A stretch of 64,000 bases of DNA from contig CADDYV010000001.1 in assembly GCA_902810695.1 (NCBI GenBank), positions 62,001-126,000 on the forward strand, in the 5' to 3' direction. Origin of the DNA: Actinomycetota bacterium. Its GTDB lineage: Bacteria; Actinomycetota; Rubrobacteria; Rubrobacterales; Rubrobacteraceae. Under the pieces are notes generated by a model. That model was not told where the DNA came from, searched no databases, and saw only the letters and a list, made by a program, of their open reading frames with translations. Below, one piece after another: positions 1 through 64,000 of the stretch (positions are counted from its first letter, which is position 1; the number at the start of each line of letters is the position of its first letter). The position numbers and the translations under genes were made by a program.

Positions 1-1
1 G

Positions 2-994
2 TTGTTGGGATTCATCTTCGAGAAGATCGTGCTGAAGAAGCTCCGGGACTACCTCGGTCAGACGAAGTGGCACGGGAGTGGCATAGTGGTCAGGTCCATC
101 CGGGGCGTGGTTACGCTGTGGTTCGGGATCGCCGGGGTCTATCTGGCGCTGGTCAAGCTGCCTCTGCAGCCGACAGTCGTCAGCGTTATGAAGACTATCC
201 TGCTCGTGGCCCTGATCCTCTCCGGCGTTCTGGTGGTGACGAGGATCGCCGGTGATCTGGTGAGCGCCTACTCGCGCAGGGTACAGGGGTTGCCTTCATC
301 TTCGCTTTTGCCGAACCTCACCCGCCTGACGATACTGGCGCTGGGCGTGATGATCATCCTGCAGTCTGTGGGGATCGCCATCTCGCCCATCATCGCCGCG
401 TTGGGCGTCGGTGGGATCGCGGTCGCCCTCGCGCTGCAGGAGACGCTCTCCAATGTGATATCCGGCGTCCTCATAATCGCTTCGCGGCAGCTCAGGCCCG
501 GCGACTACGTGAGCCTGGGGACGGGCACGGAAGGGTACGTCGTGGATGTAACCTGGCGCAACACCACCATCCGCTCGCTGGCGAACAACATGATCATCGT
601 CCCCAACGAGACCATGAGCTCCTCGACCATCACCAATTACTACCAGCCCGAACGACAGATGTCGGTGATCGTGCCTCTACGCGTAGGTTACGAGAGCGAC
701 CTCTCGCACGTCGAGGAGGTGACCATCGAGGTCGCAACTGGCGTGATGACCGACATCGAAGGCGGCGTGCCGGAGTTCCAGCCTTCTATCAGCTACAACA
801 ATTTGGGCGACTACGGCGTGGATTTCAACGTGGTCATGCGCACCCGCGAGGTCGCCCAGCAGTATCGCATCAAGCACGAGTTCATAAAACGCATACACGC
901 GCGCTTCAGTGAAGAAGGCATCGAGATTCCCTATCCCGTCGTCACAAATATCCACGCCAATAGATGGACTCCCGACGGCGTGAGCCAGGGATAA
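2..994 (+). CDS. MscS-family small-conductance mechanosensitive channel (5' end may be cut by the window edge)
   Basis: Predicted inner-membrane channel that opens under membrane tension to release solutes during hypo-osmotic shock. Three hydrophobic segments are visible at about residues 30-52, 62-84 and 105-155. The last is the Gly/Ala-rich pore helix (GVGGIAVALALQETLSNVISG) leading into the beta domain with the family-typical stretches RPGDYVSLG and TTIRSLANNMIIVPN. The reading frame is open to the window edge, so the TTG at position 2 may not be the true start. The short N-terminus agrees with either a compact 3-TM MscS or a clipped gene. It is followed by a Nudix gene on the same strand after about 40 bp. 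Confidence 0.88.
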   Translation: MLGFIFEKIVLKKLRDYLGQTKWHGSGIVVRSIRGVVTLWFGIAGVYLALVKLPLQPTVVSVMKTILLVALILSGVLVVTRIAGDLVSAYSRRVQGLPSSSLLPNLTRLTILALGVMIILQSVGIAISPIIAALGVGGIAVALALQETLSNVISGVLIIASRQLRPGDYVSLGTGTEGYVVDVTWRNTTIRSLANNMIIVPNETMSSSTITNYYQPERQMSVIVPLRVGYESDLSHVEEVTIEVATGVMTDIEGGVPEFQPSISYNNLGDYGVDFNVVMRTREVAQQYRIKHEFIKRIHARFSEEGIEIPYPVVTNIHANRWTPDGVSQG

Positions 995-1031
995 ATCGGC
1001 GAAATACTGCGGTCTCGCCGGGTGATGGTCT

Positions 1032-1691
1032 ATGATTACTCCCATGAGAACCGACCAGGAAGCGCAACTGCGCGAGGCCGTCGCCCGCCCGCTCGAAGGC
1101 TGGCGCCGGATCTACGAGAGCTTCTCGCCGGTGGACCTGAAGACGGGAAAGAGGCGTTCGCGGGTTCCCCCGCCGGGAGCGGATGCGCGGCGAGCAGCCG
1201 TGCTGATCCCCATTCTGATGGAGCCCGATGGCCCCCGGATCGTCTACACCCTCAGAAAGAGCGACCTGCAGGATCACGCCGGGCAGATATCCTTCCCCGG
1301 TGGCAGCCTGGAGCCGAAAGATGACTCCCTGCTCGCGACCGCTCTGCGCGAGGCGCGAGAGGAGATACACCTCGACCCCTCCCTGGTCGAAGTCCTGGGC
1401 AAGCTCGAAGAGATGTACATCCACGTCTCCAACTTCCTGGTGAGTCCTTACGTCGGGCTGCTCGGGCCGGAGGCAGAACTCGCGCTGGCCCCCAACGAGG
1501 TGGAGGAGATCTTCACCGTCTCCCTGGAGACGCTTATGGCTCCCGAAACCTACCAGAAGGTCATCTGGCGCCGTGACGACGGACACGACTACGAAGTCCC
1601 CATCTTCAGCGCCGGGGGGTACAAGATATGGGGTGCCACCGCAGCCATGTCCGCCGCCCTGCTGGTCCGACTGGGCTGGGAACCCCGCTAG
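1032..1691 (+). CDS. Nudix hydrolase, CoA pyrophosphatase (NudL/UPF0035) type
   Basis: Likely hydrolyses CoA or related nucleotide diphosphate derivatives. The region around residue 75-110 carries the CoA-Nudix signature: HAGQISFPGGSLEP followed by the Nudix box core REAREEIHL. The length of about 215 residues is normal. Two ATG codons compete (1032 and 1044). A TATGAT hexamer at 1031-1036 lies 7 nt before the second ATG and no Shine-Dalgarno is visible, so translation from 1044 on a leaderless mRNA is possible. It stands between the MscS gene and the DnaA-box region; no operon partner is obvious. Confidence 0.87.
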   Translation: MITPMRTDQEAQLREAVARPLEGWRRIYESFSPVDLKTGKRRSRVPPPGADARRAAVLIPILMEPDGPRIVYTLRKSDLQDHAGQISFPGGSLEPKDDSLLATALREAREEIHLDPSLVEVLGKLEEMYIHVSNFLVSPYVGLLGPEAELALAPNEVEEIFTVSLETLMAPETYQKVIWRRDDGHDYEVPIFSAGGYKIWGATAAMSAALLVRLGWEPR

Positions 1692-1723
1692 TCTCCGGCA
1701 CTCGTCTCTAGACCGTCCGCAGA

Positions 1724-1770
1724 AGTTATCCACAATATATTGTGGATAACTCGACAGAAACGGTGGATAA
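1724..1770. promoter_or_regulatory. Cluster of three DnaA-box-like 9-mers, two forming a 28-bp palindrome
   Basis: TTATCCACA at 1726-1734 and its exact inverse TGTGGATAA at 1741-1749 are separated by ATATAT. The dyad is perfect from 1724 to 1751. A third, one-mismatch copy (GGTGGATAA) lies at 1762-1770. TTATCCACA is the classical bacterial DnaA-box consensus. The sites lie in the 238-bp gap between the Nudix and SufT-like genes. No dnaA, dnaN, gyrB or AT-rich unwinding region is nearby, so a DnaA-titration or DnaA-regulated promoter is more likely than the chromosomal origin. Function is inferred. Confidence 0.6.
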
Positions 1771-1929
1771 CTGAGCCGTATGTAACAAGCCCGGACACTA
1801 CGGCCTGGCCGGGGTACGCCAGCGCGTCGAAGACGAATGGGTAGGAAACGTTGCCTGGAGCGTCGGGTGGAAAACCATACCAGGGCATTTACAATTACGG
1901 AGATAGCAAGCTAACAAGAGGTGAGAGAG

Positions 1930-2232
1930 GTGCTTACCGAGGAGCGCGTAAGGGACCAGCTAAGAAACGTTATAGACCCGGAGATCGGGATGGATCTCGT
2001 GGAGCTTGGGCTTATCTACGACGTGGGCATCCACGACGAGGGGCGGCACGTGGACGTAACATTCTCGTTAACCAGCCCTATGTGCCCGGTTGGGGATATG
2101 ATCCAGGAGCAGGTCGAGGCCGAGGTTCTCTCTATCGAGGGCGTCGAGACGGTTACGGCCCAGCTCACCTTCGAGCCTATGTGGAGCCCGGACATGATGA
2201 GCCCCGCCGCCAAGCTCTTCTTTGGTCGCTAA
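1930..2232 (+). CDS. MIP18/DUF59 family protein (SufT/PaaD-like Fe-S assembly factor)
   Basis: About 100 residues of the MIP18 (DUF59) fold, seen in Fe-S cluster maturation factors such as SufT and in PaaD. Visible family features: VIDPEIGMDLVELGLIYDV near the N-terminus and SPMCPVGDMI with the single conserved Cys around residue 50. The frame is open from GTG 1921, but GAGGTGA at 1918-1924 sits 5 nt before GTG 1930, so 1930 is preferred. The stop overlaps the start of the downstream DNA glycosylase gene, which suggests translational coupling. The DnaA-box palindrome lies about 180 bp upstream. Confidence 0.82.
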   Translation: MLTEERVRDQLRNVIDPEIGMDLVELGLIYDVGIHDEGRHVDVTFSLTSPMCPVGDMIQEQVEAEVLSIEGVETVTAQLTFEPMWSPDMMSPAAKLFFGR

Positions 2233-2890
2233 GCTGAAACCGGAGGAGCCCAACCAATCTGCTGTCAGGCCCGCGTCTTCGGCGGACGCGGGCCTCTCGC
2301 ATCTGCTGGGGTGCGGGGATCCCATCATGTCCGCCCTCGTCCGTCGCATAGGGCCGCTGGACCGCGAGGCGTTCCGCCGCGGACGGCCCGATGACGCATA
2401 CGGCTCGCTCGTGCGCTCCATTCTCGGTCAGCAGCTTTCCACCAGTGCGGCGCGCACCATCTACAGGCACCTGTGCGGCCTTTACGGCGACCGTCCGCCG
2501 ACGCCGCGAGAGCTTCTCGCCACAGAAGAGAGCGACCTGCGCGCCGCGGGCATTTCCCGCCAGAAGGCCGGATACCTGCGGAACCTATCGGAGCATGTTC
2601 TCGAAGGCGAACTGGACCTCGACGCTCTGGATAGACTCGCAGACGAGGAGGTTATCGCCCGGCTCACCGCCGTCAAGGGGCTCGGGCGCTGGAGCGCGGA
2701 GATGTTTTTGATCTTCCACCTCAAAAGACCGGACGTGCTCTCCGTCGGAGATGTGGGCATACGGCGGGCGGTCAGGGAGGCTTACGGGTTGCCGGTGATG
2801 CCTGCGCCGGATGAGTTGCGCCTGCTCGCCGAGCCGTGGCGTCCGCAGCGCACGCTCGCCTCTCTGTACCTCTGGGAGTCGCTTCGCTGA
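2222..2890 (+). CDS. DNA-3-methyladenine glycosylase, AlkA-type HhH-GPD protein
   Basis: Base-excision repair enzyme expected to remove alkylated purines. The HhH-GPD core is visible: SILGQQLSTSAART (helix containing the conserved QQ), then the helix-hairpin-helix LTAVKGLGRWSAEMFL and the catalytic-Asp loop SVGDVGIRRA at roughly residues 172-181. About 222 residues, normal for single-domain actinobacterial AlkA proteins. It starts at TTG 2222 inside the last codons of the SufT-like gene, an 11-nt overlap, and has no separate ribosome binding site, so it is probably coupled. No Fe-S Cys cluster is present, which argues against MutY/Nth. Confidence 0.85.
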   Translation: MVAKLKPEEPNQSAVRPASSADAGLSHLLGCGDPIMSALVRRIGPLDREAFRRGRPDDAYGSLVRSILGQQLSTSAARTIYRHLCGLYGDRPPTPRELLATEESDLRAAGISRQKAGYLRNLSEHVLEGELDLDALDRLADEEVIARLTAVKGLGRWSAEMFLIFHLKRPDVLSVGDVGIRRAVREAYGLPVMPAPDELRLLAEPWRPQRTLASLYLWESLR

Positions 2891-2964
2891 CGCAACACCG
2901 GGGCGGACTCCGCTAGCCTCTCCGCAGCCCGCGCGAGTTCTCCGGGCGCAGTAGAATGCCGCCA

Positions 2965-2984
2965 GCATACAACCTTTGGGCCAT
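2965..2984 (-). repeat. Copy A of a five-copy intergenic motif (consensus WTGGCCCRAARKNTGYA)
   Basis: Read on the minus strand: ATGGCCCAAAGGTTGTATGC. It shares 17 identical bases with copy C (AACCTTTGGGCCATTTT read on plus). It lies about 160 bp upstream of the zinc-ribbon/STAS gene. All five copies are intergenic and between 2.9 and 12.2 kb. Role unknown. Confidence 0.55.
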
Positions 2985-3144
2985 TTTCGGTCTGGAGCAT
3001 CAATTTGTATATTCACGATACGGAAACCCTCTATGTAGGCGGGTATCCTCTCTCTCGTTAGCAAGACGTTTTACCCAAGGGCGGGGAATGACAGACCTTA
3101 CGCTAGAGAGCAAACCGACAAGGCATTATAGAGGGTAAATAGCG

Positions 3145-3861
3145 ATGAAGGTAATTTTAGGCATGGAGACGGGGCCGGGGGCCTTCCGCTGCCTGAAGTG
3201 TGGCGAGGCAATTTTCGACTCTCCAAAGGTGGTGCTGCTGGAAGCTGGTCCCGATGAGGAGAACGAACCGTTACGCACCCTGGGGGAGTTCTGCCCCGGG
3301 TGTTCCAGAGATCTAACCGAGAAGTCAGAGGAGTACCCTGGTGTGGATGTTCGCTGCTCTCGCTCGCAGCTCCGCTGGTTTTTGACGGATGTGGCGGCCA
3401 ATATGCGGATATTCGCCGACGAGTTGGAGCAGGCAGAGATATTGGACCTGCTGGGAGCGGGTCCGGAAGTTGGTGATGAGTCCACGGACGGGGGGCTGGG
3501 AACACCGCTCTCTATCTCCCTACAGGAGATGCGAGAAGCCGTGGTAGTGGAGGTCTCCGGTCCGGTGAACCTCGCGAACGTAGGGAGCTTCCAGGAAGTC
3601 CTCTCGGAGGCGCTGGAGCGGTCTGTATCTGGCGATGGCGGATCGCCGTGCGTGGTGGTGGACCTGACGAGATGCGAGGCCATGAACTCGCGGGGACTCT
3701 GGGCGGTTTTGGATGCTTCTCGGGAATTGAGGGAGTCTGGCGGTGAGCTTAGGGTGGCAGACGCCGTGGAGGGTCGGGTGAGGCGCATGTTCGAGGCGGC
3801 CAGCGCGGACCACGGGTTGTTGATCTACCCCGACTTATCAGCGGCCCTTACCAACTGCTAG
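3145..3861 (+). CDS. Zinc-ribbon plus STAS-domain protein (fused form)
   Basis: Two-domain protein, no named function. Residues 1-100 hold a probable zinc ribbon (CLKC ... CPGC, about 35 residues apart) and a helical stretch. Residues about 125-238 form a STAS domain like anti-sigma-factor antagonists, with VVVDLTRCEAMNSRGLWAVL where the Ser of NSRG occupies the usual phosphorylation position. A paralogue at 12762-13501 has the same two parts as separate overlapping genes. Forty-six of 47 bases (3661-3707 versus 13274-13320) are identical, suggesting recent duplication or gene conversion. Role in a partner-switching circuit is an inference; no cognate kinase gene is adjacent. Confidence 0.75.
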   Translation: MKVILGMETGPGAFRCLKCGEAIFDSPKVVLLEAGPDEENEPLRTLGEFCPGCSRDLTEKSEEYPGVDVRCSRSQLRWFLTDVAANMRIFADELEQAEILDLLGAGPEVGDESTDGGLGTPLSISLQEMREAVVVEVSGPVNLANVGSFQEVLSEALERSVSGDGGSPCVVVDLTRCEAMNSRGLWAVLDASRELRESGGELRVADAVEGRVRRMFEAASADHGLLIYPDLSAALTNC

Positions 3862-3899
3862 GCTTCGGCAACCGCCACTCTATCATAACGGACGGTCTC

Positions 3900-4784
3900 T
3901 CAGATAGCGCTGAGCTTGCTGGTTGCAAACCTATGCAGTATCTGCTGGAAGGCGCCGGGCTCGAGCCGGACGCTGCCGGAGAAGGGATGGTCCAGGGCAC
4001 CAACGGTGAACAGCACCAGCGAGATGATCAGGGCCAGCGACGCCACCATAAGCGTGTGCACCGAGGTGCTCTCCAGGCCGAAGAGGTAGGTGAAGCCCAC
4101 CGTTATGACCCCACCGACTATCAGTACAACCCAGAGGATAGCTGGTATGCCCTGCTCGGCCTCCAGAAGCCGCTCTCTTCTGGCATCCGCCAGGTCGTGC
4201 ATCCGCTCAAGCTCCTCCTGATAGAGCATCCTCTGGGAGGCGGTTGTGGGATGCTGGGCCTCGATGCTGCCCCGGAGGTCATCGAGGAGGAGCCACGCCT
4301 GGGGACTGTATTTGCCCTCTTGCATCAAGGGCCATTCCCTGTTGACCACCACCTGCGCGTAAGAGCGGGCCAGTTTCTGGATATGGCGTCCCTCGGGTTG
4401 GGGGAGTCCATGCGCAAGCCAGAAGACCTCGGCGACTTCGTTGGCTTCATGGGCTGTTGTCTGGTCGGCTATCTCCCAGTTGCCCCATGCGGCTGCAACT
4501 ATCAGGCCTAAGAGCACCGCGTAGGCCACCCCAACCACGGCGAAGATGAAGCCTGCTACCTCGTTGTGTTGCTTGCGCAATGTTGTAGACACCAGGCGCT
4601 GCACCAACATCAACCCGGCAACCGAGGCTGCCACGGAAAGGACGACCACGAGGAGGATAGGAAATATGTTGATTGCTTTGCCTCCTCGTGGTCGTCCTGA
4701 TTTTCGGGCCAGCTTCAAGATACGCTTCTCGGGACTGTGGGGCAACACCTCTATTACGCCGTTTTTCACGGCCTCTATCTCCAC
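3900..4784 (-). CDS. DUF4239 (bestrophin-like) integral membrane protein
   Basis: Four hydrophobic segments: two near the N-terminus (about residues 40-62 and 78-102) and two near the C-terminus (about 212-235 and 240-262), with a helical soluble region between. This is the DUF4239 layout; motifs such as HEANEVAEVFWLAHGLP and LDHPFSGSVRLEPGAF are characteristic. Some members resemble bestrophin channels, but no transport has been shown by anything here. GTG 4784 is the longest start; the roughly 37 residues before the first membrane segment are poorly conserved in composition, so the true start could lie downstream. Confidence 0.75.
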   Translation of the reverse strand: MEIEAVKNGVIEVLPHSPEKRILKLARKSGRPRGGKAINIFPILLVVVLSVAASVAGLMLVQRLVSTTLRKQHNEVAGFIFAVVGVAYAVLLGLIVAAAWGNWEIADQTTAHEANEVAEVFWLAHGLPQPEGRHIQKLARSYAQVVVNREWPLMQEGKYSPQAWLLLDDLRGSIEAQHPTTASQRMLYQEELERMHDLADARRERLLEAEQGIPAILWVVLIVGGVITVGFTYLFGLESTSVHTLMVASLALIISLVLFTVGALDHPFSGSVRLEPGAFQQILHRFATSKLSAI

Positions 4785-4930
4785 CGCGCCGCCGGGCCAG
4801 CGTATTGCCGTCCGGAAGTAGCTCTCCGGCGCCTGATCCGGATTTCGCCTTCGCTGGCGGCCAAACCCCTTCTCGCGAGGTTTCGGCTAGAATTAGCCGT
4901 CGGCTTGATATCACGAAATGGAGTGCACGA

Positions 4931-5242
4931 ATAGCGCGCGTCATTCTGTTTGCGGGGGCGCACCGTTCATTCCGGCAGTCTGCGTCCTTTTTGATCAGCC
5001 GGGAGCCAGACCTTGAAGTGGTGGCGCAGGTCGGGACGGTGGCCGAGGGCCGGCGGAGGATGGCCGAAGGCGGCATAGACACAGCCATAGTGGATGTGCC
5101 CTTGCCCGATGAGTACGGAATAGAGCTGGTACGCGAGATGCACGGAGCCAACCCTTCCATCCCGGTTCTGGTTTTGACCGACGTCCAGGACTAGGAGGAC
5201 CACCAGCGGCTGCTTCGGGCGGGCGCGTCTTCGGGGGGTGTT
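4931..5242 (+). pseudogene. Decayed response-regulator receiver domain
   Basis: One frame reads as a NarL-type receiver: RVILFAGAHRSFRQ, EPDLEVVAQVGT, then AIVDVPLPDEYGIELVREM and IPVLVLTDVQD, where an in-frame TAG (5192-5194) interrupts. After the stop the same frame continues with EDHQRLLRAGAS, which is the expected next part of a receiver. The paired acidic residues near the N-terminus are replaced by Gly-Ala, there is no good start codon, and no LuxR-type HTH follows. The phospho-acceptor Asp in VDVPLPD remains. The intact regulator at 11228-11929 shows what it probably once looked like. Confidence 0.65.
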
Positions 5243-5421
5243 AGCACCGCCGTCTGGACGCTTGTTCACCCGAACTCCAGACAATTTCTATGCGCGACCG
5301 CTAAAGTTTCCTTTTGCCTTTCCGATAACAACATCAGCCCGGCGGCCCGCGGGGGCGAGAGCCTTCGTGGATCCCCCCTCCACACGCCGCCGGGTCTCGG
5401 AGCGGTCGGATGGCGCGTAAG

Positions 5422-5439
5422 TTACATATTTCGGGCCAT
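5422..5439 (-). repeat. Copy B of the five-copy intergenic motif
   Basis: Minus strand reads ATGGCCCGAAATATGTAA, matching the consensus WTGGCCCRAARKNTGYA with one deviation. It lies about 110 bp from copy C, in the same orientation. Confidence 0.5.
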
Positions 5440-5541
5440 TGACTCGGGCGGGCCGGCACGGTACAGATACACTAATACCCGGTGCCCCGATTTCCTTTCC
5501 ATTTCCCCACACATCACCCCGAAGAGGGTACCGGGCGCGCC

Positions 5542-5558
5542 TGCAACCTTTGGGCCAT
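5542..5558 (-). repeat. Copy C of the five-copy intergenic motif
   Basis: Minus strand reads ATGGCCCAAAGGTTGCA, nearly identical to copy A. It lies 50 bp upstream of the small Cys-rich gene that starts at 5608. Confidence 0.55.
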
Positions 5559-5607
5559 TTTTTGCCTGCCTCCGTTTATTTCTGGTGTGGGGAGGTACGT
5601 TCGTTGT

Positions 5608-5793
5608 ATGAATGAGAACATGCAGACCGTCTGCAACCACCGCCCCTCGACCATCGCCCTGATCTGCACCAGGCGTGGCTACAGGGTGAGGTGTCTCAGG
5701 TGTGGCATGACCGGACCGGAGCGTCCGGAGCCAGTAAGGGCGTATGACGCGCTGCTGGAGCAGGTGGGTTACCGCCGTGACCGGGAGAATTAG
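5608..5793 (+). CDS. Small Cys-rich hypothetical protein (61 residues)
   Basis: Unrecognised. ATG 5608 is preferred: GGGGAGG lies 12 nt upstream, and translation further upstream runs into the repeat-bearing intergenic region. Cysteines occur at residues 9, 20, 29 and 32, the last two as RCLRCG, with a His next to the first (CNH). This could be a small zinc-binding knuckle. The rest is basic, with a C-terminal acidic/basic tail. The clustering of Cys residues supports a real gene, but no family can be named. Confidence 0.5.
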   Translation: MNENMQTVCNHRPSTIALICTRRGYRVRCLRCGMTGPERPEPVRAYDALLEQVGYRRDREN

Positions 5794-6352
5794 GTGGCTC
5801 GATCTTTGGGGATATCACGAACTCCCATATTTCCAGGATAGAGAGGAACAAGGGCCGGCGGTAATGGTAACGCCTGGGGTATGGGGAGAACTGGCGCAGT
5901 GTGGATAGGGGAGGAAAAGCGCCGACCCTCATCCGTACACCTAACGACTAAAGCCTGAGACCTGGGTCTTCAAGGCCGGTGCCTCGATTATGGCCCAAAG
6001 TATGTAGTTACTTTGGGATCGGAATGTGTAAATATAAATAAATCAAGGGGCGGGCCGGCCAGAATGCGTCCAACGTGCACCCGTTTACGCCTGGCCGGGA
6101 CCCTCTGCGACGGAGTAGGATGCCCCACGGGGTGTTCTTGTTCTTCTCGCCTCTCTTCCTTACAGGGGCGTCCTACTTCTTTACTTCTTTTGAGAGGGAG
6201 GGGCGGTGAGTAATCTGCTAACAGCGGTCTCACCGCGTGGTGGGGTAAGAGATCCAATGGTTATTGCAAACTGGCTTTCCGCCTGGTGGGTCTGTCCCTG
6301 TACAATTCGTGCGGGTATGCGAAGTTGACGCTTCGTCGGCTCGGAGGATTTA
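5794..6352. other. 559-bp intergenic region containing motif copy D
   Basis: No gene is supported. A 66-codon frame at 6013-6213 lacks a ribosome binding site and has poor composition. The region contains motif copy D with its extended element (5990-6036), a pyrimidine-rich stretch at about 6125-6190, and an AT-rich segment just after copy D (AATATAAATAAAT at 6031-6043) that could be promoter-like. The downstream gene reads from the opposite strand, so the region is flanked by two 3' ends. Confidence 0.5.
5990..6036 (+). repeat. Copy D of the motif, extended form
   Basis: Core ATGGCCCAAAGTATGTAGTT (5990-6009) followed at offset 35 by TGTGTAAATATA (6025-6036). Copy E has the same two blocks at exactly the same spacing. 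In D the arms CCCAAAGT (5994-6001) and ACTTTGGG (6010-6017) form an 8-bp hairpin with an 8-nt loop. Confidence 0.55.
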
Positions 6353-6682
6353 TTAAAGCCGCCGCTGGCGTTTTAGCCGCTCTGCGATCCAGGCTGCCCG
6401 CGCGTTTTCCGACTCTATCCGCCCCTGGCGGTCCTCGTGGGTGAGCTCATCAATATGCTTGTACCAGATATCGTCGCCGCTACGGAGCTCCACGAGCCCT
6501 TCTTCGGCCCGGCGCCGGTCCTCCTCGGCTATCAGATCCAGCTCCTCCTGCGACTCGCCGGGGAGTGCCCGCCCGAGCGCCCGGCCGAGCTGTCCGCTTC
6601 TGCGTTGCTCCAGCTCCCGGTGCTCGACCTCCATATACTGCTTCCACAACCGCTGGTACTCATCGTTGGATTCGCCGCTCAT
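6353..6682 (-). CDS. Small charged hypothetical protein (109 residues)
   Basis: Unrecognised. Highly charged and helical, rich in Glu and Arg (for example ELEQRRSGQLGRALG and DLIAEEDRRRAEEG), with no membrane segment, signal peptide or Cys. A GAAAGGAA ribosome binding site precedes ATG 6682. A TAAGAAT hexamer-like box lies upstream on the minus strand at about 6713-6719. The composition suggests a soluble coiled-coil or adaptor-type protein; no function can be given. Confidence 0.6.
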   Translation of the reverse strand: MSGESNDEYQRLWKQYMEVEHRELEQRRSGQLGRALGRALPGESQEELDLIAEEDRRRAEEGLVELRSGDDIWYKHIDELTHEDRQGRIESENARAAWIAERLKRQRRL

Positions 6683-6922
6683 GAGAATGGTTCCTTTCTC
6701 TGTATACGGCTATTCTTACCCGAAGACGCTCTTTTTCCCCGGCGGGCCGTGCCGTACCTCGCTTTGACGGCGTAACGGATACGCAGACCGGTTACGGCGC
6801 AACTTGCAACCTTGTAGAATTATACAGTTGGTGATGAGTGTGGACACAGATCATTTTCCCAGCGGTTGTGCCTGCGGATTCCGAGCGTACGGCTGGACGG
6901 TAGTCGTCGAGGAGGTACTTTG

Positions 6923-9418
6923 ATGGAAAGGTCGTTTAAACACCTCGTCGTGGTCGGTTCCTCCGCAGGCGGTATCGGGGCGCTCTCCGGGATGATCGCC
7001 AACCTTCCCGAGGACTTCGCCGCTCCGATCGTGGTGGCCCAGCATCTGGACCCGAAGCGCGAGAGCCACCTGCAGCAGATACTCTCGCGCCGGAGCCCGC
7101 TGCGGGTGAAGACCATTACCGATCACGAGCCGCTGGAGGCCGGGGTGATCTTCCTGGTTCCCGCCAACCGCCACGTGAAAATCACCGACTCGGAGATCGA
7201 GCTGAAGGACGAGAGGTCCGCCAGGCAACCCATGCCCTCCATAGATCGCCTGATGGAGAGCGCCGCCGAGGTCTTCGGGGAGGATCTTATCGCCGTGGTC
7301 CTGAGCGGCACCGGCACCGACGGCACCGAGGGGGCGCGGACCGTCAGCGAGGCGGGGGGCACGGTCATCATCCAGGACCCGGAGACCGCCGAGTTCGGCG
7401 AGATGCCGCGCTCGCTGGCTCCGAGCACCGTGGACATCGTCTCTTCCCTGGAGAGGATCGGACCGATCCTCCAGAACCTTATCTCGGGTATCACGGTGCC
7501 GGAGGATGGACCTGAGAATGAGGAACGCGCTCTGGAGCGATTTCTGGGGAAGATTTACCAGAACCACGGCGTAGACTTCAGGAGCTACAAGCGTCCCACG
7601 ATCATGCGCCGCCTGGGCCGCCGGATGGCCGCCACCGACTGCGAGAGCATCGAGGAATACTCCAGTTACCTGGAGAATCATCCGGAAGAATACCGGAAGC
7701 TAATAAACGCCTTTCTCATCAACGTAACCGAGTTCTTCCGCGACCCGGAGCTGTTCGAGTACCTCAGAGAAAAGGTGCTGCCGGAGATCATCGAGGAGGC
7801 CCGCGAGAAGGATAACCAGCTCAGGATCTGGTCTGCCGGCTGCTCCACCGGCGAGGAGGCCTACTCACTGGCGATTCTCGTCTCCGAGGTGCTGGGCCAC
7901 GAGGCCGGGCTCTTCAACGTGCGGATCTTCGCCACGGACATAGACGAGGACGCCGTCAAGTTCGCCCGGCGTGGCATCTATCCCCCCTCGGCACTCAAAG
8001 GGCTCTCCGAGGAGCAGATCGGGCTCTACTTCACCGAGGAGCACGGCTCTTACCAGGTGAAAAAGCAGATCCGGAGCATGATCGTCTTCGGGGTGCATGA
8101 CCTGGCCCAGCGGTCACCCTTCCCCCAGATAGACATGGTGGTGAGCCGCAACGTTCTGATTTACTTCTCCAGCGAGCTGCAACGGCGGGCTTTGCAACTG
8201 TTCGCCTACTCCCTGCGGGACGGCGGCTACCTGGTGCTGGGCAAGGCCGAGTCTCCCGCTCCTCTGGCCGAGTTCTTCGCTTCCGTGGACTCTCACAACA
8301 AGGTCTACCTCCGCCAGGGGCAGCGCTTTCTCATGCCGCCCACGCTCCCGGCGGGACCCGTGCGGCAACCGCCTCCGGAGCGAAATTCTGGCGAGCTTGA
8401 GGTTCAAGGGAGCCAGACCGAAATACGACCGCGTTCAACCACTTCCGGCTTCGTGAGCGAGGACGTGCTCAACCAGCTGCCGGTGGGTGTCGTGGTGGTG
8501 AATCGCGACTACATCATCGCGGAGATCAACGACCCGGCCCGGCGGCTGCTCTCGATTCCGGGCGTGGGCGTGGGGAAGGATTTTCTGCACTCGATGCAGG
8601 AGGCTCCCTACGCGGTGGTGCGCAGAGCCATAGACGAGGCTTTCAGGAGTAGGGAGAGTAGGCGAACCGCCGAGTTCACGATCGAGGAGCCCGCAACTGG
8701 CGAGCCCAGACACCTGCAACTCACGTGCTATCCCCGGCGCTCCAACAGCGAGAACCGGCGGGTGGAAAGCTTGCTGATCGTGGTCGAAGACATTACCGCG
8801 GCGGTGCGAACGCGGCGCCTCACCGAGAGGAATCGCCAGCTCGAAGAGGCCAACAGGGACCTCAGCCAGCTCACCGAGGAGCTTCGGACGGCGCACGAGG
8901 AGTCCCTGGTGAACACAGAGGAGGCGCAGGCCGCCGCCGAGGAGGTCGAAACCCTCAACGAGGAGCTGCAGGCCACCAACGAGGAGCTCGAAACCCTCAA
9001 CGAGGAACTGCAGGCTACCGTCGAGGAGCTGAACACCACCAACGATGACCTGCAGGCCCGCAGCCAGGAACTGCAAGAGATGGCGCGGAGAGGCGAAGAG
9101 GAGCGCGGTCGGTTGCGAAAAATACTGGATAGCGCTCCCACCGCTTTGCTCGTCGTGGATGGCGAAGGCAGAACCGTATTCGCCAACGCGGCCTACCACC
9201 GGCTATTCAGTGGTAGAGATCCTGCCTTCCTGGACCCTTCCGGCGGCCCGCTTGCTCCCCAGCATACGCCCCGGGCGAGGGCGGCTCGCGGGGAAGCGTT
9301 TGATGAGGAGTTCAGCGTCGAGGTGGAGGGTGCAATTAAACGCTTTCGGATCGAGGGACAACCGCTCGATGGCGAAGATGAGCTTAGCAGCGTGCTCGTC
9401 ATCCAGGATACCGGCTAG
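6923..9418 (+). CDS. CheB-CheR-PAS fusion (chemotaxis-type methylesterase/methyltransferase hybrid)
   Basis: About 831 residues. Order: CheB methylesterase (residues 5-185) with triad candidates Ser14 (GSSAGG), His41 (AQHLDP) and Asp133 (GTGTDG). Next CheR methyltransferase (about 205-465) with the SAM-binding RIWSAGCSTGEEAYSLAI. Then a PAS domain, a coiled coil of repeated ETLNEELQATNEE units (about 665-720), and a C-terminal PAS. ATG 6923 has GAGGAGGT 7 nt upstream. No CheA, CheW, chemoreceptor or flagellar gene is in the window. Such CheB/CheR/PAS proteins usually serve sensory signalling rather than motility. It lies just upstream of a histidine kinase gene on the same strand. Confidence 0.92.
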   Translation: MERSFKHLVVVGSSAGGIGALSGMIANLPEDFAAPIVVAQHLDPKRESHLQQILSRRSPLRVKTITDHEPLEAGVIFLVPANRHVKITDSEIELKDERSARQPMPSIDRLMESAAEVFGEDLIAVVLSGTGTDGTEGARTVSEAGGTVIIQDPETAEFGEMPRSLAPSTVDIVSSLERIGPILQNLISGITVPEDGPENEERALERFLGKIYQNHGVDFRSYKRPTIMRRLGRRMAATDCESIEEYSSYLENHPEEYRKLINAFLINVTEFFRDPELFEYLREKVLPEIIEEAREKDNQLRIWSAGCSTGEEAYSLAILVSEVLGHEAGLFNVRIFATDIDEDAVKFARRGIYPPSALKGLSEEQIGLYFTEEHGSYQVKKQIRSMIVFGVHDLAQRSPFPQIDMVVSRNVLIYFSSELQRRALQLFAYSLRDGGYLVLGKAESPAPLAEFFASVDSHNKVYLRQGQRFLMPPTLPAGPVRQPPPERNSGELEVQGSQTEIRPRSTTSGFVSEDVLNQLPVGVVVVNRDYIIAEINDPARRLLSIPGVGVGKDFLHSMQEAPYAVVRRAIDEAFRSRESRRTAEFTIEEPATGEPRHLQLTCYPRRSNSENRRVESLLIVVEDITAAVRTRRLTERNRQLEEANRDLSQLTEELRTAHEESLVNTEEAQAAAEEVETLNEELQATNEELETLNEELQATVEELNTTNDDLQARSQELQEMARRGEEERGRLRKILDSAPTALLVVDGEGRTVFANAAYHRLFSGRDPAFLDPSGGPLAPQHTPRARAARGEAFDEEFSVEVEGAIKRFRIEGQPLDGEDELSSVLVIQDTG

Positions 9419-9439
9419 CGGGCTCCACACCATCTCGAT

Positions 9440-11182
9440 GTGTCGGGTGCGGTGATGAGTTTTTCGGCATATGATCCGGACCGCAGGGATTTTTCCGAGC
9501 CCCACAACGGGGAGTCGGAGCAGGCGAGGAGGGAGCGCAGCGGAGCGCGAGCCGATCTCGAAGAGCTCCGCAAACGCTTTCATGGCTTTGCGACGGCGAG
9601 CCGGCAGTTTGCTCTCTCCATGCGCGAGCGGGTCGGCGAGCGGCGGCGTCTCAACCTCCAGTACACCATTGGCCGAACGCTGGCGCGGTCTGCCGACCTC
9701 GATTCAGGTGTCAGGGAGGTCCTGAGGATACTCGGCCAGAGCCTGGGACAGTCCTTTGGCGTGTTCTGGGCGGTGGACGAGGCGGCGGGCGCATTGCGCT
9801 GCTCCGCGCTGTGGCGGGCGCCGTTCATCGAGGGGAAGGCTCTTGAGGAAGCGTGCCGGCGGGTGAACCTCCCGCGCGGCGTGGGGTTGCCGGGCCGGGT
9901 GTGGGCGTCTCGCATGCCCGAGTGGGTTGAGAACGTTCGTGAGGATGGCAGCTTTACTCTGGCTGCCGCCGCCCAGGACAGCTTTGGTGGAGCATTTGCC
10001 TTTCCCGTCGAGGATGGAGACCTTTACGGTGTGCTGGAGTTATTCAGTCGGGAGGTCGTTCCCCCAGATGAGAGCCTGCTCCTGACGGGGCATCTGATCG
10101 GCAGGCAACTGGGGCAGTTCATGGAGCGCAAGAGGATGGAGCAGGAGCGCGAGCAACTTCTCCTGCGCGAGCACTCCGCCCGCATCGAGGCGGAGGCGAC
10201 CCGCGAGCGCATCAGCGACATACTGGAGAGCATCGGCGACGCGTTCTTCGCCCTCGACCAAAAGATGCGTTTTTCCTACATCAACCGGGAGGCCGAACGT
10301 CTCTGGGGCAGGCCCAGGGAGAGCCTCCTCGGATGCAACCTGGGGGAGGCCTTCCCGCAGACGGTTGGCTCGGAGAGCTACCGGGCGATAGAGCGCGCGG
10401 CGAAGGAACGGACTGCGGTGAGGTTCGAGCTGGTCTCTCCCGTGATCGGACGCTGGATCTTCGGAACGGCGTATCCGGCCTCAGATGGGGTTTCGGTGTA
10501 CTTCCGCGACATAACCAGCCTCAGGGAAGCTCAGGAGGAACGCGAGCGGCTTCTCCTGCGCGAGCGGGTGGCTCGCGCGCAGGCCGAGGAGCGCCGCAGT
10601 ATAGGACGCGAGCTGCACGATCGCGTCGCCCACTCTCTGGGTGTGGTCTACCAGAGCCTCCAGCTCCACGATGCGCTCAAGGAACGCAACCCGGATGCCG
10701 CGGAAGCCAGGCTGGAGCTCGCCCAGCAAACGGTTAAGGATGTCCTCGACTCGACCAGGGATCTCTCCCAGCTCCTCCACCGGCAGGAGGTCCGGCGGGG
10801 TCTGGAGACGGCTCTGAAGGACCTCCTCGACGAGGTGGTGCCGAAGGATATCCACTGCTGGCTCGTTACAAAAGGCGACGAGAGCATCCTGCCACCCCAC
10901 GTCGCCGACCAGTTGTACCTGATCCTGCGCGAAGCGGTGCGCAACGCCGTCGCCCACTCGGATTGCTCGAAGATGGAGGTCGGTTTCGGAGTCTTCCCGG
11001 AAGAGGTAACCAGTTACGTCGAGGACGATGGGAAGGGCTTCGATCCCGAGGCGACCGGAGGCGGCGCGGGACTGGACTCGATGAGAGAGCGGGCGGAGCT
11101 TTTAGGGGCTGTGCTGGAGATATCCTCCACACCAGGGAGCGGAAGCACGAGAATCCACGTGCGGGTGCCCCTGGAACACTGA
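9440..11182 (+). CDS. GAF-PAS sensor histidine kinase, NarL/HisKA_3 type
   Basis: About 580 residues. Residues 60-215 are GAF-like, 250-355 a PAS domain (DAFFALDQKMRFSYINREAE), 375-450 the HisKA_3 dimerisation domain with phospho-His in RSIGRELHDRVAHSLG, and 475-578 the HATPase with REAVRNAVAHSDC, DDGKGFDP and GLDSMRERAELLG. No membrane segment, so it senses in the cytoplasm. Starts at GTG 9440, GTG 9452 and ATG 9455 are all possible; none has a clear ribosome binding site, and the gene lies 21 nt after the CheB-CheR-PAS gene. The LuxR-type regulator on the opposite strand just downstream is the natural partner. Confidence 0.9.
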   Translation: MSGAVMSFSAYDPDRRDFSEPHNGESEQARRERSGARADLEELRKRFHGFATASRQFALSMRERVGERRRLNLQYTIGRTLARSADLDSGVREVLRILGQSLGQSFGVFWAVDEAAGALRCSALWRAPFIEGKALEEACRRVNLPRGVGLPGRVWASRMPEWVENVREDGSFTLAAAAQDSFGGAFAFPVEDGDLYGVLELFSREVVPPDESLLLTGHLIGRQLGQFMERKRMEQEREQLLLREHSARIEAEATRERISDILESIGDAFFALDQKMRFSYINREAERLWGRPRESLLGCNLGEAFPQTVGSESYRAIERAAKERTAVRFELVSPVIGRWIFGTAYPASDGVSVYFRDITSLREAQEERERLLLRERVARAQAEERRSIGRELHDRVAHSLGVVYQSLQLHDALKERNPDAAEARLELAQQTVKDVLDSTRDLSQLLHRQEVRRGLETALKDLLDEVVPKDIHCWLVTKGDESILPPHVADQLYLILREAVRNAVAHSDCSKMEVGFGVFPEEVTSYVEDDGKGFDPEATGGGAGLDSMRERAELLGAVLEISSTPGSGSTRIHVRVPLEH

Positions 11183-11227
11183 CCGCCCGATGGCGAGGCG
11201 GAACTCGCGCTTCTCAGGCATCTTTAT

Positions 11228-11929
11228 TTAGTTGTCGAGCGCTGCCCCCCTCCACTTCTCCTCTTTCCCTATCTGGCGAATGGTGATCCAGCCCTCTTCG
11301 AGGGCCTGACGCACGGCTTCGCCGCGGGAGGAGACGCCGATCTTGGGGTAGATGTTGGCGAGGTGGCGCTTTACGGTGGCCTCGGAGAGGTGGAGGGTGG
11401 TTGCTATCTGGCGGTTGGAGAGCCCGCGGGCTACGAGGACCAGGATCTCAAGCTCCCTCTCGGAGAGGTTGTCGGCCTCTTTATCCTGGTGTTCGAGTAT
11501 CTCGCGGGGGACGACCACAACCGAGTCCTCGCCCCGCGGGCTGATGGGGCTTTCCGCAGTGGTGTGCACCGCCGAGAGAAGCTCCTGCATCGAGGCGCTC
11601 TTGACGATGTACGCGCTCGCGCCGAGATCGATGAAATCCCGCACCAGATCCGGGTCGTCGTACATCGTCACGATGAGGATCCGCGGGGGAGGGTAGATCT
11701 TGAGCATTCGTCTCATGGCTTCGTGCGCCCCCATGACGGGCATCTCTATGTCCAGGATCACCAGGTCCGGCCTCTTCTCCTGGGTGAGGGCCACGGCGCT
11801 CTCCCCGTTTTCCGCCTCGCCGATAACCTCTATGCTCTCGTCGGTGGAGAGCATCTCGGCGATACCCTGGCGGAACATGGCGTGGTCGTCTGCCAGAAGC
11901 ACCCTGATAGGTTCTTGTCTGGTACCCAT
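11228..11929 (-). CDS. NarL/FixJ-family response regulator
   Basis: Receiver domain (residues 8-125) with acidic pair Asp14-Asp15, phospho-acceptor Asp60 (VILDIEMP) and Lys of IVKSAS. A LuxR-type HTH follows at about 162-220 (LSERELEILVLVARGLSNRQ). It is convergent with the kinase gene at 9440-11182 with 45 bp between stops, so the pair probably forms one two-component system although transcribed separately. Upstream on its strand lies a 410-bp gap with motif copy E about 200 bp from its start. Confidence 0.93.
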   Translation of the reverse strand: MGTRQEPIRVLLADDHAMFRQGIAEMLSTDESIEVIGEAENGESAVALTQEKRPDLVILDIEMPVMGAHEAMRRMLKIYPPPRILIVTMYDDPDLVRDFIDLGASAYIVKSASMQELLSAVHTTAESPISPRGEDSVVVVPREILEHQDKEADNLSERELEILVLVARGLSNRQIATTLHLSEATVKRHLANIYPKIGVSSRGEAVRQALEEGWITIRQIGKEEKWRGAALDN

Positions 11930-12339
11930 TACCTACCTCGCAATTTTTGCTCCTTGCTGACACCTTACTCTCTTTCCCGGCTTTATGCATCCGTTTTTTT
12001 GAAGGAGCGGGACCGGCGCCGCGTAATAGTGGTGGGGAAAGGAAAAGGAGAAGGAAGATAGCGCGCCGATCCCCGCTTCCGGCCAAACGTCTAACGCGTC
12101 CTGCGCAACATTCAAGGCGGAAGCTCAAGTTTTGGCCCGAAGTGTGTAGTTACTGAAGGGCCCTGGTGTGTAAACATATAGACTCGATGGGGGAGAACGC
12201 AGCCGGGGTTTATGGTGCCCGTGCTCTAGCGCCCCCGACTGTGGCATCCCGCGAAGACAGCATCTCGCGGATATCTCCTCCTGAAAAACAATGCGAAGAA
12301 TATCGCGTTGCTAAAAGGCTGAACAGGAAGGAGGACCCC
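11930..12339. other. 410-bp intergenic region containing motif copy E
   Basis: No gene is supported before the TTG at 12340, although the downstream frame stays open back to 12166. It probably holds the promoter of the response regulator on the minus strand and that of the 12340 gene on the plus strand. The motif copy E (12132-12178) lies in the middle. Confidence 0.45.
12132..12178 (+). repeat. Copy E of the motif, extended form
   Basis: Core TTGGCCCGAAGTGTGTAGTT followed at offset 35 by TGTGTAAACATA (12167-12178), the same layout as copy D. Arms GGCCC (12134-12138) and GGGCC (12158-12162) plus inner AGT/ACT can pair around the conserved loop, so pairing is kept although arm sequence differs from D. 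Confidence 0.55.
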
Positions 12340-12708
12340 TTGATAAGACAGTACGCGAATGAAACGAACCCTTCTGAAAGGGGCTCCTCCCGGCGCTTCT
12401 GGCTGATCGCCGGCAACGAGGGCCAGGGATCCGAGGTGATGGTGCTCGAAGACTCCTCTGGCAGGCTCGCCCTGCCCGTCTTCAGCTTCGAGGAAGAAGC
12501 TCATCTCTTTGCCCGATACTGCCCGAAAGACACCCAGACGGTCGTAGAGGTTGGAAGCAGGGAGCTGATCGCAGCACTTCTGATACCGGGGCGGGTAGCG
12601 GAGATGGTGGCCCTGGACCCCATGCCCGGCATTGACCTCGCCCTGGTGAGCGTGGGACGGGAGCAATTCGTGGACTCGCTGTTGATCAGGGGGAAACGCC
12701 CGGCTTGA
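12340..12708 (+). CDS. Hypothetical protein (122 residues) upstream of the split zinc-ribbon/STAS genes
   Basis: Unrecognised soluble protein. TTG 12340 is chosen because AGGAGGA lies just upstream at an ordinary distance (about 12328-12334). An open frame extends to 12166 but without a ribosome binding site. Text such as RFWLIAGNEGQGSEVMVLE and LPVFSFEEEAHLFARYC suggests a small alpha/beta fold; the C-terminal half reads like a SseB- or DUF-type domain, but I cannot name it. The gene ends 53 bp before the zinc-ribbon gene and could share a transcript with it. Confidence 0.6.
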   Translation: MIRQYANETNPSERGSSRRFWLIAGNEGQGSEVMVLEDSSGRLALPVFSFEEEAHLFARYCPKDTQTVVEVGSRELIAALLIPGRVAEMVALDPMPGIDLALVSVGREQFVDSLLIRGKRPA

Positions 12709-12761
12709 GAGACCTTCTGTTCGCATTTACTGTTCGGTAGAATCTGGGAGGATTCAAGGCG

Positions 12762-13091
12762 ATGAAGGTGATGATTGGTCTGGGGACGGGGACCCTGCAG
12801 CCGCACTGCCTCGGTTGCGGATGCGTGATCTCCGGCGAACCCGCGACGACGATGCTCTTCGAGTGCACATCCGGCTCCGAACCCGAGCCGCTGAGGTCCG
12901 TAGGCTATCTGTGTGGTAGGTGCTCTTCCGACCTCGTCGAGGAGTGTGGGGAGTATCCCGGCCTGGATGTCCGTTACACGCACGCCCGCGAGGCACTATC
13001 CAGGGTCGCTTCCAGGCTCAGGGTGCTGGCTGAGGAGCTAGAAGTGGCGGAGGTTGTGGAGGCAGAAGAGCTGGCCGATTCGAAGAAATGA
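12762..13091 (+). CDS. Zinc-ribbon protein, split paralogue (N-terminal half)
   Basis: 109 residues closely similar to residues 1-100 of the 3145-3861 protein: it begins MKVMIGLGTG and has CLGC and CGRC pairs at matching places, then EYPGLDVRYTHA and a helical C-terminus. A TAGAAT box (12736-12741) and a GGGAGG ribosome binding site precede it. Its stop TGA overlaps the ATG of the STAS gene as ATGA (13088-13091), so the two halves are translated as separate but coupled chains. Zinc binding is inferred from the four Cys. Confidence 0.72.
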   Translation: MKVMIGLGTGTLQPHCLGCGCVISGEPATTMLFECTSGSEPEPLRSVGYLCGRCSSDLVEECGEYPGLDVRYTHAREALSRVASRLRVLAEELEVAEVVEAEELADSKK

Positions 13092-13501
13092 GGACCCTCG
13101 CACCAGACAGCAGAGCAGAGACACCGTTCTCCGCCACCTTGCGTGAGAGGCGGGGGAGCATCGTGCTCAGGGTATCGGGTCCGGTGGATCTCACCACCTT
13201 CGGACGCTTCCAGAAGACCCTGGCGGAGGCACTGGAGTGCGCCCGCAACGGCGGGCCGCCGCGTGTTGTGGTGGACCTGACGGGATGCGAGGCCATGAAC
13301 TCGCGGGGACTCTGGGCGGTGCTGGAGAGCGCCCGAAGATTGCGAGATTCCGGCGGAGAGCTTAGAGTCGCGGACGCCGTGGAGGGTCCGGTGAGGGATT
13401 TGTTCGAGGCGACCAGCGAGGACCACGGGCTGCGAGTCTATCCCGACGCGTCGGCTGCTCTAAGTGGTCCCGTCCCCGCGAGGGGAAGCCGCTCCTCTTG
13501 A
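13088..13501 (+). CDS. STAS-domain protein, split paralogue (C-terminal half)
   Basis: 137 residues matching the C-terminal half of the 3145-3861 protein. The STAS core is intact (VVVDLTGCEAMNSRGLWAVL, then SGGELRVADAVEG), with the Ser in NSRG at the usual phospho-site position of anti-anti-sigma proteins. The ATGA overlap with the preceding zinc-ribbon gene makes stoichiometric expression likely. It could be an anti-sigma-factor antagonist; there is no kinase or sigma gene beside it. It converges on the CAP-domain gene. Confidence 0.78.
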   Translation: MRTLAPDSRAETPFSATLRERRGSIVLRVSGPVDLTTFGRFQKTLAEALECARNGGPPRVVVDLTGCEAMNSRGLWAVLESARRLRDSGGELRVADAVEGPVRDLFEATSEDHGLRVYPDASAALSGPVPARGSRSS

Positions 13502-13535
13502 TCGAGGATTTCGGGCAGGTAGACTCTGGCGCGCT

Positions 13536-14075
13536 CTACCTGGGTGTCCCGAAGTCCACGCAGTAGATCGGCTGCCTGACTCCCTTGTAGACGCCGTACT
13601 GGACGCCCACCCCAACCTGGGTGAACCTGGGATTGAGGATGTTGCCCCTGTCTCTTTTGGGGCGCATCCAGGCCCGGAACATGCCGTCCGGGTTGAAGTG
13701 GTGCTTGCCTATGTTCTCTCCGTAGGTCTTCCAGTTGTAGCCGAACTGGTGCAGGCGCTTGCCCACGTTGCCGTGTTGGAAGCGGTCGTAGCGGGTCATT
13801 TTAGTTGCGTGCTGGTAGGAAGCCTTCACGAGCTTGTTGTTCAGGCACAGGGGCTTGAGGCCGTGGCTGCGCCTGGCTTCGTTTTGCTTGTAGTAGATTT
13901 CCTTCTCACGGGCGGTGAGGTATATCCTGAGTTTGCCGCAACCCTTGATGTACGCACCCGGCCTCTGGGGAGAGGGCGCGCCCTGCGTCATGGCGCCCGA
14001 ACTCGCCGGGCCGAAGCTAAGCGCGAGCAGTGCGGCCAACATCACAAGCGCGAACGTTGTGCTCCTGCTTCTCAT
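13536..14075 (-). CDS. Secreted CAP/SCP-domain protein
   Basis: About 179 residues. ATG 14075 is preferred over upstream starts because GGAAAGGAG lies just before it and it begins directly with a signal peptide (Arg-rich n-region, then FALVMLAALLALSFG). The mature part is a CAP (cysteine-rich secretory, PR-1-like) domain: NEARRSHGLKPLCLNNKL, ASYQHATKMTRYDRFQH, YGENIG and a C-terminal YCVDFG. Bacterial CAP proteins are extracellular with largely undefined roles. The region upstream on its strand can fold into two hairpins (see 14098-14190). Confidence 0.85.
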   Translation of the reverse strand: MRSRSTTFALVMLAALLALSFGPASSGAMTQGAPSPQRPGAYIKGCGKLRIYLTAREKEIYYKQNEARRSHGLKPLCLNNKLVKASYQHATKMTRYDRFQHGNVGKRLHQFGYNWKTYGENIGKHHFNPDGMFRAWMRPKRDRGNILNPRFTQVGVGVQYGVYKGVRQPIYCVDFGTPR

Positions 14076-14097
14076 GCCACTCCTTTCCTTTCTGGCG

Positions 14098-14190
14098 CTC
14101 TCCGGCGCGGGCTCCGGCTCGATGCTGTACTTCGCCCGCGGCGAGAGCCTTTTTCTGCGAAAACGAGATGCGCGAGGGCACATCTCGTTT
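14098..14190 (-). promoter_or_regulatory. Structured leader of the CAP-domain gene: two strong hairpins
   Basis: On the minus strand, the first hairpin pairs AAACGAGATG (14181-14190 side) with CATCTCGTTT (14161-14170 side), a perfect 10-bp stem with a 10-nt loop. The second nests GCGGGC/GCCCGC (14134-14139 with 14107-14112) inside CTCTC/GAGAG (14143-14147 with 14098-14102). It ends about 22 nt before the start codon. It does not match the ydaO (c-di-AMP) consensus as far as I can tell. No strong T-tract follows either stem. Confidence 0.45.
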
Positions 14191-14292
14191 CCCTCCCTTA
14201 TTTGGGTTTTCGGTATGAGAGGCGGAAAACTTTAGCGTTTGACGTTATTTATTTTATTGCGCACTGGTTTTGACCTGGGATGTCTGGTTGAC

Positions 14293-15882
14293 TCAGCCGC
14301 TGATCCGGGACTCCTGGAGATCCAGGTCGTGTTCGATGCGGCGCATCACTTCGGGGCTGATCTCACCAGAGTCGCGCAGGGAGAGGATGGCGTCGCGTTC
14401 TGCGGCGATGAGCGCGCGCCGCCAGTCGCGCCAGGCGGTGGAGGTCTGGGCGTACTCTTCGGTGGTGCCTCCGGCTTCGAGCCCCGCCTCGTAGCGCCGG
14501 ATGCGCTCCTCGTATAGCTCGCGCATCTGCTCCTGGCTTTGCAGGGGCACCTGCTCGTCTTCGCAGAGCTGATCCAGCCTGTCCAGGGCGGCCTGCGCGC
14601 CTTTGAGGCGTGCTTTGAGCTCCATGATCGTGCCGGTGTCTCCGCCGTCCTCCAGCCGCAGCGAGCCTATCATGGGACCGAGTGTGAGCCCCTGCAAAAC
14701 CAGTGTCGCCAGGATCACCGAGAAGGTCATGAAAAGGATGAGATCTCGCCCGGGAAACGCGCTGCCGGCGTTCGTTGCGAGAGGGACGGACAGGGCCGCC
14801 GCCAGCGAGACCGCCCCGCGCATTCCGCTCCAACCCATCACGAGATGCTCCTGCCAGGTGGCGCGCAGGTATCTGTTGGGCAGCAGGCGGTGGAGCACCG
14901 TGGAGAAGTAGGGGATGGTGAAAAACCACGCTATCCGCACCCCGACGACCGCCACGTAGATCAAGGCAGCATAGAGCACGACCTCCGCCGCCGAATACTC
15001 GCCGATGCCGCCCAGGATCGCGGGAAACTGCTGGCCGAGGAGTATGAAGAGCATGGCTTCAAGAAGGAAGATCAGGATCTCCCAGAACGAGAGCGCCTGC
15101 AGGCGCGTCGAGGCATCCGGAAAGAGCCTCGGCGACCGCCAGCCCTGGTAGATGCCGTAGGAGACGACGGCCAGAACGCCGGAGACGTGCAGCACCTCTT
15201 CGGTGATGATGTAGATCGCGTAGGGGATCAAAAGCGAGAACGCGATGAGGATGGAAGGTTCCCTGAGCCGCGCCCACAGCGGCAGGATGATGCGCGCCAG
15301 GATTAGCCCGGCTACGATCCCGCCCCCGCTTATGAGGAGAAACTTTCCGCCCGCTTCCGCGATGGAGAACGTCCCGGTAACCACCGCCGCGACGGCTACC
15401 CGGTAGGCCACGAGCCCCGTGCCGTCGTTTACCAGGCTCTCTCCGCTTACCACGATTCCCACGCGCTCCGGCACGCCCAATCTGCTGAAGATCGCCTCGG
15501 CCGCAACCGGGTCCGTCGGGGCCAGGATCGCCCCGAGGACGAACGCCGCCGCCCACGGCAGCCCGATCAGGGCGTGCGCGACCAGCGCGACGACCAGCAT
15601 GGTCGCGAGGACGAGCCCGATGGCAAGCCCCGCGATGGGCCGCAGATGGGCGCGCAGGTTGAGCGGCGAGGCGGAGAAAGCAGCCGCGTTCAGTAGGGGC
15701 GGCAGGAAGACGAGAAAAATTATGTCGGGGGATATCTTGATGTTGGGCATCCCCGGTATGAAGCCTATCGCCAGCCCGCCCAGCACCAGGAACACGGGGT
15801 AGGGCACCTTGACCACGCGGGCAAGCTGCGCCAGGAGCGCGGCGGCTCCGAGCAGGAAGATGAGTGTCTCGATCTCGTTCAC
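14293..15882 (-). CDS. Na+/H+ antiporter, CPA1 (NhaP/YjcE) family
   Basis: About 529 residues: some twelve membrane segments (residues 1-400) followed by a cytoplasmic C-terminal region of about 120 residues rich in charged helices. Visible family marks include GAILAPTDPVAAEAI (the TD-P motif region), SLVNDGTGLVAY (ND motif) and MGWSGMRGAVSLAAAL. It expels Na+ in exchange for protons. Start is GTG 15882. It is transcribed toward the CAP-domain gene with a 217-bp gap that holds the latter's leader. Confidence 0.92.
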   Translation of the reverse strand: MNEIETLIFLLGAAALLAQLARVVKVPYPVFLVLGGLAIGFIPGMPNIKISPDIIFLVFLPPLLNAAAFSASPLNLRAHLRPIAGLAIGLVLATMLVVALVAHALIGLPWAAAFVLGAILAPTDPVAAEAIFSRLGVPERVGIVVSGESLVNDGTGLVAYRVAVAAVVTGTFSIAEAGGKFLLISGGGIVAGLILARIILPLWARLREPSILIAFSLLIPYAIYIITEEVLHVSGVLAVVSYGIYQGWRSPRLFPDASTRLQALSFWEILIFLLEAMLFILLGQQFPAILGGIGEYSAAEVVLYAALIYVAVVGVRIAWFFTIPYFSTVLHRLLPNRYLRATWQEHLVMGWSGMRGAVSLAAALSVPLATNAGSAFPGRDLILFMTFSVILATLVLQGLTLGPMIGSLRLEDGGDTGTIMELKARLKGAQAALDRLDQLCEDEQVPLQSQEQMRELYEERIRRYEAGLEAGGTTEEYAQTSTAWRDWRRALIAAERDAILSLRDSGEISPEVMRRIEHDLDLQESRISG

Positions 15883-16124
15883 TCGCCTCCGGGGGTGTTC
15901 TTCTGCAATCAGCTTCCCTGAGGTGGCCTCGCTTCTGGCTCCTGTAGAGAAAGCTACATATTAGAGAATCTTACCAGCGGCGGGAATTTACACGAGTCTA
16001 CATATATACCGGATCCGATGTCGGAGACTCTGAAGGGCTTTCGGGTCAAAACGGGTAAGATCATTCGAGAAAGAGAGCGGAGAGCCTGAGCTGCCTGGCA
16101 GAGGGCTCTAGGAAGGAGAGGTTT
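15883..16124. other. Divergent promoter region between the antiporter and YjbQ genes
   Basis: About 240 bp without a gene. It contains AT-rich promoter-like words, including GCTACATATTAGAGAAT (15951-15967) and TTTACACGAGTCTACATATA (15987-16006), but no clear -35/-10 pair. A GGAAGGAGAGG precedes the TTG of the next gene. Confidence 0.35.
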
Positions 16125-16529
16125 TTGAAGATCCAGGAGATACCGGTAGAGACCAGCGATCGCTACCAGCTCGTGTCCATAACCAGCGAGGTTCGTAACG
16201 CGGTGCGGGAAGCGGGTGTCGAGGAGGGATTTTGCATTATCTCTTCGGGGCACACGACAGCCGCTGTAACGGTAAACGAGGACTACGACCGGGACGTGCC
16301 AAGGGATATCGCCTCCGCCTGCAAGGCGTTTTTGAACGCGCTGGACGTGAAGTTCGAGCACGTCGAGGGCAACAGCGACTCGCACTTTCTGACGAGCCTC
16401 TTCGGACCGACGCAGCACCTCCTGATCAGGGGTGGCGAGCCGGATCTGGGACGCTGGCAGGGGGTGTTTCTGGCCGAGTTCGATGGACCCCGGAGGCGGA
16501 CCGTTCGGGTGGCCGTAGGCGCAGCCTAG
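16125..16529 (+). CDS. YjbQ/UPF0047 family protein
   Basis: 134 residues, the usual family length. Hallmarks: SSGHTTAAVTVNEDYD, the HVEGNSDSHF segment with family His/Asp, and the C-terminal FLAEFDGPRRRTVRV. E. coli YjbQ shows thiamine phosphate synthase activity in vivo, but the physiological role is uncertain. The start TTG 16125 is set by GGAAGGAGAGG 4-5 nt upstream. It stands alone between the antiporter and the oxidoreductase. Confidence 0.88.
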   Translation: MKIQEIPVETSDRYQLVSITSEVRNAVREAGVEEGFCIISSGHTTAAVTVNEDYDRDVPRDIASACKAFLNALDVKFEHVEGNSDSHFLTSLFGPTQHLLIRGGEPDLGRWQGVFLAEFDGPRRRTVRVAVGAA

Positions 16530-16647
16530 GAAGGTCGCGGCGGCGCTCAATGTTGATCCTTCTTCGGTAGAATGTAGCTGGTAAGGCAAATCAGCTTATA
16601 CGTTTCCAGAAAACTAGGGCGGTCGAGATCCAACTTAGGAGGATGAT

Positions 16648-18030
16648 ATGGGCAAGTTGCTAAAGGGAGGACTGGCGCTGGGCGGAGTGGCTCTGGCCGC
16701 GGGAGGGCTGAAGTGGGCGCTTAGCTCGGAGCCCAGGTACGCGCCCTGGGAGAAGCCGCGTTTCAGAGACTTCGAGCACCGGGTTCTGATCCTGGGCGGC
16801 GGTTTTGCCGGTTACAACGTCGCCAAAAACATCTGCAACCTGACCCGCAACCGCGAGGACGTGGGCGTGATGGTCATCTCCCGCGACAACTACCTGACCT
16901 TCTGGCCGATGGTGCCGGGGATAGTCTCCAGCGACGTGGGGGTGAAGAACATCGCTCAACCCCTGCGGCGGACCCTGATCTACGACGGCGCGAGCTTCCG
17001 CCGGGCCACGGTCGAGGACGTGGACTTCGAGAGGCAGATCGTAACAGCGGATGGTCACGAGTTCCCCTACGACCACCTGGTCTTCGCCCTGGGAGCGCAG
17101 CCCTCGTTCTTCGGGATACCGGGTGTCGAGGAGCACGCGATGCCGATGAAGGGCATCACGGACGCGGTGAAGATCCGCAACCGGGTCATCGAGCGTTTCG
17201 AGGAGGCCGTGCTCGCAGGCGGCGAGGTCCCCGAGTCCAAGCTGACCTTCGTGGTGATCGGAGCCGGAGCGACGGGAGTCGAGACCGCGGCCCAGCTCCA
17301 CGTCCTGATCCACGAAGTTCTGGGGCCCGAGTACCCCAACGTCAACCCCAACCGGTTCAGGATCTACCTGCTGGATGCCCTGCCGAACATCCTGCCCGAG
17401 TTGGACCCCGGCCTGAGAAGGGTGGCGCACGGGCAGCTCGCCGCGAGGGAGATCGAGGTAATGACCAACGCCCTCGCCCAGGAGGTTACGGAGAACTGCG
17501 TCAAGCTCAAAGACGGTCGGGAGATCGCTACGGAGAACGTGATCTGGACCGCAGGAGCGCGTCCCAACTCGCTGCTGGAGAAGCTCGGGCTTCCCCTGAA
17601 CGAGAAGACCAGGGGCGTAAAGGTGGATGAATACTTCCGGGTCGAGGGGTTCACCAACGTCTGGGCGATAGGCGACAACGCCACCATCCCCACCGGCGAG
17701 AACGGATTCGTGCCGCCCAACGCACAGGCCGCCGTCAAGGAGGGGGCGCACCTGGCCCGCAATATCCTGGCGGAGATAGACGGCAAGGCCATCAAGCCCT
17801 TCAAGTACAAGTCACAGGGCCAGCTCATAGACCTGGGCAGCCACTTCGCCGTCAACGACGCCTTCGGGGTCAAGTTCAGCGGCCGGATGGCTTCCCTGTT
17901 CTGGCGCGGGGCGTATCTGGTCCGGCTGGAGAGCCCCCAGGGCAGGGTAAGGCAGGCGTTCGACTGGGCGCTGGAGTATTTCGCGCGGCCCACCGTGGCT
18001 CAGATCCGGGACTACCAGGCCGCCGAATAG
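16648..18030 (+). CDS. FAD/NAD(P)-dependent oxidoreductase, NDH-2-like
   Basis: 460 residues. After a short hydrophobic Gly-rich N-terminus (residues 6-24, possibly a membrane anchor), the first Rossmann motif is VLILGGGFAGYNVAKN (about 46-61) and the second VVIGAGATGVETAAQL (about 204-219). A typical FAD-binding GDNA follows in NVWAIGDNATIPTG. This matches pyridine nucleotide-disulfide oxidoreductases of the type II NADH dehydrogenase group, which pass electrons from NADH to quinone. TTAGGAGGATG precedes ATG 16648, and a TAGAAT box lies at 16567. Membrane association is inferred. Confidence 0.87.
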   Translation: MGKLLKGGLALGGVALAAGGLKWALSSEPRYAPWEKPRFRDFEHRVLILGGGFAGYNVAKNICNLTRNREDVGVMVISRDNYLTFWPMVPGIVSSDVGVKNIAQPLRRTLIYDGASFRRATVEDVDFERQIVTADGHEFPYDHLVFALGAQPSFFGIPGVEEHAMPMKGITDAVKIRNRVIERFEEAVLAGGEVPESKLTFVVIGAGATGVETAAQLHVLIHEVLGPEYPNVNPNRFRIYLLDALPNILPELDPGLRRVAHGQLAAREIEVMTNALAQEVTENCVKLKDGREIATENVIWTAGARPNSLLEKLGLPLNEKTRGVKVDEYFRVEGFTNVWAIGDNATIPTGENGFVPPNAQAAVKEGAHLARNILAEIDGKAIKPFKYKSQGQLIDLGSHFAVNDAFGVKFSGRMASLFWRGAYLVRLESPQGRVRQAFDWALEYFARPTVAQIRDYQAAE

Positions 18031-18132
18031 TAGCGTCATCCTCTTGTACGGCGGGGCGAAAGGTGCTACCTTAGCCGGGATCCGTTAAAGGTGGGTTAAA
18101 CCCCTGTGTAACGACGAGGTTCCGGGAAAAGG

Positions 18133-18699
18133 ATGACTTTCGCTAACCAATTGACGCTCGCGCGGCTGGTGGCCGTGGTGCCCGTCATGGCTGCGTTGTA
18201 CCTGCCGTTCCCCTACAGCCGCACCGTTGCAGTTGCTCTCTTCGTCGGGGCGCTGCTCACCGACTACTTCGACGGCGTCGCTGCCCGACGGAGCAACAAG
18301 GTTACGGGGTTCGGCAAGCTCATGGACTCCATCGCGGACAAGGCGCTCATCGCCTCGCTGTTCTTCGTCTTGGTGGACAAGAACCTGATGGAGTCCTGGA
18401 TGGCGGCGGTCATGGTCATCCGCGAGTTCGCCGTAACGGGATTGCGGATGGTAGCCCTCGAAAACGGCGAGGTCATCGCGGCCAACAGTTGGGGCAAGGC
18501 GAAGATGAACTCCCAGAGCCTCGCCATCTTCATACTCCTGCTCGCCTACGCCCACGTGGGGCCGTGGCAAACTCTGGCCCAGATCGGCTGGTGGGTCATG
18601 CTCCTGGCCGTCATCCTGACCTTGATATCGGGCTGGTCGTACCTGAAGGACACCCCCCGCATACTCGCGGCCCAGTCCGAACGGGATCGGAGGATGTAG
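18133..18699 (+). CDS. pgsA: CDP-diacylglycerol-glycerol-3-phosphate 3-phosphatidyltransferase
   Basis: 188 residues with four to five membrane segments. It bears the CDP-alcohol phosphatidyltransferase motif, here DYFDGVAARRSN followed by GKLMDSIADK with the conserved Asp residues. It makes phosphatidylglycerol phosphate from CDP-diacylglycerol and glycerol-3-phosphate at the membrane. The N-terminus (TFANQLTLARLVAVVPV) is characteristic of PgsA rather than of phosphatidylinositol or cardiolipin synthases. The following gene begins 4 bp after its stop, so they are probably co-transcribed. Confidence 0.9.
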   Translation: MTFANQLTLARLVAVVPVMAALYLPFPYSRTVAVALFVGALLTDYFDGVAARRSNKVTGFGKLMDSIADKALIASLFFVLVDKNLMESWMAAVMVIREFAVTGLRMVALENGEVIAANSWGKAKMNSQSLAIFILLLAYAHVGPWQTLAQIGWWVMLLAVILTLISGWSYLKDTPRILAAQSERDRRM

Positions 18700-18702
18700 G
18701 CG

Positions 18703-19554
18703 TTGGAGTACTACCCGAATGGCGCAAACGGAGAAGGCAGACGCCTGAGCGCGGCAGAGGCCGAGTTCGTCCTGCGCCGGGCCGCGGAGTTGAACACCCG
18801 CCGCTGGGGAGTCAATCCTGCGGGGGGATCTTCCGTCTCCCCCAAATCTCTCGTGCGGCTCGCGGCAGCGGCTGGCATCCCGGAGGCGGACGCGCAGCAG
18901 GCGATGCGCGAGTTGGATCCCAGGGAGTTGGCGGAGGCCCGCACCATTTCGAGCAGGCTCTACGGACCGGGACGGCTACGGGCCGTTCGGGAGCTGGATC
19001 TCCCGCCGGAGGAAGCTCTGGAACGCATCGAAGACGCGCTGCGGGCGCAGGACCTCAAGCTTCGCCGCAGGATCGGGGCGAGTTCCATCTGGGAGTCGGG
19101 AGAGCATGCCGGCGTCGTGCGCCGGGTGCTGGACTTCTCCGGGTTGCACCCGCTGCTGAAGGCGGACTCCATCGAGCTGCGGGTGGAAGAGCTGGAGTTC
19201 GGCAGTTGCAGGGCGAGCCTGACGGCGGACATCTCCGGCCAGCGCGGCGAGAGCCTCTCGCTCGGCAGTATCCTGGGGGCGACGCTCGCCCTGCTTCCGG
19301 CCATCGCCGGGTTCCAGGACGCTGTCTACTTCGTCGGCGCGCTCCCGGTGCTCGCCGCCTCGGAGCTGGGATTCAGGGCGGCCTACCGCAGAAGCTACAC
19401 CGGAGTGCGGCGCGAGCTCGACAGGATACTCGATGCGGGCGAGAAGAACCGCTGGAAAAAGCGCGCAGCGCCGCCCGAACGCGCGCCGCTCGGCAGAACC
19501 AGAAACCTCAAGCCCGTTCCCAGGTTCTCTCCCCGACAACGCCGCGAGAGATAG
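18703..19554 (+). CDS. Hypothetical protein downstream of pgsA
   Basis: 283 residues, unrecognised. TTG 18703 has GGAGGA at 18689-18694, 8 nt away, within the end of pgsA, so translation is coupled. The N-terminal part (LSAAEAEFVLRRAAELNTRR and VRLAAAAGIPEADAQQAM) looks like a helical module. The middle is soluble alpha/beta with an Arg-rich segment. One hydrophobic stretch occurs at about residues 190-230 (LGATLALLPAIAGF and YFVGALPVLAASELG). The C-terminus is strongly basic. It might be membrane-associated; no function can be assigned. Confidence 0.65.
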   Translation: MEYYPNGANGEGRRLSAAEAEFVLRRAAELNTRRWGVNPAGGSSVSPKSLVRLAAAAGIPEADAQQAMRELDPRELAEARTISSRLYGPGRLRAVRELDLPPEEALERIEDALRAQDLKLRRRIGASSIWESGEHAGVVRRVLDFSGLHPLLKADSIELRVEELEFGSCRASLTADISGQRGESLSLGSILGATLALLPAIAGFQDAVYFVGALPVLAASELGFRAAYRRSYTGVRRELDRILDAGEKNRWKKRAAPPERAPLGRTRNLKPVPRFSPRQRRER

Positions 19555-19604
19555 TCCGGCTCTGCCCTGAGATCTCGAGAAACTGATAACCTATATTTAT
19601 TCTC

Positions 19605-21719
19605 ATGCCCCTGAAGGTACTCAAGGAAATCTTCGGTTTCGATTCGTTCAAACCGGGGCAGGAGGAGGCGATACGGGCCGTCCTCGATGGCCGGGACACT
19701 TTAGCGGTCATGCCTACCGGAGGCGGCAAGAGCCTCTGCTACCAAATCCCGGCTCTCATGCAAGAGAGCCTGACGGTCATAGTCTCTCCGCTCATCTCCC
19801 TGATGAAAGATCAGGTAGATTCCCTGATCCAGAGCTCGGTAGCGACAGCCGCGACCCTCCACTCCGGGCTCTCGCCGGAGGAACGCTGGGAGGTCGAGCG
19901 GCGCGTTGGGACGGGTGATATCAGAATGCTTTACGTCGCCCCGGAGAGGCTGCGCTCGCTGGAGTTCGTCCTGTCCTTGAGGCAGGCGGGGGTCGGGCTC
20001 TTCGTGGTGGACGAGGCGCACTGCATCTCCGAGTGGGGACACGACTTCCGCCCGGACTACCTGTTTTTGCCCCGCGTCGTGAGGGACCTCGGCAGCCCGC
20101 CGATCCTCGCGCTCACCGCGACGGCCACCCCGCGGGTCAGGGAGGACATCGTGCGCTCGCTGAAGATGCGCTCCCCTGAAGTCGTGGTGACGAGCTTCAA
20201 CCGCCCCAACCTCACCTACCGGGTCCTCTCCGCGAAAGAGAAAAAGCACAAGCTGCCCCTGATCCTGGATGTGATCCGGCGCGCTCCGCCGCCGGGGATC
20301 GTCTACGCCACCACGCGCAGGGAGTGCGAGGAGCTGGCCGCAGAACTCCGGCGGGCAGGCGTCGAGGCGGCGGCCTACCACGCCGGGATGGACGCCGCCG
20401 AAAGGTCGGAGGTCCAGGAACGCTTCATGACCGACGAGCTTCCGGTAGTGGTCGCCACCATCGCGTTCGGGATGGGGGTGGACAAGCCTAACGTGCGGTT
20501 CGTGATCCACGCGAGCGTGCCGGGGAGCCTCCCCGCCTACCTCCAGGAATCGGGGCGCGCGGGCCGGGACGGGGAGCCCGCGCAGTGCGTCGTTCTATAT
20601 CGGAGCGCGGATATCGGGCGCAGAAAACGGATGGTCACGCTGAACACGGTAGGGGAGGGGCAGGTAAGATCCTTTTTCCGCTCACTCGTGAATGCGGAGC
20701 GGGGCGGAAGGGTGAACGTGCCGCCAAACTCTATCGGGGCTCTGGGCGGGGTTTCGCCGGATGTGGCCCAGATCCTGCTCCGCAGCCTGGAGGACTCGGG
20801 ACTTCTGAGCCGGGGCTACGACCTCTGGGCTGCACTCGAGCTGCGGCGGATAGAGGAGAACCCCGGCGGGTTGCGATCGGAGATATCCGCCGTCCACGCC
20901 GCCCTGCCCGGCGACGGAGAGATAAGCCTGGTGGAGCTGGCGGATCGCGCGGAGGTACGCCCGGTGGTCGCCCAGAGCGCCGTCTACAGGATGATGGTGG
21001 AAGGACTGGTGGAGGCTATTCCGCGCGGCTCTGTAATTGACGTCAGGCTCAGGGAAGGGAACCTCAACGGTGGCGGCCAGCGCAGGGTCTTTGCCCGCCT
21101 CAAGAACAGGAACAGGCTGGCCTACGCGCAGCTCGAAGGCGTCGAGACCTACGCCAGCCTGAAGACCTGCCGCCGCGAGCATCTGCTCCGCCACTTCGGA
21201 GATACAGAAGATGTCGCTCCCTGCGAGGGATGCGACGTATGCCTGGGTGAGCGGGATGTGGTTCCAGCGGGCGAACCTGTTACACCGCAAACCGGCGAGG
21301 CGCCCACCGAGACGGCGCGCGACGGGATGGATGGTGAGCTTTTCGAGCGGCTGAGGAGCTGGAGAGGAGAGCAGGCGCGCCGCCAGCGGGTTCCCGCCTA
21401 CGTCATACTCCACAACTCGCATCTGGAGGAGATCGCCGCCCGCAAGCCACAGAACATCCGCGAGCTGGGGGCCATAAAAGGGATCGGGCTCCGCCGCGCG
21501 GCCCGCTATGGGGAGGACATCCTGGCGCTTGTACGCAGCGAAGAGGATAATGTCTCTACCGGAGCGGACTACCAGAAGCATCTGGAAGCTGCCGGGGAGT
21601 TGCTTCGTTCGGGAAGGGGTTCGGACGCCGTGCCGGAGCTGGTTCGCGCTCTTGAGGTGGGCGGCGAGGAGGCCCGGCGAGAGGTGGACGCTTTGTTGCG
21701 TTTTGGAGATAAGGGGTAA
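19605..21719 (+). CDS. recQ: ATP-dependent DNA helicase RecQ
   Basis: 704 residues. Helicase motifs in order: Walker A TGGGKSLCYQIPA (about 44-56), DEAH box VVDEAHCISEWGHDFRPDY (about 140-158), motif III LTATATPRV, and QESGRAGRDGEPAQC (motif VI). A Cys-rich zinc site follows (CRREHLLRHFG, CEGCDVC) with the RQC region, then an HRDC domain (about 575-645). A tail of about 45 residues (LEAAGELLRSGRGSDAVPEL) has a TPR-like look not seen in standard RecQ. It unwinds DNA in recombinational repair. ATG 19605 lacks a clear ribosome binding site. Confidence 0.95.
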   Translation: MPLKVLKEIFGFDSFKPGQEEAIRAVLDGRDTLAVMPTGGGKSLCYQIPALMQESLTVIVSPLISLMKDQVDSLIQSSVATAATLHSGLSPEERWEVERRVGTGDIRMLYVAPERLRSLEFVLSLRQAGVGLFVVDEAHCISEWGHDFRPDYLFLPRVVRDLGSPPILALTATATPRVREDIVRSLKMRSPEVVVTSFNRPNLTYRVLSAKEKKHKLPLILDVIRRAPPPGIVYATTRRECEELAAELRRAGVEAAAYHAGMDAAERSEVQERFMTDELPVVVATIAFGMGVDKPNVRFVIHASVPGSLPAYLQESGRAGRDGEPAQCVVLYRSADIGRRKRMVTLNTVGEGQVRSFFRSLVNAERGGRVNVPPNSIGALGGVSPDVAQILLRSLEDSGLLSRGYDLWAALELRRIEENPGGLRSEISAVHAALPGDGEISLVELADRAEVRPVVAQSAVYRMMVEGLVEAIPRGSVIDVRLREGNLNGGGQRRVFARLKNRNRLAYAQLEGVETYASLKTCRREHLLRHFGDTEDVAPCEGCDVCLGERDVVPAGEPVTPQTGEAPTETARDGMDGELFERLRSWRGEQARRQRVPAYVILHNSHLEEIAARKPQNIRELGAIKGIGLRRAARYGEDILALVRSEEDNVSTGADYQKHLEAAGELLRSGRGSDAVPELVRALEVGGEEARREVDALLRFGDKG

Positions 21720-21751
21720 AGTAGTTGCTGGTGGCTGGAAGAGGAGGCTGA

Positions 21752-22270
21752 ATGAAGCTCTCGGGGAAAAAGGTGGCCGTGCTTCTCGCCGAAGGGTTCG
21801 AGGATCTCGAGTATTGGGTGACGGTGATGCGACTGCGCGAGGAAGGGGCGGAGGTGGTTTCGGTGGGGCCGAATCTGGACGAGGTGCGCGGCAAGAACGC
21901 CCTCTCCGCCCGCGCCGACGCCACGGCGCAAGACGTTGACGCCTCGGAGCTGGATGGCATCGTGATTCCCGGCGGCTGGGCTCCGGACAAGCTCAGGCGG
22001 TACCCGGAGATCACGAACCTCGTCCGGGAAGTCCACGATCGGCGCAAAACGGTCGGCATAATCTGTCACGGCGGGCTCGTCGCCATTTCCGCCGGTATAG
22101 TCAAGGGGGTAAGCGCGACAGGTTCTCTGGGCATAAAGGACGATCTGAAGAACGCGGGAGCGAGTTGGGTGGACAAACCGGCTTTTCGGGAGGGGAACCT
22201 CGTCTGGGGCCGCGTGGTCCCCGACATCCCGGATTTCTGCCGGGAACTGGTCGCCGCGCTCTCGGAGTAA
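21752..22270 (+). CDS. DJ-1/PfpI family protein (glutamine amidotransferase-like)
   Basis: 172 residues, class I glutamine-amidotransferase-like fold. The nucleophile-elbow Cys is in GIICHGGLVAISAG (about residues 107-120), with the Glu-containing N-terminal ALLAEGFEDLE-like turn present as VLLAEGFEDLEYW. Members act as proteases, chaperones or glyoxalase/deglycases; activity cannot be read from sequence. A GGAAGAGGAGG precedes ATG 21752. It lies 32 bp after recQ and may share its transcript. Confidence 0.87.
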   Translation: MKLSGKKVAVLLAEGFEDLEYWVTVMRLREEGAEVVSVGPNLDEVRGKNALSARADATAQDVDASELDGIVIPGGWAPDKLRRYPEITNLVREVHDRRKTVGIICHGGLVAISAGIVKGVSATGSLGIKDDLKNAGASWVDKPAFREGNLVWGRVVPDIPDFCRELVAALSE

Positions 22271-22301
22271 ACGGGTCTACGGGAACATGGTAGCGGGTTG
22301 G

Positions 22302-22307
22302 TAGAAT
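22302..22307 (+). promoter_or_regulatory. Putative -10 box of a leaderless gene
   Basis: TAGAAT ends 6 nt before the GTG at 22314, and no ribosome binding site lies between. This is the geometry of a leaderless transcript. No strong -35 is visible at the usual distance, so the assignment is tentative. Confidence 0.4.
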
Positions 22308-22313
22308 GGCATA

Positions 22314-22769
22314 GTGTTTAGGAGCATCACCGCGGTACTTCTGGGCGTGGCTATCGCGATTTTTATCGTGATGCTGCTTGTTTTCGGCATCGTGGCTCCC
22401 GTCCTGTCGAGGTTTGTTTCGCCGAGCCTGGCGCACACCTCGGCATTGCCCGCCGCCATCTTCATATTCTCGTACGCCTTCGCGATGTACTTTGGCGGGA
22501 TGGCCGCCAGCTACAGGGCCACGGCTCATCGCCACGCCCACGGGGTTGCTGTGGCGGTGCTGCTGTTTGTGGTCTCACCCGTCCTGAACCTCGCGGCCCA
22601 CAAAAACCCTTTTCCGCAGCTTCATAACACTGGTTATGCCGTGATGACCGTCGTTCTTTTCGTGGTCTCGGTTGTCGCCTCGTACATAGGCGGGCGCAGA
22701 GGCGAATCTCTCTACTACTACAACCAGAAGGTCTCCCGCCGGAAGAGGGCGCGCCGGCGCTCGGGCTAG
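22314..22769 (+). CDS. Small four-helix membrane protein of unknown function
   Basis: 151 residues with four predicted membrane segments: about 4-28 (ITAVLLGVAIAIFIVMLLVF), 43-65, 78-97 and 106-128, then a basic, Tyr-rich tail (YYYNQKVSRRKRARRRSG). GTG 22314 is the only start that keeps the first helix, and it sits 6 nt after a TAGAAT, so a leaderless message is likely. The end overlaps the 3' end of the coiled-coil gene by 4 bp, convergently. No family recognised. Confidence 0.68.
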   Translation: MFRSITAVLLGVAIAIFIVMLLVFGIVAPVLSRFVSPSLAHTSALPAAIFIFSYAFAMYFGGMAASYRATAHRHAHGVAVAVLLFVVSPVLNLAAHKNPFPQLHNTGYAVMTVVLFVVSVVASYIGGRRGESLYYYNQKVSRRKRARRRSG

Positions 22770-24022
22770 CGGGCCTGAATGCCGAGCGACACGTTTCCCC
22801 TGGCGTCCATGCGGGCGTTGGGCGCGATGTTTACCTCTGAGGGGTCGTCCCCGGTTCCGGTCAGATACACCCTGGGTTCCTCGATGCCCTCGGTCGGGTC
22901 CGAAACGTAGCGGCGCCACCCCAGATCTTCCCATACGAGCGTGATCACCGGTGTATTGCCGTCCAGACCTACGTTAACCTTCGGCAGCCCGAAGACCCTC
23001 AGTGTAGAGGCGGCGCCGCGGGCGTGTTCGCTGGCGTTGAATAGCGAGATTCCGGCCCTGAGCCTCTTTGCGGGCTCCGAGAGCTTCTCCAACTCCTTCA
23101 GAGCCTCATGCAGCTTTTCGGCGTTCCGGCGGTTCTCCTCTCGCGCTTCACGAAGCTGGTTCTCAAGCGCCTGTATCCTCTCTTCCGCCAGTACCTTCTT
23201 CGCTTCGAGGTCCCGGAGATGGTTTCTATTTTCGTACGCTTCTCCGGTTTCTTCGTGATCTGGGCGACCGGCGGGAGACTCGTTGTCGGCAGTGGCTGCT
23301 GCGGGCTCAATCTCTTTAGCCCTGGGTATCTCTGGTGCGTCTTCGAGCTTCGCCAACCGGTCCTCCAGGCTTGATATCTCCGCCGTGTACCTCTCTACCC
23401 GCCGGTCAAATTCCGCCTCGGCGGCGCGTTTGTGCCGGAGTTTCTCGCCTTCCAGCTCCTTCAGGCGTTCGTTGTAGATCCGCAACTCGGCCTCGCGCTG
23501 GAGATGCGCGCCTCTCAAGCGTTCCTCGAGGTTTCTCCTTTCCGCTTTGCGGCGCTCCTCACTCTGGGTAAATCGTTCCTCCTGCTCCTGGCGCAGCCGT
23601 GACAGCTCCCTGGTGTAACGCTCCTGCAGGGCGCGGTTATCCGCATCTTTCTGGGCTTTGAGCGAGGTGAGGCGCTTCGAGAACTCCTCCTCCGCCGCTT
23701 TCAGCCGTGATGCCTGGGCGCGCCGCAACTCGCGCTCTCGCTTCTCGGCGAGGGCTTTTAGCTTCTGGATCTCCTTTTTGTGCCTGCCCTCAAGCTCCGA
23801 TTGATCCGTGATGGCGGGCAGTTCTGCGGTGTCCTGGCGATGCTCCTCCAGGGCCCTCTCCCGCGCGGCGACCTCTTTCTGTGCCGCCCTCAGGGCCACC
23901 CTCGCCTGACCCAGTTCCTGCCGGAGGGTCGCTACCTCTTCCTCCAGGCTCTCGATAAGCATTCCAGCGGCCTTCATCTGGCCTTCGAGTTCGCTTACCG
24001 GGTCCCTGGCTTCGTCGCTCAC
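22766..24022 (-). CDS. Long coiled-coil protein with a C-terminal globular domain
   Basis: 418 residues. Residues about 10-240 and 270-325 are almost continuous heptad-rich coiled coil (Glu, Lys, Arg, Leu; for example LEEEVATLRQELGQARVALR). They are broken by a proline/acidic linker at about 240-270. The C-terminal 90 residues are globular, with VNVGLDGNTPVITLVWEDLG and VYLTGTGDDPSEVNIAPN. No signal peptide or membrane segment. It could be a scaffold or cytoskeleton-like filament protein; this is inference from architecture only. Start is GTG 24022. Confidence 0.72.
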   Translation of the reverse strand: MSDEARDPVSELEGQMKAAGMLIESLEEEVATLRQELGQARVALRAAQKEVAARERALEEHRQDTAELPAITDQSELEGRHKKEIQKLKALAEKRERELRRAQASRLKAAEEEFSKRLTSLKAQKDADNRALQERYTRELSRLRQEQEERFTQSEERRKAERRNLEERLRGAHLQREAELRIYNERLKELEGEKLRHKRAAEAEFDRRVERYTAEISSLEDRLAKLEDAPEIPRAKEIEPAAATADNESPAGRPDHEETGEAYENRNHLRDLEAKKVLAEERIQALENQLREAREENRRNAEKLHEALKELEKLSEPAKRLRAGISLFNASEHARGAASTLRVFGLPKVNVGLDGNTPVITLVWEDLGWRRYVSDPTEGIEEPRVYLTGTGDDPSEVNIAPNARMDARGNVSLGIQAR

Positions 24023-24116
24023 CTGCTCTTACCTCTCGTTAAAGGTGTGCCCCATCCAGGGTAAACTTTTATTGGCTTCAGGTAAAGGGATCTCCAGACT
24101 CTGCCGGAAAGCGCGC

Positions 24117-24563
24117 TCAGAGGTTTTTCTGGCAGGCGGGGCAGATGCCTTCCACCACCAGCGAGGCGCTGGTTACCTCGTAGGGTGTACTTCCCTGGAT
24201 GCGCGATTTCAGGCCTCCCAGGTCCACGCCCGGAATTTCGGAGACCTCTCCGCACCGGATGCAGCGGATGTCGAGGTGCGGTTTAGTGTTCACGTCGTAG
24301 CGGATGGGAGACTCCGACCAGCGTTTGGAACTGATAATCCCGATATCCTCCAGAACCGAGAGCGCCTGGTAGACGGTACCCAGGGCGACACGGGGGTTTT
24401 TCTTCTTGACTATCAGGTACACATCCTCCGCCGAGGGATGACCGCTGGTTTCCCCCAACGCTTCGAGCACCGCCCGACGCTGCGAAGTCAGGGTGTAGCC
24501 CGACCTGCGAAACTTTTCCCTTATGTCCTCGTCTATCTTGGTTGGCATCTCAGCAATATTCAA
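24117..24563 (-). CDS. Fur-family metalloregulator (PerR/Zur-like), copy 1
   Basis: About 143-148 residues. N-terminal winged helix with GYTLTSQRRAVLEALGE and ALGTVYQALSVLEDIG; C-terminal dimerisation domain with metal-site residues in HLDIRCIRCGEV, and a structural zinc site CIRC plus CPAC. It represses genes in response to Fe, Mn, Zn or peroxide; the exact metal cannot be told. The start is either TTG 24563 or ATG 24548; neither has a good ribosome binding site. It is divergent from sppA with 66 bp between. An AT-rich TTATTGATTGAATATT there could be an operator. Confidence 0.88.
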   Translation of the reverse strand: MNIAEMPTKIDEDIREKFRRSGYTLTSQRRAVLEALGETSGHPSAEDVYLIVKKKNPRVALGTVYQALSVLEDIGIISSKRWSESPIRYDVNTKPHLDIRCIRCGEVSEIPGVDLGGLKSRIQGSTPYEVTSASLVVEGICPACQKNL

Positions 24564-24629
24564 TCAATAACCATTCCTGATCCGAAGTTTATCATAAGGC
24601 GTCTGCCGCGCCGGGTGTAACATATCCAG

Positions 24630-26315
24630 ATGATGTCCATAGCGTTCATCCTGTTGGTCAACCTGATCCGTCTCCTGCGGAATACCTGGAGAAGTTTATT
24701 CAAGAAGCCGCCGGATTATGTCTGGATCGAGGTGAGCGGAGATCTCCCGGAGTTCGAGCGGAGGATGGGGTTTCTGAGACGGCGGCTCACACCCGGACCT
24801 GCGCCGCAGAGCCTTGAAAGGATAAGGGGGATGCTGGATCGCACCCTGGCTGATGGCCGCGTGAAGGGCGTGGTGCTCCGGGTGCAGAGTTTGAGCGCCG
24901 GTTGGACGGCCCTCGAAGAGCTGCGGCGCGATATCTCGGATTTCCGCGAGCGCGGCGGGCGGGCCGTGGCGTACCTCGTCGAGGCTGACTCCGGATCCTA
25001 CTACCTGGCGTGCGCCGCGGATGAAATCTTCGCCACCCCGCTCTCGACCCTCGGGATAGTCGGCCTGCGCACGCGGGTGAACTTCCTCAAGGACGCCCTG
25101 GCTCGAACCGGCATCGAGGCGGAAGTGATCGCGGTCTCCCCATACAAATCCGCAGGGGATATCTTTGCCCGCAACGACTTCTCAAAAGAGTCGCGCGAGC
25201 AGGCCGAGCGGCTCCTCGAAGGCAGGTTTAAAGAACTTGTAGACGCTATCTCCAGAGGCAGGAAGATCCCCGCGGAAGAAGTGCGGGCGAAGATAGACCG
25301 CGCTCCCTACGACGCTTGCAGAGCCCTCGATGCAGGCTTGCTCGATGGCGTTTGCTACGAGGATGAGCTTCCAGAGAAGCTCGGGACCGACGAAAACAGG
25401 GCAAAACTGGCCGAATGGGGAGACGCGCAGCAGGCCCTGAAGGTTCCCTACAGGCGGGCGGCGAGGCAGCGGGTCGGGCTGGTGAGTTTGTCGGGGACCA
25501 TAGTGCGAGGGAGGAGTCGGAGGTTGCCGCTTCCACTGCCGCTTCTCGGCTCCGAGCAGGCCGGAAGCGAGTCTATCCTGGGAGCGTTGCGGGCTGCGGA
25601 GAAGAACAGGCGGGTTGCGGCGGTGCTCTTTCACGTGGACTCCGGGGGTGGGGATGCGCTGGCTTCGGATTTGATCTGGCGCGAGGTCGAGCGCATCCGG
25701 CGCAAGAAGCCCGTCGTCGTGCTGATGGGCTCCGCCGCGGCCTCCGGCGGCTACTACGTCTCGGCGGCTGCAAACCACATCGTAGCCCGGCGCACCACGA
25801 TCACGGGCTCCATAGGAGTCCTGATCACGCGCCCCGTCGCCACCAGACTGTACGGCAGACTCGGCGTGAACCCCGTCTCCCTGGAGCGCGGAGCGCGCGC
25901 GGGCATCTTCGACGAGAGTCGCCGCCCTGCCGCGGATGAGCTGGAAGTCCTCGAAGAGCAGCTTCGCAGCATCTACGACGAATTCAAGGACCGCGTGGTA
26001 CGCGGGAGAGGGATAGAGGTGGGAGCTTTAGAGAGCATCGCCGGTGGCCGCGTCTGGAACGGCGCCGAAGCCCGCGAGCGCGGGCTGGTAGACGAGTTGG
26101 GCGGCTTTGCATCCGCTCTGCGCAAAGCCGCGGAACTGGGGGGGATAGAGCGTCTTTCCTCCGAGACCCTGCTGAAAATATCTCCCCCGAGGAACAGCCG
26201 TCCGACTCCCGGTGAGCTTGCGGAGGTTCTGGAGGTCGTGAGAGCGTCGCTATCGGATCTGCGGGCTGGCGGCGTGTGGGCGGCGAGGCCGTATGAGATC
26301 TCCGACGGCTGGTAG
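24630..26315 (+). CDS. sppA: Signal peptide peptidase SppA, long (67K) type
   Basis: 561 residues, two tandem protease-like domains as in E. coli SppA. The N-terminal hydrophobic segment (IAFILLVNLIRLL) anchors it to the membrane. The general-base Lys is Lys173 in SPYKSAGD and the nucleophile Ser372 in AAASGGYYVS, matching the Lys (N-half) and Ser (C-half) arrangement of the 67K type. It degrades released signal peptides in the membrane. It is divergent from the Fur-family gene. Confidence 0.9.
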   Translation: MMSIAFILLVNLIRLLRNTWRSLFKKPPDYVWIEVSGDLPEFERRMGFLRRRLTPGPAPQSLERIRGMLDRTLADGRVKGVVLRVQSLSAGWTALEELRRDISDFRERGGRAVAYLVEADSGSYYLACAADEIFATPLSTLGIVGLRTRVNFLKDALARTGIEAEVIAVSPYKSAGDIFARNDFSKESREQAERLLEGRFKELVDAISRGRKIPAEEVRAKIDRAPYDACRALDAGLLDGVCYEDELPEKLGTDENRAKLAEWGDAQQALKVPYRRAARQRVGLVSLSGTIVRGRSRRLPLPLPLLGSEQAGSESILGALRAAEKNRRVAAVLFHVDSGGGDALASDLIWREVERIRRKKPVVVLMGSAAASGGYYVSAAANHIVARRTTITGSIGVLITRPVATRLYGRLGVNPVSLERGARAGIFDESRRPAADELEVLEEQLRSIYDEFKDRVVRGRGIEVGALESIAGGRVWNGAEARERGLVDELGGFASALRKAAELGGIERLSSETLLKISPPRNSRPTPGELAEVLEVVRASLSDLRAGGVWAARPYEISDGW

Positions 26316-26362
26316 TATCTATTTATTTACGAACAACGCATGATCTGAAACAAGGGAGGGAT

Positions 26363-27550
26363 TTGAGCGCGGTAGCCGAAAGAAGCGTTGACAGGCGGGG
26401 GATGGGCACCCTCTCCGCGGGGCATCTCTTTACGGACGTGAACCAGGGAGCGGTGGCGGCCCTGATCCCGTACCTGGTATCTGAAAGGGGAATCTCTCTG
26501 GCTGCGGCGGGCACCCTGATGCTCGCGGCGACGGTTAGCTCTTCGGTGGTGCAGCCGCTTTTCGGGGTGTTCTCGGACAACAAGCCGCTGCCGGCGTTGA
26601 TGCCGCTTGGCGTTCTGCTCGCCGGGGTTGGGATCGCGCTCGCCGGGATCGCGCCGAGTTACCCGCTGATACTGCTGTGCGTGGTCCTGAGCGGGCTCGG
26701 AGTCGCCGCGTTCCATCCGGAGGCTGCTCGATTCGCCAACTACGTGTCCTCGAGTTCCGGCCGGGCGCGGGGGATGAGCTTCTTCTCGGTCGGGGGAAAC
26801 ATAGGCTTCGCACTCGGACCGGCCCTGACCACGCCGCTGGTCGTGGCGTTCGGGCTTCCGGGCGCGCTTTTTCTGATACTGCCAGCCGGGATCATGGCCG
26901 CCGTTTTATTCCACGAACTCCCCCGGCTGCGGAGTTTCAGGCCCAAGAAGATCGAGAGAAAAGATGGCTCTCCGGCAAACGAACCGGAGGCGTGGGGGCC
27001 GTTCGTGCGGATGACGCTGGTAGTGGCGGTGCGCTCGTTTGTTTACTTCGGGCTGGTCTCGTTCGTGGCTTCCTACTACTATCAGGTGCTCGGCACTTCG
27101 GCGGCGTTGGGAAACGCAGCACTGACGGTGATGCTCGGCGCTGGCGCGGTGGGAACCCTGGTCGCAGGTCCCCTCGCCGACAGATTCGGGCGCAGGACGA
27201 TACTTTTGGCCTCGATGGCCTTGCTCCCGGTCTTGCTCTTCGTCTTTGCCTTCCTCGGACCTTTCCCCGGGATGGTGGTGCTCGCGCTCGTCGGGGCGGC
27301 GACCATCGGGACCTTCGGGGTTACCACGGTCATGGGCCAGGAGTACCTGCCGGCCAGGATTGGGTTCGCCGCGGGCATAACGATGGGTTTCTCCATCGGG
27401 CTCGGTGGGGTGGGGGCCGTGCCGCTCGGGGCGCTCGCAGACCACATGGGGTTGCACTTCATGGTGCTGGTCCTGGCGGCGTTGCCGCTGGCCGGGTTCG
27501 CCCTCACCCTGACCCTGCCGCGCAAAGTGCACGCTTCTTCGGGACTTTGA
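26363..27550 (+). CDS. MFS efflux transporter, fosmidomycin-resistance (Fsr)-like
   Basis: 395 residues, twelve predicted membrane segments. Features match the Fsr group: GHLFTDVNQGAVAALIPYLV in TM1, VQPLFGVFSDNKP after TM2, and AAFHPEAARFANY after TM4. The C-half has GPLADRFGRR. The substrate is unknown. TTG 26363 is set by GGGAGGG 5 nt upstream. It follows sppA at 47 bp and may be co-transcribed. Confidence 0.87.
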   Translation: MSAVAERSVDRRGMGTLSAGHLFTDVNQGAVAALIPYLVSERGISLAAAGTLMLAATVSSSVVQPLFGVFSDNKPLPALMPLGVLLAGVGIALAGIAPSYPLILLCVVLSGLGVAAFHPEAARFANYVSSSSGRARGMSFFSVGGNIGFALGPALTTPLVVAFGLPGALFLILPAGIMAAVLFHELPRLRSFRPKKIERKDGSPANEPEAWGPFVRMTLVVAVRSFVYFGLVSFVASYYYQVLGTSAALGNAALTVMLGAGAVGTLVAGPLADRFGRRTILLASMALLPVLLFVFAFLGPFPGMVVLALVGAATIGTFGVTTVMGQEYLPARIGFAAGITMGFSIGLGGVGAVPLGALADHMGLHFMVLVLAALPLAGFALTLTLPRKVHASSGL

Positions 27551-27649
27551 TCGCATCCCTCCTGTGATTGTGGCCTCATCTACCACTCCGCGTTCGGATA
27601 GTATGAGCGGTATGAAACCGGAATCCCGAACGAGCTCTAGCCCGACAAA

Positions 27650-30109
27650 TTGAGGTTCTTCTACGGTCTGGGAACCCTGATCTACCGCTACCGGTGGGCG
27701 GTCGTGCTGCTGTGGGTGGCGTTGCTACTGACCAGCGCGTTCTTCGCGCCGCATCTCTCCGCGCGTCTCAAGGGAGGGGGATTCGGTGGCGCGGATATGG
27801 AGTCCCAGCGCGTCCAGAGCTTAATGAATAACCGCTTCGGCGTATCCTCGACGACGCTGAACGTGGTCTTCGTGGGCAAGAACAAAAACCTCTCCGCCAG
27901 AAGCCGTGAGTTCCAGGCTGCTGAGAAGCGGGCGCTGAGCGGGGTTCGCAAGATGCCGAACGTGAACCTGGTGAGCACCTACGCCGAGAGCAAAGATCCG
28001 CACATGATTTCGAAGGACGGGAAGAAGAGTTACGCGGTGGTCGGCTTCGACGTGCCGGAAGATAAAGCTCAGGATATGGTGGACGAGGTGCGCGCGAAGG
28101 TGCGCTCCGACGAACTGAAAGCCTACGTTACCGGCCCTCCCGCAGTGTATCTGGATATCGTGCAGGCCTCGAACGAGGACGTGCGGCACGCGGAGAAGTT
28201 CGCCTTCCCATTCGCGCTGGTGATCCTGCTCGTTGCCTTCGGGACCGTAATCGCCGCCGGAGTTCCGGTGGCGATCGGCGGTGCGAGCGTGCTCACGGCC
28301 ATTGCCACCCTCTACTTCATCTCCGGAGTCTACGACCTGTCCGTGTTCGTACTTAGCATCGCCACAATGCTGGGCCTGGGACTCGGAATAGACTACGCGC
28401 TTTTCGCCGTGAGCCGTTTTAGGGAGGAGCTGGAAAGTCATCCGGTCTCCGAGGCCGTACCCAGAACGGTCTCGACCGCCGGGAGATCCATCTTCTTCTC
28501 GGGTAGTACGGTCCTGATCGGGCTTTCCGGGCTGTTGTTTTTCCCGTTTATGTTCATGCGCTCGATGGGGCTTGCGGGGGTGGTCGTGGTCTTCATATCC
28601 GTGCTCGCGGCCCTCACGTTGCTTCCTGCAACTTTAGGCATCCTGGGACACCGGATCAACGCCCTCTCCATACGCCGGAGCCGGGGAGCGCCGGGAGTGG
28701 GGTTCTGGGGCCGGAGCGCGAGTTTCGTGATGGGCCATCCCATCCTCGTGCTAGTCGGCGTGGCGGGGATCCTCTCCACCCTTCTCTATCCGGTAGGGCA
28801 CATGAAGCTCGGCCTCCCCGCGGCGAGCGCGCTGCCCAAGAAGTACGAGTCCCGCGCCGGGGACGACATCCTCAAAAAGGACTTCGACTACGCCAGCCTG
28901 AACCCGGTCCAGATCGTCGCCACCACCTCCGCCAGACCAATCAGCGCCGAAGGTCTCGCCGACATAAAGAAGCTCGACGAACAGATTGAATCCACCGGAG
29001 ACGTAACCGGCGTGCAGAGCGTCTACACCATCGGCGAGAAGGGCGCGAAAGCCTACGCAAAGCGCGTCGAAGCGGCCCGCAGCAAGGCCAGGGCCGACGC
29101 CAAAAAACGGGTTGATGAGATCGTGCGAAAAAAGACCTCGCGGATAAAGAGCCGCTACGGTTACGTCCCGCCGGGGACAGAGGAGAGAATCCGCTCGGCA
29201 GCCAACAAGCAGGTCGAGCAGAACCTGAAAGAGCGCCTGCCCACTCTGCCGAAAGGTATCTCAGCCAATGGCAAGGTTACGCCCGAAGGGGTGGCGAACT
29301 TCCTGAAGCTACCTGAGGCGAGGAAGTCGAAGAAAATCCAGAGCGCCATAGACACCAACGTTGCCGGAGACAGGACGCTCTTGCAGGCTACGACCGAGGC
29401 CGACCCCTACAGCGAGCGCGCCCGCGCAGCCGTGGGTGACATCAGGGCCATAAAGCCTCCTGAAGGGATGAGCATCCTGGTCGGGGGGCTCTCTGCGGGG
29501 CAGAAGGACTTTATCACCAGCCTCTACGGGAAGGCGCCCTACGCGGCGGCTTTCGTCCTCGGGGTTACGTTCGTGATCCTCTTTCTGACCTTCCGCTCGA
29601 TTTTTCTGCCGCTGAAGGCGGTGATCGTAAACATCCTGAGCCTGACGGCGAGCTTCGGAGCGATGGTCTTCGTGTTCCAGGACGGGCACTTCTCCAACTT
29701 GCTGAACTTTACGCCCCTCGGCTTCGTGGATGCGACGCTCCCGATCCTGATGTTCTGCACGGTCTTCGGGGTCTCGATGGACTACGAGGTTTTCCTGCTC
29801 TCCCGCATCCGGGAAGCCTACGAGAGCGGAGACTCGAACACCGCCAGCGTCGCCAAGGGACTCACCTCGACAGCCGGTATCATCACCTCGGCGGCGGCGA
29901 TCGTGATCGTGGTGACCGGAGCCTTCGCCTTCACCGGCATCATCCTCACCAAAGCCGTGGGACTGGGCCTCGCCGTGGCCGTCTTCGTGGACGCCACCAT
30001 CATCCGCATCCTGCTCGTCCCCGCCGCCATGCGCATCCTCGGCGACTGGAACTGGTGGCCCGCCGGTCGCAGAAAAGTCTTCAGAAGCGGAGATAAGATT
30101 AATTCTTGA
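27650..30109 (+). CDS. MMPL-family RND transporter
   Basis: 819 residues. Twelve predicted membrane segments in a 1+5, 1+5 pattern with two large external loops (about 40-170 and 400-590). Both halves have MMPL signatures: GLGLGIDYALFAVSRFREE in TM4-like position of the first half and FGVSMDYEVFLLSRIREA in the second. In actinobacteria MMPL proteins export lipids or hydrophobic compounds; substrate unknown. The second loop contains a Lys/Arg-rich coiled region (KRVEAARSKARADAKKRVDE). TTG 27650 gives the canonical N-terminus but has no visible ribosome binding site. Confidence 0.92.
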   Translation: MRFFYGLGTLIYRYRWAVVLLWVALLLTSAFFAPHLSARLKGGGFGGADMESQRVQSLMNNRFGVSSTTLNVVFVGKNKNLSARSREFQAAEKRALSGVRKMPNVNLVSTYAESKDPHMISKDGKKSYAVVGFDVPEDKAQDMVDEVRAKVRSDELKAYVTGPPAVYLDIVQASNEDVRHAEKFAFPFALVILLVAFGTVIAAGVPVAIGGASVLTAIATLYFISGVYDLSVFVLSIATMLGLGLGIDYALFAVSRFREELESHPVSEAVPRTVSTAGRSIFFSGSTVLIGLSGLLFFPFMFMRSMGLAGVVVVFISVLAALTLLPATLGILGHRINALSIRRSRGAPGVGFWGRSASFVMGHPILVLVGVAGILSTLLYPVGHMKLGLPAASALPKKYESRAGDDILKKDFDYASLNPVQIVATTSARPISAEGLADIKKLDEQIESTGDVTGVQSVYTIGEKGAKAYAKRVEAARSKARADAKKRVDEIVRKKTSRIKSRYGYVPPGTEERIRSAANKQVEQNLKERLPTLPKGISANGKVTPEGVANFLKLPEARKSKKIQSAIDTNVAGDRTLLQATTEADPYSERARAAVGDIRAIKPPEGMSILVGGLSAGQKDFITSLYGKAPYAAAFVLGVTFVILFLTFRSIFLPLKAVIVNILSLTASFGAMVFVFQDGHFSNLLNFTPLGFVDATLPILMFCTVFGVSMDYEVFLLSRIREAYESGDSNTASVAKGLTSTAGIITSAAAIVIVVTGAFAFTGIILTKAVGLGLAVAVFVDATIIRILLVPAAMRILGDWNWWPAGRRKVFRSGDKINS

Positions 30110-30144
30110 TCCTGGTAGGGTAGAGGAATAAACTACTTTTCGAT

Positions 30145-30561
30145 ATGGTCGAGTTTGAGCGGATACTCAAGGATCGGGGCTACCGTCTGACCAACCAGCG
30201 GCGGGCGGTAGTGAGGGAGCTGGAAGGGGCGCGGCATCTTTCTGCGGAGGATATCTACGACCGGCTCAGGGAGGAGCACCCGGAGCTTGGTCTCTCGACG
30301 GTCTACCGGACGCTGGACCTCCTGACCGAGCTTGGCATCGTTCGCAAGGACGATTTCGGCGAGGGATACTCGCGCTACGAGTTGGCAACCGAGAGGATGC
30401 ACCACCACGCCCGCTGCCAGGAATGCGGCAGGGTCATAGAGTTCAACGAGGAGCTGATGGAGTACCTGGCCCTGCAAGTCGAGCGTGAAACCGGATTCGT
30501 TACCGACTGGCATGAGATCACGCTGTACGGACGCTGTGCCGAGTGCGCCGCGCGGGATTAG
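30145..30561 (+). CDS. Fur-family metalloregulator, copy 2
   Basis: 138 residues. HTH segment GYRLTNQRRAVVRELEGA and LGLSTVYRTLDLLTELG; metal-binding MHHHARCQECGRVIEF, and a second zinc pair CAEC near the C-terminus. Compared with the 24117 copy it keeps the HHH cluster of Fur/Zur/PerR sensors, whereas copy 1 has HLD at the corresponding place. The two may therefore sense different metals or oxidants. It follows the MMPL gene after 35 bp. Confidence 0.9.
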   Translation: MVEFERILKDRGYRLTNQRRAVVRELEGARHLSAEDIYDRLREEHPELGLSTVYRTLDLLTELGIVRKDDFGEGYSRYELATERMHHHARCQECGRVIEFNEELMEYLALQVERETGFVTDWHEITLYGRCAECAARD

Positions 30562-30591
30562 AGACGCTGACGCCTCGGCTTTCTGGCGGTG

Positions 30592-31350
30592 CTAGACCGT
30601 GAACTTCAGCCCATCTTTAGCCACGACGACTTCTCCTGAGTAGCCGCGCCCGATTTCGGATACTAGGTCGAGCCTGTCGGCTGTCGGGTAGATGTGGGTT
30701 ACCACCACCCGCTCGACGCCGGCTTCGCTGGCGATCCGGGCTACTCCGCCCGGGGTAAGGTGCCCTGGCACCGGGGCATCGTCGGGGAAGGAGCACTCGG
30801 AGAGCAGGGTGTGCGCTCCGCGCGCCAGATTCACGACTGACTCGCTGTATTCGGTGTCGCCGGTGTAGACGAGGGAGCCACCTTCCGTCTCCAGGCGGTA
30901 GGCGATACTCTCGGGGCGGTGCTGCGCTGGAGCCCACCGGATGCGGCAGCCTGGAAACTCCACGGGAAAGGCGCATTCGTGCGGTAGCTGTGATATCTCC
31001 GTCTCGTAATCGCCGAGCATCCACTCTCCCCAGACGGCGATGATCTTGCTCCAGAAATCTTCGAATGGTTCGGGGCCGTAGATGGCGAGCGGCCGGGTGC
31101 GCGGTTCCGTGGCGCCGTAGTTTATGGAGAAGAGCAGCGGCACGACGTCGGAGGTGTGGTCGGGGTGGAAGTGGGTGAAGAAGATGCGGTCGGTGGCGAA
31201 GGGGTCGAGACCTGCGCGGAGCATCCCGCGGACGGCGCCGGAGCCCAGGTCAAGCACGAGCATCTCTCCGCCTGTCTCTACAACCACACAACTCTGCCTG
31301 CGGGCGAGGCGCGGCACCACGGTTCCCGAACCGACGACCGTTATCTCCAG
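30592..31350 (-). CDS. MBL-fold hydrolase, RNase Z-like, with a probable CTG start
   Basis: About 252 residues. Zinc motif THFHPDHTSDV, later TGDTEYSESV and a C-terminal VVVTHIYP. The first ATG/GTG/TTG in frame is GTG 31320, but the ten codons before it encode LEITVVGSGTVV, exactly the usual N-terminus of this family. An in-frame TAG (31354-31356) lies just upstream, so the start must be CTG 31348-31350 (or ATA). A GGGAGG at 31358-31363 lies 7 nt from the CTG. The stop of the upstream PAP2 gene falls inside this stretch, so the two are coupled. Confidence 0.85.
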   Translation of the reverse strand: MEITVVGSGTVVPRLARRQSCVVVETGGEMLVLDLGSGAVRGMLRAGLDPFATDRIFFTHFHPDHTSDVVPLLFSINYGATEPRTRPLAIYGPEPFEDFWSKIIAVWGEWMLGDYETEISQLPHECAFPVEFPGCRIRWAPAQHRPESIAYRLETEGGSLVYTGDTEYSESVVNLARGAHTLLSECSFPDDAPVPGHLTPGGVARIASEAGVERVVVTHIYPTADRLDLVSEIGRGYSGEVVVAKDGLKFTV

Positions 31351-31353
31351 TTT

Positions 31354-31962
31354 CTAGCCTCCCTTCTCTTTTCGAAAAGCCCACGCGAGCCCGGCTGCTC
31401 CCAGGAGAGCGCCGCCAATGGTATCCGAGGCCCAGTGCGTCCCCAGGTATACCCGGCTCGATATCATGCTTGCCAGGAAGATCAGGATGAATATGCGCGT
31501 CGCCCGGCTCTCGGAGAGTGCGAAGAGCGAGCCCAGCACGAGGACCGTCCGGATCACATGCCCGCTCGGATACGGGAAGCGATGGTCTACCTGCACGAGC
31601 GGTGTGGGGTCCGGCACGCGGCTGATCCCGACGGGCATAGCCGGCTGCGGCAGCAGCATCTTCATCGCATACTCCAGCGTGCCCGTTGCGAAGAAAGCTA
31701 TGATTAGTCGCCTGGAGAGCGAGCGGTGGCCGCCGAGGAATAAAGACGCGGTTAGCGCGAGGAAGGCGGATCCGGCGATCTCCACGCTTCCGGCTATGGA
31801 GAGGAGCCGACCGAGGTCATCTAGCGGCTCTGAGGCTCGGGCTCGGGCCGAGCGGAACGCCCAGAAGTCGAACTCCTGCAACCATCCGCTTCCGACGACT
31901 GCGGAAAAAGCGGTAAAGGTTCCAGCCAGTAGAGGGAACGCGGCGCTGCCAGGGCTTTTCAT
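31354..31962 (-). CDS. PAP2-family membrane phosphatase
   Basis: About 202 residues with five to six membrane segments. The PAP2 catalytic motifs are visible: FPYPSGHVIRTVLVLG (PSGH) and SSRVYLGTHWASDTIGG (SR..LGTHW.SD). These enzymes dephosphorylate lipid phosphates such as undecaprenyl pyrophosphate or phosphatidic acid at the outer face of the membrane. ATG 31962. Its stop codon overlaps the ribosome-binding region of the MBL gene that follows, so the pair is an operon. Confidence 0.88.
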   Translation of the reverse strand: MKSPGSAAFPLLAGTFTAFSAVVGSGWLQEFDFWAFRSARARASEPLDDLGRLLSIAGSVEIAGSAFLALTASLFLGGHRSLSRRLIIAFFATGTLEYAMKMLLPQPAMPVGISRVPDPTPLVQVDHRFPYPSGHVIRTVLVLGSLFALSESRATRIFILIFLASMISSRVYLGTHWASDTIGGALLGAAGLAWAFRKEKGG

Positions 31963-32000
31963 GAGTTAAGAGCTTAGCAGAGAGCGAAGCGCCAAACACA

Positions 32001-32025
32001 AGAAAGGGCTGGAAAGCTCCAGCCC
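32001..32025 (-). terminator. Intrinsic terminator of the sigma factor gene
   Basis: On the minus strand, stem GGGCTGG/CCAGCCC (32019-32025 with 32006-32012), loop AGCTTT, then TTTCTTGTGTTT. It lies 31 bp past the stop of the sigma gene that is read from the same strand. Confidence 0.8.
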
Positions 32026-32055
32026 TCTATTCCCCGGAAAATGTTTTACGGAAGT

Positions 32056-32940
32056 TCAGGCGACGGCGTTGCGCAGGATGCGGCCGTATTCTCCGCCTTT
32101 GAGGATGCGCTCCGCTTCGCGCTGGAGCTGGCGGACCCGCTCCCGCGAGATGTCGAGCTCGTCGCCGAGTTCGGCCAGCGTGGCCGGGTCGCGGTCGTCG
32201 AGGCCGTAGCGCCGGATCAGGACGTACCGGGCGCGCTCCGGAAGCTTTTCTATGGCTTCCTTGAGCTGCAGGGTTTCCATCTCGCGCATCACGGTGTCAG
32301 GCGTGTCGGAGATCCTCTCGTCCTCGATGAAGTCGCCAAGCTCCGAGGAACTTTCGTCGGTCGAGACCGGCTGATCCAGGCTCGTGGCGTCCGGCATCGC
32401 CCTCGTCGTCAGCCTCACTTCCTCCAGCCCCCACCCGAGCCGCTCGGCAACCTCCTCGTCGCTGGGCTCACGCTCCAACTCGAGGGCAAGCTCGTTGTAG
32501 GCGCGGCTGACCTTGCGGATCTTCTCGGTCATGTGCACGGGAACGCGAATGGTGCGTCCCTTGTCAGCTACAGCCCGCTGCACAGCCTGCCGTATCCACC
32601 AGGTGGCGTAGGTGGAGAAGCGGTATCCTCTGTCGGGATCGAACTTCTCGACCGCCTTCATCAGCCCGATGTTGCCCTCCTGGATCAAGTCCTCAAACGG
32701 CAAACCGTAACCGCGATACTTCTTGGCCACCGAGACGACCAGACGCAGGTTCTTCTCGATCAGACGCGACCTCGCGCGTCCATCGCCTTTCTTGGCTCGC
32801 CTGGAGAGGTCTATCTCCTCCTGGTGGGTGAGAAGATTGCCCTGGCCGATGTGCGCCAGATACTTCGCCAGAAGCTCCGGCGTCTCGGTCTCACGCTCTA
32901 GCTTGGTGTTCCCAAGCCGCTTTTCCAACTCTTCGGTCAA
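32056..32940 (-). CDS. Primary-type (group 1/2) sigma-70 family RNA polymerase sigma factor
   Basis: About 294 residues. Region 1.2/2 is clear: [20 protein letters not shown] and [20 protein letters not shown], with region 2.4 [15 protein letters not shown]. Regions 3 and 4 follow ([30 protein letters not shown] and [15 protein letters not shown]). It lacks region 1.1, as in RpoD-like or HrdB-type group 2 factors. TTG 32940 is chosen because AAGGAGG (32946-32952) is 5 nt before it; the upstream TTG 32955 would place the start inside this site. A terminator follows. Confidence 0.93.
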
Positions 32941-33084
32941 CTCAGCCTCCTTCAAATACTATTCTACCCGAAATCAGTTTTAGAAACTACTCTTGGTTTT
33001 AGTTCTCCGGCTCTGCAAATCTTTACGGTACGCTCTCCCCACCTCGTGGGCGACTCACTTCCCTATGTGCAAAGTTATATACGT

Positions 33085-34104
33085 ATGGAAATGACGGAAG
33101 GTTTCATTTTTGCGGGCAGCACGGGTCGCAGGTTCTCAACGAGTCCGGTTTCGTTTGCGAGTATACTGGATGGTGTGCAGGGATCTGAGAGGATATCCGG
33201 AGAGATAGAGAAAGCCTTGGCGGATATTCTTGCTCTCTGGCGTCAGAGCAGGGAGCCTGCGCAGGATGAGGAGGCTTTCTCGAAGCTCTCCGGCGGTATG
33301 AAGCGCCTGATGGGGGTCTTCATCGAGTTTCTCCGCAGCCCCCGGACTGTCGAGAGCTTCGGGCGTGGTGGCGCCACGCACGCGCTGGTGGAGGAGGTCG
33401 CGGGCTACCAGCACCAGCTTGGCCGGGATGCCGTCGGGGTCATAGAAGACTTCGCGGTTCTGCGGAGGCTCATCTGGCGCACCGTCGAGGAGAGGGTTGA
33501 TCTCTCGGGGCTAGATGGGGGAGTGGTCGCCGGGTTTTTCGTGAAGCTGATGCAGGCCTCCGATTGGGTAACCGAGACCGCGCTCGAAGCCTTCGACGCC
33601 CTGGTGCAGAGGGAGATGGACGAGGCTCTGGGACGGGCAGCGGCAACCGATCTTCTGACGGGACTTCCGGATCGGGATCTCTTTGGTCGCCTGCTCTTGC
33701 CCCGCACCATCGAGGCTCACGAGAAGCTCTCGCTGGCTATCTTCGATATAGCAGCCTTCTCCGAAGCTGTGGCGGCGGGAGAGGTGGGTCAGGCCCGCGA
33801 TGCCGTGCGGCGTCTCGCCGAAACAGTGCAGAAAGCCGTGCCCGGGGAGACCATTTGCGCCCGTTTCGGGGACGATGAGATCTGCGCGCTCCTGCCCGGA
33901 GAGAGTGGCGAAGGGGCCTACCGCGTCGCGGAGGACATCCTGCGCGCACTCTGGGAGGAAGATCCCGAAGGCTTCCAGGTGGATGTCGGAGTGGCCGAGT
34001 ATCCGCTCCACGCCCGAAATGCCGAAGGGCTGGTTACCGAGGCGCTAAAGGCTCTCAAGATTGCTAAGCGCGTCGGTGGCAGCGGTATCGTCGTTGCAAG
34101 GTAA
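33085..34104 (+). CDS. Helical N-domain plus degenerate GGDEF-domain protein
   Basis: About 339 residues. Residues about 20-185 are helical, without a named domain but resembling the RsbR/RsbRD-type N-terminal fold. Residues about 195-339 form a GGDEF domain, starting DLLTGLPDRDLFGRL. The active-site loop reads RFGDDEICAL (33862-33891) instead of R-GG(D/E)EF, and the usual FKxIND after the first Asp is replaced by FSEAVAA. Diguanylate cyclase activity is therefore doubtful; the domain may bind GTP or c-di-GMP or act as a partner. Start ATG 33085 or 33091; TTATAT lies just before, hinting at a leaderless message. Confidence 0.75.
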   Translation: MEMTEGFIFAGSTGRRFSTSPVSFASILDGVQGSERISGEIEKALADILALWRQSREPAQDEEAFSKLSGGMKRLMGVFIEFLRSPRTVESFGRGGATHALVEEVAGYQHQLGRDAVGVIEDFAVLRRLIWRTVEERVDLSGLDGGVVAGFFVKLMQASDWVTETALEAFDALVQREMDEALGRAAATDLLTGLPDRDLFGRLLLPRTIEAHEKLSLAIFDIAAFSEAVAAGEVGQARDAVRRLAETVQKAVPGETICARFGDDEICALLPGESGEGAYRVAEDILRALWEEDPEGFQVDVGVAEYPLHARNAEGLVTEALKALKIAKRVGGSGIVVAR

Positions 34105-34123
34105 AGAGAGAAGGGGGAACTTC

Positions 34124-34462
34124 ATGATAGCGGTTATGAACAGCCTGCCCGTAAAAGAAGGCGCTGCGGGCGAGATCATCGAGCGTTTCCAGAAGAGCCA
34201 GGGACACGTGCAGAACTTCCCCGGCTTCGTCTCCATGGAGGTTCTCAGTTCGGAAGACGCCCACGAGGTCCTCGTTATCACCCGCTGGCGAGACCGAGGC
34301 GCTTTCGATGCCTGGGTGAACAGCGAAGCGTTCGGAAAGGCTCACGGACGCGGTGGTGAGGGCCTGCTCACCGGGCACCCCAAGATGAGCCTCTACGAGG
34401 TCGCCGTCGAGCGCGAACCAGGGATCTCGGACACCGGCCAGGGCTCTCAGAAGAGAGCGTAA
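34124..34462 (+). CDS. Antibiotic biosynthesis monooxygenase-family (ABM/heme-degrading-like) protein
   Basis: 112 residues with the ABM dimeric alpha-beta barrel: MIAVMNSLPVKEGAAGEIIERF, PGFVSMEVL and ITRWRDRGAFDAWVNSEAFGKAHG, the last typical of heme-degrading or HmoB-like monooxygenases. A conserved His (KAHG) is present. AGGGGG precedes ATG 34124. Actual substrate unknown. It overlaps the end of a small membrane protein gene on the opposite strand by 16 bp. Confidence 0.82.
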   Translation: MIAVMNSLPVKEGAAGEIIERFQKSQGHVQNFPGFVSMEVLSSEDAHEVLVITRWRDRGAFDAWVNSEAFGKAHGRGGEGLLTGHPKMSLYEVAVEREPGISDTGQGSQKRA

Positions 34463-34587
34463 GAAATCCCCGGCGGCTCTCCAGAAGAACCCGAGGGCTG
34501 GTACTCGCCCTTGCCCAGAACAGCGAACATAAAGGCGAAGAGAAAGATCAGTACGAAGATCAAAATCGCGTACGATAGAGTCCGCAA
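34447..34587 (-). CDS. Small single-pass membrane protein (46 residues)
   Basis: Very short gene. TTG 34587 has AGGGAG 5 nt upstream. The product has a strong hydrophobic segment at residues 5-23 (SYAILIFVLIFLFAFMFAVL), then a short Gly/Pro/Ser tail (GKGEYQPSGSSGEPPG). The hydrophobic run, correct ribosome site and stop make this a real gene more likely than chance. It is convergent with the ABM gene, overlapping its last 16 bp. Function unknown; perhaps a small membrane regulator or subunit. Confidence 0.5.
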   Translation of the reverse strand: MRTLSYAILIFVLIFLFAFMFAVLGKGEYQPSGSSGEPPGISYALF

Positions 34588-34744
34588 AACATCTCCCTGA
34601 CTCGACTCTTGTTACTAAAGTATTTTACTCTGCCCATCGCTGGCTTGCACTCGAAAGGTACCAGACTGGACCTGTAATGTACAATAGCAGCCGGTAGCAA
34701 ACGCATCATTAGGAAAAGCTGACACATGGGAAGAGTTGTAGAGT

Positions 34745-35461
34745 TTGGCGGCGGGGGCGGAGTTGGACACTGACCCTTTTCTTGTTGAGTACAGGCGGGT
34801 TCAGGAACAGGAATGCCAGGAGCTACTGCGGCTGCTTGAAGGTCTGGGGATAGCATCAGCCGACCGGGAGTACCGGCCGGGAGACGCCATCTATCGGGAA
34901 GGTGAGTACGGGGATGCGCTCTACATTCTGGTTTCGGGCGTAGTGAAGTTGTTCCGAGCCTACTCGGGGAGCAAGGAGGCCACGCTCAGGCTTCTAAGGC
35001 CCTGGGATATCTTCGGGCACCTGGCGTTCGCAGGTGAGACCAAGCAGCTCGCTTACGCGGAGGCCGTTACCGAGTGTAGGGTAACGAAGGTTCCCAAAAT
35101 ATTCGTCGAGCGGGCTATCCGGCAGGACCCCAGGGTGGCCTTCAAGATAATGACCCTTCTCGAGCTCAGGCTGGTCCAGTACGAGGAGTTGGTCAAGTGC
35201 CTGCTCCCGCGTGAAACCGAGGTGCGCATCGCCAACCTCCTGCCGATGCTGGCCCAGAAGTTCGGCGAGAGCAGCGGGGACGGCGCGGTTACGATAGACC
35301 TTCGTCTCACCCACCAGGAACTGGCGGCGATGGTAGCCTCTACCCGCGAGTCCGTTACCAAGGTTCTAAACGACATGCGCAACCGGGGTGTGATCCAGAT
35401 AGAATCCGGGCGCATCACCCTCAAAGACTCGCACGCCCTGGCCGAGCTTGGCCGCGCGTAA
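34745..35461 (+). CDS. Crp/Fnr-family transcription regulator
   Basis: About 238 residues. N-terminal cyclic-nucleotide-binding-like domain (REYRPGDAIYREGEYGDALY, ILVSGVVKLFRAYSG) and C-terminal winged helix with LTHQELAAMVASTRESVTKVL and RNRGVIQIESGRITL. No Fnr-type N-terminal Cys cluster, although Cys occur (QEQECQELL). Effector not predictable. Two TTG starts compete (34745 and 34763); neither has a strong ribosome site. It stands alone upstream of uppP. Confidence 0.9.
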   Translation: MAAGAELDTDPFLVEYRRVQEQECQELLRLLEGLGIASADREYRPGDAIYREGEYGDALYILVSGVVKLFRAYSGSKEATLRLLRPWDIFGHLAFAGETKQLAYAEAVTECRVTKVPKIFVERAIRQDPRVAFKIMTLLELRLVQYEELVKCLLPRETEVRIANLLPMLAQKFGESSGDGAVTIDLRLTHQELAAMVASTRESVTKVLNDMRNRGVIQIESGRITLKDSHALAELGRA

Positions 35462-35536
35462 ACCCCTACTCGCGGACTGTGGGCGCTTGTTTTATCCTTC
35501 GGGCTGTGATGTCTGGAGCCGGAGGGCCATAAGATC

Positions 35537-36355
35537 CTGGAAATCTTCGAAGCGGTTTTTCTCGGCGTGGTCCAGGGGCTCACGGAGTTCCTGCCCGTCT
35601 CGAGTTCGGGACACCTGCTGCTGGCGCAGTATTTCCTGGGTCTGAACGAGAGACGTTTCGGGCTCGCTTTTGATGCGGCGCTGCATCTCGGGACGGCCCT
35701 CGCCGTTCTGTTGTTTTTCTGGCGGGATATCCTGCGGCTGGCTAGAGCGTTTTTGAGGTCGTTGCGGCGGGGGCCAGACTTTCTGGATCTCGATGAGCGC
35801 ATGGCCTACATGCTCATCGTCGCGTCCATCCCGGCGGTGATCATCGGGGGGCTGTTCGAGGGGTTTTTCGCGACAGCGGTTCGCTCTCCCTGGGTCGTGG
35901 TCTTCACCCTGGTGCTGGTGGGCGCGCTGTTTCTGGTCGGCGAGGCCGTAGGGCTCAAAAGGCGCAGGGCCTCGAAGCTCTCTTTTGTGGAAGCGTTCGG
36001 GATCGGACTCGCGCAGGCGGCGTCGCTGGTTCCCGGCGTCTCGCGCTCGGGGGCGACGATAACCCTGGGGCTGTTCCTGGGACTCCGCCGTGAGGAGGCG
36101 GCGCGATTCTCCTTCCTGATGAGCTTCCCGATCACGACCGGCGCGGGGCTTCTGAGCCTGGCCCAGTCCGCAAGCGGAGGTATGGGCGCCCACCAGGTGG
36201 CGATGTTCGTCGCGGGGTGCATCTCCGCCGCTCTGGTGGGATACCTAGCGATCCGCTTTCTCCTGAACTACCTGGCCGGGCATAGCCTGCGGGTCTTCGC
36301 CTACTACCGGTTCGGGCTCGCGGCCTTCGTCGCGCTCCTCTTGCTCATCTTTTGA
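35537..36355 (+). CDS. uppP: Undecaprenyl-diphosphatase, probable non-AUG start
   Basis: About 272 residues, normal for UppP. Motifs EFLPVSSSGHL and VPGVSRSGATITLGLFLG are visible in a polytopic membrane protein. It recycles undecaprenyl pyrophosphate and gives bacitracin tolerance. The first ATG/GTG/TTG in frame is GTG 35567, in the middle of the conserved first helix. Upstream codons read ILEIFEAVFLG, as in other UppP proteins, and the frame has no AUG-like codon up to a TGA at 35507. CTG 35537 (or ATC 35534) is the likely start, with GGAGGG at 35521-35526. A one-base sequencing error is the rival explanation. Confidence 0.9.
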   Translation: MEIFEAVFLGVVQGLTEFLPVSSSGHLLLAQYFLGLNERRFGLAFDAALHLGTALAVLLFFWRDILRLARAFLRSLRRGPDFLDLDERMAYMLIVASIPAVIIGGLFEGFFATAVRSPWVVVFTLVLVGALFLVGEAVGLKRRRASKLSFVEAFGIGLAQAASLVPGVSRSGATITLGLFLGLRREEAARFSFLMSFPITTGAGLLSLAQSASGGMGAHQVAMFVAGCISAALVGYLAIRFLLNYLAGHSLRVFAYYRFGLAAFVALLLLIF

Positions 36356-36390
36356 CACGCTACAAGAAGTTTTGGTAACTTATGTCAATC

Positions 36391-36465
36391 ATGCGTGCCG
36401 GAATGATATCAGGCTTCCAAAAGCAGCGCCGCGGTTTCCGCCTGCCGGCCCTACGATTTAGCTAG
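36391..36465 (+). CDS. Putative pheA leader peptide (24 codons, three Phe)
   Basis: Short frame from ATG 36391 to TAG 36463, with Phe codons at 9, 16 and 23. It precedes a hairpin/terminator and the pheA gene. The Phe codons are spaced, not clustered as in classic enteric leaders. Its start lies 5-10 nt from TATGTC/TAACTT-like words, so it may be leaderless. Treated as a candidate only. Confidence 0.35.
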   Translation: MRAGMISGFQKQRRGFRLPALRFS

Positions 36466-36508
36466 GAGGAGCGCGACCGCGCCACGGCGGCTGCGCTTCT
36501 CCCGTTTT
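36466..36508 (+). terminator. Attenuator terminator upstream of pheA
   Basis: GAGGAGCGC (36466-36474) pairs with GCGCTTCTC (36493-36501) in nine base pairs including one G-U, and an inner CCGC/GCGG continues the stem. The 3' side is followed by CCGTTTT. CGCGGT (36430-36435), within the leader frame, can pair with ACCGCG (36476-36481) and would disrupt the terminator. Confidence 0.55.
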
Positions 36509-36604
36509 AAGTTCTCACCGTACAACCTTCCTGGAGGTACATCGAAGTCGTGTTCGCCTTGAAGTTCAGAATATGCATAGCAGTAACCGTCGAGGAGCGC
36601 GGGC

Positions 36605-37714
36605 GTGTTTGCCAGGGATAGGCAGGAGGCGCCCGAAGAGATGGGTGTGCTCCGGCAGAAGATAGACACGGTGGATGCGGAGATCGTGCGCCTGCTCGAC
36701 GAGCGGGCGCGGTTTGCGCGCAGGATCGGGGAGATCAAACGCGAGAAAGGGCTCGACGCCTACGCCCCGGCGAGAGAGCGGCTGGTGCTGGACCGGGTGA
36801 TGTCTCTGAGCGAGGGGGAGTTCCCCAGATCGGGGCTCGAAGCCGTTTTCCGGGAGATCATCTCCTGCTCGATATCGCTCGAAGCCAGGTTGAAGGTCGC
36901 CTATCTCGGACCGGAGACTACCTTCACCCACGAGGCGGCTCGCAGGTCTTTCGGGACCAGCGTGGAGATGGCGCCGCGTGCGACGGTAGCGGAGGTCTTT
37001 ACGAATGTGGAGCGCGGTGAGGCTCAGTACGGGGTAGTTCCCGTCGAGAACTCTATGGAGGGAGCCGTAGCCCATACCCTGGACGAGCTGATGAACAGCC
37101 CGCTGAAGATCTGCGGCGAAATCTACCTGCCCGTCTCGCAGAACCTGCTCTCGAAGGAGGAGTCTCTGGGCAGCGTCTCGCGCGTCTTTTCCCACCCGAT
37201 GGCGCTCTCTCAGGTTTCTTCCTGGCTCCGCCGCGAGCTTCCTCGCGCGAGGGTGGAGGAGGTGGAGTCTACGGGAGAGGCGGCGCGCAAGGCTGCCAGA
37301 GAAGCTGGGGTCGCCGCCGTCGGGAGCGAGCTCGCCGCCGAGGTTTACGGCCTGAACGTCCTGGCGCGCAACATCCAGGACGCCAGGGCCAACGCCACCC
37401 GGTTCATCGTGCTCGGAAAATCCTGGTCGGAGCCTACCGGCAGGGACAAGACGAGCGTGGTCTTCTCGGTCAAGGACCGTCCGGGAGTCTTGAGGGACGC
37501 GCTCGCTTCGTTCGCCGAGGAGGGTATCAACCTGACCCGCATCGAGAGCCGCCCGAGCCGCAAGCGGGCCTGGACATACGTTTTCTTCGCGGACTTCCAG
37601 GGGCACCCACAAGAGGAGAGGGTGAAGCGAGCATTGATGGCCCTCGAAGAACACTGCCCGTATGTCAGCGTGATCGGGGCCTACCCCGAAGTCTCCGCCG
37701 AGGTGTTCGGGTAA
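36605..37714 (+). CDS. pheA: Bifunctional chorismate mutase/prephenate dehydratase (P-protein)
   Basis: 369 residues. Chorismate mutase (about 13-85): VLRQKIDTVDAEIVRLLDER and GEIKREKG. Prephenate dehydratase (about 97-280): VAYLGPETTFTHEAARRSFG, VPVENSMEGAVAHTLDEL and the TRFIVLG region. Then an ACT domain (about 285-365) with the phenylalanine-binding ESRP motif in NLTRIESRPSRKRAW. It makes phenylpyruvate from chorismate in phenylalanine synthesis and is probably feedback-inhibited by Phe through the ACT domain. GTG 36605 has GAGGAG upstream. A probable attenuator lies before it. Confidence 0.95.
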   Translation: MFARDRQEAPEEMGVLRQKIDTVDAEIVRLLDERARFARRIGEIKREKGLDAYAPARERLVLDRVMSLSEGEFPRSGLEAVFREIISCSISLEARLKVAYLGPETTFTHEAARRSFGTSVEMAPRATVAEVFTNVERGEAQYGVVPVENSMEGAVAHTLDELMNSPLKICGEIYLPVSQNLLSKEESLGSVSRVFSHPMALSQVSSWLRRELPRARVEEVESTGEAARKAAREAGVAAVGSELAAEVYGLNVLARNIQDARANATRFIVLGKSWSEPTGRDKTSVVFSVKDRPGVLRDALASFAEEGINLTRIESRPSRKRAWTYVFFADFQGHPQEERVKRALMALEEHCPYVSVIGAYPEVSAEVFG

Positions 37715-37723
37715 GGAACGGCT

Positions 37724-37951
37724 CTGGACTTCAAGAGCGCCGCGAGGGAAGTTTTGAGAGAGGTCGGACACCCCCTGCACTACACGGATATAACCGAGCT
37801 TGCGCTGGAGGCCGGATACCTTGAGAGCGCCGGGAGAACCCCGCACAACACCATGCGCGCGCGGCTCTCGGTGGACGTGAGGGATAACCCCGATACACCT
37901 TTCGCTCAGACGGCCCCCGGCGTCTACGGCCTCAAAGGTATGCGAGGGTAA
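37724..37951 (+). CDS. HARE-HTH domain protein, probable CTG start
   Basis: About 75 residues forming a single HARE-HTH (HB1/ASXL-type) winged helix: LDFKSAAREVLREVGHPLHY, ITELALEAGYLESAGRTP and TPFAQTAPGVYGL. From TTG 37754 the first helix would be lost; CTG 37724 restores it and has AAGGAA (37713-37718) 5 nt upstream. No ATG/GTG/TTG occurs between the preceding stop and the helix. HARE-HTH domains join chromatin or restriction factors in larger proteins; a free-standing one is unusual. It follows pheA at 9 bp. Confidence 0.72.
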   Translation: MDFKSAAREVLREVGHPLHYTDITELALEAGYLESAGRTPHNTMRARLSVDVRDNPDTPFAQTAPGVYGLKGMRG

Positions 37952-37999
37952 TGATGTATATTGAGCCCTGTAAAATCGCAATTTCTAGGAGCGTTGCTG

Positions 38000-38797
38000 A
38001 TGGTTGAGGTTGCCAACAAAGCGGCTGAGGCCGCCTGGAAGATCAAAAACCTGAAAGACTACGACCGGAGACTGGAGAGAGCGGCGAGAAGGGTGGACGA
38101 GCTCTCGCGCGAGCGGGGCGAGGCTGCGCTGGTGATCTACGAGGCCGCCCTGGCGAACAGCGGGCGTCCTGCGGAGGAAGTTCGTGGCCTGGTCCGTAGA
38201 TTCCGCGAGACCTTCGAGGACGAGGACGAGCCGCTGACCATCCCGAGGGTTAGCGGCATCATGAACGTCGGGGGAGACGAGTGGTTCTTCGGCGAGGAGG
38301 ATCTGAGGCTCATGACCGGGAGGTTGCTGGGACAGTTCCAGCATCGGGTAGCCCAGTACAACTACGTGGACGAGCGAGAAGTCTTGAGGCGCTGGGCCGA
38401 CTCCCACGACACGGCTCTGTTCATCCGGCGGCGCATATGCGACACGGAGCCTATAGCGGGCGTGGTCCCCGGCGTTGACCTTGCCATGATGCAGCATTTG
38501 CGGGTCGCCGCCGGGGGCAACACCCTTATCCCTTCAGCGGGTGTGGCGAGCGTTCTCGAAACGCTCGGTTTTGGTCAGGCCGGGGATGACTACGAGGTAC
38601 TCGCCCGCGCGGAAGAACTGGCGTTGCACCTGGATCTCCCCGCCCCGATAGTCGGGGAGATGCTCGAAGAGTTTGCCCGCGAGTCCTTTTCGGACTTCCC
38701 GGAACCGCCGGAGCCCGAGGAGCCACAAGAGGAGACGGAGGAAGCTGAGGAACAGGAGCCTTCTGAAGAACCAGAAGATTCCGGGAAAACGGAGTAA
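38000..38797 (+). CDS. Hypothetical soluble protein with a very acidic C-terminus
   Basis: About 265 residues, unrecognised. ATG 38000 has AGGAG 8 nt upstream. Residues 1-210 are helical; segments such as AALVIYEAALANSGRPAEEV and GVASVLETLGFG look globular. The last 40 residues are almost all Glu, Pro and Ser. Such acidic tails often mediate binding or chaperone-like solubility. No catalytic motif seen. It follows the HARE-HTH gene at 48 bp. Confidence 0.62.
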   Translation: MVEVANKAAEAAWKIKNLKDYDRRLERAARRVDELSRERGEAALVIYEAALANSGRPAEEVRGLVRRFRETFEDEDEPLTIPRVSGIMNVGGDEWFFGEEDLRLMTGRLLGQFQHRVAQYNYVDEREVLRRWADSHDTALFIRRRICDTEPIAGVVPGVDLAMMQHLRVAAGGNTLIPSAGVASVLETLGFGQAGDDYEVLARAEELALHLDLPAPIVGEMLEEFARESFSDFPEPPEPEEPQEETEEAEEQEPSEEPEDSGKTE

Positions 38798-38937
38798 AAC
38801 TCCCGGAGAGGATGCTTTGCAAGAAGCTCCGGGATGATAGAATGCCTGAGAGTATCGTCAAGAATTCGTTGGGCACAATCTAACATCGCGTTGGCCGGAG
38901 CATAACTTCGGAAGAAATTTGAGGAGCAAACGCTAGT

Positions 38938-39615
38938 ATGGCAGAGTCGAAAAAACGTGTTGCGTTAAAACCGCACACAAAGCAAATCCAAGAATGGGTT
39001 GACGCGGGCAAGAGTGATGAATGGATCGCCGATGCTTTGGGAACCAGCGCCTCTTCCGTACAGTCTTTCCGCAGCCGCAACGATATCTACCGCCGCGACA
39101 GGGTAAATCGCGAGCCCGAGAGCATCTTCGAGGGCGTTCTGGATCACGGCGAGCGCGACGGCTGGGGGATGTGGTTCGACCCCTCGGTGGCCGAGGATCC
39201 CATCTGGAAGGAGCACTGGGCAGGGGTTGACGCGGTAACGGTCAAGATAGCCCAGGACTCGATAGTTCTGGAGGCCGATCACCAGGAGTCCCGGACGACA
39301 GAGAATAGTGGAGGTAGCGAAGCCGCTTCGGCGGCAGCGCCGCTGGATACGGACGGAAAGACCGGAAGCCTTTTTACTGCTGAGCCCCCGGATTCTCCAG
39401 AAGCTGGAGGACCCCGAGAGCGGGGGCGGGTCAAGTGGTTTGACGCGGACAAGGGCTACGGCTTTCTGGTGCGCGCTACCGGCGAGGACATCTTCGTGCA
39501 CCACTCGGAGGTAGTGGGGGATCCGGGAACCCTGGAGCCGGGCGGCGACGTGGAGTACGAGGTGGGTCAGAACGAGCGAGGCCCAAACGCACGCCGCGTT
39601 CGGCTCGTGGGCTGA
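38938..39615 (+). CDS. HTH plus cold-shock-domain fusion protein
   Basis: 225 residues. Residues 10-50 form a helix-turn-helix-like segment (IQEWVDAGKSDEWIADALGT, SASSVQSFRSRNDIYRRDR). The middle is poorly conserved and low-complexity. Residues about 158-225 are a complete cold-shock domain with RNP1 (DKGYGFL) and RNP2 (DIFVHH). Free CSD proteins of about 70 residues are common; a fusion with an N-terminal HTH of this kind is unusual. It may bind both DNA and RNA. The ATG is at 38938. Confidence 0.8.
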   Translation: MAESKKRVALKPHTKQIQEWVDAGKSDEWIADALGTSASSVQSFRSRNDIYRRDRVNREPESIFEGVLDHGERDGWGMWFDPSVAEDPIWKEHWAGVDAVTVKIAQDSIVLEADHQESRTTENSGGSEAASAAAPLDTDGKTGSLFTAEPPDSPEAGGPRERGRVKWFDADKGYGFLVRATGEDIFVHHSEVVGDPGTLEPGGDVEYEVGQNERGPNARRVRLVG

Positions 39616-39643
39616 AGATAGAGGCAAGAAAATTGCGCTGTTC

Positions 39644-40276
39644 TCAGGCGAGCAGATGCTCGACCGAAGCAAGCTCCAGAAGTTTGGGAGCCTGTCCGTC
39701 GGTGTTGCACGATATTCTCGTGATCGAGGCGTTCGGGGCGCGTTCTGAGCCGGGGAGGATCTCCGGTCCGAAAAGCTCTCTCAGATAAGCTCGCATGGCC
39801 CCGCCGTGCGAGACGATGAGCAGACGATCCCCTTCGGCGTGGCGGGCGCGGATGCCGGATAGTGCTTCGGCGAATCTCTGCAGCACCTCTTCGTCGGTCT
39901 CAGCGCCCACCAGGATCCAGCCTTCCTCTTCGGGCAGGCTTGCGAGTTTTCTTACGAGATCGGGGTTGCGCGCTTCCCGCTCGGCCCGCGTGGTGCCTTC
40001 GAGCATCCCTCCACGACGCTCCACGAGGCCGGGGACGGTAACGACCTCGCCATCAAAGTCGGCCTCGCGGGCTATGATCCTGGCGGTCTCCAGCGCCCTT
40101 AGAAGCGGGCTGGAGTAGATGCCGGATATTTCTTCTTTCGCCAGCGCGCGGCCCGTCTTGCGCGCCTGCTCTCTCCCTTCCTCAGAGAGCGGAAAGTCAA
40201 GCTGGCCCTGCCAGATGCCGCTGGCATTCGCCGTAGACTGCCCGTGGCGGATCAAAACTATCTCCTGATAAAGCAT
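39644..40276 (-). CDS. Histidine phosphatase (phosphoglycerate mutase-like) family
   Basis: About 210 residues. Catalytic motif LIRHGQSTAN near the N-terminus and the second His in VSHGGAMRAYL near residue 170. Similar proteins are GpmB-, CobC- or 2,3-bisphosphoglycerate-type phosphatases; the substrate is not determined by sequence. ATG 40276. It is divergent from the 40375 gene with about 100 bp between. Confidence 0.88.
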   Translation of the reverse strand: MLYQEIVLIRHGQSTANASGIWQGQLDFPLSEEGREQARKTGRALAKEEISGIYSSPLLRALETARIIAREADFDGEVVTVPGLVERRGGMLEGTTRAEREARNPDLVRKLASLPEEEGWILVGAETDEEVLQRFAEALSGIRARHAEGDRLLIVSHGGAMRAYLRELFGPEILPGSERAPNASITRISCNTDGQAPKLLELASVEHLLA

Positions 40277-40374
40277 CAGAATAGATTAGTGCATGGAGGA
40301 CGTATCCGGCAAATCTTCCAAAATGGTAAAATCCGGTATTCGGTATCGAAGCCATGGCTGAGGGGGGAATCGGG

Positions 40375-41220
40375 ATGTTCTGGAGGCATCGAGGCCACGC
40401 GTTGGATGAGCAGCTTGATGATGAGGGTTTCATAGCTTTGTCTGAACCTATAGAAGTAGACCGCGATGCGCCGCGTCCTGCGGCCATACTCCGGATCGTT
40501 GGCGAGTTCGAGCAGCGCGGCAAGGACGTGGTAGACCTCTTCGAGGAGGTGGAATCTCCCTACGGTCGGGCTGTGCTTCCGATCCACCTGCGCGATGAGG
40601 AAGGAGACCTCTTCATCGAGGTTCTGACCGTGCCTTGGGATGATTCGAGTTTTGAGGATGCGCTAAGGGCCGCAGCCGTGTTGCGGAACTCGCGGTACGC
40701 CGGGGCCAGGCTCGAACTTCTTAGCGCCTACCCCGCCCCCGAAGAGATGGCTTTTTTCTTCGGCCGATCTCCGGCAGCGTTGCTCCAGTTGGACCTTCTG
40801 CAGGAAGTCCGGGAGGACAGAGAGCCGGAGGCCCTCGCCGAGGCATTTAGGAAGACCGCCGCCCGCCACTGGGGGGTGGATCTGGACTACGACGCGAGAT
40901 GCCTGCCGCTGGTAGAGGAGCTTCTGAAGGTTCTCCTGCGCAAAGACGAAAAGCTTGCCCCAAAATCGCCGGTTCTGGATGTCTTCGTAGAGGGTTTGGG
41001 CTGCTATCTGGGTGAGATCATACGTAACAACGCCAGAGAGGCAGGCTCCTGGGATATGGAGCAGGGGAGCGAGGGAAACTGGACCATTGGATTTCGAACG
41101 CGTAGCGCGGACCCCATCAGCGAGGCCCGCGCCTTTTTGAACAACGGAACCGAGCGTTCTCTTTCTAACTATGTAGGCTCAGAACTCGAAGAGTTGAACC
41201 GCGACCGGAACTACTCGTAA
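40375..41220 (+). CDS. Hypothetical protein
   Basis: About 281 residues, unrecognised. ATG 40375 is favoured over 40354 because AGGGGGG (40361-40367) lies 7 nt before it; a TAAAAT box lies at 40327-40332. Soluble, acidic, mostly alpha/beta, with a C-terminal segment GLGCYLGEIIRNNAREAGSW resembling domains found in DUF3806/DUF6278-like proteins. I do not consider that match secure. It overlaps the 3' end of the glutaredoxin gene by 10 bp, convergently. Confidence 0.65.
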   Translation: MFWRHRGHALDEQLDDEGFIALSEPIEVDRDAPRPAAILRIVGEFEQRGKDVVDLFEEVESPYGRAVLPIHLRDEEGDLFIEVLTVPWDDSSFEDALRAAAVLRNSRYAGARLELLSAYPAPEEMAFFFGRSPAALLQLDLLQEVREDREPEALAEAFRKTAARHWGVDLDYDARCLPLVEELLKVLLRKDEKLAPKSPVLDVFVEGLGCYLGEIIRNNAREAGSWDMEQGSEGNWTIGFRTRSADPISEARAFLNNGTERSLSNYVGSELEELNRDRNYS

Positions 41221-41462
41221 CGCTTGCGCAGCTCCCGGATAATGTTTGTCGAATCTACCAGAACCTCATCACCAATGGTCAGAATCGGGATGGCCCGCTG
41301 CCCGGAGAGGCGTATAACCTCTTCTCTGCCGTCGGCGTCCGCGTTAACCGGTTCGTAAGGAAGATCCAGCCTGTCCAACTCGTTCTTTACCCGCCGGCAG
41401 TACGGGCAGTAGCTCCCCGTATATAGCTTGATGGGTTCTTTACTTGTTTGGGTTGCAGGCAA
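41211..41462 (-). CDS. Glutaredoxin-like protein (NrdH type)
   Basis: About 83 residues with redox motif SYCPYC (Cys19, Cys22), the cis-Pro loop AIPIL and a C-terminal VDSTNIIRELRK. The frame extends to 41519, but TTG 41462 has GGAGG (41469-41473) 6 nt upstream and gives the normal family length. It reduces disulfides, for example of ribonucleotide reductase or other targets; the partner is unknown. Confidence 0.85.
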   Translation of the reverse strand: MPATQTSKEPIKLYTGSYCPYCRRVKNELDRLDLPYEPVNADADGREEVIRLSGQRAIPILTIGDEVLVDSTNIIRELRKRYE

Positions 41463-41691
41463 AATCAACCTCCAAATCTGCGCTTGCAAGATTTTCCTTC
41501 CAAAATCCTCAACCCACATTATATCCTGGATCGTGGAGAGTCCTATACTCCAGGTTGATCAAAATAGATAACAGCTTCATAAAAGTTGCTGGAATAACCT
41601 GGCATCGCATGCTAGGGTTGATTCGTTTTGTTGGAAGGTAAGATGGGACAGATCGGGCCGAAGAGCTTGCTTACAGTGTGGAGGATAGCCG

Positions 41692-43401
41692 GTGAGTTTG
41701 AAGGATCCGCGGGGAGAGTCTGACAAAGTGAACCTCAGAGGGCTCTTCGGCGGTGGCTCGCGGACCGGTAAGGGTGGCGGATGGAAGGTACTTATTGGCC
41801 TTGTATTGGTCATCTGCGCGGCGGTTGTCGCTATCGTGGCTGCCGACCACTGGATCAACTCCGGCAGGATCTACCGCGGTGTCAAAGTCGGCAGCGTGGA
41901 CGTTGGCGGCAAGACGCCTGCGGAGGCCAGGAAAATCCTGGAGAAGAAGCGCGGCACGGGCGCGCTCAAGCGGATCAAACTCGACGGACCCAAAAAGGAG
42001 TACACCTTCGGCGCGAAGGAGATGGGCCTCAACCTCAACGTGGCTGCGAGCGTGGACAGGGCTTACGCCGTCGGACGACACGGTGGTTTCTTCGCACAGA
42101 TCGGCCAGAGGGTCCATGCGACATTCGGGACCGTCAGCGTCCACCCGAAGCTGAACTACGATCCCAGGGTGGCGCAGGCCAAGGTCGAGAACCTTGCCAA
42201 CAAACTGGACCAGAAACCCAGAGAGGCCTCCATCAATATATCCGGGGATCACGTCACGGTCGTTCCGGCCCGGAAGGGCTACCACGTGGACACCGGGGCG
42301 ACGGCGAACAGCGTGGACCGGGCGATAGCCAACCTGACTGGCAACGCCAGAATAGTGGGAAAGACGCTAAGTCCGCAGATTTCGACCCAGGCCGCGAGCA
42401 AGGCTGCGGACAGGGCACGCCAGGCGATGAACGGAACAGTGGTGCTGAAAGCGCAGGGCCATCAGTGGACGCTCTCGCCTGCGGAGATAGGCCAGGACCT
42501 CTACATCACCAAAGATGGCAATGATCTCCTGGTCCGCCTGAGCCAGGCGCAGCTCAAGAACAGCCTCTCCGACATGTACTCGACGCTCACGGTGAAGGCT
42601 GTCAGCGCCGACTACACCGTAAACGGCACCCAGGTTTCCGTTACCCCGAGCAGAACCGGGCAGGCCATACAGAGCAAAAAGCTCTACAACTCCATGAAAA
42701 CCGGAATCTTCCAGGGAGATCGCACCTACGACGTTCCCGTTGCCACGGATAAGCCCAAGCTAACGACTGCCAAAGCGGAGAGGCTCAAGCCTACGGCTTT
42801 GATCGGCAGTTACCGGACCAACTACATGACTTACAGCGACGATCCTGGCCGGGTTACGAACCTTCAGACGGCGGCCAACGCGATCAGCGGTCAGCTGGTG
42901 CCTCCGGGTGGAGTATTCTCGTTCAACCGACTGGCGGAGCAGTACCATTACCAGCCGACCAAGGTCATCGTCAACGGCAAGGTTACCCACGCAGACGGCG
43001 GCGGGCTCTGCCAGAGTTCCACCACCCTGTACATGGCAGCCAACTATGCCGGGCTGCAGCCCATCGAGCGACATCCGCACTACGCGGAGCTGCCTTACAT
43101 CAGGCCGGGCTTCGATGCGACGGTATGGTTCGGGGCTTTGGACATGAAGTTCAAGAACACCTCTCCCGGATACATACTCCTCGAAGAGTCCGTAAATACC
43201 CAGACCGGATGGGTTACAGCCCAGATCTACGGCAAGCCCACCGGCAAGCACGTGCAGATGTGGTCGAAGAAAGTCTCGGTCCAGAACACCGACAAGGGGC
43301 CGATAGACAAGTGGATCACCTACAAGAAAGTGACCCAGAACGGCAAAGTCCTCTTCGATGGCGTTTTGCACGAAGACACCTATAAACCCCTGGAAGGCTA
43401 G
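41692..43401 (+). CDS. VanW-family protein with PG-binding-type repeats
   Basis: About 569 residues. N-terminal cytoplasmic segment, one membrane anchor (about residues 28-50, GWKVLIGLVLVICAAVVAI), then two to three putative peptidoglycan-binding (YkuD-associated) domains of the kind GVKVGSVDVGGKTPAEARKI. The C-terminal VanW domain is at about 395-500 (NLQTAANAISGQLVPPGG, GGGLCQSSTTLYMAA). It is an extracytoplasmic, membrane-anchored protein; VanW function is unknown. GTG 41692 has GGAGG upstream. It ends 33 bp before the convergent RidA gene. Confidence 0.87.
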   Translation: MSLKDPRGESDKVNLRGLFGGGSRTGKGGGWKVLIGLVLVICAAVVAIVAADHWINSGRIYRGVKVGSVDVGGKTPAEARKILEKKRGTGALKRIKLDGPKKEYTFGAKEMGLNLNVAASVDRAYAVGRHGGFFAQIGQRVHATFGTVSVHPKLNYDPRVAQAKVENLANKLDQKPREASINISGDHVTVVPARKGYHVDTGATANSVDRAIANLTGNARIVGKTLSPQISTQAASKAADRARQAMNGTVVLKAQGHQWTLSPAEIGQDLYITKDGNDLLVRLSQAQLKNSLSDMYSTLTVKAVSADYTVNGTQVSVTPSRTGQAIQSKKLYNSMKTGIFQGDRTYDVPVATDKPKLTTAKAERLKPTALIGSYRTNYMTYSDDPGRVTNLQTAANAISGQLVPPGGVFSFNRLAEQYHYQPTKVIVNGKVTHADGGGLCQSSTTLYMAANYAGLQPIERHPHYAELPYIRPGFDATVWFGALDMKFKNTSPGYILLEESVNTQTGWVTAQIYGKPTGKHVQMWSKKVSVQNTDKGPIDKWITYKKVTQNGKVLFDGVLHEDTYKPLEG

Positions 43402-43434
43402 GATTTTGGATAGGCTACCGAGCCGCTGTTTTCC

Positions 43435-43902
43435 CTAGGTAGCGGCTTCCACCACCAGTTCCACCTCGACCGGGGAGTTCAGGGGTAGTTCGGCTACCCC
43501 CACCGCCGTTCGGGCGTGCAGACCATTTTCCCCGAAAACTTCTCCGAGAAAGTCCGAGGTCCCGTTCAGGACTTCGGGCTGTCGGTTGAAGCCGGGGCTG
43601 GAGGCGACGTAGCCGGCAACCCTGACGATGCGACGTATCGTATCCAGGCCCCCGGCTTCGGATGCTGCCGCAGCGAGGGCGTTGAGGACGCAAAGCCGGG
43701 CAGCATCTTTCGCTTCTTCCACGGTTACCTCGGCCTCTACCTTGCCCGTGCAAGGTAGCTGACCGTTCTCGAAGGGAAGCTGGCCCGCCGTGAAGATCCA
43801 GGAGCCAATGCGCGCGGCGGGTACGTAGGAGCCTGCGGGGGATGGAACCGCGGGAAGCTCGTAGCCGAGCTCGCGCAGCCGGGATGTCGGCGTCTGTGCC
43901 AA
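43435..43902 (-). CDS. RidA/YjgF family protein
   Basis: About 155 residues. The conserved imine-binding region appears as GSWIFTAGQLPFENGQLPC and the C-terminal RTAVGVAELPLNSPVEVEL. RidA proteins hydrolyse reactive 2-aminoacrylate-type enamines made by PLP enzymes. It directly follows the flavin reductase gene (2 bp apart on the same strand) and the two are probably an operon. Confidence 0.9.
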   Translation of the reverse strand: MAQTPTSRLRELGYELPAVPSPAGSYVPAARIGSWIFTAGQLPFENGQLPCTGKVEAEVTVEEAKDAARLCVLNALAAAASEAGGLDTIRRIVRVAGYVASSPGFNRQPEVLNGTSDFLGEVFGENGLHARTAVGVAELPLNSPVEVELVVEAAT

Positions 43903-43903
43903 G

Positions 43904-44398
43904 CTAGCGGAGCGCGCCCTCGTACTCGGTAGGGTCGTAGATGAGGGGGTGGCTCACGCCTAAAGTGTCTCCGGAGATGACCTCTCCTATGAAGATGGTG
44001 TGATCCCCGGCACGCGCGGTGTCCAGCAGCCGGCAGTCGAGGTAGGCCAGGCAGTCGAGCAGGAACGGCGAGCCGCCGGGCGTAACGCCGTAGGGCACAC
44101 CCTGGAACTTGTCGTGGTACTCGCCGCTGGTTTCGCCGAAGTGCGTGGCGACATCTACCTGGTCCTCGCGCAGGATGCTCAGGGCAAAGGTCCCACTCTC
44201 CAGGATGCGGTCGTGGGTGTAGCGATCTCCGCGTACGGCTACCGCGATGCAGGGGGGACGTTCGGAGGTTTGCATCACCTGGGAGGCGGTCATCGCGCTC
44301 GTATCCTGGCCGCGACGGGTAGCCAGCACGTATACCCCGTGGGTGAGGTATCTCATCGCGCCCTGTATGGAGTTGGCTTCGTGCGGGTCTCTTTCCAC
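43904..44398 (-). CDS. Flavin reductase-like, FMN-binding protein
   Basis: About 164 residues; GTG 44398 (behind AGGAGAG) gives the usual length, whereas the open frame reaches 44554. Features: YLTHGVYVLATRR at the start, TSAMTASQVMQTSERPPC and HDRILESGTFALSIL in the FMN-binding fold. It probably provides reduced flavin to a monooxygenase or acts as a flavin reductase. It precedes RidA in the same transcript. Confidence 0.85.
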   Translation of the reverse strand: MERDPHEANSIQGAMRYLTHGVYVLATRRGQDTSAMTASQVMQTSERPPCIAVAVRGDRYTHDRILESGTFALSILREDQVDVATHFGETSGEYHDKFQGVPYGVTPGGSPFLLDCLAYLDCRLLDTARAGDHTIFIGEVISGDTLGVSHPLIYDPTEYEGALR

Positions 44399-44489
44399 CC
44401 TGTTAACTCTCCTATGACGTTGCCTCTGCAGGTATTTTACCAGGAGCGGGTATACTCCTTGCCATGTTGTACGTTGCGGATGTTCTGGG

Positions 44490-45479
44490 GTGGATTTGAG
44501 CATCGAACTCGCCGGCGTCGGTGTCCTGCAGGCCGTCGTGTATCTGCTGTTCATCAGGGCTGTGGATCTCTACGAGCGAGAGTCCTTTTTCTACGTGATA
44601 CCGGTTTTCGTGTGGGGGTTTACGGTCGCGGTTATTATCTCCTTGCTCTTCGAGTCCGTGGTCGAATATACGCTGAGCGCGGTAGCGACGGCGAAGGTCG
44701 CGCGGCTGGTGACGGCGGTCGTGGGGGCCCCCGTGATCGAGGAGTGCGCCAAGGGGCTGGCGCTGCTTCTGGTGTTTGTGGTGTCGTATCTGGTGGCCCG
44801 TCATCGGGGTGCGATCGAGTTCTCCGGGGTGATGGATGGGATAGTCTACGGCTCAGCGGTAGGCTTCGGATTCTCCATCGCCGAGGACCTCTTCTACTAC
44901 GCTCACTTCGGTCCGCAGGCTTTTATTGTGCGCCGGATCTTCGGCGGGTTCGCCCATGCCGCTTTTACCTCTCTTACGGGCGTGGGGTTCGGGCTCATAC
45001 CCTGGGTCCGCAGCAGTTTTCTGAAGGTTCTCTTGCCCATCCTGGGGCTTGCCGGGGCGATACTCCTTCATGCCACATTCAACTTTACCGCCACGCTGCT
45101 CGGACCGCTGGCGTACGCTTTCCTGCTCGCCGTCGTGATCCTCTACGTCTTGCTGATCATCGTCTGGCTCGCTGTGGAGCGGCGGGTGATCCGCAACGAG
45201 CTGCGTGACGAGATGTACGATGGAACCATCAGCCCGGAGGAATACGCCATGATGCCAACCTACTTCCGACGAAAGGCCCACTACGCAAAGCTCGTCCTCT
45301 CGGGGCATTTGAGAGCCTGGCACAGGTCGCGCAAAGCTCATGCTCTCGCGGTAGACCTCGCCTTTACCAAGCGCCTCGCCCGGCGTACCCGCTCACCCTG
45401 GCAGCAGGACCGGGCGAACAAGCTCCGGCGCCGCATCTGGGGCTTGCAAGACGTGTCATCTCCCGGGGCCGGAGCCTGA
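44490..45479 (+). CDS. PrsW-family intramembrane metalloprotease-like protein
   Basis: About 329 residues with eight membrane segments. PrsW (M82) motifs are visible: APVIEECAKGLALLL (EE pair), FGFSIAEDLFYYAHF (second acidic pair), FGGFAHAAFTSLTGVGFG and LHATFNFTAT (His). It has a charged C-terminal extension of about 90 residues. In Bacillus PrsW cleaves an anti-sigma factor; the target here is unknown. Start GTG 44490 or TTG 44496. Its stop overlaps the likely CTG start of mobA. Confidence 0.88.
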   Translation: MDLSIELAGVGVLQAVVYLLFIRAVDLYERESFFYVIPVFVWGFTVAVIISLLFESVVEYTLSAVATAKVARLVTAVVGAPVIEECAKGLALLLVFVVSYLVARHRGAIEFSGVMDGIVYGSAVGFGFSIAEDLFYYAHFGPQAFIVRRIFGGFAHAAFTSLTGVGFGLIPWVRSSFLKVLLPILGLAGAILLHATFNFTATLLGPLAYAFLLAVVILYVLLIIVWLAVERRVIRNELRDEMYDGTISPEEYAMMPTYFRRKAHYAKLVLSGHLRAWHRSRKAHALAVDLAFTKRLARRTRSPWQQDRANKLRRRIWGLQDVSSPGAGA

Positions 45480-46060
45480 ACGCATCCGGGGTAATACTGG
45501 CCGGTGGTAGAAGCCGGCGGATGGGCCGCGACAAGCTGGACCTCGAAGTTGGCGGCGTGCCTCTCATCCGGCGTGTCTACGATGTCCTGGCAAGGCAATG
45601 TGAAGAGGTACTGGTTGTTGGTCCCGAGAGGTGCAGTGTACTCCCCGCGGAGGTCCGGTACGTCTCCGACCTGCGCCCGGGATTCGAAGGGCCGCTCGCG
45701 GGAATGGAGGCCGGGTTCCTCTCCGCGCAGCATCCACTGGTCTTCGTCGCAGCCGGGGATATGCCGTTTCTGCCAGAGAAGATGGTAGGCTACTTGCTGG
45801 GGCACGTCGCGCAGGGCGATCTCCGGGCGGCCATCCCCCGCTGGAAGGGGATACACCCTCTGTGCGCTGCTTACGAACGCGGTATCCTCCCGCTGGTGCA
45901 GAAGGTGCTGGATGATGGAGTGCGGGCAGTCCGGGGGATGCTGGAGAGCATAGAGCGGGTAGAGTATTTCGAGGAGGAACTCACGCGGTTCGGAGACCCG
46001 GATACTTTCCTGATGAACGTCAACACCATGGAGGATCTGGAACGCGCGAGATCCGGGTGA
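45476..46060 (+). CDS. mobA: Molybdenum cofactor guanylyltransferase-like (MobA), probable CTG start
   Basis: About 194 residues. The nucleotide-binding motif VILAGGRSRRMGRDK begins well before the first ATG at 45521, which would cut it in half. Upstream codons from CTG 45476 read LNASGVILAGG, the normal start of the family. CTG overlaps the prsW stop (CTGA), so expression is probably coupled, and no ATG/GTG/TTG lies in between. The middle has FEGPLAGMEAGF. It links GMP to molybdopterin; no other Mo-cofactor gene is nearby, so a related nucleotidyltransferase role is possible. Confidence 0.8.
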   Translation: MNASGVILAGGRSRRMGRDKLDLEVGGVPLIRRVYDVLARQCEEVLVVGPERCSVLPAEVRYVSDLRPGFEGPLAGMEAGFLSAQHPLVFVAAGDMPFLPEKMVGYLLGHVAQGDLRAAIPRWKGIHPLCAAYERGILPLVQKVLDDGVRAVRGMLESIERVEYFEEELTRFGDPDTFLMNVNTMEDLERARSG

Positions 46061-46644
46061 TACTCTCGCCGCTGGCAGGACTTTTTGGAGATCTCTGGCT
46101 GCTCACCTGTACGTACCGCAGCGGTTTTCCCGGAAAGAGCGGGCGGGCAGAGGTAGCGGTGGTGCTCGGGGCGCAGGTTCTTCGGGGTGGCAGGCCGAGC
46201 ACAACCCTCAGGGCACGAACGGAACACGCGGGACGGCTCTACGCGGAAGGCAGGGTTTCCCTGCTCATACCGACCGGAGGGGTGGGGGAGCATCCGCCGA
46301 GCGAGGCCGATATCATGTACGAGCTACTGCGGAGTCTGGGGGTGCCGGATGAGGCTATCCTGCGGGAAGACAGGGCTCTCAATACCTGGGACTCGGCGCA
46401 ACTGGTGGCAGAACTTGCGAGACGGAGGGGAATACAGGAGACGCGGCTGGTAACGGACCCGCTGCACTGCGTGCGGGCCGTGGCCGCGTTCCGGGAGGCC
46501 GGGCTGAATGCGGTTGCGGAGCCGGTGTATAGTAGCCCGATGTGGCGCAGACCCTGGTTCCGGCGGGGGCAGTTTATGAGGGAGGCCGCAGCTATAGTCT
46601 GGTATCGGGTATGGCACCGGGTAGGATCGCGCTTCCCGCGGTAG
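46057..46644 (+). CDS. YdcF-like (DUF218) protein
   Basis: About 195 residues. GTG 46057 overlaps the mobA stop (GTGA). DUF218 features: VAVVLGAQVLRGGRPSTTLRAR, the acidic DRALNTWDSA and VTDPLHCVRAVAAFREAG. YdcF binds S-adenosylmethionine; members such as SanA have envelope roles. The role here is unknown. Its 3' end overlaps the transporter gene by 34 bp. Confidence 0.82.
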   Translation: MILSPLAGLFGDLWLLTCTYRSGFPGKSGRAEVAVVLGAQVLRGGRPSTTLRARTEHAGRLYAEGRVSLLIPTGGVGEHPPSEADIMYELLRSLGVPDEAILREDRALNTWDSAQLVAELARRRGIQETRLVTDPLHCVRAVAAFREAGLNAVAEPVYSSPMWRRPWFRRGQFMREAAAIVWYRVWHRVGSRFPR

Positions 46645-47486
46645 CCGTCGGGGTCCTCGCGGTCTCCGCAGCGGCCGTCTTCATCCGGCTGGCGAACGCC
46701 CCAGCCATAGGGATCGCTTTCTGGCGCTGCGCTTTGGGCGTGGTGGTCTTGCTGCCGTTTGCCGCCGTGCGCCGGGAGCGGTTGCCGGACAGGCGGGTTC
46801 TGCTTGTCGGGGCGGCTTCCGGCGTGGCTCTGGGGGCGCATTTCGGGTTCTGGATCTCCTCGCTCAGCTACACGAGCGTGGCGGCCAGCGTGGTCCTGGT
46901 CAGCACCCAGCCGGTTTTCGTGGCGATCTTCGCCTACCTTCTGTTCCGGGAGAAGACCTCGCCGCTCTCTTTCGTGGGGATACTGGTTGCGATCGCGGGC
47001 ACGGCGATCATCGCCGGAGGGAGCGCCTCCTACGGCGGGGGAGCTTTTTTCGGAAACGTGCTCGCGCTTCTCGGGGCGGTTGCGGTTGCCATTTACGTCC
47101 TGATCGGGCGCTCCCTGCGCACCGGTGGGATGGGTGTGATCCCCTACGCGATCGTGGTTTACTCTTCGGCGGCGTTGATGCTCCTCATCGTCGCGCTCAT
47201 TATGGGAGTACGGCTCTGGGGGTACTCCGGGGAGACCTGGATGTGGCTCTTCGCCATAACGCTCGGGCCGCAGATTCTGGGCCACACGGCCTTCAACTGG
47301 GCGCTTGGGTACGTGGAGGCTTCCGTGGTCTCCGGGACGATACTCGCCGAGCCCGTCGGCTCCTCGCTTCTGGCGTGGTTGATCCTGCACGAAAAACCGG
47401 GCATTGCGACTGTGCTCGGCGGCATCGTGGTCCTCTCGGGGCTGTTTTTCCTGCTGCGAGGCCGCCCCAAAGAGAGCGTGGCCTAG
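46611..47486 (+). CDS. EamA/DMT-superfamily transporter
   Basis: About 291 residues with ten membrane segments arranged as two EamA repeats: VLAVSAAAVFIRLANAPAIG in the first and LGYVEASVVSGTILAEPVG in the second. Drug/metabolite exporter of unknown substrate. ATG 46611 is the start that gives the normal N-terminus, overlapping the DUF218 gene by 34 bp, so the two are coupled. Confidence 0.88.
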   Translation: MAPGRIALPAVAVGVLAVSAAAVFIRLANAPAIGIAFWRCALGVVVLLPFAAVRRERLPDRRVLLVGAASGVALGAHFGFWISSLSYTSVAASVVLVSTQPVFVAIFAYLLFREKTSPLSFVGILVAIAGTAIIAGGSASYGGGAFFGNVLALLGAVAVAIYVLIGRSLRTGGMGVIPYAIVVYSSAALMLLIVALIMGVRLWGYSGETWMWLFAITLGPQILGHTAFNWALGYVEASVVSGTILAEPVGSSLLAWLILHEKPGIATVLGGIVVLSGLFFLLRGRPKESVA

Positions 47487-47539
47487 AGCAAACATCTCAC
47501 AATCCCTCAGCATGCGATGGTGTATGCTCTAGCATCGAG

Positions 47540-48181
47540 ATGAGCAAGGTCCGTGAACCGGCAGAGGAAAGTTTGAGCCCGCTGAGGGTAGGAATTTACT
47601 ACGGCGCGATCGCCGTCGCCATCGCGCTCGTGACGAACCTGTATCCTCTCGTTCTGGACCCGTCGCGGGTCGAGGGTTGGATCCTGGCGGTCCTCGCCAC
47701 CTATGACTACCAGATTGCCCTGGCTGCGTATCTCTTTCTGGGGATTCTGGCAGCTCTTCGGGTGCAGCCCTCGCACGTAGATCAAGATGTTCCCCGCCGC
47801 TCGCTGATGCTGCGTGATGCAGTCCTGGCCGCGACTGTGGTCGCGGTGATGGTCGGCGTGGCGCTCTTCATAATCATCTTTCTCGAAGCCACAGTTTTCG
47901 CGGATGCGATGCGCTCCTACGCTCAGGGTGCGGCCCCGAAGATCGTCTCCTACATCAACGAGGCCCGCAAGATACTCAGCGACCCGCCCCCGCCTGCCCG
48001 ACTGGGGCCGACCAGGGCCGCGCTCCAGCCGCCGCGGATCTGGGATCTGGGCCGCTCCATCTTCAACGGCGTCCTGCGGGCAGTCATCATGGGGGCGATA
48101 GGAGCGGTTATAGGGGCGCTGCGCGGACGTTCCCTGCGGGAAGAGAATAAGCAGAGCGAGGGCGCCGGACAGCGGGCGTAA
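47540..48181 (+). CDS. Hypothetical membrane protein
   Basis: About 213 residues with four membrane segments (about 18-38, 55-75, 93-117 and 178-200), and a Pro-rich external or cytosolic loop (PPPPARLGPTRAAL). ATG 47540 has no strong ribosome binding site; a TATGCT lies 12 nt upstream, consistent with a very short leader. No family recognised. The open frame reaches back to 47243 inside the transporter gene, but that part is the shadow of eamA. Confidence 0.65.
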   Translation: MSKVREPAEESLSPLRVGIYYGAIAVAIALVTNLYPLVLDPSRVEGWILAVLATYDYQIALAAYLFLGILAALRVQPSHVDQDVPRRSLMLRDAVLAATVVAVMVGVALFIIIFLEATVFADAMRSYAQGAAPKIVSYINEARKILSDPPPPARLGPTRAALQPPRIWDLGRSIFNGVLRAVIMGAIGAVIGALRGRSLREENKQSEGAGQRA

Positions 48182-48233
48182 GCCTCGAAAAATAAGCGTG
48201 GGAACGTGCGGCTTTCCCGGCTGCGGACACCTT

Positions 48234-48267
48234 AAAAACAGCCCCGGCTCGCCGCGAACCGGGGCTG
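48234..48267 (-). terminator. Intrinsic terminator of the UPF0173 gene
   Basis: Minus strand: CAGCCCCGG pairs with CCGGGGCTG (48259-48267 with 48239-48247), followed by TTTTTAAGG (48238 downward). It lies 20 bp past the stop of the 48288-49013 gene. Confidence 0.85.
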
Positions 48268-48287
48268 CAGAAGCCAGGAAGACTTTT

Positions 48288-49013
48288 CTACGAGGCCAGA
48301 TCCTCGCCCGGTTTCATCACGTGGATGTTCAGGTCGGGAGCGATCTCGGCGGCGTGCTTCTGGAACTCTTCGGGGGTACCGGGCAGGAACGGGAAGGTTC
48401 CGTAGTGGATCGGAACCGCGTGCTTGACGCCCAGTAGCCTCGCCGCGTGCGCCGCTTCGAACGGGCTCATTACGACCCGGTCGCCGATGGGCAGCAGCGC
48501 GAGGTCCGGGTTATAGAGCTGCGCGATGAGCTGCATGTCTCCGAAGACGGCGGTATCTCCGGCGTGGTAGAGCTTGAAGCCACTCTCGAACTCGAAGACG
48601 AACCCGCAGGGCTCACCGCCGTAGACCGTCGTGCCATCTTCCTGGGCGATGCTGGAGGAGTGGAAGGCGTGAACCGCCGTCGCTTTGACGCCCCCGATTT
48701 CGAGCGTCCCGCCCTTGTTCAGAGGAGCGACGTTCTCGATGCCCTGGGTGCCGAGCCAGGAGACGATCTCGAAGTTTGCGACCACCGTTGCGCCGGTCTG
48801 CTGCGCCAGCGATACGGTGTCGCCCAGATGGTCGAAGTGGCCGTGGGTGACAAAGATCGTATCCAGCTCACCAACCTGCTTGAGGTCTTCCGGCGTCTGG
48901 GGATTTTGGGTCAGGAATGGATCTATGATTATCTGCTCGTCGCCAGCGGTGGTTATCCTGAAAGTGGCGTGTCCGAGGTAGGTGATCCTGGTTCCGCCAA
49001 GCATCTCATCCAC
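48288..49013 (-). CDS. UPF0173/UlaG-like metal-dependent hydrolase
   Basis: About 241 residues, MBL fold. Motifs: ITYLGHATFRITT at the N-terminus, VTHGHFDHLGDT (HxHxDH) and LYHAGDTAVFGDM. The family groups near UlaG-type lactonases and hydrolases; natural substrate unknown. Start GTG 49013 with GGAGGGAGG upstream. A strong intrinsic terminator follows. Confidence 0.9.
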   Translation of the reverse strand: MDEMLGGTRITYLGHATFRITTAGDEQIIIDPFLTQNPQTPEDLKQVGELDTIFVTHGHFDHLGDTVSLAQQTGATVVANFEIVSWLGTQGIENVAPLNKGGTLEIGGVKATAVHAFHSSSIAQEDGTTVYGGEPCGFVFEFESGFKLYHAGDTAVFGDMQLIAQLYNPDLALLPIGDRVVMSPFEAAHAARLLGVKHAVPIHYGTFPFLPGTPEEFQKHAAEIAPDLNIHVMKPGEDLAS

Positions 49014-49235
49014 GAGCTTGCCTCCCTCCTACTGCTTTCCTTCTCAACATTTGAAACGTAAATCAGCTTAAACATACCCTGCACGAAAGATGGAGAAACC
49101 CCAGGGCGTAAACTCCTGGCCCATCATTGCTTCACCGGGCGGTGAGCCTGCGACGTTCGCGCGGTCCGCTAGAATATCTCTGGTCCTTGTCTAGAGGTGT
49201 GGCAAGGGAAAAAGTTACAAGAAAAAGGGAGCCAC

Positions 49236-51035
49236 GTGAGCTACCTACCGATCGAAGATCACGGGATAATAGGAAACCTGCATACGGCTGCGCTGGTCGG
49301 TACGGAGGGTACGATAGACTGGCTGTGCCTGCCTTCTTTTGACGCCCCGAGCGTGTTCTGCGCCATCCTGGATGACGAGAAGGGGGGACACTTCAGCCTA
49401 CACCCCACCAGCTACGTCCGCAGCCAGCAGCTTTATCTGCCGGACACCAACGTACTCCTGACCAGATTCCTCTCGCCCGAGGGGGTGGCGGAGATTCTGG
49501 ACTTCATGCCGATCATCGCTGGAGTGGGGGAGCGGCCTCGCCTCATCCGCAGCGTCCACATCGTGCGGGGGCAGATGACATTCGAGATGGAGTGCCGCCC
49601 GGCCTTCGACTACGCCCGCGAAGAACATAGTGTGTCCGTCGTGGGCAAAGCAGGGGCGGTTTTCAGAGGGGTGCGCAGCGCCCTGGGACTCTCCGCCGAT
49701 GTGCCTCTGGAGGAAGGCCCGGCAAAAGGAGCGAGGGCCAAATTTACGCTGAAAAGCGGCGAGAGAAGAACTTTCTCCCTGCGAAGCATCCGGGGTGATG
49801 AAGGGCCGGGGGGCGTCATTTCAGAAGAAGAGTTCGAGGATTTGCTGCATGAGACCGTTACCTACTGGCGGCGTTGGATCTCACGTTGCAACTATGACGG
49901 ACAGTGGCAGGAGATGGTGCGCCGCAGCGCCCTGGTTTTGAAGCTGATGGTCTACGACCCCACGGGCGCTCTCGTCGCCGCCCCGACTATGGGGTTGCCG
50001 GAGCGGATAGGCGGCGAGCGCAACTTCGACTACCGGTATACCTGGCTCCGCGACGCGGGCTTCACCCTGTACTCCCTGATACAGATAGGCTTCGAGGAAG
50101 AGGCCCACAACTTCATGAGCTGGCTCCGGGACCGCTGCGGAGAGAGTTCTGATGGGAGCCTTCAGCCGCTCTACGGGATAGACGGGAGAACCGAAGTCCC
50201 CGAGGTCGAGCTGGATCACCTCTCCGGTTACCAAAATTCCAGGCCCGTAAGGCTCGGGAACGCGGCGTACGACCAGCTCCAGCTCGACCTCTACGGCGCG
50301 GTTCTAGACGCGGCCTATCTCTACAACAAGTACGGGGCGCCGCTGGACTACGACCTCTGGAAGAACCTTCGCGGGGTACTCAACTGGCTCTCGGAGAACT
50401 GGCGCAGGCCGGACGAGGGGATGTGGGAGGTTCGCGGCGGGCGCCAGCACTTCGTCTCCTCGAAGGTCATGTGTTGGGTCGCTCTCGAACGGGCGACGCG
50501 CATCTCCCGCCAGCGGGGGCTGCCGGCGGGAGAAGGACGCTGGCTCCAGGAGCGCGACGATGTCTACGAGGAAATCATGCAGGCGGGCTGGAACCCCGAA
50601 CGCAAGAGCTTCATCCAGCACTACGGCTCCGACGCCCTGGACGCCTCGCTGCTGCTGATGCCCCTGATCAAATTCGTAGGTCCCACCGATCCGCGCTGGC
50701 TGGCCACCCTGGACCGGATCCAGGACGAACTCTCCTACGATACCCTCGTGGACCGCTACCGCATAGAAGAAGCCGCATCCGACGGATTCACCGGGACCGA
50801 GGGGAGCTTCAGTTTGTGCTCGTTCTGGCTGGTGGAGTGCCTCACGAGGGCAGGACGGCTGGAAGAAGCCCGCCTCGCCCTGGACAAGATGTTCTCCTAC
50901 GCCAACCACCTGGGCCTCTACGCGGAGGAGATCGGGCGCACCGGAGAGGCATTAGGCAATTTCCCCCAGGCGTTCACCCACCTGTCCCTGATCAGCGCCG
51001 CCGTCCACCTCGACCGCGCCCTGGGGCACATCTGA
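49236..51035 (+). CDS. Glycoside hydrolase family 15 enzyme (glucoamylase/trehalase type)
   Basis: About 599 residues. The N-terminal part (IEDHGIIGNLHTAALVGTEG, DWLCLPSFDAPSVF) is the beta-sandwich domain typical of bacterial GH15; the (alpha/alpha)6 domain follows with GLPERIGGERNFDYRYTWLR, EVELDHLSGYQNSRPVRLG and DGFTGTEGSFSLCSFWLVE. It probably cleaves alpha-glucosidic sugars such as trehalose or glucans in the cytoplasm; no signal peptide is seen. GTG 49236 has AAGGGAG upstream. Confidence 0.9.
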   Translation: MSYLPIEDHGIIGNLHTAALVGTEGTIDWLCLPSFDAPSVFCAILDDEKGGHFSLHPTSYVRSQQLYLPDTNVLLTRFLSPEGVAEILDFMPIIAGVGERPRLIRSVHIVRGQMTFEMECRPAFDYAREEHSVSVVGKAGAVFRGVRSALGLSADVPLEEGPAKGARAKFTLKSGERRTFSLRSIRGDEGPGGVISEEEFEDLLHETVTYWRRWISRCNYDGQWQEMVRRSALVLKLMVYDPTGALVAAPTMGLPERIGGERNFDYRYTWLRDAGFTLYSLIQIGFEEEAHNFMSWLRDRCGESSDGSLQPLYGIDGRTEVPEVELDHLSGYQNSRPVRLGNAAYDQLQLDLYGAVLDAAYLYNKYGAPLDYDLWKNLRGVLNWLSENWRRPDEGMWEVRGGRQHFVSSKVMCWVALERATRISRQRGLPAGEGRWLQERDDVYEEIMQAGWNPERKSFIQHYGSDALDASLLLMPLIKFVGPTDPRWLATLDRIQDELSYDTLVDRYRIEEAASDGFTGTEGSFSLCSFWLVECLTRAGRLEEARLALDKMFSYANHLGLYAEEIGRTGEALGNFPQAFTHLSLISAAVHLDRALGHI

Positions 51036-51036
51036 G

Positions 51037-51939
51037 ATGCCGCTACCACCTTTCGAGGCGGTTCCGAATTTCAGCGAGGGCCGCGACGAGAAGAAGATCG
51101 GACGCATAGCAAACTCCGTCCGGTCGGTTCCCGGCGTCCGTATCCTGGGGCTCCACTCCGACCCCGACCACAACCGCAGCGTCCTGACGTTTGCCGGAGA
51201 GGAGGAACCGCTCCTGCACGCGTCTGTCGCCCTCGCCCGCGCCTGCGCCGTCGAGATAGACCTCTCCGCTCAGAAAGGCGAACATCCGAGGATGGGCTCC
51301 CTCGACGTGTTACCCTTCGTCCCGCTCGGAGACGCGACCCTCGAAGATGCGGCCCGCCTCGCGCGACGGGTGGGGGAGGAGATCGGGGCTCTGGGCTTCT
51401 GCGTTTATCTCTACGAGGCCGCCGCGACCGCCCCGCACCGGCGCAACCTCGCCGATATCCGGCGTGGCGGTTACGAGGGGATCGCTTCACGCATCGACGA
51501 CCCGCTCTGGAAGCCCGACTACGGTCCGCAAAAACTCGACCCGCGGCTCGGGGCCGTAGCCGTCGGTGCCCGGCCATTTCTCATCGCATTCAACGCCTAT
51601 CTCGACACCGATAACGTTGAGATCGCCCGCGCCATCGCCCGGCGGGTGCGCGAACGCGACGGCGGCTTGCCCGGCGTGAAAGCCCTGGGCCTGATGGTTG
51701 GGGGCAAAGCGCAGGTCTCGATGAACTTAACCGATCTGGAGAAAACTTCGATGCCCGTCGCCCTGGAGGCGATCAGAGCCGCTGCGAGGGAGCATGGCGC
51801 GCAGGTGGAGTCCACAGAGCTAGTCGGGCTCGCGCCTCTTGAGGCGATCTTGCAGACGGCGCGCTACTATTTGTCTTTGCGGGAACTGAAGATGGAGCAC
51901 GTGCTGGAGAGCGGTCTCTGGGGTGTCGAGGATTCATAA
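51037..51939 (+). CDS. ftcD: Glutamate formimidoyltransferase (FtcD N-terminal domain only)
   Basis: About 300 residues covering the formiminotransferase domain: EAVPNFSEGRDEKKIGRI, DPDHNRSVLTFAG, GALGFCVYLYEAAA, VGARPFLIAFNAYL and KALGLMVGGKAQVSMNLTD. The cyclodeaminase domain of the bifunctional mammalian enzyme is absent. It transfers the formimino group of N-formimino-L-glutamate to tetrahydrofolate in histidine degradation. It starts 2 bp after the GH15 stop. Confidence 0.92.
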   Translation: MPLPPFEAVPNFSEGRDEKKIGRIANSVRSVPGVRILGLHSDPDHNRSVLTFAGEEEPLLHASVALARACAVEIDLSAQKGEHPRMGSLDVLPFVPLGDATLEDAARLARRVGEEIGALGFCVYLYEAAATAPHRRNLADIRRGGYEGIASRIDDPLWKPDYGPQKLDPRLGAVAVGARPFLIAFNAYLDTDNVEIARAIARRVRERDGGLPGVKALGLMVGGKAQVSMNLTDLEKTSMPVALEAIRAAAREHGAQVESTELVGLAPLEAILQTARYYLSLRELKMEHVLESGLWGVEDS

Positions 51940-51969
51940 GGTGTACAGGACAGAGGAGGCGGTTCTTTT

Positions 51970-52794
51970 ATGGACGGTAGAGAGTTGAGGGTGGCGGCGA
52001 TCCAGATGTCCTCCACCCCGAACAAGGAGGAGAACCTGAAGACGGCGGAGCGCCTGATCCGGGATGCTGTCTCCGCCGGAGCGGAACTGGTGGCTCTCCC
52101 CGAACTGTGGAGCTGCCACGGTCTCGAAAAAGTCTACTGCGAGAACGCCGAGCCAGTCCCCGGTCCCACGACGGACTTTCTGGGCGATCTGGCGCGGGAA
52201 CTCGGGGTGTACGTGCTGGGCGGCTCTATCCTGGAGGCGATATTCGGCTCTGAGAGGTTGCACAATACCTCGACGTTCTTTGAACCGTCGGGGGAGATGG
52301 CCGCCGTTTACCGCAAGGTCCACCTCTTCGACGTTAAGGTCTCCGGCAAGGAATACCTGGAGAGCAGGACGATATCGCCGGGCGAGGAGATCGTTACGGC
52401 CAAGGCGGGTCCGGCGGTGCTGGGGCTCTCGGTCTGTTACGACGTGCGCTTCCCGGAGCTCTACCGGCTGCTCGCCCTGCGCGGGGCAGAGATACTCGCG
52501 GTTCCGGCGGCGTTCACGTTGCAGACCGGCAAGGACCACTGGGAGATGCTCCTGCGGGCACGGGCGGTGGAGAACCAGGCGTTCGTGGTCGCGCCCGCCC
52601 AGTGGGGTCAGAAGGCGGACGGGCGCTGGACCTACGGGCGCAGCATGATCGTTGACCCGTGGGGGACGGTTCTCGCACAGTGTCCCGACCGGGACGGCTA
52701 CGCGCTCGCTACCCTGGACCTCGACTACCTGGAGAGGCTGCGGACCGAGTTTCCGGTGCTGGCGAACCGGCGCCCCGAAGCCTACCCCTGGTAG
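51970..52794 (+). CDS. Carbon-nitrogen hydrolase, omega-amidase/nitrilase superfamily
   Basis: About 274 residues with the Glu-Lys-Cys triad: Glu45 in VALPELWSC, Lys116 in YRKVHLFDV, Cys156 in LSVCYDVRFPELY. Features fit omega-amidase (NIT2-like) or the NIT1/Fhit-type deaminated-glutathione amidase. The C-terminal KADGRWTYGRSMIVDPWG is typical. ATG 51970. It ends exactly where the convergent NAPRTase ends. Confidence 0.9.
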   Translation: MDGRELRVAAIQMSSTPNKEENLKTAERLIRDAVSAGAELVALPELWSCHGLEKVYCENAEPVPGPTTDFLGDLARELGVYVLGGSILEAIFGSERLHNTSTFFEPSGEMAAVYRKVHLFDVKVSGKEYLESRTISPGEEIVTAKAGPAVLGLSVCYDVRFPELYRLLALRGAEILAVPAAFTLQTGKDHWEMLLRARAVENQAFVVAPAQWGQKADGRWTYGRSMIVDPWGTVLAQCPDRDGYALATLDLDYLERLRTEFPVLANRRPEAYPW

Positions 52795-53952
52795 CTACAG
52801 GGAGAAGTTGCCCGTGGCGAGCTGTCTCAAGACCCTGTCCCGCAGCGCCGCGAGGTCCGGGGGCGAAGCATAAAGCTCAAACAAAGGTTGGAGGAGGTCC
52901 CGCGCCCCTTCGGGGGCTTCGGCGTTCGCGGGGATGACCAGGTGCGAGCCGTCCCTGAGCTCCAGCAGGCGCTTGCGTCCGCCACGCTTGCCGCGCTTGT
53001 GGCGGTCCTCGCCGTCTACCTCGACTATATCCAGCGAGTAGTCAACCATGGGCGCGTCGGCTATCGCCCCCCCCACGCCGTAGGCGTCACAGACGGGATT
53101 GAGATGGAGGATGTAATCCACATCTATCCCGCCGGAGGCGAACAGCTTGACGTGGGAGAAACCGTTGCGGTCCAGCTCCCACCGGACCTCCTGCATCAGA
53201 TCTCGAAAGTCACCGCGCCGGTTGCCCGGCGTATCCAGCCTGACGGCGGTGATGGAGTCTGGAATAGCCCGCGCCGCCTCCAGAGCCCCGACCGTCTCAT
53301 CGTCGAAAGTATCTATGAGAATCGTGCGCGGAACGTCGGGCCCCATGACCTCATCGAAGGCTCTGGCGGCCTCGGCGGTCGAACCGAGGACTAGAGCCAG
53401 AGCGTGGGGGAGGGTGCCCGTGGCGGGGATGCCGAGCCGTTTGGTGGCGAGGTCCACCGCGACCATGTCGCAGCCGCCGAGATAGGCCGCGCGTTCGATC
53501 ATGGGCGTAACAGCCGGGTGCAACCGGCGTGCTCCGAAGGAAACCACCGGCTTTTCTCCCGCCGCCAGCCGGCACCGCGCCGCCCCCGTCGCAACCCCCG
53601 AAGCCTGGCATAGAAAGCCCAGAATAGCCGTCTCGTGCTCGGCGAAAGCCCCGTAGGGACCGGAGAGGGTGAGGACCGGTTCGTGCGGGCGGCAGATGGT
53701 GCCCTCTGGCACCACCTGCGCCTCCACCTCGACATCTTCGAGGAGGTGGGCTACCTCGTCCAGACCCGCGACGACGAACCACTCCTCGGGGTCGGAGGTC
53801 TTGTAGGCGACCTCCATGTGGACCGGGGTGTTCTCCAGCCCCCTTGCGCGAAGAACCTCTATCGTCCGGTGAAAGTAGGAGTCCGCTACCTGCGCCTCTT
53901 TGATCTCCTCTTCCGTAGCAGAGTTGAACCGCGTGATACCTGTGCTTCCCAT
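52795..53952 (-). CDS. Nicotinate phosphoribosyltransferase
   Basis: About 385 residues of the PRTase-like NAPRTase fold: EDVEVEAQVVPEG, SGPYGAFAEHETAILGFLC, SFGARRLHPAVTPMIERAA, and the active-site SGGIDVDYI region (VKLFASGGIDVDYI). It is the shorter archaeal/actinobacterial form rather than the E. coli PncB. It makes nicotinate mononucleotide from nicotinic acid and PRPP in NAD salvage. ATG 53952. Confidence 0.9.
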   Translation of the reverse strand: MGSTGITRFNSATEEEIKEAQVADSYFHRTIEVLRARGLENTPVHMEVAYKTSDPEEWFVVAGLDEVAHLLEDVEVEAQVVPEGTICRPHEPVLTLSGPYGAFAEHETAILGFLCQASGVATGAARCRLAAGEKPVVSFGARRLHPAVTPMIERAAYLGGCDMVAVDLATKRLGIPATGTLPHALALVLGSTAEAARAFDEVMGPDVPRTILIDTFDDETVGALEAARAIPDSITAVRLDTPGNRRGDFRDLMQEVRWELDRNGFSHVKLFASGGIDVDYILHLNPVCDAYGVGGAIADAPMVDYSLDIVEVDGEDRHKRGKRGGRKRLLELRDGSHLVIPANAEAPEGARDLLQPLFELYASPPDLAALRDRVLRQLATGNFSL

Positions 53953-54104
53953 GTGTGTTCCTTGTAGCCTTTCAAGTGGTGTGCTCTGGGCGGTATGATA
54001 GCTAATATGGCCGTTGCGCCGCTCACCGATGTTTGCACTGTGGTGAGCTGCAGGTAGAGATGGCCGCTCCTGTTGACCCCGCTTGTCCCTGGCTGCAGGT
54101 CATC

Positions 54105-54974
54105 TCAATATCTTGGTGCCCGGTAGCCCGCTGCCCTCGCCTGTGCTGGTGAGGCGAAGCACCTCTCGGGATGAGTGGCGGAGTAGTAGGGATCGCCGTG
54201 GGGGAGGTGGTAGATCTTCTCCCCATCTTCGGAGATGTTTCCCTTTATCGGATGGCTCCGGGGGCAGGACTCCTCCGAGACTGGCGCCACTCCACCCGAG
54301 GTCTTCTGGGAAGAAGCCTTGCTGCTCCGGGAGTAGTGGTAGCTGCCACCCGTTGAGGTCGATGAGCAACCAGGAGATCCCACACCTATGCCGTTGCCGC
54401 GATTCGTCTCCTTGCACTGCTCGCTCTTGGGCAATCCCCAGAGACCTCTGTGCGCCCGCCGTGCCTGCTCCTGGTCGGCCCTGAAGCGGGAAGCGTAGCG
54501 ATCGTTCGGCGGGATGATAAGAAGCTGGGCCAGCCCCTTCTTCAACAACTCGTCCTCGATCATGGTGTGCTTGCCTACCCACAGGTATGCCAGCAGACGG
54601 TCATACTTGTCCTTGTGGGTGGTGTCGAAGGTCAGCCTGACCCGCTTGCCCTCAAGCCGGGAGCGGGTAAAGGCGGCGGCTTTCAGCGATAGAGGCTGGG
54701 TGGGGTAGCCCGGACGGACGTCTTCGGGCGTATCCGCGCCGATTATACGGATGCTGTGCTCTCCCTCTATCTCCGGCGAGACATCTACCGTGTCGCCGTC
54801 TACGACCCTGCTTACAGTTACGGTGGTGCCCCCGGCGCCAGAGCTTGCCGCAGATGGTGTTGCGCTGGAGGCGGTGCTTCCCGGGGCGCAGCCTGCCGCC
54901 GCAAGCGTCGTGACGATAACCAGTAGCAGCAGGGCCGTCTCGCAGAGCTTGCGGACTTTCCTGGTCGGGATCAA
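54105..54974 (-). CDS. Lipoprotein nuclease: SNase-like domain with a C-terminal Cys-containing domain
   Basis: About 289 residues. TTG 54974 is chosen: AGGGAGGG precedes it, and it starts a lipoprotein signal (ALLLLVIVTTLAAAGC, lipobox AAGC). The SNase domain (about 50-175) shows VVDGDTVDVSPE, IGADTPEDVRPG and GLAQLLIIPPND with a terminal RAHRGLWGL. The C-terminal 60 residues (CPRSHPIKGNISEDGEKIYH through the RCFASPAQARAAGYR end) match a module often found behind extracellular SNases. It is probably tethered outside the cell and degrades nucleic acids. Confidence 0.82.
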   Translation of the reverse strand: MIPTRKVRKLCETALLLLVIVTTLAAAGCAPGSTASSATPSAASSGAGGTTVTVSRVVDGDTVDVSPEIEGEHSIRIIGADTPEDVRPGYPTQPLSLKAAAFTRSRLEGKRVRLTFDTTHKDKYDRLLAYLWVGKHTMIEDELLKKGLAQLLIIPPNDRYASRFRADQEQARRAHRGLWGLPKSEQCKETNRGNGIGVGSPGCSSTSTGGSYHYSRSSKASSQKTSGGVAPVSEESCPRSHPIKGNISEDGEKIYHLPHGDPYYSATHPERCFASPAQARAAGYRAPRY

Positions 54975-55095
54975 AGCCGCCCTCCCTTTTCTCGGCTGGT
55001 ATTCATACCAGCGTTGTAGCATGTTCTGGTTTTCGACCTCGGCTTTTCCGGGTGTCTGTGTACGCCGGGAGAGGCATCCCATACAATAGCAAGTC

Positions 55096-56637
55096 ATGAA
55101 GACACCTGGAGCGAACATTACCTTCGCCGCAGCCGCCGGAACCCCGTATGCCGCTGATGCTGCTGCGGAGGTCTATCGCGCCGGGGGCAACGCCGTGGAT
55201 GCCGCTGTTGCCGCCGCCGCAGCGGTGAGCGTAACCGAGCCCTTGATGAGCTCGGTCGCGGGAGGCGGGTTCGCGCTCGTTCGCAGTTCGAAGGAAGAAG
55301 TGGAGCTCGTAGACTACTTCGAGGCGATGCCGGGCAAGGGGCTTCCCGCTTCGGCGTTCGGGGCGGATGGCAACCCGCAGGTAATTATCCTCAAGTACGG
55401 CGCCGGAGTGCGTTCGATCGTGGGGGCTGCCTCCTGTGGCGTGTCGGGAGCCCTGCGCGGCTGGGAGACGCTCTTGCTGCGGCACGGGAGGCTCACGCTG
55501 CGCGAGACTCTCGCTCCGGCCATCAGGCTGGCCCGCGACGGGTTCAGGCTGTGCAAGACCAGCGCGATGTGGTTCCAGGTTGCAGAAGAGGTCTTGCGTC
55601 TCACCGAGGAGACCAGGAAAAACTTCTACAAAGGAGAGCGGGTCTACCTGGAAGGGGAGGAGATGCGCTTCCCCGAGCTGGCCGATACCCTCCAGGCAAT
55701 AGGCGAAGAGGGCGCGGACCTTTTCTACGAGGGCGGGCTGGCGAAAAAAATATCCGCCTACATCCGCGGGATGGGAGGCATCATAACGGAGCGCGACCTC
55801 GCCGAGTACGAGCCGATCATCCGCGAGCCTCTGAGCATCGGCTACGGGCCGGGAGCCATATACACCAACGGCCCGCCGTCCGCCGGCGGTTCCACCCTGG
55901 CCCAGATGCTCCGGATCATCTCGGCCTACGATCTGGCGGCCATGCCCGAAGAGGACTACGTGAGGGTAATGGCCGGAGCGATGCGGCTCGCTCTCCACGA
56001 CCGGGAGACGGCCTACAACGACGGCGAGCACAACGCCAGCGTCTCGAAGAGGCTGACGAGCGAGGAGTACGCTATCTCCCAGCGCGAGCGCATCTTCGGC
56101 TCGCCGCACACCACGCACCTCTCCTGCGTGGACTCCGAAGGGTACGCCGTCTCCATCACCGCCAGCATGGGTTATGGATCCGGGATAGTCATTCCCGGAA
56201 CCGGAATCCCGATGGGCAACACTTTAGGCGAGCCGGAGCTAAATCCCAAAGGTTTCCACGCCCTGAAACCCGGCGAGCGGCTGGTCTCCAGCATGAGTCC
56301 GACGATCGTTTCCTCAGAGGAAGGTGGTCTCATCGCTCTGGGCTCTCCCGGAGCCTCGCGCATCCCGACCGCCATCATGCAGACCATAGTCAACGTGCTC
56401 GACTTCGGGATGACGCTGGAGAGCGCCGTTCTGGCCCCGCGCTTTCACGCGGAGGGAAGCCTCTTCGCCTACGAGGCCGGGGCGCGCAAAGCAGATCTGG
56501 AGAGCTACGAGCGGGTTCTGGTTTACGAGGAGCCTTCGATGTATTTCGGCGGGGTCAACGCCGTCCGCCGGACGCCGGAAGGTTTCTTCGAGGCCGCCGC
56601 CGACCCGCGTCGTTCTGGAGGTGCCGCATTTGTCTGA
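55096..56637 (+). CDS. Gamma-glutamyltransferase family enzyme
   Basis: About 513 residues; the whole GGT fold without a secretion signal, so cytoplasmic. Features: AGGNAVDAAVAAAAAVSVTE, MSSVAGGGFALV, the catalytic Thr segment HTTHLSCVDSEGYAVS, GIPMGNTLGEPELNP and MSPTIV. The autoprocessing Thr is followed by the small subunit. Members hydrolyse or transfer gamma-glutamyl groups or act as cephalosporin acylases. It overlaps the arginase gene by 8 bp. Confidence 0.88.
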   Translation: MKTPGANITFAAAAGTPYAADAAAEVYRAGGNAVDAAVAAAAAVSVTEPLMSSVAGGGFALVRSSKEEVELVDYFEAMPGKGLPASAFGADGNPQVIILKYGAGVRSIVGAASCGVSGALRGWETLLLRHGRLTLRETLAPAIRLARDGFRLCKTSAMWFQVAEEVLRLTEETRKNFYKGERVYLEGEEMRFPELADTLQAIGEEGADLFYEGGLAKKISAYIRGMGGIITERDLAEYEPIIREPLSIGYGPGAIYTNGPPSAGGSTLAQMLRIISAYDLAAMPEEDYVRVMAGAMRLALHDRETAYNDGEHNASVSKRLTSEEYAISQRERIFGSPHTTHLSCVDSEGYAVSITASMGYGSGIVIPGTGIPMGNTLGEPELNPKGFHALKPGERLVSSMSPTIVSSEEGGLIALGSPGASRIPTAIMQTIVNVLDFGMTLESAVLAPRFHAEGSLFAYEAGARKADLESYERVLVYEEPSMYFGGVNAVRRTPEGFFEAAADPRRSGGAAFV

Positions 56638-57544
56638 ATCAACACGACAACCAGCCGGGATCTTCGGTATCCCGATGGACCTCGGACAGAGCCGACGCGG
56701 GGTGGATATGGGGCCGAGCGCCATACGTTATGCGCAACTTATGGTGGCTCTCGAAGACCTCGGTCATTTCGTGACAGACTTCGGCAACGCCGGAGTGCCG
56801 CTTCCCGAACTGGCCGATGGTGAAGAGACGGTCAGGCACCTGCGTGCAGTCCGGGAGGTCTGCCAGGAGGCCGCGGAGAGAGCCCGGGAGATCATCTCGG
56901 GGGAGCTGTTCCCGATCTTCCTCGGCGGGGACCATTCGATCTCCATCGGCACCGTCTCGGGGGTAGCAGGTGCGGGGAGGACCGGCGTGATATGGCTCGA
57001 CGCCCACGCCGACTTCAACACGCCTGAGATATCACCTTCCGGCAATATCCACGGCATGCCGCTCGCGGCCCTTACCGGTCACGGACCGCCGGATCTCGTA
57101 AATATCGGGGGGAGTGGGGCGAGCATCAGGGCCGAAGATGTCGTCATCGTCGGCCTGCGCTCCGTGGACCCTGAGGAACAGAGGCTGCTCCGCCGGGCCG
57201 GCATCAGGGTCTACACCATGAAAGAGATAGACGCCTACGGCGCGGCTACCATCATCCGCCGGGCGATGGAGGACCTCTCGCATCTGGACCGGGTTCATCT
57301 TTCTTTCGATCTCGACGTGGTAGACCCGGAGATAGCCCCTGGGGTCGGGACGCCGGTGCGCGGCGGGCTCACCTACCGCGAGGCGCACCTCATCATGGAG
57401 CTTATCAACGAGTCGGGGATCGTAACCTCGCTCGACGTTGTAGAGGTCAACCCCATCCTCGACATCAGGAACGGCACCGCGGAACTGGCGGTGGAGCTCG
57501 TCGCCAGCCTGATGGGACGCCAGATCATCGGCCTCCCGCGCTGA
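56630..57544 (+). CDS. Arginase/ureohydrolase family protein
   Basis: About 304 residues. Mn-binding motifs: FLGGDHSISIGTVSG, IWLDAHADFNTPE and LSFDLDVVDPEIAPGVG; the N-terminus IFGIPMDLGQSRRGVDMGPS is characteristic of arginase rather than agmatinase. It would split arginine into ornithine and urea. TTG 56630 is chosen: GGAGGTG (56617-56623) is 6 nt before it; GTG 56621 overlaps that site. Confidence 0.88.
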   Translation: MSESTRQPAGIFGIPMDLGQSRRGVDMGPSAIRYAQLMVALEDLGHFVTDFGNAGVPLPELADGEETVRHLRAVREVCQEAAERAREIISGELFPIFLGGDHSISIGTVSGVAGAGRTGVIWLDAHADFNTPEISPSGNIHGMPLAALTGHGPPDLVNIGGSGASIRAEDVVIVGLRSVDPEEQRLLRRAGIRVYTMKEIDAYGAATIIRRAMEDLSHLDRVHLSFDLDVVDPEIAPGVGTPVRGGLTYREAHLIMELINESGIVTSLDVVEVNPILDIRNGTAELAVELVASLMGRQIIGLPR

Positions 57545-57552
57545 CTCTGTTC

Positions 57553-58605
57553 TCAGACAGCCAGCGCCTTTGCCAGTTCTGCGATGGCTCCGGGATAGCG
57601 GTACTGGATGCCCATGTGGGTGCCCTCGAACAGATCCAGGGTGTGCTCGACGCCGAGCTTCTCCAACTCCCGGCTGAACGCCTGCGCCCCCAGGTCCAGG
57701 TAATATTCGTCGGATTTTCCGGCATCCAGGTAGATGCGCTTCATGCTCGCTAGAGCCTCGCCGTGCTCGGGTGCCATCCGCACCGGGTCCCACGCGAGCC
57801 ACCGCTCCCAGATCTCCTCGACGAGCCTGCCCGTCTCGACCTCGAACGGGAGCAGGGCCTTGCCGGGGTTCTTCTCGTCTGGCGAGTAGCACGCCCCCAT
57901 CGCGTAGGAGTTGAGCGGCGCGCCGTGCAGCTCGAAGTCGAGCGTCTCCGCGCTTTTGAACCTCTCGAAGAAGACCTCCCAGGAGCCCTCGAACCTGTCT
58001 CTCAGAATACGCGCCGTCTTCGGAAAATCCGGCAGGTAGCAGGCTTCGAAGAGGGCATCGCCCGCGTGCGAGGCGAGACCTCCGAACACATCGGGCCTGA
58101 GCATCGGGACGACCATCGCGCCGTAGCCGCCACTGGATTTGCCGGTGAGTCCCCGGTGCTCGCGGCTTGGGGCACTCGGATAGCGCGAGTCCACGAAGGA
58201 GACCACCTCGTCGCAGAGGTAGTCCATGTAGCGCCCGGTCGAAGCCGAGTTGATGAACTGCGAGCCGCCGTAGGAAGTCCAGGCATCCACGAACACGATG
58301 ATGGCAGGTGGGCACTCACCCGCGGCGAACAGCTCATCCACCCGCTCGATCACGGTGGGCTCGAACGCGTTACGGTTGAGCCACATGTCGAGCTGGCCGG
58401 TCATTCCCTGGATGACGTAGATCGAGGCGTACTCGCCCTCTTCGTTTATTCCGGGTGGCACGTAGACGTAGAGCGGCCTGCGGGCCGGGTCTCCGAGGGG
58501 ATTCCTGGCGAGCACCTCCGACTCGACCACCAGCTTCTCCAGGCGGCCCCTTAGAGGACGGTCCCAGGGAGAGCCCGGTAAGCCTTCGACTTCCTTGAGG
58601 GACAC
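57553..58605 (-). CDS. Esterase/alpha-beta hydrolase (putative esterase D type)
   Basis: About 350 residues. Nucleophile elbow TGKSSGGYGAM, and the C-terminal EGTHMGIQYRYP carries the catalytic His. The N-terminal RPLYVYVPPGINEEGEYA and SIYVIQGMTGQLDMW are typical of esterase family proteins such as mycolyltransferase-like or S-formylglutathione-hydrolase-like enzymes. No signal peptide, so cytoplasmic. GTG 58605 begins 2 bp after the sucD stop, so it is probably transcribed with sucCD. Confidence 0.8.
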   Translation of the reverse strand: MSLKEVEGLPGSPWDRPLRGRLEKLVVESEVLARNPLGDPARRPLYVYVPPGINEEGEYASIYVIQGMTGQLDMWLNRNAFEPTVIERVDELFAAGECPPAIIVFVDAWTSYGGSQFINSASTGRYMDYLCDEVVSFVDSRYPSAPSREHRGLTGKSSGGYGAMVVPMLRPDVFGGLASHAGDALFEACYLPDFPKTARILRDRFEGSWEVFFERFKSAETLDFELHGAPLNSYAMGACYSPDEKNPGKALLPFEVETGRLVEEIWERWLAWDPVRMAPEHGEALASMKRIYLDAGKSDEYYLDLGAQAFSRELEKLGVEHTLDLFEGTHMGIQYRYPGAIAELAKALAV

Positions 58606-58607
58606 GG

Positions 58608-59477
58608 CTACTTGAGGGCTTCGGCGACCAGCTCGGCGACCTCGGTCGGGTTGGTCGCCGCCCTGATCCCCGCCTTCTGGAGCGCCTGGCTCTTGGCCTC
58701 GGCGGTGCTCTCGCCGCCGGAGACTATGGCCCCGGCGTGGCCCATCGTCTTGCCTTCGGGGGCGGTGAAGCCCGCGATGTAGGCGACCACAGGGGTCTCC
58801 ATCTCGCTCTGCCAGTACTCGGCGGCGCGCTGCTCGGCGTTGCCCCCTATCTCCCCGATCATCACCACGCATTCGGTCTCCGGGTCGTCCTCGAACTTCT
58901 TCAAAATCTCGATAAAGTCCGTCCCGATTATGGGGTCGCCCCCGATCCCGACCGCCGTAGACTGTCCGATGCCGCGCTGGGTAAGCTCGTTGACGATCTG
59001 ATAGGTGAGCGTCCCGCTGCGGCTGACGACACCTACCCGGCCCGGCTTGAAGATGTCCTGCGGCATGATCGAGACGTTGGACTTACCCGGCGAGAGCATT
59101 CCGGGACAGTTCGGCCCGATGAGCGTCGCGTTCTGGAGGCGCGGGTAGTTCGCCACCCGCATCATGTCGTGCACCGGTACGCCCTCGGTGATGCAGCAGA
59201 CCGTCTCCAGCCCGTTGTCGAGCGACTCGAAGATGGCATCCGCGGCGAAGGGAGCGGGGACGAAGATGACGCTGGTGTTGGCCCCGGTCTCCTCGACGGC
59301 GTCGTGGATGGTGTTGAAGACGGGGACGCCCTCGAACTCCTGTCCGCCCTTGCCTGGCGTAACCCCGGCGACGACCTGCGTCTTGCTCGCGAGCATCCTG
59401 CGCGTGTGGAAGCCGCCCTCCCGGCCGGTTATGCCCTGGACCAGAAGGCGCGTGTTCTCGTCTACCAGGATCGCCAA
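58608..59477 (-). CDS. sucD: Succinyl-CoA synthetase alpha subunit
   Basis: About 289 residues. CoA-binding domain with [18 protein letters not shown], and the phospho-His region [20 protein letters not shown] with His in MGHAG. It pairs with SucC to convert succinyl-CoA to succinate in the TCA cycle with formation of ATP or GTP. TTG 59477 is 2 nt after the sucC stop. Confidence 0.95.
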
Positions 59478-59479
59478 CT

Positions 59480-60631
59480 CTACCGCCCCCCTTCGCGCGC
59501 CAGCTCGACGGCGCGTTGCGCCGCACCGAGCATGGTCTCTTCGGTCTTCACGTTCGGCGGGGTGTTCTCCGCCAGGATCGAACGTCCCTCCTCGGCGTTG
59601 GTGCCGTCGAGCCGGACGACTATCGGCAGCTCGATGTTGGTGCGCTCTATGGCCGAGAGCAACCCGCGCGCCACCTCGTCGCCGCGGGTGATGCCGCCGA
59701 AGATGTTGAAGAAGACGCTCTTTACCTTCTCGTTGGAGGTAACGATGTCGAGGGCGGTGGATATCTTCTCCGCGTCCGCCCCGCCTCCGACGTCGCAGAA
59801 GTTGGCGGGATCACCGCCAGCCTGCGCCACCACGTCCAGCGTGCTCATCACGAGCCCCGCGCCGTTGCCCAGGATTCCGACATCTCCATCGAGCTTGACG
59901 TACTGCAGGCCCACTTCCTGCGCCCGCTCTTCCTGCGGGTCGGCGGCCTCCACGTCGCGCAGTTCGGCGATGTCCTGGTGCCGGTAGAGGCTGGAGTTGT
60001 CCACCGTTACCTTCGCGTCGAGCGCCAGGACCTGCCCCTCTTCGGTCAGGACCAGAGGGTTGATCTCGACCAGGCTCGCATCCAGCCCCTCGAATCCTTT
60101 GTAGAGGTTGGTGAGCGTTCTGCCAACACCCTTGGCGGCGTCTCCTTCGAGACCGGCGGCGAAGGTGATCTGACGCGTCTGGTAGGGAAGGAGCCCGACC
60201 AGCGGGTCCAGATGCATCCGCACGATGGATTCGGGCTTGGTGGCGGCGACCTCCTCGATGTCCACCCCGCCCTCGGTGGAGAACAGGATCAGGGGCTTCT
60301 TCGCCTCGCGATCCACCGTGATCGAGAGGTACATCTCGCTCGCTATCGCCGCCCCTGCCTCCACCAGGAGCTTGCGGACCGTATGTCCCCGGATGTCCAT
60401 CCCGAGGACCTGACGCGCCGCATCCTCGGCCTCGTCGGGGCTTTTCACTACCTTGATGCCGCCCGCCTTGCCGCGTCCGCCGGTCAGGACCTGCGCCTTG
60501 ATGGCGACCGTGCCGCCGAAGGTATCAGCCGCGCGCTTCGCCTCTTCGGGCGTCGCGGCCACCACGCCCGGCAGAGTCTCTATCCCGAAGCCGCGCAGAA
60601 GTTCCTTGCCTTGATGTTCGTAGAGATCCAA
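59480..60631 (-). CDS. sucC: Succinyl-CoA synthetase beta subunit
   Basis: About 383 residues, ATP-grasp fold: [35 protein letters not shown], the [20 protein letters not shown] motif and [15 protein letters not shown] near the C-terminus. TTG 60631 has GGGGAG 7 nt upstream and gives the normal N-terminus. An upstream ATG (60664) lies 5 nt after TATAAT, so a leaderless start with 11 more residues is also possible. It is divergent from the DUF554 gene. Confidence 0.94.
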
Positions 60632-60671
60632 GCGCAAACTCCCCGAATTTTGTTTGTTTGACATAGATGAT

Positions 60672-60677
60672 TATACA
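60672..60677 (-). promoter_or_regulatory. Putative -10 box of the sucCD operon
   Basis: TATAAT on the minus strand at 60677-60672, 5 nt before ATG 60664. A convincing -35 is not seen at 17 nt spacing. Confidence 0.4.
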
Positions 60678-60713
60678 GAGAGTGCCCCTACCCTTCCGTT
60701 ATACTCCGCTCTC

Positions 60714-61406
60714 GTGGGCCTGGGAACAGCCATAAACGTGGCCGCCGTTCTGGCCGGCGGCACCATCGGAACGCTCGCGGGCGCCCGCCTGCCACATAGG
60801 ATACGCGAGAGCGCGATGCACGCCATCGGGATCGTAACGCTCCTCGTGGGAGTCTCGGATTTCCTCAAATACGATAACCCGCTCGTGCCGCTCATCAGCG
60901 TGGTTGCGGGGCTTGTTGTGGGTGAGATCGCACGTATAGACGACCGGCTCAAGCAGTTCGGAAACTACCTGGAGAGGCGCTTCTCGAAGGGGGAGAGCCA
61001 GGTAAGCCGCGCGTTCGTCACCACGAGCCTCGTCTTCTGCGTGGGTCCGCTCACGGTTCTGGGTTCGATCGAGGACGGCCTCAAGGGCGATTACAGCCTG
61101 CTCGCCTTGAAGAGTGCTCTTGATTTCACCGCCTCGATAACCTTTGCCTCGGTTTTGGGGTGGGGCGTCTTGCTCTCGGCGGGGACTGTTCTGGTGGTGC
61201 AGGGTTCGATCACAGTAGGAGCTTCCTTCGTGCAGGAGATCATCACCAGGGACATGATATCCGCTACCACCGCTACCGGTGGCGTTCTCATCCTGGGGCT
61301 CGGGCTGGTGCTCCTGGATCTCAGGGAGGTGCGGGTGGCGAACATGCTCCCGGCGCTGGTCTTCGCGCCGCTCCTCGTCGCCCTCGCTTCCCTGTGGCCG
61401 CTGTAA
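60714..61406 (+). CDS. DUF554 family membrane protein
   Basis: About 230 residues with six to seven membrane segments. The family N-terminus GTAINVAAVLAGGTIGTLAG is complete from GTG 60714, whereas the frame opens further upstream. TATACT (60700-60705) lies 8 nt before the GTG and no ribosome binding site is visible, so the message may be leaderless. Also seen: GPLTVLGSIEDGLKGDY. Function unknown. Confidence 0.85.
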   Translation: MGLGTAINVAAVLAGGTIGTLAGARLPHRIRESAMHAIGIVTLLVGVSDFLKYDNPLVPLISVVAGLVVGEIARIDDRLKQFGNYLERRFSKGESQVSRAFVTTSLVFCVGPLTVLGSIEDGLKGDYSLLALKSALDFTASITFASVLGWGVLLSAGTVLVVQGSITVGASFVQEIITRDMISATTATGGVLILGLGLVLLDLREVRVANMLPALVFAPLLVALASLWPL

Positions 61407-61479
61407 CTTTTGGTGTAACATTGGGGCGCTCACAGAAGGGTAGATGCGTTAAGCGATTCCAGACGGCCAGGAGGAGCAG

Positions 61480-61698
61480 ATGGAACGAGAGGCGAACAAC
61501 TGGCGGGGCACCCCGCTTGACATCGAGGACACCATAGATCCCTACGGCATCGAAGAGGTCGTCATAGAATTTGAAAACGGGGACTACGATGCGTTCAGGT
61601 CCCGCCTCCGCGACAGATTCTACTCCTACGAGTTGCACCAGCTGGGAACTTACCTGGACTCTATAGCGCACGAGATGCGCAAGAGCGAGAAACGGTAG
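61480..61698 (+). CDS. Small hypothetical protein (72 residues)
   Basis: Unrecognised. AGGAGG precedes ATG 61480. Acidic, with IEDTIDPYGIEEVVIEFENG and RSRLRDRFYSYELHQLGTYL; soluble, no Cys. It is the first of three small genes. Confidence 0.55.
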   Translation: MEREANNWRGTPLDIEDTIDPYGIEEVVIEFENGDYDAFRSRLRDRFYSYELHQLGTYLDSIAHEMRKSEKR

Positions 61699-61710
61699 CC
61701 GGAGGACGTC

Positions 61711-61938
61711 ATGCACGGTATAGAGAGAACCAGGAAGATGGAGAGAACGTCCGACGAGAATAACCGCGTGCGGCAGATCGTGTTCCGCTACTCAGACGGG
61801 CGCACCCTTACATTCGTCCCCGAGTCCGGGCGCGAATTCTTCAGCGAGGACGATATGCTGGAACTCAAGAGGATAGTCAGCAGGGCCTCTGCGACCGCCG
61901 AATGGGCGGAAGCTGCCGGCCGCGCTGGGGGTTTCTAG
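61711..61938 (+). CDS. Small hypothetical protein (75 residues)
   Basis: Unrecognised. GGAGGAC precedes ATG 61711. Sequence has a beta-rich core (IVFRYSDGRTLTFVPE) and an Ala-rich C-terminus. It ends 4 bp inside the convergent DUF2630 gene. It may share a transcript with the previous small gene. Confidence 0.52.
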   Translation: MHGIERTRKMERTSDENNRVRQIVFRYSDGRTLTFVPESGREFFSEDDMLELKRIVSRASATAEWAEAAGRAGGF

Positions 61939-62153
61939 TAACGATCGTAGCGGTCAAGATAGTCCTCGTCTAACTCGACCTTCTCACCCGCGAGCTCCCG
62001 GCGGCGGAGATCCCACAGCACGCTCAGTTCGTGGTCGATTTGGTGTAACCGCTGGTGGTCTCCCGCGTTTTCGTGGTGCGTACCCTCACGGGCCTCTATC
62101 TGTTCCCGCTCTATCGAGAGTTCCTGTATCTTCTGTAATACCTTGCTCGCCAT
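61935..62153 (-). CDS. DUF2630 family protein
   Basis: 72 residues, helical. GDHQRLHQIDHELSVLWDLR matches the conserved EHQRLHEIEH-like and CWDLLRQRR-like stretches of DUF2630, a family of small actinobacterial proteins of unknown role. ATG 62153. Confidence 0.7.
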   Translation of the reverse strand: MASKVLQKIQELSIEREQIEAREGTHHENAGDHQRLHQIDHELSVLWDLRRRELAGEKVELDEDYLDRYDRY

Positions 62154-62256
62154 GATCTGCTACTCCCTTTCCGCAATCCTGGCGTATTTTAGCCGAAAGC
62201 TCGCGGCGGGAGACGCTTTCGTTCTAAAATCGAGCCAGGCTACCGGAGAGAGGGTT

Positions 62257-62679
62257 ATGCTCAAGAAGATCTGCCATCTCGGATACGCGGTCGAGAATCT
62301 CGAAGCCGCTGCGAGCTTCTACAGAGACAACTTCGGCCTTGAGATCAGGGGACCGGAACCGGTCGAGGAGCAGGGCATAGTAGCCGCCATGTTCGCGGTT
62401 GGCGATTCCTCCATCGAGTTGCTCCAGCCCACCGGACCGGACTCGCCCGTGGGCAAGTTCCTGGCGAAGAGAGGAGAGGGGTTCCACCATGTCGCCTTCG
62501 AGGTCGAGGATCTCGACTCTGCTCTGGAAGAGTTGAAAGAGGGGGGCGTCGAGATGATAGACGAAAAGCCAAAGACCGGAGTCGGCGGGAGCCGGACGGC
62601 CTTCGTGCATCCCAAAGGAGCCTTCGGCGTCCTGACCGAGCTCGTAGAACTGCCGAAGAAAAGCGAGGAGAAGGGGTAA
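62257..62679 (+). CDS. mce: Methylmalonyl-CoA epimerase
   Basis: About 140 residues, vicinal-oxygen-chelate fold. Metal ligands and motifs: HLGYAVENLEAAASFY, IELLQPTGPDSPVGKFL, GFHHVAFEVEDLDSAL and HPKGAFGVLTEL. It interconverts (R)- and (S)-methylmalonyl-CoA between propionyl-CoA carboxylase and mutase. ATG 62257 has GGAGAGAGG upstream; the open frame reaches further up but is not expected. The mutase gene follows 3 bp later. Confidence 0.94.
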   Translation: MLKKICHLGYAVENLEAAASFYRDNFGLEIRGPEPVEEQGIVAAMFAVGDSSIELLQPTGPDSPVGKFLAKRGEGFHHVAFEVEDLDSALEELKEGGVEMIDEKPKTGVGGSRTAFVHPKGAFGVLTELVELPKKSEEKG

Positions 62680-62682
62680 GCC

Positions 62683-64000
62683 GTGGACAGCGCCCGGAGA
62701 AAGCGTCTCGAAGAGCGCCGCACCGAGTCGGGAATAGAGGTGGAGCCGGTATACCGGCCCGAGAATCTCGAAAGCTTCGACTACGGCGAGAAGCTCGGGG
62801 ACCCCGGCGAGTATCCCTACACCCGCGGCCCTTACCCGACGATGTACCGCGGTAGGCCGTGGACCATGCGCCAGTACGCCGGTTTCGGGATCGCTAAAGA
62901 GACCAACGAGCGATTCAAGTACCTGATCGAAAACGGCCAGACGGGGCTTTCGGTGGCCTTCGATCTCCCGACCCAGATGGGCCGCGACTCTGACCACGCG
63001 CTCGCTGTGGGCGAGGTCGGCAAGGTAGGGGTCGCGATAGACTCGCTGCTCGACATGCACGAACTGTTCGACGGCATCTCGCTGAAAGATGTCTCTACCT
63101 CGATGACGATAAACGCTACGGCCTCTATCTTGCTTTTGCTCTACTCGCTAGTCGCCGAGGAGCAGGGGGCGAAGGCGGAGGACGTAACCGGGACGACCCA
63201 GAACGACATCCTCAAGGAGTACCTGGCGCGCGGGACCTACATCTACCCGCCGGAGCCTTCCATGAGGATCACAACCGACATGTTCGCCTACTGCGCCTGC
63301 GAGCTTCCGCGCTGGAACACCATCTCCATCAGCGGCTACCACATCCGCGAGGCGGGGAGCACGGCGGTTCAGGAGATCGCTTTTACCCTCTCCAACGCCA
63401 TAGCCTACGTCGAGGCGGCGCTGGAGGCGGGGCTGGAGGTGGACGAGTTCGCGCCCAGGCTCTCGTTTTTCTTCAATGCCCACAACGATCTCTTCCAGGA
63501 GGTGGCCAAATACCGGGCGGCGAGGAGGATGTGGGCGAAAATCATGAAGGAGCGTTTCGGGGCTACCGATGAGAGGAGCCTGAGGCTGCGCTTCCACACC
63601 CAGACGGCGGGCTCCTCGCTCACGGCGCAGCAGGCCGAGAACAACATCGTCCGCACCACCGTGCAAGCTTTATCCGCCGTCCTGGGCGGCACGCAGAGTC
63701 TGCACACCAACGCATTTGATGAGGCGCTGGCCCTGCCGACCGAGCGCAGCGCGCGGATAGCTCTCAGGACCCAGCAGATCCTGGCGCACGAAGCCGGGCT
63801 CACCTCGACCGTGGACCCTCTGGCGGGCTCGTACTTCGTGGAGTCGCTGACCGACGCAGTGGAGGAGAAGGCGTGGGAATACATCGAGCAGGTAGACGCC
63901 TTGGGCGGCTCGGTCAAGGCGATAGAGCAGCAGTACATGCAGCGGGAGATCGAGGAGGCCGCCTTCCACTACCAGCGCGAGGTCGAGCGCGAGGAGAGGA
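62683..64000 (+). CDS. mutB: Methylmalonyl-CoA mutase catalytic subunit (3' end outside the window)
   Basis: About 439 residues visible. The TIM-barrel shows [52 protein letters not shown] and the CoA-binding/active-site [15 protein letters not shown], then [19 protein letters not shown]. It converts methylmalonyl-CoA to succinyl-CoA with adenosylcobalamin. The B12-binding domain lies beyond the edge or on another subunit. GTG 62683 follows the epimerase by 3 bp. Together with sucCD it joins propionate-type carbon to the TCA cycle. Confidence 0.95.

Follow-up and report, generated by a model that had tools for sequence, protein, structure and literature searches.

Where does translation begin in a gene whose conventional start codon is missing from its place? 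The question is raised by an MBL-fold metallo-hydrolase gene on the minus strand of the 64,000-nucleotide stretch of DNA analyzed here (the window), which lies downstream of, and in the same frame as, a gene for a PAP2-superfamily phosphatase (PF01569; positions 31354 to 31962, minus strand). The PAP2 gene ends in a TAG at 31354 to 31356, and the minus-strand bases at the junction read ...AAGGGAGG C TAG AAA CTG GAG ATA ACG GTC GTC GGT TCG GGA ACC GTG GTG... A direct reading of the sequence finds no ATG, GTG, or TTG in the MBL frame between this TAG and the GTG at 31318 to 31320 (minus strand; GTG 31320), from which a mechanical ORF list starts the gene as one of 242 aa. Three nucleotides after the TAG there is instead a CTG (31348 to 31350, minus strand), preceded at a distance of 7 nt by a GGGAGG Shine-Dalgarno (SD) sequence (31358 to 31363, minus strand); read from this codon, the coding sequence spans 30592 to 31350 (minus strand) and encodes 252 aa plus a stop, with the protein beginning LEITVVGSGTVV... 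The original prediction had placed both the in-frame TAG just upstream of the CTG and the GGGAGG 7 nt before it, and the bases bear it out on both counts. On the comparative evidence set out below, we consider it very probable that translation of the MBL gene starts at CTG 31350-31348.

Anti-SD duplex energies were computed, with 1000 random positions as a background. Pairing before the CTG amounts to -11.3 kcal/mol, a value attained by 0.1% of the random positions and ranking 11th strongest among the 33 loci described next, whereas that before GTG 31320 is poor, at -3.4 kcal/mol.

An orthologue search across 60 genomes returned some match in 51 of them and a clear MBL orthologue (at least 60% identity) in 31 of the 35 other genomes of the same family. 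Together with the window's own gene and one further genome, these gave 33 Rubrobacteraceae loci, in which the codon aligned with the CTG is ATG (15 loci), TTG (9 loci), or GTG (7 loci) in 31 cases, the other two being the CTG of the window and an ATC (L013). The original prediction, that a non-AUG start is forced and is most likely this CTG, agrees with this table, as the codon sits exactly on the orthologue start column and the upstream stop excludes other starts. It had also proposed an alignment of orthologues at the N terminus as a check; in that alignment, all 33 loci run from the CTG column and none from GTG 31320. Variation within the column is concentrated at the first base, with almost none at the third and none at the second, as for NTG starts. 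Downstream of it, residues 2 to 10 are conserved at the protein level, and the third bases of codons 5 to 7 and 9 to 11 vary by 1.29 to 1.71 bits, against at most 0.68 bits for the first two; the ten codons 5' of the column lack protein-level conservation. Together, these patterns are the signature of a protein that begins at the CTG. As a separate observation, the MBL orthologue of genome G027 (L013/L062) has ATC at the start column and is without a conventional start back to its own upstream stop.

The protein itself matches the Pfam models Lactamase_B_2 and Lactamase_B above the cutoff. An AlphaFold model, built from 20 aligned sequences (18 of the 33 loci and two distant ones), has a mean pLDDT of 95 and places β strand 1 at residues 2 to 7. 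Throughout the aligned sequences, the HxHxDH motif and further ligands (H60, H62, D64, H65, H144, D165, and H219) are invariant, as are G7, G9, and T10. GTG 31320 is the first conventional codon in the frame and would yield a protein shorter by ten residues. We regard a start there as very improbable, since no orthologue aligns with it, its SD pairing is weak, and initiation at this codon (codon 11) would, judging from the model, cost the protein β strand 1 along with G7, G9, and T10. The claim of the original prediction that the first ATG, GTG, or TTG lies past the conserved N-terminal strand thus finds agreement in the bases, the orthologues, and the model alike. The closest folds to the model are YhfI, the Bacillus anthracis ELAC homologue, and RNase Z. 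YhfI (6kns/6knt), RNase Z (1y44), and Apyc1 (7u2s) share both fold and sequence kinship with the MBL protein, but at only about 19 to 26% identity in the fold search. The protein scores 118.8 bits against the RNase Z equivalog TIGR02651, below the curated cutoff of 292.95, and 100.9 bits against the cyclic nucleotide-degrading phosphodiesterase model NF041851, below the curated cutoff of 400. As it misses both equivalog cutoffs, our designation goes no further than an MBL-fold hydrolase of the RNase Z/YhfI group.

The junction admits two further readings. The PAP2 and MBL genes share a frame with only TAG AAA between them, so that readthrough or recoding of the TAG would produce a PAP2-MBL fusion. 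We judge this to be extremely remote: in the relatives, the in-frame upstream stop lies anywhere from 2 to 310 codons away, and conventional starts occupy the MBL column, and a fusion would make the strong SD at the junction pointless. The absence of a conventional start codon from its place could also mark a decaying pseudogene that has lost its start, but this is highly unlikely given that the frame and the metal ligands are intact and the SD is kept. Moreover, dN (0.18 to 0.23) is well below dS (1.1 to 1.7) in comparisons with 11 relatives, which argues for a functional gene under purifying selection.

If CTG is the start of the MBL gene, one may ask whether comparable starts occur around it. 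We defined a start as forced when no ATG, GTG, or TTG is present up to the conserved N terminus and compared syntenic stretches of the relatives. The original prediction had put the number of such genes in the window at four, with the MBL gene as the cleanest, and among window genes with homologues in the fetched stretches, exactly three more forced starts were found. The first is a HARE-HTH gene (PF05066; 37724 to 37951, plus strand; 75 aa), with a forced CTG at 37724 to 37726, which follows by 9 nt the TAA (37712 to 37714) of a chorismate mutase/prephenate dehydratase gene (36641 to 37714, plus strand). It is absent from the ORF list because, at 75 aa, it falls below the list minimum of 80 aa. 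The count covers 32 of 40 listed places (of the other eight, two are full length and six are partial or paralogous); in these 32 loci, the start column reads GTG (14), CTG (8), TTG (5), or ATG (5). The CTG is forced, with no conventional start upstream, in seven of its eight loci, and its carriers include two isolates, Rubrobacter taiwanensis (G010) and Rubrobacter marinus (G023). Between carriers, dS is at least 0.64 and rises to saturation, with dN at 0.05 to 0.26, which is indicative of purifying selection. The recurrence of the CTG in 8 of 32 relatives, together with this strong purifying selection, means that sequencing errors cannot explain it. A tree of 29 genomes includes five of the CTG tips, the other three CTG genomes having too few genes for inclusion. 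These tips fall into two groups, namely, the window's own genome (G000) and G010 with genus g3; genus g2, in which the HARE-HTH start is TTG, is sister to G000. This topology suggests that the HARE-HTH CTG arose at least twice.

The second case is a MobA-like NTP transferase gene (PF12804; 45476 to 46060, plus strand), whose CTG (45476 to 45478) overlaps the upstream TGA as CTGA. At this overlap, the homologues (n = 12) have CTGA in eight instances, ATGA in three, and neither in one. The CTG is strictly forced only in the window, L081, and L085, a GTG further in being usable for several others. With so few forced instances, and with a C before TGA often to be expected in GC-rich genes, this family constitutes weaker evidence, and we treat its CTGA starts as probable. 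The third is a BacA/UppP gene (PF02673; 35534 to 36355, plus strand) with a forced ATC at 35534 to 35536 (or a CTG at 35537 to 35539), in which a GGAGG (35521 to 35525, plus strand; -10.0 kcal/mol) stands 8 nt before the ATC. After the upstream stop, the first conventional start in this frame appears only at 35567, within the conserved N terminus; the ATC is on the orthologue start column, and the CTG is the next codon. Over 31 loci, this column has TTG 12 times, GTG 12 times, ATG three times, and ATC once (the window). In the near-identical G001 and G022, an ATC lies one codon before the aligned column, where G013 has ATG.

These neighbors bear directly on the possibility of a one-base sequencing or assembly error in the MBL gene, with the true codon being TTG, ATG, or GTG. 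The CTG of the MBL gene is private to one genome, a draft of 148 contigs, and every conventional start is a single base away from CTG; errors do occur in the data set, as evidenced by frameshift artifacts in the R. marinus stretches. Against this, a random one-base error in a start codon would generate CTG in about 1/7 of cases; in the MBL and HARE-HTH families, every departure from a conventional codon at the start column is either CTG or ATC. Among 32 separate assemblies, the CTG of the neighboring HARE-HTH gene is present in 8, including those of two isolates, and the same genome carries the MobA-like CTG and the UppP ATC, each of which is echoed in relatives. We accordingly see an error as unlikely. 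The pattern of departures and the HARE-HTH recurrence speak for CTG initiation within the family and thereby raise the odds that the MBL CTG is real, while falling short of proof.

How frequent such starts are was gauged in a pooled survey of Rubrobacteraceae (735 gene instances in the 43 of 81 clusters that were usable), in which the gene for NuoD had been dropped as a seed, being found in only 6 of 39 genomes, and the gene at 6866 to 9418 was likewise a poor seed. The survey returned 15 forced rows, comprising seven near-cognate starts (four CTG and three ATC) in three gene families and eight artifacts, which were excluded as gaps, frameshifts, or misalignments (four in L115 of R. marinus and one each in L061, L127, L085, and L099). 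In L115, from the R. marinus chromosome (G023), several rpsB-side genes appear frameshifted relative to all relatives, which suggests indel errors even though the genome is complete. The rpsB-recA clusters contained no near-cognate forced start. Odd start columns at L067 pheA (GTC) and at the 32901 ORF were set aside on account of conventional starts upstream or a variable N terminus. For comparison, a distant family of actinobacteria whose genomes are large served as the control clade (10 of 19 clusters usable) and yielded no near-cognate forced start in 125 instances, its two forced rows resembling out-of-frame artifacts. The difference between 7 in 735 and 0 in 125 is too small to show that Rubrobacteraceae are unusual, and we do not claim a family-wide excess.

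The published record concurs with the original prediction that CTG starts are rarely annotated (PMC5622118, PMC9845219, PMC4633059). Switches to CUG were recorded for 2 of 61,358 AUG, 1 of 5,080 GUG, and 1 of 2,468 UUG starts, a total of 4 among some 69,000 ancestral starts (PMC5622118), and CUG is quoted as the start of 0.024% of ORFs in 69 genomes (PMC9845219). CTG was not enriched in a mycobacterial start codon selection, at 0.03% (PMC4633059), and CUG is described as a poor initiator in Escherichia coli (PMC11497404). The rates in PMC5622118 and PMC9845219 may have been lowered by annotation that disfavors CTG. The MBL CTG resembles these rare cases (PMC5622118) in the codon and in its attainment by a one-base switch; in contrast to the rarity that they represent, the HARE-HTH gene has kept CTG across a clade, in 8 of 32 loci.

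As to mechanism, the CTG could have arisen from TTG by one T-to-C change, a single transition in a GC-rich genome in whose families TTG is frequent. The strong SD within the end of the PAP2 gene would place the 30S subunit on the near-cognate MBL CTG, most likely making up for the weakness of the codon, and the initiator tRNA would insert fMet there. The PAP2 stop lies only 3 nt upstream, which makes a handover of terminating ribosomes possible, and PAP2-terminating ribosomes might be passed to the CTG by termination-reinitiation. A start within a few nucleotides of an upstream stop is also seen in the HARE-HTH (9 nt) and MobA-like (overlap) genes but not in UppP, where the upstream gene ends 72 nt before the ATC. 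Expression of the MBL gene would be lower and more IF3 sensitive than from an ATG. For this CTG, the sequences show its position, the lack of any other start, its place on the orthologue start column, the SD, and the purifying selection on the gene; that it initiates in vivo, that fMet is inserted, and that the gene is coupled, attenuated, and sensitive to IF3 are what we infer. An altered initiator tRNA was considered as a cause and rejected, as the anticodon stem of the genome's tRNA-fMet has the usual GGG/CCC; with an ordinary initiator tRNA, an altered one is not needed for CTG starts.

Precedents for parts of this scheme exist in several reports. Reinitiation is helped by a short stop-to-start distance and an SD (PMC2268962). 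In Staphylococcus aureus, a strong SD offsets the weak codon at AUU and AUA starts; cvfC1 (AUU) and ccpN (AUA), with an extended SD and low output, offer the same arrangement of a strong SD directing a weak codon as the MBL gene, with the difference that those starts use other codons and were shown by Ribo-Ret and reporters (PMC13009471). In Streptomyces, IF3 represses the GTC start of sigR, which, like the MBL gene, is an actinobacterial gene with a near-cognate start misplaced by annotation; unlike the MBL CTG, that start is a GTC, experimentally proven and conserved across Streptomyces (PMC5472188). A further parallel is infC, which encodes IF3 and starts at ATC in Streptomyces (PMC5472188) and at AUA in S. 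aureus (PMC13009471). Its AUU, AUC, and AUA starts, which serve IF3 autocontrol, combine a near-cognate codon with a good SD, so that the MBL gene would be expected to be IF3 sensitive likewise; those starts are, however, conserved for autoregulation (PMC5472188, PMC13009471), whereas the MBL CTG is confined to a single genome.

The infC gene of Rubrobacteraceae, taken up as a positive control, unexpectedly departs from this set in showing GTA rather than AUU, AUC, or AUA. The IF3_N domain occurs in 38 of the 39 genomes of the family. Of 30 infC loci fetched (L260 to L289), 29 were compared, L278 being excluded because it begins at a contig end. In 28 of the 29, including the window's own genome (L273, G000:C26), a GTA invariant at all three positions stands exactly 7 nt after GGAGTG, amid codons whose third bases vary; the exception is L281, with ATA at this position and a leader shorter by one base. 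In 24 of the 29 loci, the stretch from the upstream stop to this codon is free of conventional starts. This conservation points to infC starting at GUA in the family, under IF3 autocontrol. A less likely alternative would have infC begin at the out-of-frame GTG in GGAGTGGTG: the absence of one base in L281 brings that GTG in frame, but elsewhere the reading requires a frameshift, and the GTG lies inside or beside the SD. Our literature searches returned no account of infC starting at GUA.

Near-cognate starts are of a known kind; new here are their recurrence, the clade-wide HARE-HTH CTG, the probable CTGA starts, and the infC GTA. For genome annotation, pipelines that accept only ATG, GTG, and TTG truncate genes like that of the MBL-fold protein, and short ones, such as the 75-residue HARE-HTH, may be missed. 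A GUA start mutation in E. coli recJ was reportedly studied and found to be suppressed through IF3; if infC starts at GUA, the known autocontrol by IF3 would extend to a codon otherwise met as that mutation. It is conceivable, though we lean somewhat against it, that Rubrobacteraceae use the near-cognate starts of the HARE-HTH, MobA-like, UppP, MBL, and infC genes as a stable tier of gene regulation. If this is true, the level of IF3 would jointly determine how much IF3 is made and how strongly the near-cognate gene set is expressed. The clade poses the question of why it accepts CUG, such a poor start in E. coli and in mycobacteria, and a CTG kept for so long offers a natural system in which to ask whether weak starts have been tuned or are simply tolerated.

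Follow-up and report, generated by a model that had tools for sequence, protein, structure and literature searches.

Comparative evidence for a proposed phenylalanine-sensing leader with a single conserved Phe codon before pheA in the Rubrobacteraceae

Organization of the uppP-pheA region

The window, that is the whole stretch of 64,000 nucleotides analysed here, comes from a member of the Rubrobacteraceae, the named relatives of which include Rubrobacter taiwanensis. In it, uppP (35567-36355; Pfam BacA) is separated from pheA by 249 nt. The features recognized in and around this gap are as follows:

36352-36381, + strand: promoter, with a -35 box TTGACA (36352-36357), an 18-nt spacer, a TGG extension and a -10 box TAACTT (36376-36381); overlaps the uppP stop codon
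36391-36465, + strand: uORF1, near-leaderless ORF of 24 codons for the leader peptide MRAGMISGFQKQRRGFRLPALRFS, three of them Phe, and its stop codon
36454-36460, + strand: CGATTTA, made up of the rare Arg codon CGA, the Phe codon TTT (36457-36459) and an A; the proposed single hungry codon, present in 37 of 37 leaders
36465-36502, + strand: hairpin with lower stem GGAGGAGCGCG/UGCGCUUCUCC, 11 + 4 pairs, -29 kcal/mol
36505-36508, + strand: TTTT, two bases (CG) beyond the stem; from its sequence a possible terminator tail
36533-36538, + strand: GGAGGT, Shine-Dalgarno-like sequence (SD) of uORF2; in most relatives an SD is found 25-42 nt past the hairpin
36550-36621, + strand: uORF2, read from the sequence as 23 codons from a GTG, with two Phe codons near its start; overlaps the start of pheA
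36592-36597, + strand: GAGGAG, SD of pheA by sequence; GAGGAGCGCG is a repeat of the hairpin 5' arm
36605-37714, + strand: pheA, GTG start, fused chorismate mutase II / prephenate dehydratase / ACT domain (Pfam CM_2, PDT, ACT)

The ORF of 24 codons, three of them for Phe, at 36391-36465, which the original prediction placed in a phenylalanine attenuator, is present in the sequence as described. The promoter overlapping the uppP stop codon, uORF2 (36550-36621) and the invariant CGATTTA are additional to that prediction. Directly 3' of pheA, and in the same frame, is a CDS for a HARE-HTH protein (Pfam PF05066; 37715-37951) in which an ATG, GTG or TTG start is absent; a CTG at 37724 is at the position of the GTG in relative L012, and it may be this CTG that is used as the start.

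The promoter and the leader ORF

Leaders of pheA were collected from Rubrobacteraceae genomes, giving 37 sequences that represent 13 genera but which, being related, are not independent of one another. Many of the relatives are draft metagenome assemblies, and all of the evidence is comparative and computational. In three leaders (L015, L016, and L008) the promoter was mis-assigned by the script and these sequences were read by eye.

Both promoter hexamers in this genome are the exact family consensus, and in almost all relatives the end of uppP carries TTGACA-like and TAACTT- or GTACTT-like hexamers with 16-18 nt between them. The first ATG is about 10 nt past the second hexamer in nearly all of them. 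If transcription is taken to start some 7 nt past the -10 box, which predicts a start at about 36388 in this genome, the 5' end of the RNA would be 2-5 nt before the start codon, and uORF1 would therefore be near-leaderless.

An in-frame start upstream of CGA-TTT is present in 36 of the 37 leaders, mostly 24 to 72 nt from the CGA and in leader L070 as a GTG; the exception is L061, which has no in-frame start close to the promoter. By chance an in-frame start would be expected in one third of cases, and with each genus counted once the probability of the observed agreement is about 6e-7, a value that is approximate since the genera are related. The position of the uORF1 stop codon, on the other hand, ranges from +9 to +99 among the relatives, which suggests that it is the stall position, rather than the stop, that is under selection. 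In about ten relatives the stop is at +51 or more, such that uORF1 reaches into the 3' arm of the hairpin or passes beyond the hairpin altogether.

The invariant CGATTTA

The sequence CGA-TTT-A occurs in a single copy per genome and is in frame in a short ORF in 36 of the 37 leaders. In the window, TTT makes up 22% of Phe codons and CGA 6.6% of Arg codons, and both are fixed in the leaders. A codon for Phe, the amino acid that the pathway produces, is at the control point in every case (TTT, 37/37, before pheA). Only TTT at 36457-36459 is kept; the other two Phe codons of uORF1 in the window are not conserved, and in 23 of the 37 leaders TTT is the sole Phe codon, so that the run or cluster of regulatory codons that is typical of such leaders is not encountered. 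Of the three Phe codons pointed out in the original prediction, two are thus outside the conserved design, and the sensor appears to be one invariant CGA-UUU and not a set of spaced Phe codons. The caution in that prediction, that control could be different from that of the enteric leaders, was borne out. A programmed frameshift at CGAUUUA into pheA was considered and ruled out, as the frame of pheA relative to CGATTT varies among the relatives.

The conserved hairpin

The first pair of the hairpin is at nucleotide 12 from the CGA, which is nucleotide 9 from the TTT, in 36 of the 37 leaders. For an alignment of the stems guided by the predicted fold, the arms were excised and then placed side by side; among the 21 distinct stems, standard pairs fill 93% of the cells, compared with 60-71% when the partner is slid, and changes on both sides are seen in 7 of the 9 stem pairs. 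On the evidence of this covariation the hairpin is real. The whole leader of 260 nt folds no better than shuffled sequences (z = 0.38), and the case for the structure therefore rests on comparison.

With a covariance model of the element together with the hairpin, nearly every genome of the family has one strong match, the one at pheA; six genomes representing other families in the phylum had no match as strong as this. Likewise, 26 of 40 genomes contain the pattern CGATTTANNNRGGAGG, which combines the motif with GGAGG, nearly always in one copy located at pheA, and the reversed control gave 0 matches. Other genes were considered as carriers of the element; the weaker matches that were inspected proved to be at a gene-end hairpin or inside unrelated coding sequences, which is to say due to chance. 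A gene-by-gene search of the genomes examined found no leaders of the pheA kind before trpE, pheS, hisG, or the DAHP synthase gene. In a search of Rfam with the leader, no family, Phe_leader included, reached the gathering score, the only match being a meaningless one to MIR9776 (E 3.5).

Three further occurrences of similar sequence were seen. In one metagenome-assembled genome the leader motif occurs a second time, at the end of a contig (L064; G006:C496, 257-272, - strand), and this copy is probably a stray fragment from another species. Genomes of Candidatus Poribacteria (L071, L074-L076, L085-L088, and others) carry many copies of ATCCCGATTTATCGGGGAGGAGCG without pheA alongside, apparently an unrelated dispersed repeat. 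A promoter-like TTGACA-18-TACATT with ATCCACGATTTAGGAAGGAGG precedes another gene (L065, G001:C6 around 58022; also G022:C129) and seems to resemble the motif by chance; it has no hairpin.

Does the hairpin act as a terminator?

According to the original prediction, the hairpin was a nine-pair terminator at 36466-36501, followed by a T-tract and opposed by an antiterminator pairing of CGCGGT (36430-36435) with ACCGCG (36476-36481). There is indeed a strong, covarying hairpin here, though it is bigger than was claimed, and the stable stem is followed by TTTT in this genome, which makes intrinsic termination plausible here but not in most relatives. At least four T in the first 8 nt after the hairpin are present in only 3 of the 37 leaders. 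The other 34 have no T-tract, although the window does contain clear, ordinary terminators with a U-tract at other places, and this is evidence against an intrinsic terminator of the simple type. No second hairpin was seen between the stem and the SD of pheA. The two halves of the antiterminator exist in the sequence, but such 6-nt matches occur in 10 of the 37 relatives as against 8.8 by shuffling, which is the level of chance. A classical transcription attenuator, with a terminator at 36465-36502 and T4 and a separate antiterminator, is therefore very unlikely. The conservation in relatives that was suggested as a check on the prediction is found in all 13 genera for the ORF, its frame, the Phe codon and the hairpin, but not for the antiterminator or the T-tract.

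The stretch between the hairpin and the SD is rich in C and poor in G (36% C and 20% G over 1313 nt summed over the relatives), as would suit Rho-dependent premature termination modulated by translation of the leader, and Rho-dependent control has been suggested for mycobacterial cys leaders (PMC1262725). The stretch is, however, short (25-67 nt) and its sequence is not conserved, and its composition may do no more than keep the SD unstructured. Termination by Rho is considered unlikely.

Possible control of translation

In about half of the relatives, read by eye, there is an out-of-frame ORF like uORF2 that overlaps and ends at the start of pheA; in the remaining relatives the same SD serves pheA directly, with pheA carrying an N-terminal extension. 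This second short ORF (about 20-24 codons) is behind the first SD and ends inside the pheA start, the sequence there often being CATGTTCGCTGA (leaders L002, L004, L006, L010, L018, L021, L026-L030, L060, L067, and L070). The overlap makes translational coupling to pheA possible.

It might be proposed that it is translation that is attenuated, with the 3' arm of the hairpin (CUUCUCC) having two alternative partners, the 5' arm and the SD of uORF2 or pheA. When Phe is plentiful, ribosomes crossing the 5' arm would release the 3' arm, which could then mask the SD; when it is scarce, a ribosome stalled at UUU would halt short of an intact hairpin and the SD would be open, with uORF2 coupling initiation to pheA. 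The 5' arms are polypurine and SD-like in nearly all leaders, which is consistent with this, as are the general lack of a T-tract, the usual position of the SD 25-42 nt past the hairpin and the SD-masking T-boxes predicted for Actinobacteria (PMC1262725). Blocking the 5' arm in computation, with the SDs of the relatives assigned by eye, lowered mean SD openness from 0.36 to 0.26 and raised pairing of the 3' arm with the SD from 0.01 to 0.30; in energetic terms such pairing is possible in many leaders. However, SD openness drops by as much for a ribosome that stalls at UUU and whose footprint extends to +14, which is the wrong sign; a permutation test showed no co-evolution, pairing of each 3' arm being no stronger for its own SD than for the SDs of other species (p = 0.84); and the first SD of this genome is unaffected (0.48 in both states). 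Attenuation at the level of translation is considered rather unlikely, less so than Rho-dependent termination.

A parallel before ilvB

In the same genomes there is a leader ORF before ilvB, ending ...L-R-L-I-T-R-A-G-R..., and 17 of 18 such leaders have an in-frame ATT, a codon for Ile that is rare here. In about half of these a GC-rich stem starts at nucleotide 8 from the ATT, with weak outer pairs from nucleotide 5-6 in most of the others, and the stop codon of the ORF is at the end of the stem. The distance from the hungry codon to the main stem is equal within about 1 nt in the pheA and ilvB leaders, and in both the base that follows the codon is A. This shared geometry around an Ile codon is independent support for UUU as the sensor before pheA.

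The codons before the GC-rich stem of the ilvB leader are CTA/CGA/CTA/ATT (L137 from this genome, G000:C29; L130-L147). Reading by eye shows a second, terminator-like hairpin after the stem (GGAGC...GCTCC GTTCTT in L137) and an alternative pairing of UCCGCC with GGCGGA. The ilvB leader is, from its sequence, a candidate for a full attenuator.

The conservation of CGAUUUA as nucleotides goes beyond that of the amino acids, extending to the A after the Phe codon, and could reflect another role. CGAUUUA and the hairpin might then be a binding site for a protein or an RNA, the ORF being a by-product. Against this, the frame is maintained across leaders of many lengths, the ilvB leaders have the same geometry with an Ile codon that matches their own pathway, and no Rfam family is matched; a binding site is judged improbable, more so than Rho-dependent termination.

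A model for the sensing of phenylalanine

It seems likely from the comparison that pheA is controlled by a ribosome-mediated leader that senses phenylalanyl-tRNA and relies on one hungry codon positioned in front of a hairpin, and the sensing of Phe is in itself well supported. In this model, RNA would be started from the promoter at the end of uppP, with its 5' end a few nucleotides before the start codon of uORF1, and ribosomes would translate uORF1 in frame into CGA-UUU, with the conserved GC-rich hairpin starting 5 nt past the UUU codon; these steps are supported by the comparison. UUU is read by wobble by tRNA-Phe, and the ribosome covers mRNA to about +12 to +15 from the P-site codon, so that it would reach the base of the pheA stem when UUU is in the A site. 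When charged tRNA-Phe is scarce, the ribosome would pause here, CGA occupying its P site and UUU its A site, and its front edge would sit on the base of the hairpin or abut it. One codon may be sensitive enough if it is a wobble-read UUU after a slow CGA, and the CGA may sharpen the response; CGA was a slow codon in an in vivo assay with the Salmonella his leader (PMC4046918). When Phe is plentiful, the ribosome would proceed and leave, and the complete hairpin would form.

The least certain part of the model is its read-out, for which it is tentatively suggested that the complete hairpin is an off-switch favouring premature termination of transcription, and that a ribosome on its base prevents this, such that pheA is made under Phe limitation. 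This is the simplest model of the right sign, that is, on at low Phe, and since the waiting ribosome would itself prevent completion of the hairpin, a separate antiterminator would be unnecessary. Against the model stand the missing T-tract in most relatives, the one leader (L061) that has no in-frame start near the promoter, and the conservation of CGAUUUA beyond what the amino acids require. Moreover, one Phe codon makes a weaker signal than the codon runs of classical leaders, and where uORF1 continues into or past the hairpin, translating ribosomes would disturb the hairpin when Phe is plentiful as well.

As far as sequence comparison can tell, the leader has the testable defining features of a ribosome-mediated amino-acid leader, except that one codon takes the place of a cluster, and it does not have the tested features of a classical terminator/antiterminator attenuator. 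Leader-peptide control of pheA, the core of the original prediction, is strongly supported by comparison, but the classical version of it is not.

Relationship to known leaders

The enteric pheL leader has a Phe-rich run with a terminator and an antiterminator. In E. coli it is likewise a leader peptide before pheA that mediates control by charged tRNA-Phe (PMC11802643). The Rubrobacteraceae leader differs from it in having one conserved Phe codon, a near-leaderless ORF and no conserved U-tract or antiterminator. In another actinobacterium, the AroR leader of Corynebacterium glutamicum aroF is a working Phe-responsive leader peptide (PMC11802643). It is likewise ribosome-mediated, but it has a Phe-Tyr-Phe cluster, controls DAHP synthase, has another sequence and is from another bacterial class.

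The mycobacterial polycysteine leaderless sORFs, which are amino-acid-responsive attenuators (Canestrari 2020, cited in PMC9094748), share the leaderless short ORF and differ in their runs of Cys codons; a fixed-distance hairpin does not form part of the available description. For cys leaders a conserved terminator was not reported (PMC1262725). Actinobacterial ilvB leaders likewise have a short ORF, with codons for branched-chain amino acids overlapping a hairpin (PMC1262725; M. tuberculosis ilvB1, PMC13236596), and a three-hairpin model has been put forward for that of C. glutamicum (PMC11857589). They differ from the pheA leader in having several regulatory codons and a terminator with poly-U, and the ilvB leader of the Rubrobacteraceae is a link between the two leader types. 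T-box riboswitches sense uncharged tRNA and can mask the SD in Actinobacteria (PMC1262725), whereas the pheA leader has no Rfam match and a conserved ORF that is presumably translated.

A survey of Actinobacteria in 2005 described structures for Trp, Cys, and Leu (ilvB/leuA) metabolism only, together with T-boxes at ileS, and conserved structures for other amino-acid pathways were not reported (PMC1262725). No description of the pheA element was found in the open-licence literature searched.

There may thus be, although this is put forward with some hesitation, a minimal type of attenuator in the Rubrobacteraceae, consisting of one wobble-read hungry codon, the A that follows it and, at a constant distance of 4-5 nt from the codon, a GC-rich hairpin, with the stalled ribosome as the switch and with neither an antiterminator nor a run of codons; the codon would be UUU behind the slow CGA before pheA and AUU before ilvB. 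Attenuation is a textbook mechanism, known chiefly from runs of regulatory codons and pairs of terminator and antiterminator, and the comparison over 13 genera isolates what evolution retains of it here, namely one codon, the reading frame, and a hairpin at a set distance. If the model is true, one codon suffices for an amino-acid sensor, and the leader would provide a simple, portable sensor of Phe and a way to test the influence of the choice among synonymous codons on sensitivity. It would also extend control of amino-acid synthesis at the RNA level in Actinobacteria to that of phenylalanine.
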